A stretch of DNA of 64,000 nt. Origin: Theristus sp. LFF4_11. Lineage: Eukaryota; Nematoda; Chromadorea; Monhysterida; Xyalidae. The number at the start of each line of letters is the position of its first letter. Position 1 is the first letter of the stretch. The notes beneath the pieces are model-generated. The model worked only from the letters and a program-made list of their open reading frames with translations, was not told where the DNA came from and did no database searches. Positions 1-64,000 of this stretch are shown in pieces. The stretch covers positions 1-64,000 of the forward strand of contig JASANC010001084.1 of assembly GCA_030248135.1 (NCBI GenBank), in the 5' to 3' direction. The position numbers and the translations under genes were made by a program.

Positions 1-401
1 CTCCAACTGGGAGTAAATTTTAAGGCAAATTTGCGACATCAGAATGTCGCTGTTTGACACTGAAAGCAGAATGCGTTTAGCATTCTGCATATTGAGAGCA
101 TAAAGGGGCGAATGAGCCCTGCTCACTCAAAGAGATCGGCCGGGCCGATCAGTAATGCGCACAATTAGTGCGACCTTTTGTTTGTGTGTTGCGTGCACTT
201 GGTATAGTGCACAAAACACCGTTTTTGCTTCCACTCTGTGTGTGTTTGTGTCTGTTTCAGGCTCAACATAATTCATATTGAGCAACAAACACAACAACAA
301 ATAATAATTGTTGCGCGCACGAGCCCGCGGGGCCGCTGAAAAACACCACGGAGGGAGAGCAGCCGCCGTCGACCGGGACCGCCGTTCCTGCCGCCGCGGC
401 G
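1..401 (+). other. Leader upstream of the giant ORF
   Basis: No gene is visible here. If the element is an LTR retroelement, this is the region between the 5' LTR/primer-binding site (not in the window) and the ORF. It contains AAC/CAA-rich sequence near 285-310. Short ORFs on both strands are shadows of the main ORF or chance. Confidence 0.4.
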
Positions 402-3400
402 TTGGGCACGTCGGCGACGACGCCGACGACCGCTGGGCAACCAGCGGATCAAGATGGGTCGCATCAAGGCGGCGACCCATCCCGAAATGCCATGGCAGTG
501 GTTTCGACCGCTGCTGACGGCAGCCATAGTGAGAGTCCGTCACACTTGGTGATGGACATCAGTGGTGAGGGAGCCGCTGATGATAATGCTGCGGCAAATG
601 CCGCAGACCAAAATCCACCGCCACCGGCGGATGGAATTGTGAATCCCGCCGATGACGGCGCGGATGATAACGTCATGGAGCATGACGATCAGCTTGGGTT
701 GGAGGAACCCATGGAATACCAGGTGGCTGAGGCCCAGCCATCTCGGATTCACTTGAAAGACGGTGAAGAACCGTCGCTCGAGCTGTTCTGGCAGCAGCTC
801 GGTTTTGAGGACGAAGGGTCCAGAACGCTAGTGGAGACTTATCCACTAGCAATAAAAGTAAGCCAGACGGACTCTGAGCAGCATTGCAAAGAGACCGTCA
901 TGGTCTTCGTGAGAGACGATCGGGATCAGTTCCCGAACGTATCAGAAGGTTGGATGAACCTTGCCAACCTCAACAACTGGGTCGTGTTGCCCAGTATGGA
1001 GAACTACCGGCCGATTGCCGCGATTCGCGCCAATCGCCAGTATTTCTTGATGGACGACAATGTCGTCATGACGGTCTGGGCGACTAAAAACCGCCCAGAC
1101 AATTTGAGCGAAGCCGAGCTCCGGTTTCGCATTCATGCACCAAGGGGCACTCCAGGCCCTTGGGTTGATCTGCAAGCCAATTTGCGGCTTACACCGAAAA
1201 ACTTATTCGCGTTGTCGCGAGTAACGTCACAGTGGTCCATTACGGACTTCGGCAACGACTACCCCACAGGTGCCGTCCACCTGTTGGTGAATAGTCTGAA
1301 GTCAAAAGCACCAAGCCCCCGCTTGGTGATGTATGCGTTCGCAGCAGTCTGCGACCCGATAGCTTCGTCGCTGCAAATTCCGCAGTATGACGAAGATTAT
1401 TTGGATGCCGACATGTCTGTCTGGCCCATGACATTGATCCAGCTGATGGATTTCAGCGAGCAGATCAATTTGGAGCACCAATTTTTGGTGCATGGTCACG
1501 CCTCGCTCGCGAAAGAGCAGACGTATGTTGTGCCACGCGGAAATTTTCTGCATGGTCAAATTAGGCCGCATATGCCGATATACACAAAAGGCATGCGACG
1601 TCATAGGGACAATCCGAAATCGGAAATTCTCCCGAATTTGAAACAAACGGGGACCACCAAATTCCCGTTTGATTTGAACGAATCACTGTTGGAAAACAGT
1701 GAACGTGATAAAATCGCTGATGACCTTGTTTGGCAACAGCGTGTTAACGTCTGGCTGATGCTAGACCAGTTGTACAAGCGCACCGCGCCTTGTTTTGAAG
1801 GTGGCAGGGACGATCTGCCACAAGTTTTGCTGCAGCATCACGAGTATGAGGCCCTCTGGTCCTCTCGTGAAAGCAGCTATACACGCTCGGAAGCATTCCG
1901 GCGGCACTCACGATTGATCGGTCGTGAGATTGGTAAGGCTGAGGCCGTCATTTGGGTCACAGACCTGAATGAAAACCAACTCGGTGAGTTGGTGGATTTT
2001 ATGCACCAACAAATGTGCACCATGAATGGTAATGCAGTGCTGCATTACACGTATTTCGAGCCGGATAAGAAGTATCCCGCTCCTGCAAACGAACAGCAGG
2101 AACCTCGGTTCCGAGCTGCCTCGGTTAGAGCCGGGAAGGGCTTTTTGATGAACGTCAAGTACCCCTTGACGGTTTTCTTCGGTGTGGGCGCATACTGCGT
2201 CGCCATCGATTTGAGCTTGATCTTTGATCCGCTCTTGAGAAAAGAGAACAGTACGAAGGTGACTGTTCTGTTGGAGTTCCTGTTGAACAAGGAAAACACG
2301 TTTCACCATTGGGATGACCCAACGGAATTTTTCAAAGGCATGAATGCTGCCTATTCTGAAGACATGAACAACACTCCGTTGTTCGATCAGGTCCAATTCG
2401 AAAATCACCTGGACACACGTCCATTGGTGAAAGCGATTGGATTCGCCAATATGATTGACGCAAGGCCATACCGGTTTGAGCCGTATGGTGGTAATTATGT
2501 GAGCCCAACACCGGGAACGGTGTTGACGGCATTCACATGCAAATTGCACGATCTCGTGCATTTCACCATGTACGGGTTTGAGAGGAATCTCAAATACCCG
2601 GAAGGTTCATGGGATCAAAATGCGATCTCACAGAAACGCCATTTGATCGAATGGCATAAAGATGCAGGCAAGCATTATGCCATGCAGTTCAACTGGACAG
2701 TGCTCGTTTACGACGCACTGTTTTTCTGCTTAGCGTGCAGCGACAAGTTCGCGACGCTATCACATAAACCTCGTTCGAAGGGCGAGGTGAATCAGAGGTA
2801 CAACAAGTACCGCGCCGCTATCGACGTGGGCTTGGCGTACCTGCAAAAGGCCGAAGAGTGGCCGTTTGATTTCGTGCACAAGATGCCGATAGTCACGCGA
2901 GATCTCTCGCTTGACAAGATCTTGAGCAACGAACCGATGCGTCTGATCTTCGCTCAGACATTGATCGAATACGTACGCGCTGTGCGCTACGTACAGAAAC
3001 ACCCTGCGAGAGTGATCGCAGGGACGAACCCACAAGTTCCGCACGCGGTGCCTCGCGTGCCGGACGAGACAAACAAAAACAGGTTCCAACCTGCTTTTCG
3101 TTCTGACAGGCATCTGATGATGCACCAATACGTCCTCAAGAGGGAAACCAAATTGAGGAGATGTTACATTCTTCAGTTGAAAGAATGCTCGAAATCGGCA
3201 GCATACACGCCGTATGCTCTGTATAGCACGGCAGAAGTTTTTCTGCAGTGGTTCAAATACCGACTCCTGAAGTCGACTATTGGCATTGTGATGACCAATG
3301 CATCAAGCGACTACGCCTATCAGCTGGCGAAAGTCGTGTACAGCAAGTGTGCTGAAACACGCACACTGTGTTTCATGCGTGTGGGAGGTCCGCACACATG

Positions 3401-6400
3401 CAGAGGAGGCTGTCAGCCGACACCGCCGACAGAGTTCGAATTGCAGCCACACGTGCCTGCAAGCTATCTGGGAAACCAGATGGAGAAAAGGACTCCATGG
3501 TTTAGCGTGGAGTTTATCAAGGTGGGCCGCCGCTTTGACGACCCACACAAAAAGCATCTGCTTCACAAGCAGAATCAGGTCATTAGGACGCAAAGAGAGG
3601 CTGAGTTTATTGCTCAGGCTATTAGAACGCCAGCCAGTTGGGCCGGTTCGTTTCACATCAGTGAAATCGAAAGGTTGAGTCACTTTGGTGTGATACCAAA
3701 GCCAGATTTGATGGACATCAATCCAACGTTTGTGTCCACGAAATGGCCGCATGCAGTGATGTATGCGTGCACTAATGACGGGGTGTACCCGCCTGGAATC
3801 ACTCCTGACAATGTGTCAGAAGATTGGCGACGTCGTGAGACGTCGGAGCCGACGCATGTCTACGAAGACTTTGACATGCTACACGCTCTGTCCTGTCGTA
3901 TGAACATCAGTACGACAGATTTGATTGAGTTGCCGCTGAACATGCAATTCAGCTACGAAGACGTCAAAGCTTTGACGTTGGCAATTTTGGTGCGTGTCTC
4001 AATCGAACGCATTTTGCACCTGCTGTATCAGCATGGTCTGGAAAGGTATGAGCGTCTGATTCAGAAGCTCATCGATTTGAACAACCTAGTGCCACAAACG
4101 GCACGAGGCACGAGCACTCGCACGAGTGTGTTTCGTTTCTGGAATCCGTTCGTGTTCGACATTCCAGCCAAAAGGAATGACCACCAATCAACGTGGCATT
4201 CACTTAAGCCCGTCTGCGCACAACAACTGTGCGACAGTGACGAGTACAATCTGCTGAAAGACATTGCAGCAGCACGTGCATGGTGGACCGTGTTCCACCA
4301 TCATAAAACTCTGCCGCTCAGGGAAGAGCTGCAGGAAGCGATTGTGCTGGGTGACGAAGCCCAGAAGAAAGCACTGATCGAAAAGATCAGAGGTATGGTT
4401 GCAGTGCCGACAGCACCTGCAAGAGATCCGGTTCTTGAAATGCGTCAAGAACGATTCACGGCCGACGTAGAGGCCCAAGCGGCTGTGAATCCACAGCAAC
4501 CTAATGTGCGTGCCATTGAGCAGCAAGAAAAGCAACCGTTGTCGGTTGAAGATCATCCATCCTCGGATGCACAAGAGCAATCGAGTGCATCTGAAGATGA
4601 CGACAGCCAGTCGCAAGTTTCTACGACTGACAATCCACAGCAACAACAGGGTGCTGCACAACAGGGAGCCTCACGCTTCCGAACTCTCACACCGAGAGCA
4701 CAAGTGCTCGTACAAAAGTACGGCCAAGTGCTGCAGCCACCAGCGGCGCAGCAATATCAACAACAGTTTCCGACTCCGGCAACTGTGGCACCAACGGGAG
4801 TAACACCCAGGATGCCATTTATGCACACCACTCGTGGTGTCAGTTTTGCAGCCGCGGCCGAAAACCGTGCCGCGCTCGATCAAATGCAGCGCGTGTCGAT
4901 CCTTAGACCTCGACTGCCTGCTCCAGATTCTCAAGGCTTCAAAGTGCCTTATGCAAAGCAATCGCGTTCAGCGCGATCGCCGTTGCAGGGAGCCCCTCCA
5001 GCAAAACGGGTCCCTGGACAAGTTCTTCAACGAGAAGAAAGTTTTTCGGGTGAAAGTAACCCGGGCAGAAACCTCCCGAGAGGTCGTAAGCGCAGTAAGT
5101 CTCGTGAACAGAGACTGTTGCTGCAACAACAACAGCAGGTGGAACAAACCTCTGCTGATTTTATTTATTGCCCAAAACGCAATTATTTGACGCCTCCGAT
5201 GAATACATCGCAGGTTGATGATCTTCGTCATTACTACGAAGCTGCAGTGGTGAACCACGAGCTGGTTCCCGAGTTGTCAGAAGCCGTGTACCAAAATGCA
5301 CAGGCTAAACAGACACCGATCACGTTGTCCGATGCAGTGTCTTGCAAAGTGGTGCAAGACAATAAGCGAGCGCAAGAATACATGCGCCCGACCTATGACA
5401 CACTGCCACGACCAGTGTATGTGAAAGATCGCAAAACAGCGAATCTGATAGACAGCTCACCGGAAATGGAGAAACGGCGAGCAGATTATTATGGCAAACC
5501 GAAGCCATTGTTGACAACGGACATCCTACCGTTGGATGCGCCATCATGGTTCGCAGTGCAAGACTTGGGCACGCGAATGAAGGAGAATCCAACAGGATTC
5601 CTTGGGGATGCCAGACGTCAGTCTGCATCGCACGTCGCTAACACGATCAAGTGGCTAGCGTATTTTGTGTCACTCAGTGAACAGGAAGAATTCAACGGCG
5701 ATCCGCCGGATATTCGTTTGATTGGTGCTGGAACACCAACAGAAAACCTCATTCGCATGAGAATTCTGGCTCAAGCAGAAGCTGAGCGAGAAACACGCAC
5801 AAATGTGCAACTGCACTCTGTGCTACAACCTATGTGGTTGCCGCCACTGCCGGGACCGCATCGTTATTGGAACGCGAACGAACAGAACGCGTTCGTGAAA
5901 AATTTCTCGGTTGAACCGAGTGCAATGTTGGAACCAGGCCTCGTTGAGGACCTGAAGAAACCGAATGTGCCTAAACTCACATTCCTTGATGCTGTGCCAC
6001 CGCCGAAAAAGGACGACGCACAGGAGAAAAAGAAGTCGAGGACGGTGAAACCGAGTCTCGAAATGCCAAAGAAGCTCGACAAACTGATGTCGGAGCAAAG
6101 AAAACGATATAGCAAGAAAGCTACATCGTATCAGCTGCCTAAGAAGACAGTCGAAACCAGTTCGACACGAACTGATGGTGATGACACCGAGGAAATGCAA
6201 TCCGGTGACGAAAACGCTGAAGCAGAAAAGCGTCAGCGAGAACTGCTCGAACAGATCAGTTATGATCCGACGATCACATGCAGTGCATGTGGCAATAAAG
6301 GACATGAACACTCAGTGTGTCCACTGATGTACATGTCGCTCGAAGCGGACGCAGCTGAAAAAGCCAAAGCGTCTACGAAATCGGACACAGCCAGTTCGAT

Positions 6401-7103
6401 GAGTAAAAAGCAGAAAAATGCTGAGAAATTGGCTGCACTTGCGAAAGCAAGAGAGGCCGAGAGGCTGGCTAGAGAAAAGTCAGCTCGTGAACACGCGGAC
6501 CCAACAGCCGCTCAGAAAGCTGCCAAGTCGACAGCAAGTCAGGTGACTGATCAACAGTCACAACAAAAACAGTTGAACACAGCCAGTTCAACTGGTCAGT
6601 TTGAAGACACAGGCCCAATCGATGTATTGGAAGCTTGTCGGCGTCTTACGCTGGAGACTCTGCCGCAGAGCAGACCGACAGCAGGAGACGCCCCGAAAAC
6701 ACAACAACAATCGACTGCCGTTTCGACAGCCGCTGATGCACCGTCGGGCCAGGCGTCGAGCGCCAGTTCAGCGCGCGTCTCGGTCCCGACTGGACACCGC
6801 TCACGCTCGCGTGGCAAGAGCAGAAGCACGTCGCGATCGAAGTCGCGCCGTCAGCTGCCGCGAACGACATTGGTGGCGTCACCGCCGGCGTCGGGCTACA
6901 GCACGTCCGACGATGAAGATCGACCGGCGACTGAGGCACCGATAGAGCAGCAACGGCGATCGCGACTGCAGACCGACCCGCCGACCGCGTCGCGCACGGA
7001 CAAAGACTCGTCGAAGACGGCGTCCGACGCGAGCGCGTATTCCACCGACGGCGGCAGACGGGTTGGCACGCCACGAGGCAAGGGGCGCGGCAGACGCAAG
7101 TGA
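402..7103 (+). CDS. Giant Gag-like protein with CCHC knuckle, 2,233 aa
   Basis: This is a single uninterrupted ORF starting at ATG 402 and ending at TGA 7101-7103. The N-terminal ~110 residues are low-complexity and acidic. A long folded-looking region of about 1,230 residues follows that I cannot assign to any family. Residues ~1340-1680 are Gln/Pro/Ser-rich. A retroviral-type zinc knuckle, C-x2-C-x4-H-x4-C, sits at residues 1960-1973 (CSACGNKGHEHSVCPL). It is followed by an Ala/Lys-rich stretch and an Arg/Ser tail at ~2131-2147. Knuckle plus basic tail resembles the nucleocapsid end of Gag, so RNA binding is inferred. TAF1 has a similar-looking knuckle with different spacing, and nothing else here resembles TAF1. 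An endogenized viral structural protein or a domesticated gag are alternatives. No capsid homology could be tested. Confidence 0.75.
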   Translation: MGTSATTPTTAGQPADQDGSHQGGDPSRNAMAVVSTAADGSHSESPSHLVMDISGEGAADDNAAANAADQNPPPPADGIVNPADDGADDNVMEHDDQLGLEEPMEYQVAEAQPSRIHLKDGEEPSLELFWQQLGFEDEGSRTLVETYPLAIKVSQTDSEQHCKETVMVFVRDDRDQFPNVSEGWMNLANLNNWVVLPSMENYRPIAAIRANRQYFLMDDNVVMTVWATKNRPDNLSEAELRFRIHAPRGTPGPWVDLQANLRLTPKNLFALSRVTSQWSITDFGNDYPTGAVHLLVNSLKSKAPSPRLVMYAFAAVCDPIASSLQIPQYDEDYLDADMSVWPMTLIQLMDFSEQINLEHQFLVHGHASLAKEQTYVVPRGNFLHGQIRPHMPIYTKGMRRHRDNPKSEILPNLKQTGTTKFPFDLNESLLENSERDKIADDLVWQQRVNVWLMLDQLYKRTAPCFEGGRDDLPQVLLQHHEYEALWSSRESSYTRSEAFRRHSRLIGREIGKAEAVIWVTDLNENQLGELVDFMHQQMCTMNGNAVLHYTYFEPDKKYPAPANEQQEPRFRAASVRAGKGFLMNVKYPLTVFFGVGAYCVAIDLSLIFDPLLRKENSTKVTVLLEFLLNKENTFHHWDDPTEFFKGMNAAYSEDMNNTPLFDQVQFENHLDTRPLVKAIGFANMIDARPYRFEPYGGNYVSPTPGTVLTAFTCKLHDLVHFTMYGFERNLKYPEGSWDQNAISQKRHLIEWHKDAGKHYAMQFNWTVLVYDALFFCLACSDKFATLSHKPRSKGEVNQRYNKYRAAIDVGLAYLQKAEEWPFDFVHKMPIVTRDLSLDKILSNEPMRLIFAQTLIEYVRAVRYVQKHPARVIAGTNPQVPHAVPRVPDETNKNRFQPAFRSDRHLMMHQYVLKRETKLRRCYILQLKECSKSAAYTPYALYSTAEVFLQWFKYRLLKSTIGIVMTNASSDYAYQLAKVVYSKCAETRTLCFMRVGGPHTCRGGCQPTPPTEFELQPHVPASYLGNQMEKRTPWFSVEFIKVGRRFDDPHKKHLLHKQNQVIRTQREAEFIAQAIRTPASWAGSFHISEIERLSHFGVIPKPDLMDINPTFVSTKWPHAVMYACTNDGVYPPGITPDNVSEDWRRRETSEPTHVYEDFDMLHALSCRMNISTTDLIELPLNMQFSYEDVKALTLAILVRVSIERILHLLYQHGLERYERLIQKLIDLNNLVPQTARGTSTRTSVFRFWNPFVFDIPAKRNDHQSTWHSLKPVCAQQLCDSDEYNLLKDIAAARAWWTVFHHHKTLPLREELQEAIVLGDEAQKKALIEKIRGMVAVPTAPARDPVLEMRQERFTADVEAQAAVNPQQPNVRAIEQQEKQPLSVEDHPSSDAQEQSSASEDDDSQSQVSTTDNPQQQQGAAQQGASRFRTLTPRAQVLVQKYGQVLQPPAAQQYQQQFPTPATVAPTGVTPRMPFMHTTRGVSFAAAAENRAALDQMQRVSILRPRLPAPDSQGFKVPYAKQSRSARSPLQGAPPAKRVPGQVLQREESFSGESNPGRNLPRGRKRSKSREQRLLLQQQQQVEQTSADFIYCPKRNYLTPPMNTSQVDDLRHYYEAAVVNHELVPELSEAVYQNAQAKQTPITLSDAVSCKVVQDNKRAQEYMRPTYDTLPRPVYVKDRKTANLIDSSPEMEKRRADYYGKPKPLLTTDILPLDAPSWFAVQDLGTRMKENPTGFLGDARRQSASHVANTIKWLAYFVSLSEQEEFNGDPPDIRLIGAGTPTENLIRMRILAQAEAERETRTNVQLHSVLQPMWLPPLPGPHRYWNANEQNAFVKNFSVEPSAMLEPGLVEDLKKPNVPKLTFLDAVPPPKKDDAQEKKKSRTVKPSLEMPKKLDKLMSEQRKRYSKKATSYQLPKKTVETSSTRTDGDDTEEMQSGDENAEAEKRQRELLEQISYDPTITCSACGNKGHEHSVCPLMYMSLEADAAEKAKASTKSDTASSMSKKQKNAEKLAALAKAREAERLAREKSAREHADPTAAQKAAKSTASQVTDQQSQQKQLNTASSTGQFEDTGPIDVLEACRRLTLETLPQSRPTAGDAPKTQQQSTAVSTAADAPSGQASSASSARVSVPTGHRSRSRGKSRSTSRSKSRRQLPRTTLVASPPASGYSTSDDEDRPATEAPIEQQRRSRLQTDPPTASRTDKDSSKTASDASAYSTDGGRRVGTPRGKGRGRRK

Positions 7104-7966
7104 TTGTCGAGGACGACAACCGTTTGGATGGCACCACCGCCATTTGATGGACAACGACAGCGTCGTTGCCCGGCTGGACACTGAACACTGGACACTCTGG
7201 TGAAAAACGTTGTTTTTCCGTTTTTGTTTTTGAGCAGGCGTTGCTTGCTGTGTTCACGTGCCATCTTAGCCGTCTGATGCCTTCTGTCCTTTTGTCACGG
7301 ACGTTGTCTGTTGACTGTTGTTGTAACAGTTTTGTTACCTTGTGCCACGCTTGTGTGCTTGTTTTGAGTCCCTTTAGAGGGCTGGTAAAGGTAATTTTAA
7401 TGCTTTGCCACAACACTAACCCAACTTCGATTCCAACAGTTTTTTTCTTTCGTGATTTTTTGTGATTTGTTGTTTTTCGTGTTTGTAAAACACTCTAATA
7501 AAATAACACTTGTTATTTTTCTCACTCACACTTTCGATGTGGTAACATTGAGGGGAACAACCACACGCACTGTCGCATGTGGCCCCGATCACCATTGTGA
7601 TCTATTTTTGTTTGTGTTTCTACTAGTTTGTTGTTTTGCCGGAAGTGTTTGTTTTCATTTTTTTACTTACACGTTTTCTCAAACACAGATCCTTAAGTCT
7701 GTGTATTTTGAAGCATTCGTGCTTGTTAAAAGTCATAGGCGACTGCACTGTTGTATTCGCCCTTAACAAACAGTTGTAATCACCAACAAAATCCACAGTT
7801 TTTCTCCAATTCTTTTATTCACCGTTTTTCACACACCACATCTTTTCAACAACAATCACCATCAATTGTAACCAATACACAATAGTGTAGCGTTTCATAA
7901 ACGTTACTCTTTCACGTCCCACATTTGTGGCCTCGTGGAAGAGGCCTTTTTAAAGGGGGGGGTAGT
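7104..7966 (+). other. 3' untranslated part of retroelement with polypurine tract
   Basis: This T-rich, CACA/TTTT-rich stretch between the ORF stop and the LTR has no credible ORF. It ends in TTTTTAAAGGGGGGGGTAGT, which fits a polypurine tract priming plus-strand synthesis directly before the LTR. Confidence 0.5.
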
Positions 7967-8603
7967 TGTCAGGTCCATACAACGACCGTGTCAACCGCTT
8001 CCAACGTTTCAACGCTAAACTACTCTTTTATCTTCACCAATCTCTACCTTTATCTATTCTTTTATACCAACTCATCTATTCTTTGCACATTGGTTGATAC
8101 GTGATGTGTGTCTTTTATCAGTGTCTTCCTTTGTGTGTATTCTACACTTCACTTCTTCATCGCCTTGACCAATAAAATGCACAAGTATGCGACTTGTTCG
8201 GCCGAAGCCGTCTACCGCCTACTATTAAGGCGTATAGGCGTCCAGGCGATTCAAGGCGTCTAGGCGACAAGGCGTCTAGGCGATATAGGCGACTCACTCG
8301 CTGGGCCCCTATTGGTACCAGTGCCGGTGAACGGTTCGCCTATAACCGTTGTCTTGTGTGCGACATTCGCGCAGCGATGACTTCATCCAAGTCAGTTGTC
8401 TCCAGTCTGAAAACTCAATGTACAACCCGGTCAGAACAAGTGAGAGTTGTTCCGCCGTTCGGTCAACATGTGAGTGCCCTGTCAGGCCATGTGGCAGATG
8501 GTCTACAGTTTGGTACGTTGACTCAACGTCCGAAACCGCTGCCTCGGGCAGTTGATGTAAAAGCAACCACCCCAGTGGCAGTGGGGTCGGGCGTTGCTTC
8601 ACA
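7967..8603 (+). repeat. Putative 3' LTR
   Basis: It starts TGTCAGG directly after the polypurine tract and ends TTCACA, giving TGT...ACA ends. It holds TTTATA at 8061-8066 and AATAAA at 8171-8176. Between 8205 and 8290 there is a run of short imperfect repeats with core GGCGT/AGGCGA. The five bases after the end (ATAAC) would be the target duplication, but the other copy lies outside the window. Confidence 0.5.
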
Positions 8604-8727
8604 ATAACGTCTCTCAACGCTACGCCAAATGTTCATTCACATCGTTTCAGGTTTGTTCCAAATAATGTCACATCACGTTACGCGACATCACGTCAAATCA
8701 CATCACACACGTGATGACACGTCATAC

Positions 8728-10728
8728 CTCAAACAGTCGGAATACGCTTCAAGCGCATATTTCGACACGCAGTACGGCGCAGCGGTGTTGAAGCCAATAC
8801 GGCCAGCGCAGCTGCGGGTTGCAGCCAGTTTTGTGGTTGACCAGAATTTTTCAAAAGGCCCGTTTATACCTGACGTATGCGCGTACGGCACGGCACGGCA
8901 CGTCACGTCACGTCACTTTAGGTCTCGTGTTGTTGCATACTGCCGTTCCTACCTGACGTACGTCGACGTATGTCGACATACGTCTGCATACGTCAGGTAT
9001 AAACGGACCTTAACAATTTCGCATTGCGGATTGCTTGCTTTAGCTATAATTGCTGCTTTTCAAGATTACGTCAAAAATTGGGTCGGTAAAGCGAAATGAA
9101 AGAAGGCTGTTTACAGTTTGGAATTTTCGTGAACTTTGATATGTGACTTTTCGTGAAATTGACAAAAAATTTGCCACACTCGTAATGCATAGGGTTTTCG
9201 AATCCACAAAACTGGCCCCTGGATGTGTTCACGATCCGGCTGCCGGCTCTGCGTTTCAGCAGATGCTTGAACGCGTGCGTGACACGGATGACGCCAAGGA
9301 GGTTGACATCAATTGCATCCTGCTTTGTAACGCTTTTTCATTTCCAAAGAAGTATCAGGGCAAAGGGCTGCATGCTTGTATAGCTTCAATGTATCTATAA
9401 TTGAGCACAATCGGAAAGCCAACAACATTGCGATCATAGATACCGTAAAGTCTTGCATATAAAGTCTCCTTATATAAATTTGAAAATCAAAAATTTCTGA
9501 AAAAAGTGGAATTTCGTGTGACAACCTTATAAGTGGGAGCAGGTCTTATAAACCCAACATTAGGAATTCCGGGCCTTATAAACGGGTAGGATTTTGACCA
9601 AGTCAAAATTTTGAATTTTTTGGTTTCCCGCCGTGTGACACTCCGTCCACTTTTGAGTGGGGGGTCTTATAAGTGGGAGGAACCTTATATGCAAGACTTT
9701 AGCTGGAGATTTATTGAAATTGAAAACTTATCATAATGTGGCATTATACGGCCGCACACCTGGTAATGCTGCACCGTCAGCCAGTCGTCTGGGCCGTGCA
9801 CGCCAAACACACCCGCGTTGTTGACAAGCGCCCAAAGATCTGCACGACAGACAACAACGAAAATTCGAAGAAAACTGGCAAGCAGAATTGCAATTGAATT
9901 GAATTGTATGCATTGTCGAGGTGTGGTGACGGGGGGTGGTGGTGTCTTCTGCAGTTGAAAACCGTTTTCTTGAGTTCATGACACCTGTTGCAAAAAACAC
10001 AGGGAACGATATGCGCTTCGATCGCTTTCCGATCGCTTTATGACACGATTGCTTTCCGAAGTCTGTGGTTTTCCTGTGGTGTTTTCTTTGCAGCGTACCG
10101 TTTGTTTTCGACTGCACAAACTCGACGCCGGCTTCAACCGATCGATCATCGGTGACGTCCATGTTGAACGTGTGCAACACACCCGGAAACCATGCGCCCA
10201 CTTTTCTCAGTTTTTCTTCGCCCTGAATGAAACTCGATAATTACAATGTAGCGTACATATTTTATTAATTTGTAACATATTTTTTAATACCACAACCAAC
10301 AACGTTAAATCAGAGTTACAGGACATGCCGTTTTAGCCGATGTGTTCGAATCCCAATCGAAGTCACATACATTTTTCAGACTTGATGACCTCATGTGCTA
10401 ACCGTTGGGTTTTGACCTCCAGTTTCAGTCTCCGTACCAAAACGGTGTTCATACAGTTTTATCGGAGTTTTCCTGTTGTTTGCGGTTGAATAAAATGAAT
10501 GGAATGAATGAATGATGTCACCTGTCGAGTGTAGCAAGCGGCGAACACCGTCTGTCCCTCGGCGAGTTGCTGAGCAACGAATTGTGCACCGAAGCCGCTG
10601 TCGCAGCCGGTCACCAGAATTCGTTTGTTCGTTCGATCCTGGATCGCCGTCCAACGACGAATCAACTCGGCGAGCGCGAACGAAATGCACACCAACACGA
10701 CGAATGTTGCCAGCGTCGACTCGAGCAT
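8728..10728 (-). CDS. Short-chain dehydrogenase/reductase, C-terminal part missing
   Basis: Five exons on the minus strand join in phase: 10728-10522, 10222-10099, 9839-9760, 9319-9219 and 8811-8728, giving about 198 residues. An N-terminal hydrophobic segment (residues 8-20) suggests membrane anchoring. The nucleotide-binding TGCDSGFG motif is at residues 40-47, NNAG at 117-120, and YCVSK (catalytic Tyr184, Lys188) with Ser171 formed at the exon 4/5 junction. The spacing resembles the 17beta-hydroxysteroid/retinol dehydrogenase (SDR9C-like) group, which oxidises or reduces sterol or retinoid alcohols with NAD(P). Exon 5 ends at a good donor (GAG|GTATGA), but the last ~110 residues expected for the family are absent because the LTR element starts 125 bp further on. 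Intron 4 begins GG, not GT, at 9218, so the gene may be dead unless this is a sequence error. Confidence 0.82.
8855..9012. mobile_element. Foldback MITE in dehydrogenase intron 4
   Basis: It is bounded by inverted termini AAGGCCCGTTTATACCTGAC and its near-complement ending CGGACCTT, about 26 bp each. The interior has GGCAC, ACGTC and GTCGACGTATGTCGACATAC palindromes. It has no coding capacity. Confidence 0.6.
9441..9701 (+). mobile_element. MITE family B, copy 1 (dehydrogenase intron 3)
   Basis: About 260 bp starting TACCGTAAAGTCTTGCATAT and ending in the inverted sequence CTTATATGCAAGACTTTA (last bases degraded). The interior repeats CTTATAAGTGGGAG and CTTATAAACGGG. Other copies are at 24451-24719 and 36244-36508. 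Confidence 0.7.
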
Positions 10729-10790
10729 GGTGCAGGTTGTGCTTTTAAACGTCGTCCTTAGTCTGAAAACAATGTCACTCCCGGTTCATG

Positions 10791-11010
10791 TATGACCTAT
10801 TTTTTCAAACGTGTCCCGCTGAAATGACGTCATGTGCCGCCAAACATGCGCTTGCCGTTCACAGCAAACCGTTTAGCCAGTTTCTTCCCGTAAAACAAAT
10901 GGTGAATGTCGAATCAGTCACACCAAATTGACATTTTAGTGCCTGTACTTTGACAAACGGGCGTTTTTAAAGCAAATGACGTCATTTTAGTCCGGACACG
11001 TTTGAATAAA
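10791..11010 (-). mobile_element. MITE family A, copy 1
   Basis: About 220 bp with imperfect inverted ends TTCAAACGTGTCC...AAATGACGTCAT. It is the reverse complement of the copies at 13268-13496 and 40118-40346. Non-coding. Confidence 0.7.
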
Positions 11011-11019
11011 TCCACAAAA

Positions 11020-11125
11020 ATATCTTTTATTTTGGTCCCGCGTCTGAATGCGCGCATAGATGGGTAAGCAGTCTCATGCACGACGCGGGAATTCAAAATT
11101 GGCACAGGGCTCCGAAACATCCCCT
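11020..11125 (-). repeat. Dispersed repeat H
   Basis: It contains GCGCGCATAGATGGGTAAGC and CATGCACGACGCGGGAATTC and matches 33055-33165 in the opposite orientation. A fragment also occurs near 53905-53950. It adjoins MITE A, and no coding potential is visible. Confidence 0.45.
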
Positions 11126-11235
11126 ACATAAGGCCGGGTCACTTAGGCTATTCTGAATTACCACATACAGATTGAGACTAGTTTCCTTGCACGTCCACAA
11201 CCGCATTGAGGTCGCAGGTCTTAAAGACACGATAA

Positions 11236-12339
11236 TACAGGGTGGGCCAAAAAAAGGTTCCATTTTCAAACTGCTGCCACTGGCTGGTGTTTTATTATTA
11301 TGAGCTGAAATTTTCAGCATTGATAAAACATGTGATGCCATTTTACTGACAAAATTTTTTTTTCGATATATAATTCCTAGCGCTCACTGTGGCAAATTTT
11401 CTAAAAAAACTCGAAAAATCAACAAATTGACTGAAATGAGTGCAAGAAAAAATTAGTATCAAGACGCGTAATTAAATTTTGAAACTGTTCCGAAGATGAC
11501 AATTGGGTCTTTTTGGATACCCGGGGTATTGATAGTTCAAATCATGCGATCAGAGTGGAAAGGTCTCACACTTGAATTGCATTTGAGCAGCTCGAGCGAA
11601 ATTCTGATGTTTCACAACGGACTCGAGTCAGCAGCCATGCGACTGCGACAGAAAGAATTGTTCAGTTGCCTTATTGTTTTGTGTGTTGCTCTGTCTGTTA
11701 ATTTGTTCCTTTTGAAAAGTTTTTCTGCGGTTTGAATAAAAACAGCGTTTCAGTTTCAGTTTTCTGCAGTTTCGTCATGATTAAGTGGACAGCAGAACAA
11801 CGAGTATGGTGTGCTATCTGGTGGGAGCAATCTGAAAGTTTTTCTGCAGTGACTCGCAGTTTCGCGTAAAATTCAATTTGGGTCGCCACGAGGATTCGCC
11901 AACCAGGAAGTCCGTTCTTTTGTGGCACACGAATCTGTTTGAGCATGGCAACGTGTTTTACCGAAAGGATGGATCCGGTCGACCATCGATTGCTGCTGCA
12001 TTCAAAGACACTGTGGTCACAATGTTCACGCGCAGTCCAACAAAATCGACGAGGCGAGCCAGTTTGGAATCTGGCCTGTCCCCCTTGATGTTGATTTGGA
12101 TGTCTATGAGCAATGATTCGTTGTGAAATTCTTGGTTAAAAATCCGTTTTTTTGAAAATTTGGGAATTTTTAAACATTGTGCTGTAAAACTGAATCTACT
12201 TGACCAAACCGGATAAAAATTTTGTCAGAAAAATGGCATCCCATGTTTTATCAATGCTGAAAATTTCAGCTCATAATATTGAAACACCAACCAGTGACAG
12301 CAGTTTGAAAATGGAACCTTTTTTTTGGCCGACCCTGTA
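11236..12339 (+). mobile_element. Decayed mariner-like transposon
   Basis: It is bounded by ~110-bp inverted repeats beginning TACAGGGTGGGCCAAAAAAA at the left and ending GGCCGACCCTGTA at the right, typical of mariner-type termini. From about 11777 a fragment reads MIKWTAEQRVWCAIWWEQ..., like the helix-turn-helix start of some mariner transposases, and then breaks with stops and frame changes. No intact DDE/D region was found. Confidence 0.6.
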
Positions 12340-13120
12340 CATACGTGCATTCACAAAACACACACGGCGCACTACTGTGTGTACAGCAGTTATACTACTG
12401 CGTGCTTGTTTTTTGTGACCATTTGTGGACTACAGTGCGACCACGGGGACCCGGAGCATGGTATCACGGTAGGTCTCGACACGCGATTCACTGTGTTACT
12501 CAACGTTGGCGTGCGTTTTGTTTAAAAATATATTTTTCCACATAGGAAAATTGGAAAAAAATTCGTAGAAAGCCACTTGACGAGTGATTTTCATCACTGT
12601 TTTCTTGTTTCGTTTTTTTTGTCACCGGAGCTATTGAAACTACACCCGCGTATATTTTCGTTCTTTTCGACATTATAAGTTTTATCAGCATTCTTTTTTT
12701 CCTCATTTAGTTCTTTTTTCAATGAAACATGTTTGCTTTTTTTCTTGTACGTTCTTTATTCTCTTTTCGCAAAATTATGTTCGCATTTATATGTACCTAT
12801 CACATGTACGTATTCTTCGAATATGCATCAGATGAAAACATCTTTCACTATCTTTCTGTTGTCATTCAATGCCATTTGCGATTTGTTTGACAACATACCT
12901 AATTAACGGCGACACACACAACGTGTATGTATAACTGTATAACAAGGTAATTTATGTTTCGCATTGAAATAGAAAATATGTGATTGATTCCCGTGAAATG
13001 TGATTGATCACGTGAAATATGTGATTAACGTAAAATCTCATATTAGGCGTAAACAAAATTCAGTTTGTTCAGTATACAACTTTCTCCGCACAGAATTTTA
13101 TATTTGGACAAAAATTTTTA
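12340..13120. other. AT-rich intergenic stretch, no gene seen
   Basis: Short ORFs only, with no splice-consistent coding signal and no repeat recognised. Confidence 0.4.
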
Positions 13121-13640
13121 CAGTGTGGCCGAATAAATAAGGCAGTCCTTGTATTCTCAATCAAGGCGGGATTAGTCGCAGACTAGGAGTTGTCTTTTTC
13201 AAGAATACCAAGAGTAATTCTCAGTCGTGTGTGCAAGGGAGAAAGAATGACAGAATAGTATTGTGGATTTATTCAAACGTGTCCGAACTAAAATGACGTC
13301 ATTTGCTTTAAAAACGCCCGTTTGTCTAAGTACAGGCACTAAAATTTCAGTTTGGTGTGACTGATTCGACCTTCATCGTTTGTTTTACGGGAAGAAATCA
13401 GCTAAACGGAAAGTCTGGTTTGCTGTGAACGACAAGCGCATGTTTTGCGGCACATGACGTCATTTCAATGGGACACGTTTAAAAAAATAAGTCATACGAA
13501 AAAAATTAATTTGTTCAAAAAAACACGTCAAATTTGACACCCAATTGGGTTTCTACATAATGGCTTTTTTCTTTCATTCCAATTTCGCGCACTCCTTGCT
13601 CCCCGAACAAAACTTCCATGTTTACTCGGTCACCCCGTTG
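13121..13640 (+). repeat. Dispersed repeat D, copy 1, interrupted by MITE A
   Basis: It starts near TGGCCGAATAAATAAGGCAG and includes GACTAGGAGTTGTCTTTTTC and GTGTGCAAGGGAGAAAGAAT. After a MITE A insertion (13268-13496) it resumes with CGTCAAATTTGACACCCAAT and ends at TCGCGCACTCCTTGC. Related copies are at 19344-19612, 30108-30394 and starting at 63973. Confidence 0.6.
13268..13496 (+). mobile_element. MITE family A, copy 2, nested in repeat D
   Basis: Same ends as the copy at 10791-11010 (TTCAAACGTGTCC...GGACACGTTTAAAAA). It splits repeat D, so it inserted after that repeat. Confidence 0.65.
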
Positions 13641-14521
13641 AACATTCGCGCTTTACTTCAAGGAAATAAACACAACATGTTGACATTGGTGCTACACATT
13701 GACTGACACATATACAAGTACATATGGACATTGCTGATTGACGTAAGCTTCGCCTTTGATTATTATGGCTGAACGTAATGAGCACCACACTCAAATGTGC
13801 GCTATGTTTTTACGGTGAAGAAGAAGAAGAGCAGGAACAGTCATATACGGAAAACCATACATTCATGATTCTTGTGTGCTTGTCACGTGCAACATCACAT
13901 TATTGTGCGCATATAGTGCAGAGAACACAAAATCGATTCCTCAACGCAGCATAAGCATACAGACAGACACATGAAAGCAAGCCAAATACACTGACGGAGT
14001 GTGGGCACATATGCGCGTGCATGTACCGCGCTTGCGCATACACTGCTGTGAACACAAGTGAAGCCAACATAAAAACACGACAGCACTTTCCTGTTTGGAT
14101 CTGCAGAACGCTACCGAAATGTGGCCGGTGCGAACTTTTCGTGTCGCGCTTTTTCAAAGTGGGATATTCATTTTTTATAGTCTGCAAGTTTCGCTTCAAA
14201 GAATTCCTTCCGTCAGTTCATGAAAAGCACCTTTTTGGATATGACGTTAGCACAACGACACATTTCAGCCGTAAAACAATTATCTCACAAAAAAAGGAAC
14301 CCTGGACTTTTTAGTAGTGACGCAGTTCAGATCAAAAAAAATCTTTTCAGCCAAAGCTCGTTCGCTTTTGTCAACAAAAGCATTACATTTTGCACGATAA
14401 ATCTTGTGAGATGAAAACTGTAAAATTTTGTTTTCAATTATGATTCGAAGATTCACAATCATAACAAGATAATAAGAAAATTGTATAAATCGACAAACAA
14501 AAAAAACGGATAAATTTCGAA
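13641..14521. other. Upstream of egl-10-like gene, no gene seen
   Basis: No coding exon, tRNA or recognisable repeat found. It should contain the promoter and 5' UTR of the gene starting at 14522, but no specific element can be pointed to. Confidence 0.35.
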
Positions 14522-17500
14522 ATGGCTTTACCGAAATTACGACTGAACCCCGGTGGTTCCGCGGAGGATCGACTGCTGCATCCCAGCCACATGATCTACT
14601 CAAAGGTAAATGGTCCTGATTTGAAGAGCGCACAATAAACTATAAAGATAAACAAACACACTGGCACAGAATGCCATTGTTGTGTCTTCTCCACACACAG
14701 AGAGAACGCAGTCTTCAAACTAGATGGGAGGAGAGCTCTCTCTTTAGATGAGAATTTTTAAAATCAGGAATAACCCTGACACCAACAATGTTTTTTTTGT
14801 CGACAAACATTTGTTGTTCTGTTTCAGATGGAAGAAATCGTGTATCGAATGCTGGATGATTCCGATGGAATTCCGATAAAAACGGTCAAGAGTTTTCTGT
14901 CGAAGATTCCTTCGGTGTTCACCGGCACTGATTGCGTCAATTGGATCACGGACAATGTGCCCGTCGAGGACGTGGGTACGTGTCGTCCAGCGAAAACACA
15001 GAACTTAACAAAACAGACAACACGCGCTTTTCAGTGGTTAGTCGAAGCCAACAACCACCGTAGCAGTTTGTGTGGTGATGGGAGAAAGTGTGGCGCGCCT
15101 TGCCGCGTTCGTTGCGGTGCACACTGTCCTAAAGGCGCATTCATGAAGCAGTATTTAGTGACGCATAGCTGTGTTAAAACATCGCAGTGTGGTCACTAAA
15201 TACTGCTTATTCATGAATACCCCTTAAATCCGCTGTCAGGCGTGCGCAAGTGCTCCACACCTCGAAACGTGTGCGCGTGTTGACTTCGTTAGTTGACCCC
15301 TGTGATTATCGCTGCTGTAGTTTTTCTGCAACCATTCCACGATATGACGCTATATGTGAAAAAATGAATAATAAGAAATTTTTGCTTTCACAATATTTTC
15401 ACAGCCGAATCGCTGCACTTGGCGCATCTGCTGTCGTGTCACGGTTATCTGTTTCCGATCGACGACCACGTGTTGACCGTGAAAAACGACGGCACATTCT
15501 ATCGCTTCCAAACGCCGTACTTTTGGCCGTCGAATTGCTGGGAGCCGGAGAACACCGATTACGGTGGGTGATTTTGGTGACTTGTTTTGTGAAACTTCGA
15601 ACACTCCCGATTCTCTGTCATGATTTTGTGAAGCGCAGACGTGTGTGCTGCCAGCTAAACCAAAACTCGCCAACTCGCACGCCATATGCAACCTTAGACA
15701 ACAGTGTTGCATGTTGTGTCAAAGTGCACACACACACGCTCTTCAAACAATGAACGGGCGTCACCGTTTGTAATCAACGCTTCGTAAAAAAACGTGCTCC
15801 GACTTTGTGTTTAGCCGTCTACTTGTGCAAGAGAACGATGCAGACGAAGGCGCATCTCGAGCTGGAAGACTTTGAAGCCGAGAATCTCGCGCGCCTCCAA
15901 AAGATGTTCAGTCGCAAATGGGAGTTCGTCTTCATGCAGGCGGAGGCGCAGTACAAGTGCGTTCTTTCTCTCTTCACTCGCAATCGTCGCGTGCAAAAAA
16001 CACAAAAAATAGAGATCTAACGAATCATTTTTTAGAGTGGACAAAAAACGCGATCGACAGGAACGACAGATACTCGACAGCCAGGAGAAGGCGTTCTGGG
16101 ATGTGCATCGGCCGGTGGTGAGGCGACATTTCCGGTCACTCCTGGAACTTTCTCGGGCCACACACTTTTCGCAACTACCCCAAAATACAGATCCGGACAC
16201 ACATTTAAACACACTCTAGCCGGAATAAACAAACTGAATTCGGTCCAAACACAAATCCAAGCACATGAATCGACTGTTCCAACACACTGTTCCGCACAAG
16301 CATCCGGACGCAAATTTTGGATACGCAATCTATCTGTGAACGCAACACCGTCCACTATAATATCGCGAACCGCGGTCTAGATCGGTCAGACTAACAATCG
16401 TGATGATACTTGTACTCGGTGTTTTTTCCTGAATGCAAAAAACACTTCAGCTGCGACTCATTGTGCATTTTGAAAAAGCGGCAACTATTCATGAACGCAC
16501 GAGGCGTCGCACGACCGGTTAAATGGTCGCTAATTTTAGTGTTGAAGTTTTTTATGCAATATAATTGTCCAATCTGCAGCCGGGCTGCGTCAACACGACC
16601 GAGGTCGACTTTCGCAAGTTGTCGCGGTCGAATCGCTCCTCCACGAAACCGCTGTGCGGGCCGGTGATGGCGAACGTACTCGCGTTGAGACCGTCGCCGC
16701 CGCCGCCGCAGTCCATCCAACGGGTATGTATGGGTCGAGTAGGAGTTCGCGTGGTTTTGTATTTTTTCTTGATTCAAAAAAAAATCACACGTGCTTGAGA
16801 AAAATAACGATCACAAAGGAACACTTGTATTTCAGTGAGAGTGTGTCGCATTGCGATTTCGATATTCACTTGCACGTAGATTCTTAGTGTTACACTGATT
16901 CGGTTTCTCGAACTCTGGTCAACCAACCAGCCTAGTTGGTGGACTATTTCGTTCTCGCGTGTTTTGGTCGCAGCCGTACGGATCACGCGTCACTTGCTCT
17001 TGATTTTTTTCGGTCTTTCATTCTTATTTTCAGTGGTGTTCTGAAAATCTTCGGTGACACATCAGTGACAAAGTCAAGCCAACTATGGTTGTGTGTGATT
17101 AGCGGCAAGGCATATGTTTTTTGAGGTTTTTTGAGCAAACTTTACTTTCTACTCAACTTTTCCATGCAGCCGACTTCTCCCGCTCCGAGCAGCAGCCACC
17201 AACAGCCGGCGTCATCGGACGTGGACGCCATCACCTCCGTACAAGTACGTGCAGATGCGGTCGAACAGGTTTTTTTGTTGTTGGATCATCACAAATGTTG
17301 CACAGTCACAAACGAAACACACGCACGCACGTACCAGCAAATACGGCAGCACGCTGTGTCTGCGCCCAGTGCTGATGGTTGATGTTTACGTACAGACAGA
17401 CCACTGAACATTTGCTATCTGCTTTTTTTCTCTTTTCAACACATTCTGTTGATGAGCGCCCTCTCCCTCTCGCTGCACAGCTCAACATGGTTGTTCAGTG

Positions 17501-20500
17501 GCCCTAATGTTGGTGCGTCGACGGACGTCAATATAAAAAGGCAAACAGCGCCTGTGTTCGTCAGTGTTCGTTTGGGAAACAATTTGATTTTTTTGAAAAA
17601 AAAAATTTTTCTTCTTGCAGATGCCATCGACTTCGTCAGCATGCGGGAGTCACCACGTGCACATTTACGATACACAGCCAACGATCGATGTTATGGTGCT
17701 ACAGCACACGGTAAGCAATGGACGATATGATTGTTGATTGTCGTGTCGAGACCAGTTACGGTAGATGATATCGTACTCCGCGTGTTTTTTCAGGGTTTAA
17801 GTGAGGCCAATAAAATGTTGTCACTGTTGATCTTCCCTCTAAAATGAATGCTTCAACATAGCCGTTCGAAAGAAAATTTCAGATCAAATCGCTCGAGGCG
17901 CGACTTGCGAAGAACTGGATGAAATCGTCGAAGTGTTTCGAAAGGTACAGTGCGTCGATTTGAAAACCGTGCACTAGTTAAAACCGTAACAGATGTTTAT
18001 TTAACGAAAAGAGTCAACCAAAGAAACTTTAGCAAACGTCACATTCTTTCGTTTCCAGCTACATTCAATATTCGCAACAACAGCACGAGTTCGATGCGCT
18101 GTTGATACCGCCGTCAGAGCCGCCGAATCCGTGGCTCTCCGATACGGTCGATTTCTGGAACCGCGATTTAATGTTCGTGATGAAAGAGCATTGCAAATAT
18201 CATGTGCACAATGGACGCTTGTCAAAAATAATGTGACATTGCTCATCTATAATTCATGGGTGTCATGGAGACTAAAGTGCAGCGTTGCAGAGCCAATAAC
18301 TCAACTGATTAGTCACAATTCTTCTGGTCAAAAATTCAAAAAAAAAATTAAATTTTTCAGCACTGGTGAAATATCGGCACGACGCATCAAACTGTGGGGC
18401 CAGTCGTTCTCCAGTCTGTTAGCAGACGAACAGGTGCAAAGAAAAGAGCAATATATAGTGCATGTTATTTTTTGTACCCAGTATGCCATGACTGACAACA
18501 CCACAATTGCAACTGCTTTTTACTGTTTTGATTGTACTTGTTTGTGTGTAACCGATGGTAACCAAAGGGATGCAATTATCTGGCAACCGGTGATGGTAGC
18601 CGCAAGAGATGGAGCGTTTAGCCGAACATGTTTGGCAAAAAAAAACGTGTTTGGAAACGGTTTTCACGTTTGTTTATTCACGTTCAGGGCGTTGCCGTGT
18701 TTCAAGAGTTCCTCGACAAGGAATACTCCGGCGAGAATCTGCGTTTTTGGCTGACGGTCAGTCGCCTGCGGACGTGCGCCGTGAAAATGGTGCCCGTCTT
18801 GGTCACGGAAATCTACAGGTACAATCGAACTCTGTAATATTGTACAGCGAGCTGATTGGTTTGTTGTGGTGCTCATGAGATCACGTGCACGCCTGGCCCC
18901 GCCTCCAAGGCAATCCCTATGCACAGAATGCATGCAAAAAGTCCCTTGCTATGCACGGTGAGGGTGTACTACTATCACAAACAAACACACACACGCACAC
19001 GCTGTTAAGCTGGTGGGTGCGTGTCTGTCTGTTTGTACGTGCCACATTTTTTATAACGGATGAGTGCGGAACAGCACTTTTTACTCATTATCTAAAAATG
19101 CGGGAGACGCATATAAAAGGAGGAATATGGCCTTGTGTAAGCACTGAAAGACTTGGCTCGACAACGCTTTTCAAGTCTCTGATGTGGTACACACGGATAC
19201 AAGCACATAAGAGTCATATTTTTGCGCCGCGTTTGTTGTTTAAAAGCTTGCTGAGAAGCGTAAAAACTTTGAAGTTATGTAGATATTTTTCAATTGTCCT
19301 CTTCAGTTTAGTCTAAAATCACATCATGTGCGAAATTCTGTACAGCATGGCCGAATAAATGAGGCAGTCCATCAAGGCGGGATTAGTCGCTGACTAGGAG
19401 TTGTCTTTTTCAAAAATGCCAACATAATTTCCAATCATGTGTGCAAGGGAGAAAGAATGAACAGAATAATACGGATAATCCATTAGTTCAAAAAAAACGC
19501 GTCAAATTTGGCATACAATTTGGTTTCTGAACTTCTTTTTCTTTCATTCAAAATTCGCGCGCTCCTTGCACCCTGAAAAAAGCTGCAATGTTTAATCAGC
19601 TATACTGTAAATTCTGTGCAGAAAAAACAGAAACATCAGAGATTGCAAAACATTGCTGCATGTAGCTTTATCGTTGTTGCTAACGTACGCACCGCTGTGC
19701 ATACAGCAGCACCAGTGCAAAAAGTGTTGTCTTCCGTTGATTTTCACCCTTTTTACCAAACTCTTGTGACAGGATAAACCGGTGAGTCATTGCCACAGAA
19801 GGAGACCTTGCGTTCCCAATGCCTCTGCGATACACTTTGTGCAAACCAGTGTCAGCGATCTAAAGTCTGATCGTTATTTTAGTGGTTTTAGAGGTCGCTA
19901 AATGCTAGAAAAAAGTAAATGTGAAAGTTTCATTTGTCTACAATGTACGAGGGTTGCCACTTGCAACCGAAATAAAGATAAAACGGCGCAAAAATATGAC
20001 TCTTATGTACTTGTATCCGTGTGTACCACATCAGAGACTTGAAAAGCGTTGTCGAGCCAAGTCTTTCACTGCTTACACAAGGCCATATTCCTCCTTTTAT
20101 ATGCGTCTCCCGCATTTTTAGATAATATTCTGACTTTTACATAAGCCCCAAAGGTCGGACCAAAATCACAATACGTTGGTCACACATTCTTCTAAACCCC
20201 GGACAACTCAGGTTTTTCATTTTTCGTTTTCAGGCCAATTTCGTCTATGCTATTTCTACGGCCGATTCGCCCAATCGTCACGATTCAGTACCTAGAATTG
20301 CTCACATAAGAAAACTGACCCAAAAGCCGTGATCGGCGCAATGAATTACCATGGAAAACACCGACTTCTTGTTTTTCATTTCTGGACCGGTTTCACTAAA
20401 TTCCACGGCCGATTCGCCCAAAATCGTCACGATTCGGTATCTAGAGTTGCTCACATGAAAAAACTAACACAAAATCCGTGATCAGTGTATTTAATTACAA

Positions 20501-23500
20501 TGGAAAACACCGTTTTTTTGTTTTTCATTTCTGGACCGATTTCGCCAATTTCCACGGCCGATTTGCCCGAAATCGTCACGATTCAGTATCTAGAGTTGCT
20601 CACATAAAAAACTAACCCAAAATCCGTAATCAGTGCATTGAATTACCATGGAAAACGCCGTTTTCTTGTTTTTCATTTCTGGACCGATTTCGCTAAAGTC
20701 CACGGCCGATTCGCCCCAAATCGTCACGATTCGGTATCTAGAGTTGCTCACATAAAAAACTAACACAAAATCCGTGATCAGCGCATTGAATTACCTTGGA
20801 AAACACCCTTTTCTTATTTTTCGTTTCTGGACCGATTTCGCCAATTTCCACGGCCGATTCGCCAGAAATCGTCACGATTCAGCATCTAGAGTAGCTCACG
20901 TAAGAAAACTAATCAAAATCCGTGATCACCGCATTGAATTACCCTGGAAAACATCTTTTTCTTGTTTTTCGTTTCCGGACCGATTTCGCCAATTTCCACG
21001 ATCGATTCGCCCGAAATCGTCACGATTCAGCATCTAGAGTTGCTCACGTAAGAAAACTAACCCAATATCCGTGATCAGCGCATTGAATTACCATGGAAAA
21101 CACCCTTTTATTGTTTTTCGTTTCTGGACCGATTTCGCCAATTTCCACGGCCGATTCGCCCGAAATCGTCACGATTCAGCATCTAGAGTTGCTCACGTAA
21201 GAAAACTAACCCAAAATCCGTGATCAGCGCATTGAATTACCCTGGAAAACACCCTTCTCTTGTTTTTCGTTTCTGGACCGATTTCGCCAATTTCGACGGC
21301 CGATTCGCCCGAAATCGTCACGATTCGGCATCTAGAGTTGCTCACGTAAGAAAACTAACCCAAAATCCGTGATCAGCGCATTGAATTACCTTGGAAAACA
21401 CCCTTTTCTTGTTTTTCGTTTCTGGACCGATTTCGCCAATTTCCACGACCGATTCGCCCGAAATCGTCACGATTCAGTATCTAGAGATGCTCACACGGGG
21501 CAAAAAATTAACTTAATTTCCAAAATCTCCGGATGGCATTACCCCAGGTAACATTTTTGTTCGACTGTGAAAATGCCGCAGGTAAAAATTGAAAGCGCGA
21601 ACACATGTAACCAGGTCAAAACCTGCGAACCTTTAAAAATGCCCAATTTTTTACCCAAATAAAGGTTGGAGCAAAAAAGTAACTAAATTTTCAAAATCTA
21701 CAGATGAAATTACCCCAGGAAACTTTTTTGTTCGGTTATGGAACAACTTCAGACAACAATTGAAAGGGCGAACACTTAAAACCCGGTGAAAACCGTGCGA
21801 GTTTTTAAAAATGCCCAATTTTTACTCAAAAACAAGGTCGGGGCAAAAAATTAACTCAATTTCTAAAATCTTCGGATGGAATTACCTCAGGAAAATTTTT
21901 TGTTAGGTTACGGAACAACTTCAGACAAAAATTGAAAGGGCGAACACTTGTAACGGCGTAAAATCCTTCAAAACTTAAAAATGCCCAAATTTTGCCCCAA
22001 ATAAGGGTCGGAGGCAAAAATTAACTTAATTTTCAAAATCTCCGGATGGAATTACCCCAGGAAATTTTTTTGTTCGACTGTGAAAATGCCGCAGGTAAAA
22101 GTTGAAAGCGCGAACACATGTAACCAGGTCAAAACCTGCGAACCTTTAAAAATGCCCAATTTTTTACCCAAATAAAGGTTGGAGCAAAAAAGTAACTAAA
22201 TTTTCAAAATCTACAGATGAAATTACCCCAGGAACCATTTTTGTGCAACTGTGAAAGTGTCGCAGGTAAAAATTGAAAGGGCGAACACATATGATTACAC
22301 TACTGAAAAAAAAATACAAAGAGAAATAAGTAACACTGTTTTCAGAATAGGTTTTTCGTGTCTACAGCGTATGAAAAGTTGTCCGATAAAAATTTTTTCG
22401 CGGCTCCAAGCACAACTTTGGGTGTTCGTTTCGTGTGCACAGAACCAAGTTTGTGGCTTACACTATGCTCGCTGGAGGAAGCGAGCAAATTTGAAAAACG
22501 CGCGCGAGGGGATAACGGCTCATATTATGCGTGATGCGCTGTCCGCTCGCTGGCGCTCGCTCGCGCATCCGCATGATAATTTCTGTAGAGAGTACTTGAG
22601 CGATGGCGCGAGCTTCCCGGTGAACGTCGATAGTCGAGTGATGGATATCACGGAGCAGAATCTGAAGAATCCAAATCGATATTCGTTCGACGAAGCGGCG
22701 GTTAGCGAACAAAAACAAACCTGGTAGTTACAGGACAAAAGCAACACCTGCCGCTAAACTTGACAGTCAAGTTAGAGGCTGCCATCATTTTATCGCAGAT
22801 GGTTTTTTGTTTTAGGAACACATTTACAAACTCATGAAGAGCGACTCATTTCAACGATTCTTACGCTCCGACACTTATCGCGAACTGGAGAATCGAAAGA
22901 AAAAGGTCGGTGAATCGTTGCATCAACGGATGTTGAGCGTATAAAGCCAGCTGGCTAATGCCGCAGCTTGCTGTCCGGATAACCCGAATAACTGACACTT
23001 TCAAGGGCACTGACAAGAAGTGTGTTTTAAACTCAAGTTTCTGGCGATTGGGCAGTATAGATGGTATGAATAATTCATTCGTCAAACATTGAGTTTGAAT
23101 AATGAATGACGAATGAGTAATATATTATTCAAATAGTATTATTCACGTAATTTTTCAAATTATACATTATTCACATGAATAATTTGCCGATAGTAAATGA
23201 TTAATGAATAATGAACAATTGTTCATTGACTTTTACCTGCCACCCTTTAGTTTTACCCTAACACATTGATGTTTTAGTTATCGAATTAGGTCCAAATCAT
23301 CAATGGCGGAGAGGATCAAGTGCAAATCACCATTTTAAACAAATCAACACTGATAAAAGTAAACAAAACGTTTAATTATAACCAAAGGCCCTAACGTCTG
23401 CTTTCCTAATCGGTTCAGGATAAAACTAATTGGCGACAGTTGTTAGGTGTACAGGTATAACATATCCAAATTTCAGTTCAAACGGATAAACGGTGCAGAA

Positions 23501-26500
23501 GATATAGCCATTTAACCGTTGCTTGTCGTGTGTGCACGCAGATAAACACAACAACAACAGAGAGAAACATAACACTGTCTCTTGTGACTTACGCGTGAGG
23601 GGTGCATAATTGCTCACATACGTATGTGTGTATGCCACATACAAAACAACCCCCTCGCATGATTCCCTTTCATTTTGTGTTTGTTGATTTTTCGATTTTC
23701 TGGACAAAAATGGCTGTATCTCGAGTTATATAAAACCAAATTGAACGATTCTTTCACTTTTCCAAACTAAAATGCACTCAGGATTTCAAAAAATGTGTTG
23801 AATTTTGCACAGCTATCACGAATTTGCGAATAATGTATAAAACAAGCAGTGCAATAGGCAGGTTTCTGGTGTTCCATGGTTGAAATGCAGAAAAAACATG
23901 ATACAATTTTGACTTACTGCATAAACAAATAAAACAAATCAACCGCGAGTTCATTTTTAGTTTCAGAAGGTCGTTTTGGTGCACCACCTGTGGAAATTTA
24001 CAATCAGATTTCAGTACCTTCCTGTCAGTGTACATGTTTTTTGTCACTTTTCAATGCTCATGAGGTATCACAAAATGCGAGGTTGGTGTGGTCAATCAAG
24101 GTGTGTTCTGAGCACACAACTTTTGCAACTTGTGCAACTTGTTTTAAATAAGTCCAATCTTTTTGTTTCCATTATTCATTCGTCATTAATAGTACTATTT
24201 GAATAATGGGCCCATTACTCATTATTCAAAATAGTATTATTCAAATAATTTAAAAACTCCATTATTCATTCGTCAACTAATGAATAATCGACCAATAGTA
24301 TACCATCTATATTGGGCAGTAGCATATCCACTCGTTGGCAAATAAAGAAACGAAAAAGTTGCTAAAATCAAAGTGTTTTCGCTCTTTTTTCCTATTCACG
24401 ATAAGCTCCAGCAGCAGCACCAAAATCCGTGGGGTCACACACGCTGTAAATACCGTAAAGTCTTGCATATAAGGTCTCCTTATATAAATTTGAAAATCAA
24501 AAATTTCTAAAAAAGTGGAAATAACGTGTGACGACAGCCTTATAAGTGGGAGGAGGTCTTATAAAGCGAACATTAGGAATTCCGGGCCTTATAAACGGGG
24601 TAGGTTTTCGACCATGTCAAAATTTTGAATTTTTTGGCTTCCCGCCGTGTGACACTCCGCCCACTTTTGGGCGGGGGTCTTATAAGTGGGAGGAACCTTA
24701 TATGCAAGACTTTACGGTACACTGCATGTCTGCAATTTATGGGTCCTTTCTTGCACAATATATTGGCCAGCGCCACTAAAAAGAAAAGAAAAAGATCAGG
24801 ATTGACCAGCAGAGTTCTGCTGGTGAGTCAATATCTTGCTTTTGGTTCTTTTTAGCGGCGCTAGCAGATTGATTGACGCAGTTGTGAGCCCACCAATTTC
24901 AGCCGAGAGAGACACTCCTTCATTTCAGTCGGAGAATGCCAGCCTCATGAAAGGCTCGACGATGAAACAACGAAGCGGCAAATATCGCGTTGGCGGTGCA
25001 TCGTAAAAACATCGATCACCATTGGATGTTTTATAAAGCAACCAGTTTTCTCAGCATTTTCAGTCAAGAACTGCACAAGTTTTTGAAAATCTGCTGACGT
25101 TGAACAGTTACAATTAAAAAACTTCCGAAATGTGCATGTAATTGTGTTACGCAGGGTCTCTGTAGGCCAGTATCTTTCTCTTCATCTTTTGTTCCTTTTA
25201 TTTTCGACATAAAACAAACATTAGAATTTTGGTATCTTCAGAAAATCAATGATTAGAGAAAGTTGTACCGGCGATCCACACTGTTAAAAAATGAAAGTGT
25301 ATTGTTTGCATGCTTTTGCATGCTGTTGTCGAATACAAAAACACACAGACACACACATATATGCAAAACACACACACACGGACACACTGACACACACACA
25401 CGCAGCCACACAGACACACAAACACGCAGACACGCTGACACACTGACACACTGACACACAACACACATACACAAACAAACAGACACACAGACACACAGAC
25501 ACACAGACAAACAAACACACAGACACACAAGCACACATACACAAACAAAAAGACACACAGACACACTAGCACACTGACACATAAACACACAAACACACTG
25601 ACACATTGACACATTGACACACAAACACACAAACACACACACATTGACACGCAAACACACAAACAAACAGACACACATACATACAGACACACAGACACAC
25701 AGACACACAGACACACAGACACACAGACACACAGACACACAGACACACAGACACACAGACACACAGACACACAGACACACAGGCACACAGACACACAGGC
25801 ACACAGGCAGACACACAGACACACAGACACACAGACACACAGACACACAGGCACACAGGCAGACACACAGACACACAGGCACACAGACACACAGACACAC
25901 AGACACACAGACACACAGACACACAGACACACAGGCACACAGACACACACACAGACACACACACACACAGACACACAGACACACAGACACACAGCCACAC
26001 AGATACAGAGACACACAGACACACAGACACACAGACACACAGACACACAGACACACAGACACACAGATACAGAGACACACTGACACACAGACACACAGAC
26101 ACACAGGCACACAGGCACACAGGCACACAGGCACACAGGCAGACACACAGACACACAGGCACACAGACACACAGACACACAGACACACAGACACACAGGC
26201 ACACAGACACACAGACACACAGACACACAGGCACACAGGCAGACACACAGACACACAGGCACACAGACACACAGACACACAGACACACAGACACACAGGC
26301 ACACAGGCACACAGGCAGACACACAGACACACAGGCACACAGACACACAGACACACAGACACACAGACACACAGACACACAGGCACACAGGCAGACACAC
26401 AGACACACAGGCACACAGACACACAGACACACAGACACACAGACAGACACATAGATACACAGACATAAACAAATGCGCTTGCGCGCACGTGTACCTGTGC

Positions 26501-26632
26501 GTGTACCTTTTTTATTTATGAAACAACAAAACAACTTTTTTGAATAAAAAATATTTTCAGTTTTCGTCAAAAGATAAATCGCTTGGCGCCAACGCGAACC
26601 GCGGCGGCAAGCTTTCGCAAAAGAAGGATTGA
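14522..26632 (+). CDS. egl-10: EGL-10/RGS7-type regulator of G-protein signalling
   Basis: In-phase exons: 14522-14605, 14828-14975, 15405-15563, 15815-15956, 16036-16117, 16580-16723, 17170-17244, 17621-17710, 17883-17944, 18059-18172, 18361-18433, 18688-18818, 22589-22700, 22816-22905, and probably a last exon 26561-26632, giving 525 aa. Residues ~25-110 are a DEP domain. DHEX-type sequence follows ([33 protein letters not shown]). Residues ~309-366 are a G-gamma-like domain ending [15 protein letters not shown], which would bind G-beta5. Residues ~367-500 are the RGS box ([30 protein letters not shown]). R7-family RGS proteins speed GTP hydrolysis by G-alpha-o at the membrane; C. elegans EGL-10 tunes egg laying and locomotion. 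AATAAA at 26894 follows the last exon. Without the last splice the ORF would read 12 codons past 22905 to TAA 22942-22944. Confidence 0.9.
15131..15229. repeat. Palindromic repeat E, copy 1 (egl-10 intron 2)
   Basis: A ~100-bp near-palindrome: GGCGCATTCATGAAGCAGTA...TACTGCTTATTCATGAATAC. Similar hairpins are at 26961-27050 and 28182-28277, with a half copy near 29670. Confidence 0.6.
19344..19612 (+). repeat. Repeat D, copy 2, nested in family F
   Basis: It starts at GGCCGAATAAATGAGGCAGT and ends at CTCCTTGCACCCTGAAAAAA. The surrounding F sequence (GAAATTCTGT / AAATTCTGTGCAG) is continuous in the F copy near 63170, so D inserted into F. Confidence 0.5.
20220..21500 (+). repeat. ~150-bp satellite array, about 9 units
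   Basis: The unit contains GTGATCAGCGCATTGAATTA, TTCGTTTCTGGACCGATTTC, CCGAAATCGTCACGATTCAG and TAGAGTTGCTCACGTAAGAA. Units differ by scattered substitutions. The same satellite forms a larger array at 58230-60870. Confidence 0.85.
21501..22290 (+). repeat. Second tandem repeat, ~170-180 bp units
   Basis: Four to five diverged units carry GGAATTACCCCAGGAAA, TTTGTTCGACTGTGAAAATG, GCAGGTAAAAATTGAAAG and AAAAATGCCCAATTTTTTAC. Related units follow the second satellite array at about 61010-61420. Confidence 0.7.
23056..24311. mobile_element. Non-autonomous hAT-like element (egl-10 intron 14)
   Basis: Perfect 12-bp inverted ends TATAGATGGTAT (23056-23067) and ATACCATCTATA (24300-24311) are flanked by a perfect 8-bp direct repeat TTGGGCAG (23048-23055 and 24312-24319). 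Subterminal ATTATTCATTCGTC and AATAATGAATGACGAATG stretches occur at both ends. An 8-bp duplication with TAGATGG-type ends is characteristic of hAT elements. No transposase ORF is present. Confidence 0.7.
24451..24719 (+). mobile_element. MITE family B, copy 2 (egl-10 intron 14)
   Basis: Both inverted ends are intact: TACCGTAAAGTCTTGCATAT and ATATGCAAGACTTTACGGTA. The interior matches the copies at 9441 and 36244. Confidence 0.75.
25339..26469. repeat. CA-rich minisatellite (egl-10 intron 14)
   Basis: About 1.1 kb of CAGACACA/CAGGCACA units. The proximal part (25339-25670) is a more varied set with CGCAGCCACACAG, ACGCAGACACGCTGACAC and CACATTGACACATTGACAC. All long ORFs here, on both strands, are translation artefacts of the repeat. 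Its variant order is shared with 46983-48115. Confidence 0.9.
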
Positions 26633-26893
26633 CGACGTTCATATGGGTGTATGTACAGTGTGTATGTATAGATATTTCGAAAGAAAACGAAGCTTCGAAA
26701 AAAAAAACTATATTTTGACCATTGATTGTGATTTTTTCCATCATTTGCGAATGTATGTTTTACAGTAGCTCAGTCCTTTTATTCACTGCGTGAAACAAAA
26801 AAAAACAAGTTGCAAAATGTAAATAATTGTGTTCTGGCATTGTGTAGACTAATAACAAGATTTTCGAATCCTCAAGCCGACCACCTTGAAAAC

Positions 26894-26899
26894 AATAAA
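26894..26899 (+). promoter_or_regulatory. Polyadenylation signal AATAAA after egl-10 last exon
   Basis: AATAAA lies about 260 bp after the TGA at 26630-26632. It is the first good signal downstream of the proposed last exon. Confidence 0.45.
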
Positions 26900-26960
26900 A
26901 TAATCACAGAAATGGTTTTCACAAGTTTGCATTCAAAAGTGCACAGAATAACCGTATAAA

Positions 26961-27050
26961 ACGGCATTCATGAAGCGGTAGTGACGCATAGCTGTGTTAA
27001 AACACACATAGCTATGCAAAGGACTAAATACTGCTTCATGAATACGGCTA
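26961..27050. repeat. Palindromic repeat E, copy 2
   Basis: ACGGCATTCATGAAGCGGTA...TACTGCTTCATGAATACGGC, a ~90-bp hairpin of the same family as 15131-15229. It lies between the egl-10-like gene and the neuropeptide-like gene. Confidence 0.55.
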
Positions 27051-27632
27051 AAGATAAAGCTGGAACGGTGGCTGCGAGTTAAACGGTGTACTTACTTCTC
27101 ACATGTATGCGAATGCACAAATACCGGTATCCTTGCCGTTGAATGTGAAATGAAATGTTTATTTTTTTCAAACGCTCCATTAAAGCGTCACCACTGATAT
27201 GTTTGTAAGCCATTAAACAAAACACGATTGAGTTTTCACGCTAAGCAACACCGGAAGAAAAACGAAAAAATAATAAATGCACTGAGTTCAGACAATCAAA
27301 CAGAGAATACGACAGTCAAATAGGGTCAATGGTCAAAGTCACGCTTTTTTCAGATTTGTTGTGTTGAGTTGACCTGGTCGCAGAAAAATTTATAGACCAG
27401 AGCAACAAAACAGCCCAGAAATAATGTTGTTATGTGTTGACCATATACATGGAGCGAGCACTTTTCAGCAACGTACATAATGCGCGAATTTATCGTGTGT
27501 CAACGTTTTTCTTCCAATGTACTTTAAAAGCAACTTGTTTTTGCTGTTCTGGCGTTCAGAACTGATACAACATCAATCAACAAGACCGTGTCTCGTGTCC
27601 TATATCGACGCGAACGTCGTTGATCCGCCCCA

Positions 27633-28381
27633 TCAACGTCCGAAGCGCATCCGCCCGACCTGGTCGAGACAGGATTTGCGACCGATGGAGCTCGTCTGAT
27701 CCTTGCAGAGGATCTGCGCAAGGTTCGAGATCGCCGGCGGATTCTCGTGCATCGCCGATCGCCGCTCGACGCCCGATTCGTAGTCGATCGATCGATACTG
27801 GACCTCGGCCGATACCTGTAACGACAGAGAGAATGAATTTTTGTAAATGCTCTCCGTCGAAACATAAACGTAGACCGTGCTGAATCGAAGTTGCAACCAA
27901 GCGAGAATGAGTATATTGCTCATAAATACCTAAACGCCAGATCAGAGTTTTAGAGAAAACGTCAGGAAAAAATGCCAGATTTTTTCTCTACGCACGTACG
28001 TGTCCGAATAAGACAGTCACTTTTTTGCATAGTAAACGAACGTAGTTTTTTGTACCTGTCCCGAAATGGATTTCTGATGTTATCCACGAACCATAATGGC
28101 GTTCTTTTTTTCACTCAAATTTGCGCGTACTTTAACCCTGCGAAAAATAGTGACATAAGTTTATTCGGGCATACATAGTGTAAGGGCGCATTCATGTTGC
28201 AGTATTTAGTGACCACACAGCTATGTTAAAGCATAGCTGCGCGGGCACTAGATACTGCAACATGAATGCGCCTTAAGGATGTTCACTACCACCCACAGCC
28301 GTTCTTCCAACGTACCCGAGCGTGCAGGTTGCACATCACCGTCAGCAAAATCAGAGCGGCACAAAGTCCAGTGGTCGACAT
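27633..28381 (-). CDS. Secreted RMRFamide-type neuropeptide precursor, 82 aa
   Basis: Two exons: 28381-28316 (donor CGG|GTACGT) and 27815-27633 (acceptor TTACAG), joined in phase 0. Residues 1-21 are a clear signal peptide (MSTTGLCAALILLTVMCNLHA). The precursor ends ...GRKSCLDQVGRMRFGR and stop. A dibasic Arg68-Lys69 site would release an 11-residue peptide, and Gly81-Arg82 gives C-terminal amidation, so the product would end RMRF-amide. Another dibasic site is Arg40-Arg41. The -GRMRFG ending is like nematode FLP-27 peptides as I recall them; orthology is a guess. Odd features are a single peptide copy and Cys59/Cys71, which could pair. The intron holds a repeat-D-related fragment and a palindromic repeat. 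It is convergent with the egl-10-like gene. Confidence 0.7.
28182..28277. repeat. Palindromic repeat E, copy 3 (neuropeptide intron)
   Basis: AAGGGCGCATTCATGTTGCA...TGCAACATGAATGCGCCTTA, a ~95-bp hairpin with well-matched arms. Confidence 0.6.
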
Positions 28382-30107
28382 CGCTATTAAATGACAAACG
28401 CCCAACTCAATCGTGTCCTGGTGACAAGTTGAAAAAAATTGATTCAAGCAATTGGTCGGAAATTTGGAAGTGAAAGAACGCGAATAATGTACCATGCATG
28501 TTTTTGAGAATATACCAAAAGCACCACATTATTACGCCGAAAAACATTTAACAAAAACGACTAAGCATTGTGTTGAGTTCTGTGTTGCGTTTTTGTTGAG
28601 AATTGTAGTGTACATAACTCTGGTTGAAAAAAAAACTATAGTTCGTCCTACAAATGGCGAATTATTTAAAGAAACAAAGACAGTCGCGGTTTTAGCACGC
28701 GCACGATCACAGCTGCAGGCTGCAGCAAGGGTACATGTCATGGTGCTGCGGGCCTTGGCCGCGTGAATATGAAGACAGTGCTACCGAGTAGAAAAGAAAA
28801 TTAATTCCAAAAGAACGTTTTAGTGTCGGTATAAATACTGGCCGCAATTGTCGTCACTTGCAGAGTTTATATGTCATAAAACATAAAAAAGTCTGATAAA
28901 CAAAATTTTAACTGGACATGTCTCATGAGTTCCGCTGAAAGTTATTGCGAAATAAAATAGGCGAACAGTTTATCAAAATTACAAATTTGCTTTTTCACTG
29001 TTGATTGGCCGGCATGGCGAATAGCTGCCAATCAGTGTGCCGGATATTCGAATTGTACATGTGGTTGTCGATGAAGCAAAAAAATATGAATTGCGTTGCA
29101 TCCGTGGGTGGCTTCCATTGGATGGTCGTAAAACTTGCGATGCTAGCTGACATAACGTCATTTTTATCGTCTTCTGGTCACTGTTTAGTCCGCGGCCGCA
29201 AACAACCGTAAATTATATTGGCATTGTTTCTATTGTTGACGTCAATCACTAAAGCGATGTACCGTTGGTGTCATTGGCGGAGTCACAATTAGGTCAAATG
29301 AAACAAAGGTCGCAAAGTGTGTGCAGCAGTGAAAAAGCAATTTGGACAATAAGCGATTGGCCGCATTGCAAAAATGTGGGCATCGAACATGCATTATTAA
29401 AAATTCTTGCGTGGACTGAAATTTTAGAAAATTTGCTCCGGCCTTCACAGAAATTGGCGATAAAAAAGTTCACTTCAGCTATGCTTCCCGCGTGGTCGTG
29501 CTAATGTCGACCCAGTTTTTGAAGTTTTATTTCTTTGTTTGACCTATATAGTTTCTGCGTGATGATTGATTTCAATTGCGTGGGTTCCTCTTATGAGCCG
29601 GACCCGGAACCCGACGCATCATGACACCATTGGAATCAGGATAACATGTGCAAAACTGCAGAAACCTTGAAGCAGTATTTGTGACGCGTAGCTACAGTGT
29701 CTCTGGATAACATATACAACTCGGTGATTGCTCAGCTCCTCACGCTCCGCATCCCTGTTTCTTTCTGGGATCGGGATTCAGTTTTTTTCAATTGTTGAGC
29801 GGTTTCTTTTTATTTTTATTCCAAAAAAATCTGAATCAATGGACTACCAAATTCCAAGCATTTGCATTTGTCAAAATGGTAAAAACTAAAGTTGTTTGGT
29901 TGAATGACGTCGATGATTTTTGCTTTCAGGCATGAAAGGAGCGTACCGCTGGCCGCTGATGAGTGTTCAATGTTCAAAACAAACACAATTGACTCAAAAG
30001 CAGGGCAGACCACTTTTGTGACTTCCGCTCCCCCTCGGGCAACTAAGGTAACTGAAGCAACTGGGTTGCAAAAATTATGACCTTTAAAAACTACGAAATG
30101 GCTGAGT
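28382..30107. other. Intergenic, no gene supported
   Basis: Short ORFs near 29005-29504 and their minus-strand shadows show no family motif or matched splice sites. A half copy of repeat E is near 29670. Upstream sequence of the neuropeptide gene must lie here, but no promoter element is recognisable. Confidence 0.35.
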
Positions 30108-30389
30108 AAACATGGTAACTTTTTTAGGGTGCAAGGAGTGCGCGAAATTTGAAAGAAAGAAAAAAGACGTTCAGAAACGCAATGGTGTGTTAAATTTGAC
30201 GTGTTTTTTTAACTAATTGATTCTTCATGTTATTATGTTCATTCTTTCTCCCTTGCACACACGACTATTACACTTGGCATTCTTGAAAAAGACAACTCCT
30301 AATACGCGACTGACGAATTGATGGTTGATAGTGAAGTTGAGTTGATGGAGAATACAAGGACTGCCTTATTTATTCGGCCATGCGTACGT
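30108..30389 (-). repeat. Repeat D, copy 3 (inverted)
   Basis: It runs from GGTGCAAGGAGTGCGCGAAA to GACTGCCTTATTTATTCGGC, the reverse complement of the copies at 13121 and 19344. Confidence 0.6.
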
Positions 30390-30536
30390 ACAGTCTAACT
30401 CTATAACATATCCAGTTAGCTGATTGGTCACGTGATGCATGGAAAATATGCAAACCAAACTCCGACTCCATATGCATAGAATGCATGAATCTACCAATTA
30501 GCTAGTTATACATGTAATGTAATTGAGTTAGACTGT
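30390..30536. mobile_element. Small MITE with ACAGTCTAACTC ends
   Basis: About 147 bp with inverted ends ACAGTCTAACTCTATAACAT and ATGTAATTGAGTTAGACTGT. The interior has GATTGGTCACGTGATGCATG and CATATGCATAGAATGCATGA. It resembles the palindromic element at 39347-39517. Confidence 0.55.
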
Positions 30537-30674
30537 ATGTCCACTTGATCACAAGTGGGCAGATTCGATGACTTCCATTGAAAAAAAGGTTCAATGCTAT
30601 TGCAACAAAAGAAACCCAACGCGCTGACGGCATACTTCCGTTGAATGCAACACGCCCACGAGTTCGCGAGTCCT

Positions 30675-30775
30675 CATGTATTTTAATACTTGTATCCGTG
30701 TGCCACATCAGAGACATAAAATAGTTGTTAAACCGAGTTTCTCACTGCTTACACAAATCCACATTAAACAAAACA
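30675..30775 (-). repeat. Fragment of family F element
   Basis: CTTGTATCCGTGTGCCACAT and CTCACTGCTTACACAAATCC match the family F terminus (compare 20000-20090) with several changes. Confidence 0.45.
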
Positions 30776-31689
30776 TGCATTTTATTGGGAAATGTTGCGG
30801 AGCAGCGCAACAAATTTGTTGACTCAACACCCCAGGACGTGTGACGCACCATGGTGAGGTCTCCCGCAACATGACGTTCGGACGCACCATGCTGTTGAGA
30901 ATACAACTGAGAAAAACCAGATTTTCTAAATGGGCGTCCAGATGGACGGGCGTGTATCAATCAAGGACACCTTGACAAGGGTTTGATGGTTTGCTTAACG
31001 GGAAGAATTTTGCTGTGACCAGATCATGTCAACTTTTATTTTACGGTTTTCATAGGTTTCATTCTTTGGCGCTTTTTTCATATATAAATGAAATGCCAAT
31101 GAAAACGCCAGATTTTTTTACAGTACTGATCTGCAAATGTTCTCGCTCGCCAGAGGGCTATTGGCGGTTTGTGAAACTGTTTGGAAATATTTTCTGTGTT
31201 TTGGATCATTCTTTGATTGTTTGTTTTTTTGTGCTCAAATGAACTGATAGTGCAGCATCTCTGACGCATGATGTTGTAATTATACGAATACGTTTTCAAC
31301 AGAAGTTTAGAGAATCCAGAATTCCCAACTGATGCGTGTTTGCAGTTTGTTCATGTTCATTGCTGGTCGATCGGTTGCTAACAGGTGGCAGGGAATCAAG
31401 AAGCTTCTCTTGTTCCTTCATTTGCACGCATCATCCGTACCGCTGCTTAGCAACGGTGCGTGGTTTTATTCTTTTTCCACGTTTCCTCGGATGTTTTGTG
31501 CTTGTTGACAAACTGCAGCGTGTTGTGGCTTCAGCTGCTTTGTTCGTATCGTGTTCTTTTCCGTTTTAGTGAAACTGCACACTTTAAGAACTTAGAAGGT
31601 AAATTTTTAGAAACTGCACATGTTAAGTTCGAACTTTTGTTTTTAGACCATTCCGAAACCAGACAGCGCCGAAACCGTCAAAAATTACA

Positions 31690-33453
31690 ATGAGCAAGTA
31701 CAGCGGTGCTTCAAGGGCCGTCAAGCAGTTCCCGCCGATTGTGAAACCGGCCTTTACAGAGTATGCGTGCTCTCGGTTGCTGTTGTCTTTTTGTTTGTTT
31801 GGTTTTACAATAACCACAGGCTTGATAGCATTTGATGTGTTGATTGTCAGAAAAATACATGGGCCGTTTTTGTAGTTTTATAAATAATTTTACAATTTAT
31901 GAAAAAACGAAACACGACGTTTTGTTACAACGTCGTCAAATTCCAGGCAAAATTCGCCGACCAAAAGCAATCCGCAAGTGCAACAGAGACAACGAGAACA
32001 ACAACAGCAACAACAACCTTTCAATGGCGATCGCGTCAGCACCACCAAGGGTAATCAGAGCTACTCTTACTACACGAACATCAGCGGCACTGCGCGCACC
32101 ACTTCAAACAAACGCGACGGCGCTGCTAATCAGAGCAATCGAAACAAACTGGCGCAACAAAACGCGTCACAAATGAACACGACCTACACGATCAAGCCAG
32201 CAACGAAGAAGAACAAAACTGTCGGCGCAACGGCAACCATAAACTCGTTGCTACCGCAAAACACGTCGACCGTCACGAATCACACATCACCACAAAAAGC
32301 TGCGTCGAAAATTCCGGTGCACGCGTTTGCATTGCCACACGCCCGACGTGGCTCGCCGTCGTTGCGCGAACAACAGCCGCAGAAAAACGTCATTTCAAAC
32401 GCGTTATTGAGGACCACTTTTGATTCATGAGAGAATTTTTGCGGTCCGTTCATAAGGACAAACCAAAAAAACAAAACAACTGCACATTTGAAACGTCTGC
32501 ACGAACGGAGCTTTTTTTTGTGCAGATCTCATTTTTGCAGGCAACACAACGTCCTTATCAACTTGGTGTGGTGCAACTGAGGAATGGTGCGCACAGCGAT
32601 GCGGAGCGTCACAGTTTGACCGATGAAGAGCAACAGCAACGTTCGCTGAACGACCGGCGACGTCGCGACCAACGCAGTCTCAGTATGGACATGTCGATTC
32701 GTCGTTTGGAGCACCACCGGTCGCTGTCCGACTTTGATGAAAATGATAACGACGCAGTTGATGGGAGCAAGCCGTTCACGCTGCGTGTCTACGATCATCA
32801 GCGTCACCGGGCGTATCTACAGCCATCGGCAGCGCAACGACGAGTTGCTGCTGGACATCGCCACAGTGGGTCGCCGTGTAATCCGCCGCCACCGACGGTC
32901 GCCTATTTCCATCATAGGTAGACAATTGAAGAACGTACTGTCAATTTTTTAGGTTCTGCGACTTAATGAGTTCGCAAACGTGATAGGAAACCACTTTCAA
33001 TCTTTATGCGGCAAATCAATATATCGCCAAAGTGACCCGCGGCTCTGTTCAGGGGACTACTCGGGTCAGTGTATCAACTTCGAATTCCCACGTCCTGCAT
33101 GAAACTGCTCACCTATCTATGCGCGCATTGAGTCTCGGGACCAAAATCAACGATCATACATATAGCGGGATGTTTGAGAAACATGCAACAACATGCATCA
33201 TAAAAAGCATTGCGGTATGCGGAACACTATGAGGAGCGAGTTTTTGGGGAAGCGATGAAGAACATTATGGGAAGCAGGTGTGGCTATGCTGACCAGCCAG
33301 TTCTCGTAACTATTTAGATATTTAGAACGGAAGTTTTATATTCATTCTTTCTATTCATTTAACTTTTCTTACACGATAAATGTTTTCAGATCGAACGACC
33401 CGATACTGCCACCACTGACCGCTAAGACTCATGGAATCATCCAGAGCGAATAA
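31690..33453 (+). CDS. Low-complexity protein of unknown function, ~317 aa
   Basis: Exons: 31690-31760 (ends phase 2, donor GA|GTATGC), 31947-~32388, 32541-32917 (donor CATAG|GTAGAC) and 33390-33453 (stop TAA). The last junction completes an Arg codon (HHR|SND). The product has no signal peptide. It has a Gln run (residues ~37-46), Asn/Thr/Ser-rich sequence, then Arg-rich RRRRDQRSLSMDMSIRR and an acidic DFDENDND patch. It looks mostly disordered, and I recognise no domain. The end of exon 2 is uncertain: the frame stays open to TGA at 32428-32430, and no strong donor is visible. AAC|GTCATT at 32388 keeps phase with exon 3, but a terminal exon of a shorter isoform is possible. A 5' UTR exon or acceptor (TTTTTAG at 31647) may precede the ATG. 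Confidence 0.6.
33055..33165 (+). repeat. Dispersed repeat H, copy 2 (intron)
   Basis: CGAATTCCCACGTCCTGCAT and ACCTATCTATGCGCGCATTG match 11020-11125 inverted. It lies in the last intron of the low-complexity gene. Confidence 0.45.
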
Positions 33454-33454
33454 A
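33449..33454 (+). promoter_or_regulatory. AATAAA overlapping the stop codon
   Basis: GCGAATAAAATAG: the TAA stop at 33451-33453 is part of AATAAA, which may serve as the polyadenylation signal, implying a very short 3' UTR. Confidence 0.4.
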
Positions 33455-33804
33455 ATAGCATACAACGAAAAGTTTTGACTTTTATTTTCTCATGCGCTGA
33501 GCGATTCTTTTGTATTTCACTCGTTAAAACAAAATTGTTCTTACCTTGCGTTACTTGTGTGTCTTGGAGATCAATTGGGTGTTCTATAGATGACGCCTGA
33601 CCATTCGTATTCATTTGCTTTATTGAGTGACATGAACCTCTTTGCTGCGGCTTGTTTTAAGTTTTGAGAAAGTTTTTATCTGCAAATACATTGCAACACA
33701 ATAAGTGTTTTGTTTCGGAAGTTTTCATGTGCAATAATAACGTGTGATGAAAAAATGTTTTTTTGTCAAATTATCAGCGTCAGTGACACGCAAAGAACGT
33801 CTAA

Positions 33805-34035
33805 AGGCCCATTCATGCAAGCGCGCGCTGAAGCGCGCTGAAGCGCGCTGACGAGCTTCATCATGAATGATGAAGCGACGTGAAGTGAAGCCCTGCTTTG
33901 TTTTGGGAATTTTATCCATTCACGGACGCGCGCGCTGAAGCGCGCTGACGAGCTTCATCATGAATGATGAAATGAAGCTGCGTCAGCCGCTGCGGCATTT
34001 GATGTCCGGACCCCAAATGCCGCAGCGGCTTGTCT
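33805..34035. repeat. GCGC/GAAGCGCGCT hairpin repeat
   Basis: GAAGCGCGCT is repeated in tandem. CTGACGAGCTTCATCATGAA occurs twice, followed by CCGCTGCGGCATTTG...CAAATGCCGCAGCGG, a perfect 15-bp inverted repeat. Probably a small foldback element. The rest of 33454-34404 holds no gene I can support. Confidence 0.45.
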
Positions 34036-34404
34036 GAAAAATGAGTCGTATCTGCGTAATTTCTGCGCTTTCAGTAAGTCACAGACTTGCTGAGACAACG
34101 GCGGATAAAAACATGTTGATTTTCGTCATGTTTTTGGCAATGTTTGTGGATGCCGCTATTTTCTTGTGCAGAAAAACGCAAATGAAAATTGTCTGAATAG
34201 TTTAAAAAGTTCCGTTCGCCCACAATGACACTTTTCCATATAAAAATATTGATTTCTAAAATAATTTACAAAACAAACGCACAAAACCGCTGCACATACA
34301 GCATGTGCAGTCATATTAGCACATGCTAGTCAGTGTTTGTGCGTTGTAAACGTCTGTGATTTAATTTTTTCTAATTTTCAATTTATACGGGTTGTAACAA
34401 GAAC

Positions 34405-37400
34405 ATGTTGAACGTGTTCATCGTTTTAATACCTGTTCTGCAACAGTTCGCGGTAGCAGAGGTGCGGATAAGTTCTTTGTTATTATTTGTTCTTTTGTCG
34501 AAACTTTCCAAATTACGTCTATTGCGTCTCCGATACTGTGCGGCCTCTGTTCGAATGAATGTGTATACATTCGCACATTGTACTGTACGTGCAATTTTTT
34601 ACACTTTGATTCCGCAGGAATTGTTCACGTTAACTGCCGCCGAGCTGCGAACGGCCGAGCTGGACTACGAACGAGCGTTCCAGGCGGAAACGGCCGAAGC
34701 GAAAGACGATGTGCAGTACAACCCGGTGCATCCGGCGTCGGCGTCGAAGAACATGGACGCCGCGAAGACAGCAAACCGCGCGCTTTACAATACGCGACAT
34801 TTCGAAGGTGCTCATTTATCAGTCACAGTAAAGCGACTTAACTCAGTCTGAGTTGAAAAGTCCAAATTCCAGACAAGAATTCCCAGTCAGACAGACCGAG
34901 TCACGTTCTTTCACCGTCCACCATCCATCGTTTTCAAAAAAACAAACACACAGGCGACGAATGTCCGGCAAATTGTTTTTGTGACCACGCACACTCACTC
35001 AGAAAAAGTCCTGCAATGAAGCTAACCAAAACAAATAATCTTGGCATGCTTACAATGTGTTTCAAGCAAACTATTTCTTACATTCTCTCTGATAAATTCA
35101 AAAGAATCGCGTTTTTCGTGTACAAACGGGGTTATGACGGGACTTGAAAAATGTTCACTATTTGCTTATATTGGAAAAAATGTGGAATAATTGACAAATA
35201 CGTTGTTCTCGATTTTTCAAGGTGACATTCGCGATTTTGTGCCGCCGACTTCGACCAGCGAAGAGGCGCTCGCAGCATGGCGACACGAGCGATACTGGCT
35301 GCAGTCGCGGCAAACACTGAATGGCACCGTAATACCATACGTCGTACGTCCTGTTTGGTCCTTGCTGCTATAACGTTTGCCTAATGTAACTGTGCGTGTG
35401 TGCCTTTTGCTCTTCTGAATAATGCAGTTTTTCTTTGAAGTTTTGTTATTTTTTCGAAAAGTGAGGAATCGAAATGAAAACGCACGATTGAGTCAAGTAG
35501 TATAGAAAAACTTTACCTGCACACGGCGGCAGCCTAGAGTTCACAACTTTTACAGTTCTGTTATTGAACAACCACAAGACTACACAGTTTCTGACAAACG
35601 GTTGACCAATTTTGCTGCCATTGCCGTTTTTTCGGCGTCTATTTCCAGATGAAAGGAGTCTGGACGAAGGACGATCGTAAACAGCTGGCGATGGTAATTG
35701 TCGAGTTTGTGACGAAAACCTGCATTCGTTTTGAGGGCGCCGATCCGGCAAGACACAAGGACTTTCTCGTTTTCGACTTGGACGCCGACGAGTGCAGTTC
35801 AGCGTGCGTTCGTTTATTCTATCTGAACCATAGAATCAAAATAAATCAAACCATAGCAATAATCAAGGCAAAAGCTTGTGAAAAACCTGCTGAAGTACCT
35901 GGTTTTTTAGAATTGTGCGACAGAAAAAACCACCCCAAAATCAAAGTCGGAGCTGTAGTGTGTTTATATCAACAAAAAAAACCCTGGACCTCATTGATCT
36001 ATTCAGATACGGTCGTCAAGGAGGTCGTCAGTCGATCAAAATTGGGCAGACTGGCTGTATGCCCAACAATCTGCATCATCAGCTGCTGCATGCGCTTGGC
36101 TTCTTCCACGAGCACACGCGAATGGACCGGTGAAAAACTATTCATATACGTGCGGCGTGTCCGTCACGACGATTCACGGCGCTTCTTTCATTTTCGTTTT
36201 TTATTGAAGCATTGAATATTGCAATTAGCAGATTCACGGGAAGTACCGTAAAGTCTTTCATATAAGGTTCCTCCCACTTATAAGACCCCCACCCAAAACT
36301 GGGCAGAGTGACACACGGCGGGAAACCAAAAAATTCAAAATTTTGACTTGGTCAAATGTTACCCCGTTTATAAGGCCCGGAATTCCTAATGTTCAGTTTA
36401 TAAGACCTCCTCCCATTTATAAGGTTGTCACACGAAATTCCACTTTTTTCAGAAATTTTTGATTTTCAAATTTATATAAGGAGACCGCATATGCAAGACT
36501 TTACGGTATTACAGTGCATTACTAATACTTTCAAAGAGTACTACGGTACTTCGTTATTGAACGTTGAACCGCTGCACGTACATTCTGATTGAAAGTTGTC
36601 TTGCAGCGACCGATGGGTGCGCATTGTTAAGAAGCACCTACGACCGGAGATTCGTGACAGTTTCGGTCGAAAGAATCCGTACGCGAGACCGTGCACGCAT
36701 GAATATGATTTTGAATCGGTAGGAGTTGCAGAGATTAGAAAACAAAAAAGCTTTTGGAAACCTCATTTCAACTTCCGGTTTTCCAGTGTTTCTGGTTGGA
36801 GACTTTTTGGGTACTGTTAGACTTGGCGTTCTTTTTTAAATCAGTGTTTCAATCGAATTGGCGAATCGGCATATGTATCTAGAATGATGCACGCATTGAA
36901 GATCTGGTAAGATCTAATTTTTGGTCACTTAACGAACGAATAAGAGGGTGTGAGTAAAGTGACAAAAATGTTATTCGTCAATTGGTTGATCAATAAAATT
37001 GTTTCAAAGCAATTTGTTCCCGGTGATCAGGCTCGCCAATATGACAACACAATTTTGACGGCAACAGGCGACCTCGTGGTCGCGTCGAAATCCGCCGACA
37101 AACAAAAGTCGACCAATTACTTCAAACCGATGAAAGGCCAACGACTGTCCATGTTCGACGTCGTCGACATCAAGCAGATCTACTGTTCCGTTGAGCCGTC
37201 AAACCCGGCGAACAGTTTAGCTGCAAAGCTGCGCAAAATATATCCAGGTTGTTCTGCTCCGCGAAAACCTTATTGTCATTTTTGTGTATCAGCTTGTTCG
37301 GTTTTGTTCTGTTGTTCAAGCACGTTTTGGGATTCCGGTGAGTTTTTTTTGCGTCGAGTGGTTTTCTTGAAATGCCGGCGACTGATGGGGAACCACCAGT

Positions 37401-40400
37401 TCCCGAATGAAATTATTATGTACATATGTACTGTACATATAACATTATGCTTACAGAAATAATAACTGGCAGTCAATTTATTATTCAGTTTAATTGATCT
37501 AACCTGAATCTGATCTAATCCTAACAGACACATTTTCGCGCAGACTGCGGCACGATTGGCACAACGGACAAGCAACGACGACGCCGTCACCGGCGATGGG
37601 GCGGAGTCCGGACGAGCGTGATCGATCACCCGTGGGTCGTTCACGTGCACGTCAGGCAGCCGTCCTTGATGGCGAACAACACGCGCATCGGCACGCTACT
37701 CAGCGGGCGCCACGTGCTGACAGCCGCCAGCGTTCTGTTGACAGCCGCAGCAGCAGTCGGCAGCGGCAACAGCGACTTTCTCGACGCGTCCGACTTGAGC
37801 GTCGTGACGAACCTGTCGAAGCGCTCCTCGATGTCCGTGCATCCGTCGACGAGCATGCACCGTGTGCGCGGCGTTCACGTGCACCCGCGTTTTCGACAGT
37901 CGGCCAATCGCGTCTTCGAGAATGACATCGCCGTTATTGAGTTGAGGTACGGTATGAACTGCCTAAAGCCGCCATGCAGTGCGGCATCTCTATACGCATC
38001 TGATTAGGTCTCGACGCGATCTTCATTTAAGCGTCGTGATGATTCGTAAACAGCAAAAAATGCAACGAATAGAGCAAAAGTCAGGCGCATGCGCCGACAC
38101 CGCAGAATCTTTTTGGATACCGCTACTCTGCATAGGGTCTACACTATTGGAATTTCATTGCACTACTGCTTGTTCGTCAACTGCACTGATCCACAGCATG
38201 TGAATGTGAATACCGTATTACCTCTATTAACCCCCCCCCCAAATTAAACCCCCCCCCCAAAAATAAACCCCACCCCCTCGACAAGTTTCCAAATAATCCC
38301 CCCCCCAAAATAATTCCCCATGGGAGATTATTGAAACCTGTTTGAAACACATACCCAGCGAATTCAGTGGCTGGTTGCAGTGAAAATGATGAAATTGTGC
38401 TACCAAAGGCCCCAAATGGATGAGTTAATGGTAATTTCATTACAAAAGGCTGTTGTAAAAGGAAATTTCTATGTAGAGTAGAAGTTTCTGCGACTTCCTT
38501 CCTGCCATGGAAGGTATTTTTGCCATTTTGCCCACCCCTAAAAATGGTTTCCAAATAACCCCCCCCCCCAAAAAAAATAAAGCCCCCCCCCAAAATAAAC
38601 CCCCACCCCCACCCCCATTAGAGGTAATACGGTACGGTTCGAAGTGCGAAAATTTCAAAAATCAAATCCACTTTCAGCACTTCAGTGAAAAAAAGTAACA
38701 TTTTAGCGACACGGTGGACTTCGGCGGCAGCGGCGTTCGACCGATCTGCTTGCCGATGGAGGACCTGAAACCGGACGAACAGTACGACACGCCGAGACTA
38801 GACAAAGTTGACCGCTGTTCCATGGTTGGATGGGGCAGGCAGATCGGTCAGTGACGCAGCGTTGTATGTACTCGGAAAGACTTCTACGGTTTTTGCGTTG
38901 CGAAGATTTTTTTCTATTTTTTTTATACCCGGGCGAAAAGACCAATCAGTGAGCTCAATTCAAAAGCTGATCAGTCTGAGCGCTACGGCTTACAGTTCGA
39001 GTGTTAAAATTAGTGACGAACCAAAACAAAGCTTCGGGTTTTTCGAGAATAAAAAAACGTTTTCCGAAACTCGATTTCGCACAGGAGGCGATCACTCGGA
39101 CGTACTGATGGAGGCGGAGTTGTCGCTGATGCGCGCACAGGGCTGCCTGAGCATGCTCGGCGCCGCCTACAACCCGAGCACGTCGCTTTGTGTCGGCCAT
39201 TTCAATCCGTTTCAGACGGAGCAGAACGCCTGCAAGGTTGGTGCAAAAGAAAAAAAAACGAAATCGGTGCCAACAAACGGTGCATGGATCTGTATGTGCA
39301 TAATTGGGCGCACACTGAAATTCGTTAAAATCGATAAAACTTTTTATACAGTCGCACTCTAAATTATAGGGAATCAGCGCCGTCGTCGGTGATCCCGTGA
39401 TGCATGCGTTCTGTGCAGAAATTGCTGCGGGGGCGGAGTTGGCTTTGCACAGAAAGCATGCATGCACGTGACCACCAACCAATCAGGTGATTCCCTATAA
39501 TTTAAAGTTCGACTGTAGTTGGTGGTTTTTTGCACGTTTTGCCAAATAGACGCATCCCGCGGTGGTGCGCCCTTTCTCGCTCGTTTCTCAGTTCGATAGA
39601 CACTAGGAATACCACCTGCCCAAAGCGTCTTCTCTAAGAGCAGACTGTATAGTCTGGATAAAACATCAGCGAACTTTGAAAACAGATTCTCATGGAGAGA
39701 AAGAGAGGACGTGTTTCTCAGTCATTTCAAGTTTCTGTTATGAGCCCCTTGAATTTTTTTACCGCATGGATTCTATTAGAATCGAATACACTATCACTAC
39801 CAAACAGAGATTTCTTCTTGAGTTTCTTGAGTTTTCTAAATTGCTATCACGACGAGACAATCGTGTACAAATGTGCGACGTTTTTCAAGGTTTTCATGCA
39901 CCGTGTAGTGTTGATATCTAGAAATTTCTGCAGGGCGATGAAGGGGCACCAGTGATGTGCACTGTGGAACCGGGCGAGCCGACGGTATTGGCAGGCATCA
40001 TCAGCTGGTCGGATAGTTTTGGTGACTACAGGTAAAAGAGGTCAAGTAAAGGTCATTCATGTGAACATGGTGTACAATGTACGTACCGTACTGACTGAAA
40101 GGTACGTGTATTGTGCATTTATTCAAACGTGTCCGAACTAAAATGACGTCATTTGCTTTCAAAACTCCCGTTTGTCTAAGTACAGGCACTAAAATTTCAG
40201 TTTGGTGTGACTGATTCGACATTCACCATTTGTTTACGGGAAGAAATCAGCTAAACGGAAAGTCTGGTTTGCTGTGAACGGCAAGCGCATGTTTTGCGAC
40301 ACATGACGTCATTTCAGTGAGACACGTTTAAAAAAATAGGTCATACACGGACTGGTCAAATTTGTAGTATTAGCTGATTGGTTGGTTACTCACATGTCCG

Positions 40401-41251
40401 GTTCCTTCCACTGCGGAAGAAGACACACTTCTTGGGCTTTCAGCCTTTCGCTCTTTTTTTGCTGTGTTTCGTATTCCAGACACTGTGACGCAAAACCGTG
40501 GTCAGCAGTAAACGTACACCACTACACCGAGTGGTTGGCCTCCATCATTGACACAAACGGTACGAAAACTGTTTTAGCCATGATCATCTTTGAAGACAAA
40601 CAAGCGTGTTTACAGTTTTCAAAAATTTCAAATTTTAAAAACACCGTCACAATATTGTCTGTTTCAAAATCTGCGTTCAAGCGCTGCGCGTGCCGCCGCA
40701 AAGTGACGGAGACCATTGCAGCGGTATGTTGACGTTTTCGACAACAATGATGTGATTCTGTTGGTCGGTGCGATGCGTTTCAATCAATAACGAACGGAAA
40801 CAGTTTTGTTTCTCATGTTGTAGACGCCTCGTTCCGCTCCAATCGTGGTCTGATGTTCAAGGTGTCGCATTTCTACGTCATGGAGCGTATCACTCGTCTT
40901 GTTATGCAACCGAGCGGTGAGCGAAAATTTTTTACCGTCAAAAACCCCTAAATAAACCCCTAAAGTTTGCCACCACCATCACACCATAAAAGCATATGCC
41001 CTAACAATTCTCAAAACACCGCCAAATTGATAATATTTTCTCTATTGTTTTATTGATTTATTGATTGCGTGCGAATGTGCTGCGATTATGGAGCACGTTG
41101 CGTGGCGGCGAACTTCATCGCGTCCCGTCTGCGAATCGGTGCCGGTCACTGCCAGTTGCTCGCGAGATCGCCACAGTGCACCGGCGAACTCAGACAGGGA
41201 TTCGAGGTGCGCCACGAGCCGGCAATCGCATTCGTGTTGCATCAGTGTTGA
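34405..41251 (+). CDS. Secreted astacin-trypsin fusion, both domains catalytically degenerate
   Basis: In-phase exons: 34405-34461, 34618-34807, 35222-35343, 35649-35803, 36007-36129, 36607-36718, 37031-37247, 37544-37946, 38707-38846, 39085-39236, 39934-40031, 40480-40559, optional 40682-40723, 40824-40916, 41094-41251; about 713 aa. Residues 1-19 are a signal peptide. The propeptide has the astacin Asp-switch FEGD (81-84). The astacin domain (~115-325) keeps three zinc His (199, 203, 209: HQLLHALGFFH) but the catalytic Glu is Gln200. The Met-turn SxMHY reads SARQY (253-257). An S1 peptidase domain (326-~590) follows: activation-like RWGG, AAHC replaced by AASV (Ser388), Asp453 kept (NDIAVIEL), VRPICLP, GWG, and GDSGGP replaced by GDEGAP (Glu560). 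The tail is Cys-containing. Inferred role: non-catalytic secreted binding protein, decoy or regulator. The weakest acceptor is the last (TATGGAG). Two separate genes are less likely, since exon 8 has no start or signal peptide. Confidence 0.82.
36244..36508 (-). mobile_element. MITE family B, copy 3 (fusion-gene intron 5)
   Basis: TACCGTAAAGTCTTTCATAT...ATATGCAAGACTTTACGGTA, the reverse complement of the other copies. It lies between the exon with the zinc motif and the next astacin exon. Confidence 0.75.
38211..38634. mobile_element. Poly-C/G MITE family, copy 1 (fusion-gene intron 8)
   Basis: Ends TACCGTATTACCTCTATTA and TTAGAGGTAATACGGTA. Both subterminal regions are C-runs separated by AAATAA or AAAATAA. 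The core contains GTAGAAGTTTCTGCGACTTC and GAAATTGTGCTACCAAAGGC. The same family is at 49245, 49730, 52476 and 62518. Confidence 0.75.
39347..39517. mobile_element. Small palindromic MITE (fusion-gene intron 10)
   Basis: Inverted ends ACAGTCGCACTCTAAATTAT and ATAATTTAAAGTTCGACTGT. The interior includes GATGCATGCGTTCTGTGCAG and its near-complement, so the whole ~170 bp can fold. Confidence 0.6.
40118..40346 (+). mobile_element. MITE family A, copy 3 (fusion-gene intron 11)
   Basis: TTATTCAAACGTGTCCGAAC...GACACGTTTAAAAAAATAGG, closely matching 13268-13496. It ends about 130 bp before the next coding exon. Confidence 0.7.
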
Positions 41252-41962
41252 ACGATTACACAATGCGACAAACCTGATTACATGATAATATGGTGGATTT
41301 TGATGTCATGGTTGCATTATGTAAAAGCGCATGTGCAGGCTGTTTCAAAAAATGTCAAAAAAATCTTCCCACCACATTTTAGCACCACATTATTCTTTTA
41401 CGCTGAATTTTTTACCAATGGTTGCCGTGTGAATGAGAGCGTATACCCGAATAAGAAATGAAACTACTCTGTTTTTTTGAAAGTTTTTTTTTCATTTTAT
41501 GCAAAAAACTGCTGTCATACAACACAGTTAGTTCATGTTGTCGCGCGCCGTGAAACGTTGTTTTGTCCGTGCGTGCAAAGCGCATATTACCTAAAAAATA
41601 CCCACAAAATCTACTACTTCAAGAGATACACAACAATAATAGACGACAAAAGCACAAAGTCTACTGGTTGGTTACATGCACGTACATACGAATTCACTAC
41701 TGAGTTCAACTGCAAAGTGATTTGGAACAGCAATATCAAAATTTCAGGAATCCCAAAATGGCCGCACACGCTTCCTATTTTTAGGAAATTATGGTTTTAT
41801 GTATGTATGTAATCACGAACTATTTCAATCGTTCATTCAGATGTAGACTTTTTGTTGCGGCGGCGTCCTGAAACCACGGTGAATTAGCTGATAAACATCT
41901 ACTTCGTTTTAAAATCAATAAACCAAAAACACGCAAAACGATACTTAACACAACGCCATTTT

Positions 41963-41968
41963 TTTATT
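41963..41968 (-). promoter_or_regulatory. AATAAA after astacin stop
   Basis: On the minus strand AATAAA lies about 18 nt past the TAG stop (41986-41988), a plausible polyadenylation signal. Confidence 0.5.
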
Positions 41969-41985
41969 TTCCACTCCACTGACCG

Positions 41986-44900
41986 CTAAATGTTGCAAGA
42001 GCATGTTTCGCTGCTCGAATACACGGCATTGCCATCGCTTCCGCATTTGCACTCGTCCATACATGTCGCTTCAAGGAATTTTTCGAAAACTCCATTGATC
42101 TCACTGCAGCAGCTCGCGCACTCTTAGTAAAATAAAACCAATAATGAATCGAAACCTAAATTATTAAACATAATTTGCATCACTGCGCAAGTACGCAATG
42201 TTTTTAAATTGACTTTGCCAGCCTCTTCCTCTTACTCACCTTCTCCACCTCCTTCTCCACCTCCTTCTCCTCCACCTTCACCACCTTCTCCTCCACCTTC
42301 TCCTCCACCTTCACCACCTTCTCCTCCACCTTCACCACCGCCGCCGCCGGTTCCCGTGTCTGGGCATTTGTATAGTAAGCGCAGCTCCTGGAAGGTGTCA
42401 CAAAGATTCATTTCGCATCAGAACCATGGTAAAGCATGCTTGTTTAAACCTTTCACCTTTTTCGAAGATTAACAAAACATATGCGAAACTTTGAAAGTAA
42501 CGAGGGCCAGGTTTTGTATTAAGAAGAGACCGTCCGGAATTAGGAGGAACATTTTGGTAATACTCTGCCCCTAGCCGAAAATAGATTTCGCTCAAATTTG
42601 GTATGGAGGTACCCTTAGGTCCAACTAAGAAAAAACCGGCCCGCTTTTGGAATGAGACCCTTGTGGTGTGGCGCTACAGGTCTCCAAAGTAGGGTATGTC
42701 GTCGAAAAACGTCATTTTTGGCGGTATGACAAACAACGTCTTTTAACGCAACACAGAAGCGTTATCGAACATTGATGCTAAATTGAAAAATGTAGTATTT
42801 TGCAAGGGCTTTCATGTGCTGTATTTAGTTTTTCAAAAAAACACAAACCCTAATTTTGGTACAAACAAAATGCGTAAAAAAATTGGTGTCCAAAAATTTC
42901 AAAAAATTCAGTTTTTAGCTTTTCATGCCCCAGCGTTCAGTTGGCCCCAAAATTTCTCTTCGCTATCTTTTTTGCAATAAAAAACTGGTCTAGAAGACAT
43001 TTTAACAAGTTGCAAACCGTTCCCTCTTTTGAGTTTTTTTTTCGTTGCAAGGTTGGTTGAGAAATTTATTTTTTTGCTAGTATAAGCTTTTATTGCTTTA
43101 TTAAGTCTACTTAACAAACGTTTTAACCATTGTGATTTGTACCAAATATATGTAATTTTGAACGCTCTTTCACGTGGTTTAATTTGTTTTAAAAAATACT
43201 AAACTATATGTTTGGTGCAAACACAAAATTGCTTCAAATCCCAGATCTTTTGGTGTACCGTAAAGAAGTTCATGGGTTCTGCAGTCACAACGCTTTAACT
43301 TATATAGCTTTTCTTTACACCATCATTTTCTCCGTAAAAAACTGGTTTAGAAAACATTTCAACAAGATTCAAACCGCTCTCTCTTTTGAGGTTTTTTTCG
43401 TTACATTGTTGGTTGAGAAATTTTTAATTTTGCTAGTATAAGCTTTTATTGCTTTATTAAGTCCACTTAAAAACCGTTTTGACCAATGTGATCTGTACCA
43501 AATATATGTAATTTTGAACGCTCTTTCACGTGGTTTAGTTTGTTTTAAAAAATATTAAACTATATGTTTGGTGCAAACTCAAAATTGCTTTAAATGTCAG
43601 AGCTCTTGGTGTACTACGAAGAAGTTTATGATTTCTGCAGTCACAACGTTTTAACTTATAGAGTTTTTCTTTACACCATCATTTTTACCGTAAAAAACTG
43701 GTCTAGAAAACATTTTAACAATATGCAAACCGTTTTTTCTTTGAAGGTTTGTTTCGTTACAATGTTGGTTGAGAAATTTTTAATTTTGCCAGTATAAGCT
43801 TTTATTGCTTTATTAAGTCCACTTAAAAAACGTTTTGACCAATGTGATCTGTACCAAATACTTGTATATGTAATTTTGAACGCTCTTTCACGTGGTTTAG
43901 TTTATTTGAAAAATATTAAACTATATGTTTAGTGCAAACTCAAAATTGCTTCAAATCCCACACCTTTTGGTGTACTATAAAGAAATTCATGGTTTCTGCG
44001 TCACAACGTTTTAACTTATCGGTTTTTTTACACCACCATTTTCGCCGTACAAAACTGGTATAGAAACACTGTTTATAGTCAAAAATCAGATATCCGCTGT
44101 TTGCATTGCTAATGAGAAAACTCTACTTCCCCCATTTTTGGCCATCATAACCTTAAAAACTACCATAAAATGTGATCAAATAATATTTTCTAACATTGAA
44201 TTGCGTGCCAAATACGGTCAATTTAGAACGTTTTTTTACGTGGTTGAATAAGTTTAAAAAATATAAATTTTATGTTTGGTACAAACAAACAAAATATTCA
44301 TTTAAATCGCAGGTCGCACGATGACTTAGTTTATGGTCTCTGCAGTCACAACATGTAAATTACCGTTTTGTTTTTGACACCATTATTTCTAGTGTTACTG
44401 AGAACGAATATTTCCTTTTCTGGAACAATTGCTCTTTGTTTAGAGACGTCACAGATAAATTTTGAATTCATTTTAAGACTTTTTGTTTGCACCGAACATA
44501 CAATTTAAGTTTCAAAATAACTTATACAACCGATTTTCATTTTTGGGTACCAACAGTGTTTTTAGACTAGTTTTGTACAAAAACGGTAATGTACATGTTG
44601 TGACTGCAGAGACCATGAACTAATTCATCGTACAACTAAACCTGCGATTTGAAAAAATTTTTGTTTGTACCAAACATAAGATTTATATTTTTTAAACTTA
44701 TTCAACCACGTAAAAAACTTTGTTAATTGACCGTATTTGGTACGCAATTCAATGTTAGAAAATATTATTTGATCACATTTTATGGTAGTTTTTAAGGTTA
44801 TGATGGCAAAAAGGGGGGAAGTAGAGTTTTCTCATTAGCAATGCAAACAGCGGATGTCTCATTTTTTACTATAAACAGTGTTTCTATACCAGTTTTGTAC

Positions 44901-47900
44901 GGCGAAAATGGTGGTGTAAAGAAAACCCCGATAAGTTAAAACGTTGTGACGCAGAAACCATGAACTTCTTCATAGTACACCAAAAGGTCAGGGATTTGAA
45001 ACAATTTTGAGTTTGCACCGAACATATACTTTAACATTTTTAAAACAAACTAAACCACGTGAAAGAGCGTTCAAAATTACATATATTTGGTACAGGTCAC
45101 ATTGGTCAAAACGTTTTTTAAGTGGACTTAATAAAGCAATAAAAGCTTATACTGGCAAAATTAAAAATTTCTCAACCAACATTGTAACGAAACAAACCTC
45201 CAAAGAAAAAACGGTTTGCATATTGTTAAAATGTTTTCTAGACCAGTTTTTTACGGTAAAAATTATGGTGTAACGAAAAACTCTATAAGTTAAAGCGTTG
45301 TGACTGCAGAAATCATAAACTTCTTCGTAGTACACCAACAGCTCTGACATTTGAAGCAATTTTGAGTTTGCACCAAACATATAGTTTAATATTTTTAAAA
45401 CAAACTAAACCATGTGAAAGAGCGTTTAAAATTACATATATTTGGTACAAATCACATTGGTCAAAACGGTTTTTAAGTGGACTTAATAAAGCAATAAAAG
45501 CTTATACTAGCAAAATTAAAAATTTCTCAACCAACAATGTAACGAAAAAAACCTCAAAAGAGGGAGCGGTTTGAATCTTGTAGAAATGTTTTCTAAGCCA
45601 GTTTTTACGGAGAAAATGATGATGTAAAGAAAAACTCTATAAGTTAAAGCGTTGTGACTGCAGAACCCATGAACTTCTTTACGGTACACCAAAAGGTCTG
45701 GGATTTGAAGCAATTTTGTGTTTGCACCAAACATATAGTTTAGTATTTTTTAAAACAAATTAAACCACGTGAAATAGCGTTCAAAATTACATATATTTGG
45801 TACAAATCACAATGGTTAAAACGTTTTTTAAGTAGACTTAATAAAGCAATAAAAGCTTATACTAGCAAAAACATAAATTTCTCAACCAACCTTGCAACAA
45901 AAAAACCTCAAAAGAGGAGACGGTTTGCAACTTGTGAAAATGTTTTCTAGACCAGTTTTTTATTGCAAAAAAGATAGCGAAGAGAAATTTTGGGGCCAAC
46001 TGAACGCTGGGGCATGAAAAGCTAAAAACTGAAATTTTTGAAATTTTTGGACATTAATTTTTACGCATTTTGTTTGTACCAAAATTACGGTTTGAGTTTA
46101 AAAAAAAACTAAATAAGCACATGAAATTCCTTGCAAAATACTACATTTTTCATATTAGCATCAATGTTCGATAACGCTTCTGTGTTGCGTTAAAAGACGT
46201 TGTTTGTCAAAACGCCAAAAATGACGTTTTTCGACGACATACCCTACTTTGGAGACCTGTAGCACCACACCACAAGGGTCTCATTCCAAAAGCGGGCCGG
46301 TTTTTTCTTAGTTGGACCTAAGGGTACCTCCATACCAAATTTGAGCAAAATCTATTTTCGGCTAGGGGCAAAAATGTTCCACCGGTTTGCGGACGGTCTC
46401 TTAAAAGAAAACTCCATGTGTGGCCAAATATGGATTTTTCCAATCCGGATTCCATTTTTGCAACTTGTGCGGGCTCAGAATTCAGCTGGTGAACGTACCT
46501 TCATGTCGGTTTCAGTGGGTCGCTGACGGTTTCCAATTTTATCGCCGCCTTCTTTCAAAGCCGTGATCGTTGGTTTGCCGTTGTTGCTGAAGTAGTTTGT
46601 ACCGTAGTGCATGACTGAGCCATAGTCATATTCGGTGCCTCCGTGAGTGATCTTTGTCTGGTCGTATTTTGTGAATTGACCTGCAAAAAAACAACATTTA
46701 AGAAACTTAAGAACATCCTTTTTATAAACGTTTTCCTATAGTTCCCTGCAAGAAACAACATTTAAAAAAATTAGTTTTGTATTGATAAAAAACTGCTGTT
46801 TTACCTTTGCTGCGTTCATCCATGTTTTCGAAGTTGACCCTAACCCAATCGTCGCGGTCAGTGCGCGCCTGTTCATGGTGGAATCCGAACGCGTGCAGCA
46901 GCTCGTGTGCGATCACACCAGGCGCGTCCAGGCAGCCGGGCGATGAAATGGACACAGGCTGGGAATTGCCTTGTATGCCTGCAATGGTGGAAAGTCTGTG
47001 TGTCTGTGCGTCTGTGTCGGTGTGTGTGTGCGGTCTGTGTGTGTGCGCGGGTGTGTGTGTGTCTGTGTGTGTGTTTGTGTGTCAGTGTGTCAGCGTGTCT
47101 GCGTGTTTGTGTGTCTGTGTGGCTGCGTGTCTGTGTGTCAGTGTGCCTGTGTGTCTGCGTGTCTGTGTGTCTGTGTGTCTGTGTGTCTGTTTGTTTGTGT
47201 ATGTGTGCTTGTGTGTCTGTGTGTCTGTTTGTCTGTGTGTCTGTGTGTCTGTGTGTCTGTTTGTTTGTGTATGTGTGCTTGTGTGTCTGTGTGTCTGTTT
47301 GTCTGTGTGTCTGTGTGTCTGTGTGTCTGTTTGTTTGTGTATGTGTGCTTGTGTGTCTGTGTGTCTGTTTGTCTGTGTGTTTGTGTGACAATGTGTCTGT
47401 GTGTTTGCGTGTCAATGTGTGTGTGTCTGTGTGTTTGTGTGTCAATGTGTCAATGTGTCAGTGTGTTTGTGTGTTTTTGTGTCAGTGTGCTAGTGTGTCT
47501 GTGTGTCTTTTTGTTTGTGTATGTGTGCTTGTGTGTCTGTGTGTCTGTTTGTCTGTGTGTCTGTGTGTCTGTTTGTTTGTGTATGTGTGTTTGTGTGTCA
47601 GTGTGTCAGTGTGTCAGCGTGTCTGCGTGTTTGTGTGTCTGTGTGGCTGCGTGTCTGTGTGTCAGTGTGTCTGTGTGTCTGCGTGTCTGTGTGTCTGTGT
47701 GTCTGTGTGTCTGTTTGTTTGTGTATGTGTGCTTGTGTGTCTGTGTGTCTGTTTTGTCTGTGTGTCTGTGTGTCTGTGTGTCTGTTTGTTTGTGTATGTG
47801 TGCTTGTGTGTCTGTGTGTCTGTTTGTCTGTGTGTCTGTTCTGTGTGTCTGTTTGTTTGTGTATGTGTGCTTGTGTGTCTGTGTGTCTGTTTGTCTGTGT

Positions 47901-50790
47901 GTTTGTGTGACAATGTGTCTGTGTGTTTGCGTGTCAATGTGTGTGTGTCTGTGTGTTTGTGTGTCAATGTGTCTGTGTGTTTGTGTGTTTATGTGTCAGT
48001 GTGCTAGTGTGTCTGTGTGTCTGTTTGTTTGTGTATGTGTGCTTGTGTGTCTGTGTCTGCGTCGGTGTGTGGGTCTGCGTCTGTCTGTGTCTGTCTGCAT
48101 CTGTCCGCGTGTGTGATTCAAAAGATCCATGCATTCATTGTTCATCAGTGCACATTGCTAAAATACAAACAATCGTTTATGAGTTTTAATTTACCTCCTT
48201 TGACGTAACCCACGTACGAGTAGCAGCCACCATCTTGAATCACGTTTATCCACCAGGTGTCTGAATCCGTTTTCGGTCGGATCTTGACGCACGAGCGAGC
48301 CATCAAATCATCGGTTGCAATTTTCCATTGTTTCTGGCTGTAAGCTCATTTACAGAAGTTTGAAAAAAACAATAGGTGGCCAGCCACCGCAGCTGCAACG
48401 CACTGGTATAAAATCGTGGACAAAACATTCAATGGCGACAGTTCAACCATTTGAGTGGAATGTTTATCACATGCACAAACAATGCCAATACAAATCTATT
48501 TTGGTCAACGACAGTTGCCTTTCAGTAGCTGGCAACATTCAATTCAACAACCGCTCACACTCTAATGAAACAATTTTTAATGCCAAGCTACCGCACTATA
48601 CAGCATGATTTCAAACGTCCCTGTTGTTTTAGACATAAAAACGCACTTCTGCTATGTCGGTTGCTGTGTGATTGATCTCAGCTATCATTAGATTTCTATC
48701 AGTTTTTGAAACTACGTTCTGATATTAGTCTCAGTGTTTTTCGAACCTGCCGCAGTTTTCATTGTATCTGACCGTGGCCCTTTTCTCTGCCAGTACATGC
48801 AATTTTGTGAACTTACAAGAGCTCATCGTTCTTGAGACTGTCGTCAATGACGTACGGCATCGTAGCATCCGGCCATCTGTATCTTTCGTCTCGCAAGCCT
48901 GCACCCGCTCCCGTATCACCACCCATGATTGCATCCAACTGCTCGGGTGTAAGCATCATGTCGCCTTGGAAAACTTCAGCGTCACCTTTGTTCGTATTCG
49001 TTGTTTCATCCGTCTGCAGTGTTCGCAAATAGCTAGTTTGATTGATATTTGGCGATTGTTATTTAAGGATTTCGTGAGCTAACAACGTTTTTATTTAAAA
49101 TGCAGGGTGAGCCAAAAAAGATTTCAACTTCAAAATGCTCTCACTGGCTTGTGCTGAGATGTTACGAGCTAAAAATTAGAACACTTTGGAAAGTTTTGCT
49201 GACCAGAATTATTTCTGGATATGTTGCCCCTATCACTCACTACATACCGTATTACCTCTATTAAACCCCCCCCCCCCCAAAATTAACCCCCCCCCCCCCA
49301 AAAATAAACCCCCACCCCCTCGACAAGTTTCCAAATAATCCCCCCCCAAAAATAAACCCCCATGGGGGTTTATTAGAAACCTGTTTGAAACACATACCTA
49401 GCGAATTCAGTGGCTGAATGCAGTGACATTGGTGAAATTGTGCTACCAAAGGCCCCAAAGGGATGAGTTAGTGGTAATTTCATTACAAAAGGCTGTTACA
49501 AAAGGAAATCTCTGTGAAAAGTAGAAGTTTCTGCGACTTCCTTCCTGCCATGGAAAGTATTTTTGCCATTTTGCTCACCCCTAAAAATGGTTTCCAAATA
49601 AACCCCCCCCAAAAATAATCCCCCCCCCAAAAATAAACCCCCACCCCCAGAAGTCGCTGAAGAAATAAACCCCCATGGGGGTTTATTAGAGGTAATACGG
49701 TACATCTGAAAATCTTGAATACCGTATTACCCCCAATAAACCCCCATGGGGGATTAATACGTCAGCGACTTTTAGGGGTGAGGGTTTATTGGTGGGGGGG
49801 GGGATTGTTGGTGGGGGGGGGGGTTTATTTACAAAAAAAATTCTAGGGGTGGGGGTTTGTTGAAAAATGGCAAAAATACATTGCATAGCAGGCAAGAAAG
49901 TCGCAGAAACTTCTACTCTACATAGAAATTTCCTTTTATAACAGCCTTTTGTAATGAAATTACTATTAACTCACCCATTTGAGGCCTTTGGTAGCACAAT
50001 TTCATCATTTTCACTGCAACCAGCCACTGAATTCGCTGGGGTATGTGTTTCAAACAGGTCTCCAATAATCCCCCATGGGGGATTATTTGTGGGGGGGGGG
50101 GGATTATTCGGAAACTGGTCGGGGGGGGGGGTGGGTTTTATTGGTGGGGGGGGGATTAATGGTGGGGGGTTTAATGGGGGTAATACGGTATACATGAAAA
50201 ATCAACAAATGTTTTGGAATGCAAACGGTTGGTTTAGCTGTAAAAAATACCAAATGATGAACTTTGGTGACAACAATTAATGTTTTTTAAATGAAGTATT
50301 GTAAAACTGTAAAAAATTGTTAATAAACGGAATATGATTCAATTAATGCTGTTGATTTGGAAGATGCGATTTCACAAAAAAGACGACACAAAACTACCGT
50401 AACCTCATAATGAAAGATCTAATAGATGCACATGATGCGCATCAACGTATTTGTCAAGCGCATTTAAAAAAATCATCGTAAATAATTTTTATGAATGTGC
50501 ATCTTTGACTGTTAATGCAACGAATAGAAAGCGTTTGCATTTATCGCATCAGCTGAATTAACACAAATAGAGACAGTCGGATTGCACTGGTGGATGCGTT
50601 TTCAAGGGAATGCATTAAAAGCAAATCTTTATCTATTACGTCATGAAGTTTGAGTTCCCTGTGATGCAGCTTAGTGGACTTTTTATTTTATCTTAGAACA
50701 ACTTACATCGCCTGATGGCTCCTGGTTGGTTTTACGCACATGACGAGCCGTGACAAGTCCAGCGAACAACAGAAACAGAAGTAAACGCAT
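41986..50790 (-). CDS. Astacin zinc metalloprotease with intact catalytic residues, 354 aa
   Basis: Seven exons join in phase: 50790-50707 (donor GTAAGT), 49013-48817, 48337-48195, 46978-46805, 46680-46499, 42387-42240, 42122-41986. The signal peptide is [15 protein letters not shown]. The propeptide has the Asp switch FQGD (43-46). The catalytic domain starts near MPYVID and has Cys pairs ([20 protein letters not shown]), the full zinc signature [19 protein letters not shown] (His166, Glu167, His170, His176) and Met-turn SVMHY (Met223, Tyr225). It closes with RLLYKCP. A ~38-residue Gly/Glu linker (GGGE/GGE repeats, 272-309) leads to a 44-residue tail with 8 Cys (CASCC...CKC...CSC). Nematode astacins (NAS family) act in hatching, moulting, digestion or host invasion; which applies is unknown. 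It is convergent with the degenerate fusion gene. AATAAA lies just after the stop. Confidence 0.9.
42524..46402. mobile_element. 3.9-kb foldback element in astacin intron 5
   Basis: The two halves are inverted copies of one another with the turn near 44463. Ends are AAGAGACCGTCCG and CGGACGGTCTCTT. Each arm has a unique outer part (CCCTTGTGGTGTGGCGCTAC..., GGTATGTCGTCGAAAAACGT) and inner ~330-bp subrepeats (GTTTGGTGCAAAC, AAGCTTTTATTGCTTTATTA, GAACGCTCTTTCACGTGG), about three per arm. No transposase is visible. It fills almost all of the 4.1-kb intron. A diverged outer-arm fragment occurs at 54130-54290. Confidence 0.8.
46983..48115. repeat. GT-rich minisatellite in astacin intron 3
   Basis: About 1.1 kb of GTGTGTCT/GTGTGTTT units. 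Higher-order blocks repeat, for example GTCAGCGTGTCTGCGTGTTT at about 47089 and 47605, and ACAATGTGTCTGTGTGTTTG at about 47389 and 47909. ORFs of repeating Cys-Val-Ser or Thr-His-Arg are artefacts. It fills intron 3 (46979-48194). Confidence 0.9.
49103..49200 (+). mobile_element. Solo mariner-like terminus (astacin intron 1)
   Basis: TGCAGGGTGAGCCAAAAAAG followed by CTCACTGGCTTGTGCTGAGA resembles the terminal repeat of the element at 11236. No second end was found. Confidence 0.4.
49245..49702. mobile_element. Poly-C/G MITE family, copy 2 (astacin intron 1)
   Basis: TACCGTATTACCTCTATTAA...TTAGAGGTAATACGGTA with C-run subtermini and the family core (CTTCCTTCCTGCCATGGAAA). Only 27 bp separate it from the next copy. 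Confidence 0.75.
49730..50190. mobile_element. Poly-C/G MITE family, copy 3 (astacin intron 1)
   Basis: TACCGTATTACCCCCAATAA...GGGGGTAATACGGTA. The core is inverted relative to copy 2, so the two lie head to head. Confidence 0.75.
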
Positions 50791-50877
50791 GGCTTTCGCA
50801 GTTTACTCGGCACTGATTTGTGTTTTTAGAAAAGTGAAAATTTTTAGAAACGAATGAGAAGACACCACATAGCAAAC

Positions 50878-51453
50878 AGAATTTTATACCGAGAAAAGGT
50901 GAACAGTTTCAGTTTTGGTAAACGCCCTTTTCCAGATTTCTTGTTGTTTAGCTTACATGCGCTGAACTGTTTCAGGAAAAGTAAACCGGTTTCTCTATTC
51001 ATAGATGAAGTTAAAAGTGTCACTGTAATTGAAACTGTGACCCGCCGAGTGTTACGGTGGCTGAGACCGTTTTGGTCTTGCAAAGATCCAGATGATGTTG
51101 TACGCTCTGCTCACGAATGTTAAGAAAAAACCATTATTGTGTAATATCCTTTTCGATTAAAAAAACTCCGTTTCTGGTCGCAGACAAATATAGTAATATC
51201 GTGTCGGGACCTGACACGGTCAAGTAAACATTTAATGTAATTGGAATTTTACTGTGCTAATCTTTCTTGACATCAGTTGTTATGCGTAGTTGCTGTTTTC
51301 GTTTATTGTTTTCTTGTGTTTTAAAGTTATCCTTTGACTGATTCTTATCATGATGAACAGCTTAGCATTTCTCCATAGCTAAAAGTACAGAGAGATCAAA
51401 AGAGCGTCAATAGAGAAAGCGGCTGGTACCTTAGTGTAAGTGGTTCACAAACA
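50878..51453. repeat. Astacin 5' flank, original copy of a duplication
   Basis: It shares ordered blocks with 51689-52229: GTGACCCGCCGAGTGTTACGG, TTTTACTGTGCTAATCTTTC, TGATTCTTATCATGATGAAC and TAGTGTAAGTGGTTCACAAA. It lies directly upstream of the astacin start at 50790, so it probably includes its promoter. Confidence 0.65.
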
Positions 51454-51527
51454 TCCTAGAGCATTCAAACAACCTTTATGCATGCGGCTGCCTCTGCACG
51501 TGTCACACGCGCGAAATGTCAACTTAC

Positions 51528-51680
51528 AAGAGCTCATCGTTCTTGAGACTGTCGTCAATGACGAACGGCATCGTAGCATCTGGCCATCTGTATCGTTCAT
51601 CTCGCAAGCCTGCACCCGCGCCCGTATCACCACCCATGATTGCATCCAACTGCTCGGGTGTAAGCATCATGTCGTCTTGA
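51528..51680 (-). pseudogene. Duplicated fragment of astacin exon 2
   Basis: About 150 bp nearly identical to 48817-48970, including the donor. It reads [19 protein letters not shown]... and [12 protein letters not shown] (Tyr to Phe). The front of the exon, with the FQGD switch and the acceptor, is missing, and the fragment joins a second copy of the gene's 5' flank. No other exon of a second gene follows, so it is a broken duplicate. Confidence 0.75.
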
Positions 51681-51688
51681 AGCAACCG

Positions 51689-52229
51689 AGTTTTATAACG
51701 AGAAAAAGTGAACGCCTTTTCCCAGATTGCTTGTTTTTTAGCTTCTATGTGCTGAACTGTTTTTTTGGCGCTGAGCAGTTTTTTGGAATGTAAAGCGTAA
51801 GGAAACTGGTTGCTTTATTCACAGTTGAAGTTTTAAAAGTGTGTGACTGTGACCCGCCGAGTGTTACGGTGGCTGAGACTGTTTAGGTCTTGAGAAGATC
51901 CATGTGATGTTGCACGATCTGCTCACGATTGTCAAGAAAAAACCATTACTGTGCAATATCCTTTTCGATTGACAAAACTCCGTGATCCGATACGGTCAAT
52001 TAAACATTGATGTCGTTTGAATTTTACTGTGCTAATCTTTCTTGACATTAGTTGTTATGTGTAGTTGCTGTTTTCGTTCATTGTTTTCTTGTTATGCTTT
52101 GACTGATTCTTATCATGATGAACAGCTTGTAAACGCATACTTAGTATTTCCCAATTGCTAAAAGTGGGTGATCAAAAGAGCGCCAATAGAGAAAACGGCT
52201 GGTATTTAGTGTAAGTGGTTCACAAATGT
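51689..52229. repeat. Astacin 5' flank, second copy
   Basis: Diverged copy of 50878-51453 with small insertions and deletions. It carries the same blocks in the same order and lies beside the exon-2 fragment. Confidence 0.65.
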
Positions 52230-52475
52230 TAGAGCAAGAAAAGAATTGAAAAACAACCAGAAAGATGAACATTAATTCTAAGATGAGAACAGGTAGGAGT
52301 GGGGCCTTTCTTCCTTTTTTCGTACTTCTTTTTCTAAACTTCGTTACTTGTTATTACAATGGTTTAATTGAATTACAACCCCGCTATTTACGGTTTGTTT
52401 GACAAAAAAACATGAAAACGCTACTCATTAACATTCTTCCCCTGGCCCAAGACAGACTTCATTGAATATACCTAA

Positions 52476-52944
52476 TACCGTATTACCCCCATTAAACCCC
52501 CCCCCACCATTAATCCCCCCCCCCACCAATAAACCCCCACCCCCCTGACCAGTTTCCGAATAATCCCCCCCCCACAAATAATCCCCCATGGGGGATTATT
52601 GGAGACCTGTTTGAAACACATACCCAGCGAATTCAGTGGCTGGTTGCAGTGAAAATGATGAAATTGTGCTACCAAAGGCCCCAAATGGGTGAGTTAATAG
52701 TAATTTCATTACAAAAGGCTGTTATAAAAGGAAATTTCTATGTAGAGTAGAAGTTTCTGCGACTTTCTTGCCTGCCATGCAAGGTATTTTTGCCATTTTT
52801 CAACAAACCCCCACTCCTAGAATTTTTTGTAAATAAACCCCCCCCCCCCCAAATAACCCCCCCCCCCCCCACCAATAAACCCCCACCCCTAAAAGTCGCT
52901 GGCGTATTAATCCCCCATGGGGGTTTATTGGGGGTAATACGGTA
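52476..52944. mobile_element. Poly-C/G MITE family, copy 4
   Basis: TACCGTATTACCCCCATTAA...GGGGGTAATACGGTA with the family core. It lies between the astacin duplicate and the lectin gene. Confidence 0.75.
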
Positions 52945-53115
52945 GGAAGGATAGGAAGGTAAGCACAACTTTTGAAAGTTGGTATTATTACCCAATGTGT
53001 TACTCAGTTCCGGACAGACTAAAAAACCCAGATTGAATACTGCACAGACACATAGTCACAACTAATTTGTTCGGTCTTCACCGATAATAAAATTTCAGTC
53101 AGTCAAAACGTAATT

Positions 53116-55726
53116 CTATTCGATGTCGCATCCTTTCTTTTGGCAGATGACGTGCGCATTGTAGGAACAACCGCTGCCGTAGTCCAAACGTAGTGGGCGT
53201 TTTCGATCCCACCAAAACGAACCTGGAGTAAAGAGGAGCAGTTCAAAATAATGGTAGAGCCCAGAGACACAAATATGCGATGTCGATCACAGCCCAGAAG
53301 AAGAAACGTACGGTCAATCAAAACAGAATTTTAACGCGTCAAAATTTTTAAACAGTAAAGAACAATTTTACGTTAGAATTATATGACAATTTGCGTCTTT
53401 GTGTGTGCAACGTCACTGGGTTGAACATTATCTATTCTTAAAAAACCAACCGCATTGGTGTTGGGGCTTCATGCCGCTCATTGGCCAGTGCCAGAGCTCC
53501 GCGTTTTTATCAACGTCTATCGCTTTTTCATCAATGGTCTTCCATTGGTTGCCCTGCCTCTTAACGCCAACCCACCAAAGTCCAATTTGTAATCCGTCGT
53601 TCTGCAAAAAATTTTCAATTTTTAAACATGAATACAGGATGGTTCAGATATATGGATACATTCTCATTTGGCTGGAGAATTAGAGATGATGTCAAACGTT
53701 GACAATAGAGCTGAAATATGGTTGAGATACAATACGCTGGAAACTTTTTTAACCAACTACGGTATTATCGTTTCAGGAAGACCGGAGGCACAAAAGTTTC
53801 ACGCCCTAAAGAAACCCCCCACAACCTAACCAACCCGTAAAACGTCAGCCCACGGCTAAGGGTCGACTGTAACCTAATTTTGATTTTCGTGAAACATTTT
53901 CCTAAGCCCGTGTGCAAACGCATTGAGTCCCGGAACCAAAATAAAAGATAATACTCAAAATTTTACGTTGGATAATTGGTGTTTGGCTGTCATTAAAATT
54001 AAAAAAAAAACACACACGGTAATCACTTCAAATTTTTAAATTTCAAGTCTTTTGCTCTCTCAATGATAATATTAGAAAGGCTGAATCACTAGCTGTTGTT
54101 ATTAAGAAAACTTAGGTAAGATCTAACTAACTCACTTAGGTCTAACTAAGAAAAAAGGCCGCTTTTGGAATGCGACCCCTGTGGTGTGGCGCTACAGGTC
54201 TCCAATGTAGGGTATATCGTCGAAAAACGTCATTTTTGGAGTTTTGATAAACAACGTCTTTTAACGCAACACAGAAACGTTCAGCAATCAGTGGAACGGT
54301 CCACATATAATTGATCAGTTTTAATCGAAAGACAGTTGAATGTTGTTGATCAGAAGAGATTACCTTATAATATTTTGAACGGGAAGTGGCAGTTGGTTGT
54401 TGCTGATCAAGGATTGCTTTACCATACTTTTAACGGGGATGACAGTAGAAAGATATCGCTGAAAAGATTGCTTTTTGGACGGGATGATTGCTGTTCATGC
54501 ATCACAAAAAATATTTTTCTCATACTGAACAGGTTGCTTTTTAATTTTTAAATACTTTAAACGGGTATCGGTTGTGTTTTTTATTTTGTTGAGCGAGAAT
54601 GGCAGTTGAACAACAACTGACGACATGAAAAGCAAATAAAACAAGATTAATTGATTTTTGATACTTTGAACAGGAATGACAATGCAATACAGCTGATCAA
54701 AGAAGAGGGAAACAAAAATTAGCGACATTGAAGAAGCTACCAACAGAGGGAAAATTTTGATATTTTAAACGGGAATGGCAGTTGTTTGTTGCTGATTAAA
54801 AAAATTGCTTTCCTATTTGGAACGGGAAACGCAGTAATGATTGTGTTGCTTACTGATCAAAGAATTTAAAACAGATTCTTATGAAAAAGATTGGAAAATT
54901 TAAAATAATAAAATCTGTGGTTTTGATTGATGTTGAAATCAGCGTAAAACAAACCACACAGTAATACGTGGTGCTATGGTAACTAACTCAGGTTATGTAT
55001 GCACCAATGAAATCAGCAAAGGCACGGCTTGACAAAATAGCATTGTTTTCAAAAAAACAAAAAATTGCTGCAATTAAAAAAGTATAAACATCGACGGGTA
55101 CAAATTGCTTCTAAAATGAACGATCATTGCTATGGTAAGTCAATAACAGTCGGTTGAAGCAACTCAAAATCAAATTCCAATGCATTTTTGTCCTGGTCAA
55201 GAAGGTCAAAATCCACTCAAAAATAGTAACTGTTTTCATCAGCAAACCGTGCCGTAGGCACGGGTTGTTTGCTAGTCCACTAAAAATAATATTGTATTAA
55301 AGCTAACCGTGCCGTAGGCACGGGTTATCTGCTAGTTTAAAATAAGTGCAAAACTTGAAAAGAGTATCATGACGACTTCAGCGACATTTTGAGTAAATTG
55401 AGTAAATATTTCAAGTGGCATTAAAAATAATAGGTTAAGAAAAATTGAAATGCGGCTTTCTTCATTGGAGCTGAGCGAGCAAAATTAACGAAAACACTAT
55501 CTCGCGCATTAACACGCCAACTGATTGACTCTTTGAGCTGAAATCTCATGGCGTTTAATTTTTACCTCGTATTTTGACCATAGCCATGGCCATATTATAT
55601 TGCTGATAGTTTCCATTTTGGTCACTTGTGGCAGCAGAATTTCTCCCTTACTTTCGCAGTACGCTTTGGCACCTTCCCACGAACGATCGACCTTATACAC
55701 ATTCAGACATTTCGCCGGGTTAATCA
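53116..55726 (-). CDS. C-type lectin-like domain gene, 5' part not found
   Basis: Three exons join in phase: 55726-55566, 53601-53451, 53222-53116 (stop TAG), giving about 138 residues. The first contains AKCLNVYKVDRSWEGAKAYC...GEILLPQVTKME, the usual start of a C-type lectin fold (Cys, W-x2-A-x3-C, Leu-Pro). The second has QIGLWWVGVKRQGNQWKTID, corresponding to the W-I-G-L region, and the third ends SYNAHVICQKKGCDIE. No EPN/QPD or WND motif is visible, so calcium-dependent sugar binding is doubtful. The first exon starts in phase 1, so at least one upstream exon with a start and probably a signal peptide is missing. I could not find it up to 57 kb. The 2-kb intron holds transposon debris. 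Confidence 0.7.
54130..54290 (+). repeat. Fragment of the foldback element arm
   Basis: CCTGTGGTGTGGCGCTACAG and TATATCGTCGAAAAACGTCA match the outer arm at about 42650-42760 with a few changes. Confidence 0.6.
54320..54900 (+). repeat. Diverged tandem repeat (GTTGCTGATCAA / AACGGGAATGGCAG)
   Basis: Several irregular ~70-90-bp units contain TTGCTGATCAA, TTTGAACGGG and GGCAGTTG. It lies upstream of the Helitron-type ends and may be the body of that element. Confidence 0.4.
55247..55275 (+). mobile_element. Helitron-type 3' end, first copy
   Basis: Hairpin CCGTGCCGTAGGCACGG (55247-55263) is followed 8 nt later by CTAG (55272-55275) and then T. A short GC hairpin just before CTRR is the hallmark of Helitron 3' ends. 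Confidence 0.6.
55307..55335 (+). mobile_element. Helitron-type 3' end, second copy
   Basis: The identical hairpin at 55307-55323 and CTAG at 55332-55335, followed by TT. It sits 60 bp after the first, as in tandem 3' ends. Confidence 0.6.
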
Positions 55727-56750
55727 CTGAAATGTGTTTGCGTTTTTTTGTTTTCTTGATATCATTCTCAAATAAATTAAACCAGCTGACCCGCCTAGCT
55801 ATGGCATGATCGTTCAAACTGCGAGCAACCTAGTCCTCGAGAGCGACTAGCACAGCGCTCGAAAAAACGTTTCCCTTCTCAGCTATCTACATACACTGAG
55901 TTTCGAGGGGGTAGGCCAAAATATGGCAAGGTAGGTCATTCCATGGCAGCGACAAGTTGCCATAGAATGACCGGGGGCTCAAAATATGGCATGACACCGG
56001 CAAAGTTGCTTAGTGTGTTACAAGCAATTTTTACCAGACGTCTATTCATGTCTTTATGTGAGACACTGTTCCGGTGAACCACCTCAAAAGTTTTCCATGT
56101 TTTTCAGCTGAAAGTTCAGCTGAAAGAGAAATCTGGGGAAATCTTGTGAATTTAAAACGCCTTGCACATAAGAGCGGTATGACTAGCGCTCGATGGCCAA
56201 AAAATGGAATTTTGCCATTTTGGGCTAAAACGATCCTACTAAGTGTCCTGAGTAAGCGCAAAAATTTTTGACCAAATACCTACCGTAACCCGAGTTATGG
56301 CCATTTTATGTGCTGGCCGACGGGCGCCGGTGACTCCGACGACCGATCGTCGAATTGCATTTTTGGGCTTTTAAAACAATTTTACGCAAATCCGAGGAGA
56401 CCAAACTGAGTCAGATCCATTACTTTTTGATTAAATTTAGCAACTTTTTAAAAATAGTGCCCCTGAAATTCTGGCTTGTACGACAGAGATTTCAAAAAAA
56501 ACGCCCGGCTTTAACTGTTACAAATAATTTCGCTATAGCAGAAAGATAGCCCAGATTTTGGGATTTACGATGATGCCAACATCGTGCCCCGTTCTCACTT
56601 TTGCCATTCTAAAATAGTTTTCCGCCGGCCTGGTGGCCAAAAATGTCGAAAAAAATGGCTTTTTTGCCATATTTTCTTAACTCTTGTCTGCCAGGGTCAA
56701 CGCATTCTGCTTGAAACTTGCTGACGTGACCTTCTGCTGTACTCTGAGTA
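55727..56750. other. No gene supported
   Basis: It should contain the upstream part of the lectin gene, but no exon with a matching phase-1 donor stands out. Sequence such as CTCAGCTATCTACATACACTGAG and repeated ATTTTGCCATTTTGG looks repeat-derived. Confidence 0.35.
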
Positions 56751-57829
56751 ACACCGGAGAAACGGCAATTCTAATGCTTTGAGAAGCAAAACAAAGCACC
56801 TCAGAAGCGATTTAATGCTGTAAAGAAAATGCGCCATTCTGTAGGCTTTACAATGGAACACCTGCAGATAAAGCGCATTTCTTTAACAGCATTACAAGCA
56901 TTTTTGTTTTTCATTTTTTAAAATAAAGCGCTTTTTTCATAGCTTTTTTCAAAAAAAAAGCAACGGCTTTTTTTCAGAGCATTTTTTTAGCTGCTGCGGT
57001 GAAAGCATTTTTGTGGTTAAACGCAGCTTTATTTTGGTAGAAAAGTTACAACTCGACAGGTGAATGCAAGGATTTTTTCCAATTTGTGCCTTGTTAGATA
57101 TTATCATATCTAAAAATGCGGGAGACGCATATAAAAGGAGGAATATGGCCTTGTGTAAGCAGTGAAAGACTTGGCTCGACAACGCTTTTCAAGTCTCTGA
57201 TGTGGTACACACGGAAAAAAAAATAAAAAAGTTATATTGCGCCGTTTTTTTATGATTTCGGTTGCACATGGCAACCCTCGTACTTTGTATTATTGTAGAC
57301 AAATGACCTTTCACATTTGCGGATTTCGGGCATTTAGCGACCACTAAAACTACTAAAATAACAATCAGACTTTAGCTCGCTGACACTGGTTTGTCCAGGA
57401 CAAATTGTATCGCAGAAGCATTGCGGAACGCAAGGTCTCCTGTGGCAAACGCAATGACTCACGGGACAGACGGTTTATCCTGCCACACTAGTTGAAGGTG
57501 ACACCGGTAAAAAAGGTGAAAATCAACGGAAGACAACTCCTTTTTGTCACTGGTGCTGGTGTGTACACAGCGGTGCGTACGTTAACAACAACGAAAAAGC
57601 TACATGCAACAATGTTTTGCAATCTCTGATTGTTCTGTTTTTGCACAGAATTTACAGAATTTCGCACATGGCGTGATTTTAGATTAAATCGAAGCGGACA
57701 ATTAAAAAATAACTTCAAAGTTTTACGCTTTTCAGCAAAACGAAAACGAAAACGAAAACTTTCGGTTTCCCCTCCCGCAGGGGGAAAAAGGACCCCAGGC
57801 CACCGAAAACGGAAACCGGGCTAATATCA

Positions 57830-57968
57830 ATGGGGCCCCAGGGGGGGGGGGGGCGTATTCCCCCTCCCCCCCCCGGGGGGGGGGTTTTCGGCGCGGGGGG
57901 GGGTCCGCTCCCCCTCCCCCAACCCCCCGGGGGTTTGGGGTGTCGGGGGTTTGTGGGGGGGGCGGCGG
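57830..57968. repeat. Extreme G/C-run tract
   Basis: Nearly pure G and C runs (up to 13 G) separated by short bases, inside family F copy 2, where other F copies have ordinary sequence. Reading of the exact run lengths is doubtful. ORFs here are artefacts. Confidence 0.5.
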
Positions 57969-58229
57969 GGCGCGTGCTTAAAAAAAACAAACAAACGCGG
58001 CGCAAAAATATGACCCTTATGTACTTGTATCCGTGTGTACCACATCAGAGACTTGAAAAGCGTTGTCGAGCCAAGTCTTTCACTGCTTACACAAGGCCAT
58101 ATTCCTCCTTTTATATGCGTCTCCCGCATTTTTAGATAATATTCTGACTTTTACATAAGCCCCGAAGGTCGGACCAAAATCACAATTCGTTGGTCACACA
58201 TTCTTCTAAACCCCGGACAACTCAGGTTT

Positions 58230-60870
58230 TTCATTTTTCGTTTTTTAGGCCGATTCCCCAAAATCGTCACGATTCAGTACCTAGAATCGCTCACAAAAGA
58301 AAAACTGACCCAAAAGCCGTGATCGGCGTAATGAATTACCATGGAAAACACAGTTTTCTTGTTTTTCATTTCTGGACCGGTTTCGCTAAATTCCACGGCC
58401 GATTCGCCATAAATCGTCACGATTCAGTATCTAGAGTTGCCCATACAAGAAAACTAACCCAAAATCCGTGATCAGCACATTGAATTACCCTGGAAAAACC
58501 GTTTTCTCGTTTTTCATTTCTGGACCGATTTCGCCAATTTCCACGGCCGATTCGCCCGAAATCGTCACGATTCAGTATCTAGAGCTGCTCACGTAAGAAA
58601 ACTAACTCAAAATTCGTGATCAGCGGATTGAATTACCCTGGAAAACACCCTTTTCTTGTTTTTCGTTCCTGGACCAATTTCGCCCACTTCCACGGCCGAT
58701 TCGCCCGAAATCGTCACGATTCAGTATCTAAAGTTGCTCACATAAAAAAACTAACCCGAAATCCGTGATCAGTGCATTGAATTACCCTGGAAAACAGCCT
58801 TTTCTTGTTTTTCGTTTCTGGACCGATTTCGCCAAATTCCACGGCCGATTCCCCAAAATCGTCACGATTCAGTACCTAGAATCGCTCACAAAAGAAAAAC
58901 TGACCCAAAAGCCGTGATCGGCGTAATGAATTACCATGGAAAACACCGTTTTCTTGTTTTTCATTTCTGGACCGGTTTCGTTAAATTTAACGGCCGATTC
59001 GCCATAAATCGTCACGATTCAGTATCTAGAGTTGCTCATACAAGAAAACTAACCCAAAATCCGTGATCAGCACGAATTACCCTGGAAAAACCGTTTTCTC
59101 GTTTTTCATTTCTGGAACGATTTCGCCAACTTCCACGGCCGATTCGCCCGAAATCGTCACGATTCAGTATCTAAAGTTGCTCACATAAAAAACTAACCCA
59201 AAATCCGTGATCAGTGCATTGAATTACCCTGGAAAACAGCCTTTTCTTGTTTTTCGTTTCTGGACCGATTTCGCCAAATTCTACGGCCGATTCCCCAAAA
59301 TCGTAACGATTCAGTACCTAGAATCGCTCACAAAAGAAAAACTGACCCAAAAGCCGTGATCGGCGTAATGAAGTACCATGGAAAACACCGTTTTCTTGTT
59401 TTTCATTTCTGCACCGGTTTCGCTAAATTCAACGGCCGATTCGCCATAAATCGTCACGATTCAGTATCTAGAGTTGCTCATGCAAGAAAACTAACCCAAA
59501 ATCCGTGATCAGCACATTGAATTACCCTGGAAAAACCGTTTTCTCGTTTTTCATTTCTGGACCGATTTCGCCAATTTCCACGGCCGATTCGCCCGAAATC
59601 GTCACGATTTAGTATCTAGAGTTGCTCACGTAAGAAAACTAATCCAAAATTCGTGATCAGCGGATTGAATTACCCTGGAAAACACCCTTTTCTTGTTTTT
59701 CGTTCCTGGACCAATTTCGCCAACTTCCACGGCCGATTCGCCCGAAATCGTCACGATTCAGGTTCTAAAGTTGCTCACATAAAAAAACTAACCCAAAATC
59801 CGTGATCAGTGCATTGAATTACCCTGGAAAACAGCCTTTTCTTGTTTTTCGTTTCTGGACCGATTTCGCCAAATTTCACGGCCGTTTCGCCCGAAATCGT
59901 CACGATTCAGCGTCTAGAGTTGCTCACGTAAGAAAACTAACCCAAAATTCGTGATCAGCGCATTGAATTACCCTGGAAAACACCCTTTTCTTGTTTTTGG
60001 TTCCTGGACCTATTTCGCCAATTTCCACGGCCGATTCGCCCGAAATCGTCACGATTCAGCGTCTAGAATTGCTCACGTAAGAAAACTAACCCAAAATTCG
60101 TGATCAGCGTATTGAATTACCCTGGAAAACAGCCTTTTCTTGTTTTTTGTTTCTGGACCGATTTCGCCAACTTCCACGGCCGATTCGCCCGAAATCGTCA
60201 CGATTCAGCATCTAGAGTTGCTCACGTAAGAAAACTAATCTAAAATTCGTGATCAGCGCATTGAATTGCCCTGGAAAACACCCTTTTCTTGTTTTTCGTT
60301 CCTAAACCGATTTCGCCAATTTCCACGGCCGATTCGCCCGAAATCGTCACGATTCAACATCTAGAGTTGCTCACGTAAGAAAACTAACCCAAAATCCGTG
60401 ATCAGCGCATTGAATTACCCTGGAAAACACCTTTTTCTTGTTTTTCGTTTCTGGACCGATTTCGCCAATTTCCACGGCCGATTCGCCCGAAATCGTCACG
60501 ATTCAGCATCTAATGTTGCTCACGTAAGAAAACTAACCCAAAATTCGTGATCAGCGCATTGAATTACCCTGGAAAACACCATTTTCTTGTTTTTCGTTTC
60601 TAGACCGATTTCGCCAATTTCCACGGCCGATTCGCCCGAAATCGTCACGATTCAGCATCTAAAGTTGCTCATGTAAGAAAACTAACCCAAAATCCGTGAT
60701 CAGCGCATTGAATTACCCTGGAAAACACCCTTTTCTTGTTTTTCGTTTCTAGACCGATTTCGCCAATTTCCACGGCCGATTCGCTCGAAATCGTCACGAT
60801 TCAGCTTCTAAAGTTGCTCACGTAAGAAAACTAACCCAAAATCCGTGATCAGCGCATTGAATTCCTACGG
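58230..60870 (+). repeat. ~150-bp satellite array, about 18 units
   Basis: Same unit as 20220-21500. A three-unit higher-order block (CCCCAAAATCGTCACGATTCAG / CATAAATCGTCACGATTCAG types) recurs at about 58250, 58850 and 59290, and the remaining units are more uniform. Confidence 0.85.
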
Positions 60871-61009
60871 ACTAGACCTTTTTCCTATTATTTTTCGCAG
60901 CTCAGACAAAATTTGTAAGAGTGAAAAGCTGATACCCAGTCGAAATGCTACGAACTGTAAAAAATGCACAATTTTGACGAAAAAAATGCCCTGGCAAAAT
61001 TTTTTTCAC

Positions 61010-61420
61010 AATCTACGGATGAAATTACCCCAGGAAACATTTTTGTTCGACTGTGAAAGTGTCGCATGTAAAAATTGAAAGGGCGCACACTTAAAACCAG
61101 GTGAAAACCCTGCGAACTTTTAAATTTGCCCAATTTTTTCCCCAAAAAAGGGTCGGGGAAAATAATTTTTTTATTTTTAAAATTTCCGGGTGGACTTACC
61201 CCTGGAAATATTTTGGTGGGAGGGTGAGGGGGTGGCAGTTGAAAGGGCGCACACTTAAAACCAGGTGAAAACCCTGCGAACTTTTAAAAATGCCCAATTT
61301 TTACCCAAAAACAGGGTCTGGGTAAAAAATTAACCCAATTTTCAAAATCTCCGTATGGAATTACCCCAGGAAACATTTTTGTTCGACTGTGAAAGTGTCG
61401 CAGGTAAAAACTGAAAGGGC
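61010..61420 (+). repeat. Second tandem repeat, copy-2 element
   Basis: About three units with ATTACCCCAGGAAACATTTT, TTGTTCGACTGTGAAAGTGT and CTTAAAACCAGGTGAAAACC, related to 21501-22290. Confidence 0.65.
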
Positions 61421-62467
61421 GCACACATGTTGATTACATACCAGAAAAAAAAAAATAGAAAGAGAAAGAAGTAACACGATTTTCAGAATAGGTTTTTCGT
61501 GTCCAGAGCGTATGAAAAATCGTCCGATGAAAATTTTTTCGCGGCTCCAAGCACAACTTTGGGTGTTCGTTTCGTGTGCACAGAACCAAGTTTGTGGCTT
61601 ATACTATGCTCGCTGCAGGGCAGCGAGAAAGTTTGAAAAACGCGCGCGAGGGGAAAACGGCTCATATAATGCGTGATGCGCTGTCCGCTCGCTGACGCTC
61701 GCTCGCGCATCCGCATGATTGGATGTTTGCCAATAATTCAGAAATAACCAGTGTCGCTCTCTGTGAACATTGTTTTGTTGCAGCTCGTTTTCTGTTGCTG
61801 CCCTTTCATTGATGATACTCTCAAGTTGCTCTGATACACTCAAATCTTTGTAAAATTTGGTACCAGCTTTCCTCTAAGCTCTTTTTTTAGATACTTCATG
61901 TAGTTTTATGACCTTAGGACAAATCTGACATAACGAGGGCATTGGGTCTTATTTTTGGCTTTTTTGATAAAAATAACGAAAAGTGAGTTTTTTCTTTGAT
62001 ACTGACAAACGGAAAAACTGATAAAAAACAAAACTTAAGAATAGGATACAAAACAGCAAACTATGGGGTGGCCAGCAATTGCCAGCAAAGTTAGTGTGCA
62101 GCAAATGTTGGCAGACGACGGTCAATGCATGCAAATAGCAGGTAAAATTTTGACTAAGTGTGGTATTTACAAAACAACGCAACACCGTGTATACAGGGTG
62201 TACCAGCACTATAAAAATGCTGCAAAAAAGCACCAAAAAAATGCCCAAAAAAAGCTTCAGCTTTTTTTTGATTTTATTGCTAAAGTAATGCTACCTACAA
62301 AAATGCTACTTTCTACCGAAATAAAGCTAAGAAAATTGCGCATTTTTGTTGCAGCATTACATTGCTTCTGAGGTGCTTTGTTTTGCTTCTCAAAGCATTA
62401 GAATTGTCGTTTCTCCGGTGTAAGTTTGATTTTCTAAATGACCCAATGGAAACTCTGTCCAAGCAAA

Positions 62468-63718
62468 AATTATCTAAAAATGCGGGAGACGCATAAAAAA
62501 GGTGGAATATGGACTAATACCGTATTACCTCTATTAAACCCCCATGGGGGTTTATTTCTTCAGCGACTTCTGGGGGTGGGGGTTTATTTTTGGGGGGGGG
62601 GGGATTATTTTTGGGGGGGGGGGTTTATTTGGAAACCATTTTTAGGGGTGGGCAAAATGGCAAAAATACCTTCCATGGCAGGAAGGAAGTCGCAGAAACT
62701 TCTACTTTTCACAGAGATTTCCTTTGGTAACAGCCTTTTGTAATGAAATTACCGCCAACTCATCCCTTTGGGGCCTTTGGTAGCACAATTTCACCAATGT
62801 CACTGCATTCAGCCACTGAATTCGCTAGGTATGTGTTTCAAACAGGTTTCTAATAAACCCCCATGGGGGTTTATTTTTGGGGGGGGGATTATTTGGAAAC
62901 TTGTCGAGGGGGTGGGGGTTTATTTTTAGGGGGGGGGGGTTAAGTTTGGGGGGGGGGGGGGGGGGTTAATAGAGGTAATACGGTATTAGATATGTGTGAG
63001 CAGTGAGAAATCTGGCTCGACAACTTTTTTCAAGTCTCTGATGTTTCAGTACATAAGTTTCAAGTACATAAGAGTTATATTTTTGCGCCGCATTTGCTTT
63101 GCTGACAAGCGAAAAAAAGCTTTAAAATTATTTTATAATTGTCCTCTCCAGTTTAGTCTGACATCACAGCGAAATTCTGTAAACTCTGTGCAAAAACAAA
63201 ACAATCAGAGATTGCAATTGCAAAACATTGCTGCATATAGCATTATCGTTGCTAACGTAGTGTACGCACCGTTGTGTACACACCAGCACCAGTTACAAAA
63301 AGGTATTGTCTTTCGTTAATTTTCACCCTTTTTTACCAAACTCTTGTTGACTGGTGTGGGAGTACGAATGTAGGCTAAACCGTCCGTCCCGTGAACCATT
63401 GCCTTTGCCACAGAAGGGGACATTGAATTCACCAATGTCTCTGCGATACACTTTGTCCTGTGCAAACCAGTGTCAGCGATCTAAAGTCTGATCGTTATTT
63501 TAGTGGTTTTAGTGGTCGCTCGCTAAATGCCCGAAATACCGCAAATGTGAACGTTTCATTTGGCTACAATGTACGAGTACGAGGGTTGCCATGTGCAACC
63601 GAAATAATAAATAAACGGCGAAAAAATATGGCTCTTACTTGTATCCGTGTGTACCACATCAGAGACTTGAAAAGAGTTGTCGAGCCAGGTTTCTCACTGC
63701 TCACACCTATAGCCCATA
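62468..63718 (+). mobile_element. Family F element, copy 3, split by a poly-C/G MITE
   Basis: It begins TATCTAAAAATGCGGGAGAC, is interrupted at 62518-62985, and resumes with GTGAGCAGTGAGAAATCTGG through internal F sequence (CAGTGTCAGCGATCTAAAGT) to GTACCACATCAGAGACTTGA and a degraded right end. Confidence 0.6.
62518..62985. mobile_element. Poly-C/G MITE family, copy 5, nested in family F
   Basis: TACCGTATTACCTCTATTAA...TTAATAGAGGTAATACGGTA, flanked by TA on both sides, splitting the F terminus. Confidence 0.75.
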
Positions 63719-64000
63719 TTATCTAAAAATGCGGGAGACGCATATAAAAGGAGGAATATGGCCTTGTGTAAGCAGTGAAAGACTTGGCTCGACAACCTTT
63801 TCAAGTCTCTGATGTGGTACACACGGATACAAGTACATAAGAGTCATATTTTTGCGCCGCGTTTGTTGTTTACAAGCTTGTTGAAAAGCGTAAAAATTTT
63901 GAAGTTATCTAGATATTTTTCAATTGTCCTCTTCAGTTTAGTCTAAAATCACATCATGTGCGAAATTCTGAACAGCATGGCCGAATAAATGAGGCAGTCC
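63719..64000 (+). mobile_element. Family F element, copy 4 (runs off the window)
   Basis: It starts TATCTAAAAATGCGGGAGAC directly after copy 3 and matches 19088-19370, including the beginning of repeat D (GGCCGAATAAATGAGGCAGT) at the window edge. Confidence 0.65.

What the first reader, a model, noticed from the sequence alone, without database searches (positions are those of the whole stretch)
34405..41251. Single secreted gene joining an astacin domain to a trypsin-like domain
Fourteen or fifteen exons read in one phase-consistent chain from a signal peptide through a propeptide and astacin domain into an S1 peptidase domain. The junction exon (37031-37247) ends in phase 1 and the S1 exon (37544) supplies the two missing bases of an Asp codon just before Cys-Gly. 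Astacins usually carry EGF, CUB, ShK or TSP domains C-terminally; I know of no standard M12A-S1 architecture.
Basis: partly seen in the sequence, partly recalled or inferred. Interest (0 to 1): 0.88.

Follow-up and report, generated by a model that had tools for sequence, protein, structure and literature searches.

The report
Nematode astacin–trypsin fusion, both halves inactive
A roundworm gene joins two protein-cutting-enzyme domains in one secreted protein, but both have lost key catalytic residues, so it probably binds or regulates something rather than cutting it.

Summary
A 15-exon, phase-consistent chain (34405-41251) encodes 713 residues: signal peptide, prodomain, astacin domain (Pfam E 6.5e-31), S1 domain (E 1.6e-22), tail. 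The junction is supported by a paralog on contig C943, 40% identical, with the same order, phase-1 junction and polybasic linker in one open chain. The astacin motif is HQLLH (Glu to Gln) and its Met-turn SARQY; S1 has no His57 (Ser) and Glu for Ser195. The paralog keeps HELMH but also lacks His57; the only matching Ser195 exon found, on C811, reads Glu. Three sister astacins showed no S1 match in the stretches held; one carries a TSP1-like domain, pointing to exon shuffling. Astacin-trypsin combinations are in print for cnidarians and helminths, so the architecture itself is not new; the live-dead to dead-dead series in one genome appears to be a new variant. Best reading: a secreted double pseudoprotease that works by binding. 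Expression, processing and function are untested.

The parts
34405..34461 (+). exon 1, start codon and signal peptide (MLNVFIVLIPVLQQFAVAE)
   Evidence: signal peptide judged by eye, no predictor run
34618..34807 (+). exon 2, prodomain
35222..35343 (+). exon 3, end of prodomain and start of astacin module; FEGDI spans 34801-34807/35222-35229
   Evidence: FXGDI prodomain motif from PMC9848320 (passage)
35649..35803 (+). exon 4, astacin module
36007..36129 (+). exon 5, astacin zinc-motif exon HQLLHALGFFHEHTRMDR; HQLLH at 36077-36091 (Gln codon 36080-36082)
36607..36718 (+). exon 6, astacin module, ends YDFES
37031..37247 (+). exon 7, end of astacin module; ARQY (37031-37042) stands in the Met-turn position; ends in phase 1
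37544..37946 (+). exon 8, Cys-Gly, polybasic linker RRRRHRR (37576-37596) and first half of S1 module; Ser at the His57 position (37729-37731)
38707..38846 (+). exon 9, S1 module
39085..39236 (+). exon 10, S1 module
39934..40031 (+). exon 11, S1 module; GDEGAP (39934-39951), Glu at the Ser195 position
40480..40559 (+). exon 12, end of S1 module
40682..40723 (+). exon 13, linker
40824..40916 (+). exon 14, tail
41094..41251 (+). exon 15, Cys-containing tail and stop codon; 5' boundary uncertain

Best explanation
One nematode gene encodes a secreted protein made of a prodomain, an astacin (M12A) fold, a polybasic linker, an S1 fold and a Cys-containing tail. The S1 module most likely entered the C-terminal slot of a small astacin subfamily by phase-1 exon shuffling; a sister gene carries a TSP1-like module in that slot. 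The S1 module is a serine protease homolog without His57 and Ser195. In this copy the astacin module has also lost its catalytic Glu and the Met-turn Met, while keeping the three zinc-ligand His, the Met-turn Tyr and the fold cysteines. The protein is therefore most likely a double pseudoprotease that acts by binding: as a decoy, a regulator of active astacin paralogs, or a ligand in the manner of HGF. It is probably cut at RRRRHRR by a furin-like convertase and may stay together through a Cys327-Cys474 disulfide. Shown from sequence: architecture, single reading frame, residue changes, paralog. Inferred: expression, secretion, cleavage, disulfides, zinc binding and binding function.
For: 15-exon open chain with Pfam Astacin and Trypsin above cut-off. 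Paralog C943:78538-81809, one open chain of 8 exons over both domains, 39.6% identity over 338 aligned codons, codon-position differences 0.47/0.36/0.65, as expected for conserved coding. Same junction phase and an RRRR[HK]R..WGG-type linker in both. Alignment to solved astacins places HQLLH on HEXXH and SARQY on SLMHY/SIMHY; alignment to solved S1 chains places GDEGAP on GDSGGP. His57: a genomic S1 (L060) aligns RHVLTAGHC to RHVLTAASV and C943 reads RHVLTSASV. Of 13 distinct astacin zinc motifs in held DNA, 12 have Glu and this gene alone has Gln. Around the best 30 of 82 S1 matches in the genome: 26 [ST]A[AGS]HC and 19 GDSG[GA] matches, no LT[AS]AS[VC] and no GDEGA. Sister C2760 has a TSP1-like domain that can be spliced in phase 1 to its astacin domain. 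Window, C943, C2760 and C2844 form a clade with 98/96 support.
Against: No transcript or protein evidence. The half S1 of C943 alone scores 14.1 bits against PF00089, below the 20.6 cut-off, and the C811 fragment has no Trypsin match; their S1 identity rests on similarity to the window protein (46% at E 3.4e-20; 55% at E 7.4e-17). The link C943-C811 is inferred from contig ends. HMMER's alignment to enteropeptidase sets a different stretch (LLTAAAAV) on TAAHC; it has no His either. The window row has a long branch (3.84 against 1.56 for C943), the tool warns about it, its highest identity is to C2844 (38%) and not to C943, and the order inside the clade is open; relaxed constraint would fit too. 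The C943 chain needs one GC donor. The last exon's acceptor is doubtful. None of the 18, 33 and 31 public-protein hits carried both domains, so no other species supports the fusion in these tools.
Confidence: 0.74

Rival explanations
1. Two adjacent genes, an astacin gene ending in the 37248-37543 interval and a separate S1 gene starting there.
For: Reading through 37247 reaches a stop at 37460 inside the intron; 5 of 6 short ATG frames in the interval have a phase-1 GT.
Against: The S1 frame has a stop at 37522 and no Met until 41 codons after Cys327, beyond the polybasic site. The 6 ATG frames encode at most 25 residues and none looks like a signal peptide (by eye). No AATAAA/ATTAAA there. 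The C943 paralog repeats order and junction phase, and the translation of its junction exon has no Met.
Confidence: 0.08
2. A pseudogene: a dead astacin-S1 gene whose catalytic residues have drifted.
For: Catalytic residues lost in both modules; long branch; doubtful acceptor of the last exon.
Against: 713 codons without a stop against 27 and 19 stops in the other frames, GC3 0.69, a GT-AG model throughout. The astacin cysteines C148, C172, C192, C305 and S1 cysteines for four of five classical disulfides are kept (read by eye from the sequence; numbering recalled). The His57 loss is shared with C943 and the Ser195 change with C811, so these losses are old and did not end the reading frame.
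Confidence: 0.15
3. An active two-protease enzyme, as the first title suggests.
For: Both Pfam domains above cut-off; zinc-ligand His and Asp102 kept.
Against: HQLLH, SARQY, no His57, Glu for Ser195.
Confidence: 0.03
4. Assembly chimera of an astacin contig and an S1 contig.
For: The assembly is fragmented (3744 contigs).
Against: An independent contig carries a 40% identical copy with the same junction.
Confidence: 0.02

Closest known systems
Astacins (M12A), nematode NAS type
   Same: Signal peptide, FXGDI prodomain, three zinc His, family Glu after the third His, four cysteines, PF01400 above cut-off.
   Different: Catalytic Glu is Gln, Met-turn SIMHY is SARQY, C-terminal module is S1 instead of EGF/CUB/ShK/TSP1.
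Trypsin-Astacin proteins of Cnidaria (Babonis et al. 2019, PMC6767649, passages) and helminth astacins with trypsin-like domains (Gomis-Ruth & Stocker 2023, PMC9848320, section 2.7, citing Martin-Galiano & Sotillo 2022, not held)
   Same: Both domain families in one protein; in the helminth case the extra domains lie downstream of the astacin domain.
   Different: The passages read do not state the catalytic state of those proteins; homology to this gene could not be tested.
Serine protease homologs (SPHs) and HGF/MSP (recalled)
   Same: S1 fold without a complete triad, with an N-terminal linker carrying the Cys that pairs to the S1 body.
   Different: Joined to a metalloprotease fold; polybasic RRRRHRRWGG instead of R-IVGG; no kringles or clip domain found.
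Astacin sisters in the same genome (C2760, C2844, C1807)
   Same: C2760 and C2844 in the same clade (C1807 not in the tree, near-identical to C2844 by eye); reading leaves the consensus after DR of the zinc motif, as at the window's intron; VHHY/VHHF Met-turn.
   Different: HEIMH intact; C2760 has a TSP1-like domain; no match to the window's S1 in the stretches held.

Membership tests
Astacin peptidase (M12A) | Sequence match to PF01400 over the whole domain | tested here: met
   E 6.5e-31, profile 5-189 of 189
Astacin peptidase (M12A) | HEXXHXXGXXH with catalytic Glu | tested here: not met
   HQLLHALGFFH; three His kept, Glu to Gln
Astacin peptidase (M12A) | SIMHY Met-turn | tested here: not met
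   SARQY in register; only Ser and Tyr kept
Astacin peptidase (M12A) | FXGDI prodomain motif | tested here: met
   FEGDI at residues 81-85 (motif)
S1A serine peptidase | Sequence match to PF00089 over the whole domain | tested here: met
   E 1.6e-22, profile 2-219 of 220
S1A serine peptidase | His57-Asp102-Ser195 triad | tested here: not met
   Ser388 at His57 (one search sets an Ala there instead), Asp kept in NDIAVIEL, Glu for Ser195 in GDEGAP; numbering recalled
S1A serine peptidase | R-IVGG activation site | tested here: not met
   RRRRHRRWGG; consensus recalled
Serine protease homolog (SPH) | S1 fold lacking one or more triad residues | tested here: met
   Two of three triad residues replaced
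Serine protease homolog (SPH) | No proteolytic activity, regulatory role | not testable with these tools
   Needs recombinant protein
Two-chain convertase-processed secreted protein | Cleavage at a polybasic site in vivo | not testable with these tools
   Site present and conserved in the paralog; cleavage not tested

The most novel reading that the evidence does not exclude
A secreted double pseudoprotease, one polypeptide with two unrelated protease folds both stripped of catalysis, derived from a live-astacin/dead-S1 ancestor like its paralog and kept under selection as a convertase-processed binding protein that regulates the large active astacin family of this worm or acts as an HGF-like ligand.
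Probability: 0.4. Interest if true: 0.65.

Novelty: new variant of a known kind. Interest (0 to 1): 0.48.

Why it matters
Pseudoproteases are known in many families, and a review describes helminth astacins with many extra domains, trypsin-like ones included. A chain with two different protease folds, both dead, beside a paralog whose astacin half still has its zinc motif, gives a natural series for asking how proteases become binding proteins. It also shows the C-terminal module slot of nematode astacins taking an S1 domain, probably through a phase-1 intron. The genome's astacin family is large (155 exon-level matches, a lower bound), so a non-catalytic relative could be a regulator.

Tried and rejected
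Exon 36845-36906 (CFNRIGESAYVSRMMHALKIW) was tried as the Met-turn exon and rejected: it breaks the frame, and splicing 36718 to 37031 aligns SARQY with SIMHY without it. An enumeration of GT/GC-AG chains between exons 5 and 7 was too permissive (1103 chains) to decide anything.

COX1 as a marker of the phylum: 0 matches in the assembly. The PF01060 (TTR-52) family matched 8 places; that it is restricted to nematodes is recalled.

Further astacin-S1 neighbours: 105 contigs with astacin matches (copied by hand from the listed rows) against 45 contigs with PF00089 matches share none. This test is weak: the listing is cut, matching is exon by exon, and the degenerate S1 exons of C695, C943 and C811 are not in the PF00089 list either.

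The S1 donor was not found: 9 places match the window S1 protein at E <= 0.001, seven of them the gene itself, plus C811 and C943. Weak DUF316 (nematode trypsin-6-like) matches lie below that family's cut-off (E 0.012 window; E 0.0021 C943). The tail gave no Pfam match. Martin-Galiano & Sotillo 2022 was not among the papers listed and was seen only as a citation.

Full report
What is there. The window lies on contig C695 of a 159 Mb assembly. Eight matches to the TTR-52 family and the six best hits of the first protein search being nematode astacins indicate a nematode; that TTR-52 is restricted to nematodes is recalled. From 34405 to 41251 a chain of 15 exons with GT-AG introns, boundaries chosen by hand, reads in one frame into a 713-residue protein. 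The other frames of the joined sequence contain 27 and 19 stops; exons have 57% GC and GC3 0.69, introns 32-44% GC. Pfam finds Astacin at 118-306 (E 6.5e-31) and Trypsin at 344-608 (E 1.6e-22), both over their cut-offs. The prodomain carries FEGDI, the FXGDI motif that PMC9848320 gives for animal astacin prodomains (passage).

The junction. In the S1 frame the nearest upstream stop is at 37522 and the first Met is 41 codons after the Cys, past the polybasic linker; the intron has no AATAAA or ATTAAA. A paralog on C943 repeats the arrangement: eight exons (78538-81809, one with a GC donor) read in one frame through both domains, with the same phase-1 junction and the linker KRRRRKRWGG against the window's RRRRHRRWGG. 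Identity is 39.6% over 338 aligned codons, with differences of 0.47, 0.36 and 0.65 at codon positions 1, 2 and 3. Pieces matching the next two S1 exons follow on C943, and the contig then ends before the Ser195 exon. An exon 55% identical to the window's lies on C811, with its upstream side towards that contig's end. I infer that this is the rest of the C943 gene. Taken alone, the C943 half S1 domain scores below the Pfam cut-off (14.1 against 20.6 bits) and the C811 fragment has no Trypsin match; they are assigned by similarity to the window protein.

In the window copy the zinc motif is HQLLHALGFFH: the catalytic Glu is Gln. Among 13 distinct astacin motifs in the DNA I held, 12 have Glu. 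The Met-turn is SARQY, in register with SLMHY and SIMHY of solved astacins. The S1 module has Ser at the His57 position: RHVLTAASV aligns with RHVLTAGHC of another S1 gene of the genome (L060) and with RHVLTSASV of C943. HMMER's alignment to enteropeptidase chose a nearby stretch, LLTAAAAV, instead; it has no His either. Asp102 is kept (NDIAVIEL) and Ser195 is Glu (GDEGAP on GDSGGP). C943 keeps HELMH with SVHHY as Met-turn, and the C811 exon reads GDEGAG. Around the best 30 of 82 S1 matches of the genome, in partly overlapping loci, I found 26 [ST]A[AGS]HC and 19 GDSG[GA] matches and none of the degenerate forms. Cysteines for the two astacin disulfides and for four of five classical S1 disulfides are present; the missing pair is 42-58, beside the lost His57 (read by eye from the sequence; numbering recalled).

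Origin. Astacin domains of C695, C943, C2760 and C2844 form a clade with 98/96 support. The window row is a long branch (3.84 against 1.56 for C943), its highest identity is to C2844 (38%), the order inside the clade is open and the tool warns that long branches may join falsely. In all four the reading leaves the consensus after the DR of the zinc motif, whereas the nine other motifs continue DRD; for the window and C943 this is the modelled intron. C2760 is followed by a TSP1-like domain, read by eye, that can be spliced in phase 1 to its astacin domain. C2760, C2844 and C1807 showed no match to the window's S1 in the stretches held (2.9 kb downstream for C2844). This fits an S1 module inserted once into a phase-1 slot, followed by loss of astacin catalysis in the window lineage; the tree does not prove the order.

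Mechanism. Most likely a secreted, convertase-cleaved, non-catalytic binding protein. Architecture and residue losses are shown from sequence; processing, zinc binding and function are inferred.

Prior work. Babonis et al. 2019 (PMC6767649; [quoted passage not shown] Gomis-Ruth & Stocker 2023 (PMC9848320; passages, section 2.7) state that helminth astacins carry over 100 extra domains downstream of the catalytic domain, including trypsin-like serine peptidases, citing Martin-Galiano & Sotillo 2022, which I could not read. The main text of the C. elegans astacin paper PMC2824743 has 0 occurrences of trypsin. The review PMC11266112 mentions astacins once, as metzincins. Among the papers listed by seven searches (2 of 2, 15 of 78, 10 of 11, 12 of 17, 3 of 3, 10 of 113 and 3 of 3) no title or abstract start describes an inactive astacin-trypsin fusion; most of those papers were not opened. 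In the protein collection none of 18, 33 and 31 hits carried both domains; in the first two only the candidates sharing most words were scored.

Limits. No expression data. The last exon's 5' boundary is uncertain: CVRMCCDYG lies in frame upstream of 41094 without an AG acceptor before it (sequence), while C811 has a similar CCD stretch (by eye). Relaxed constraint cannot be excluded.

Noticed in passing
window 46499-46982 and 48825-49001, minus strand: A separate astacin gene with intact HELLH and SVMHY, converging on the fusion gene; its C-terminal part was not traced.
   Followed up: partly
window 51539-51685, minus strand: A second, very similar copy of that gene's prodomain exon, suggesting a tandem duplication.
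   Followed up: no
window about 47000-48100: A long ACACAG-rich simple repeat inside the minus-strand astacin gene.
   Followed up: no
window 41057-41093: In-frame CVRMCCDYG upstream of the last exon has no AG acceptor; either a non-canonical splice site or a lost piece of the tail domain.
   Followed up: partly
C1807 (L036) and C2844 (L034): Nearly identical astacin genes on two contigs, perhaps alleles or a recent duplication.
   Followed up: no
C943, C2760, C2844, C1807: Met-turn Met replaced by His (VHHY/VHHF) in astacins whose HEXXH is intact.
   Followed up: partly
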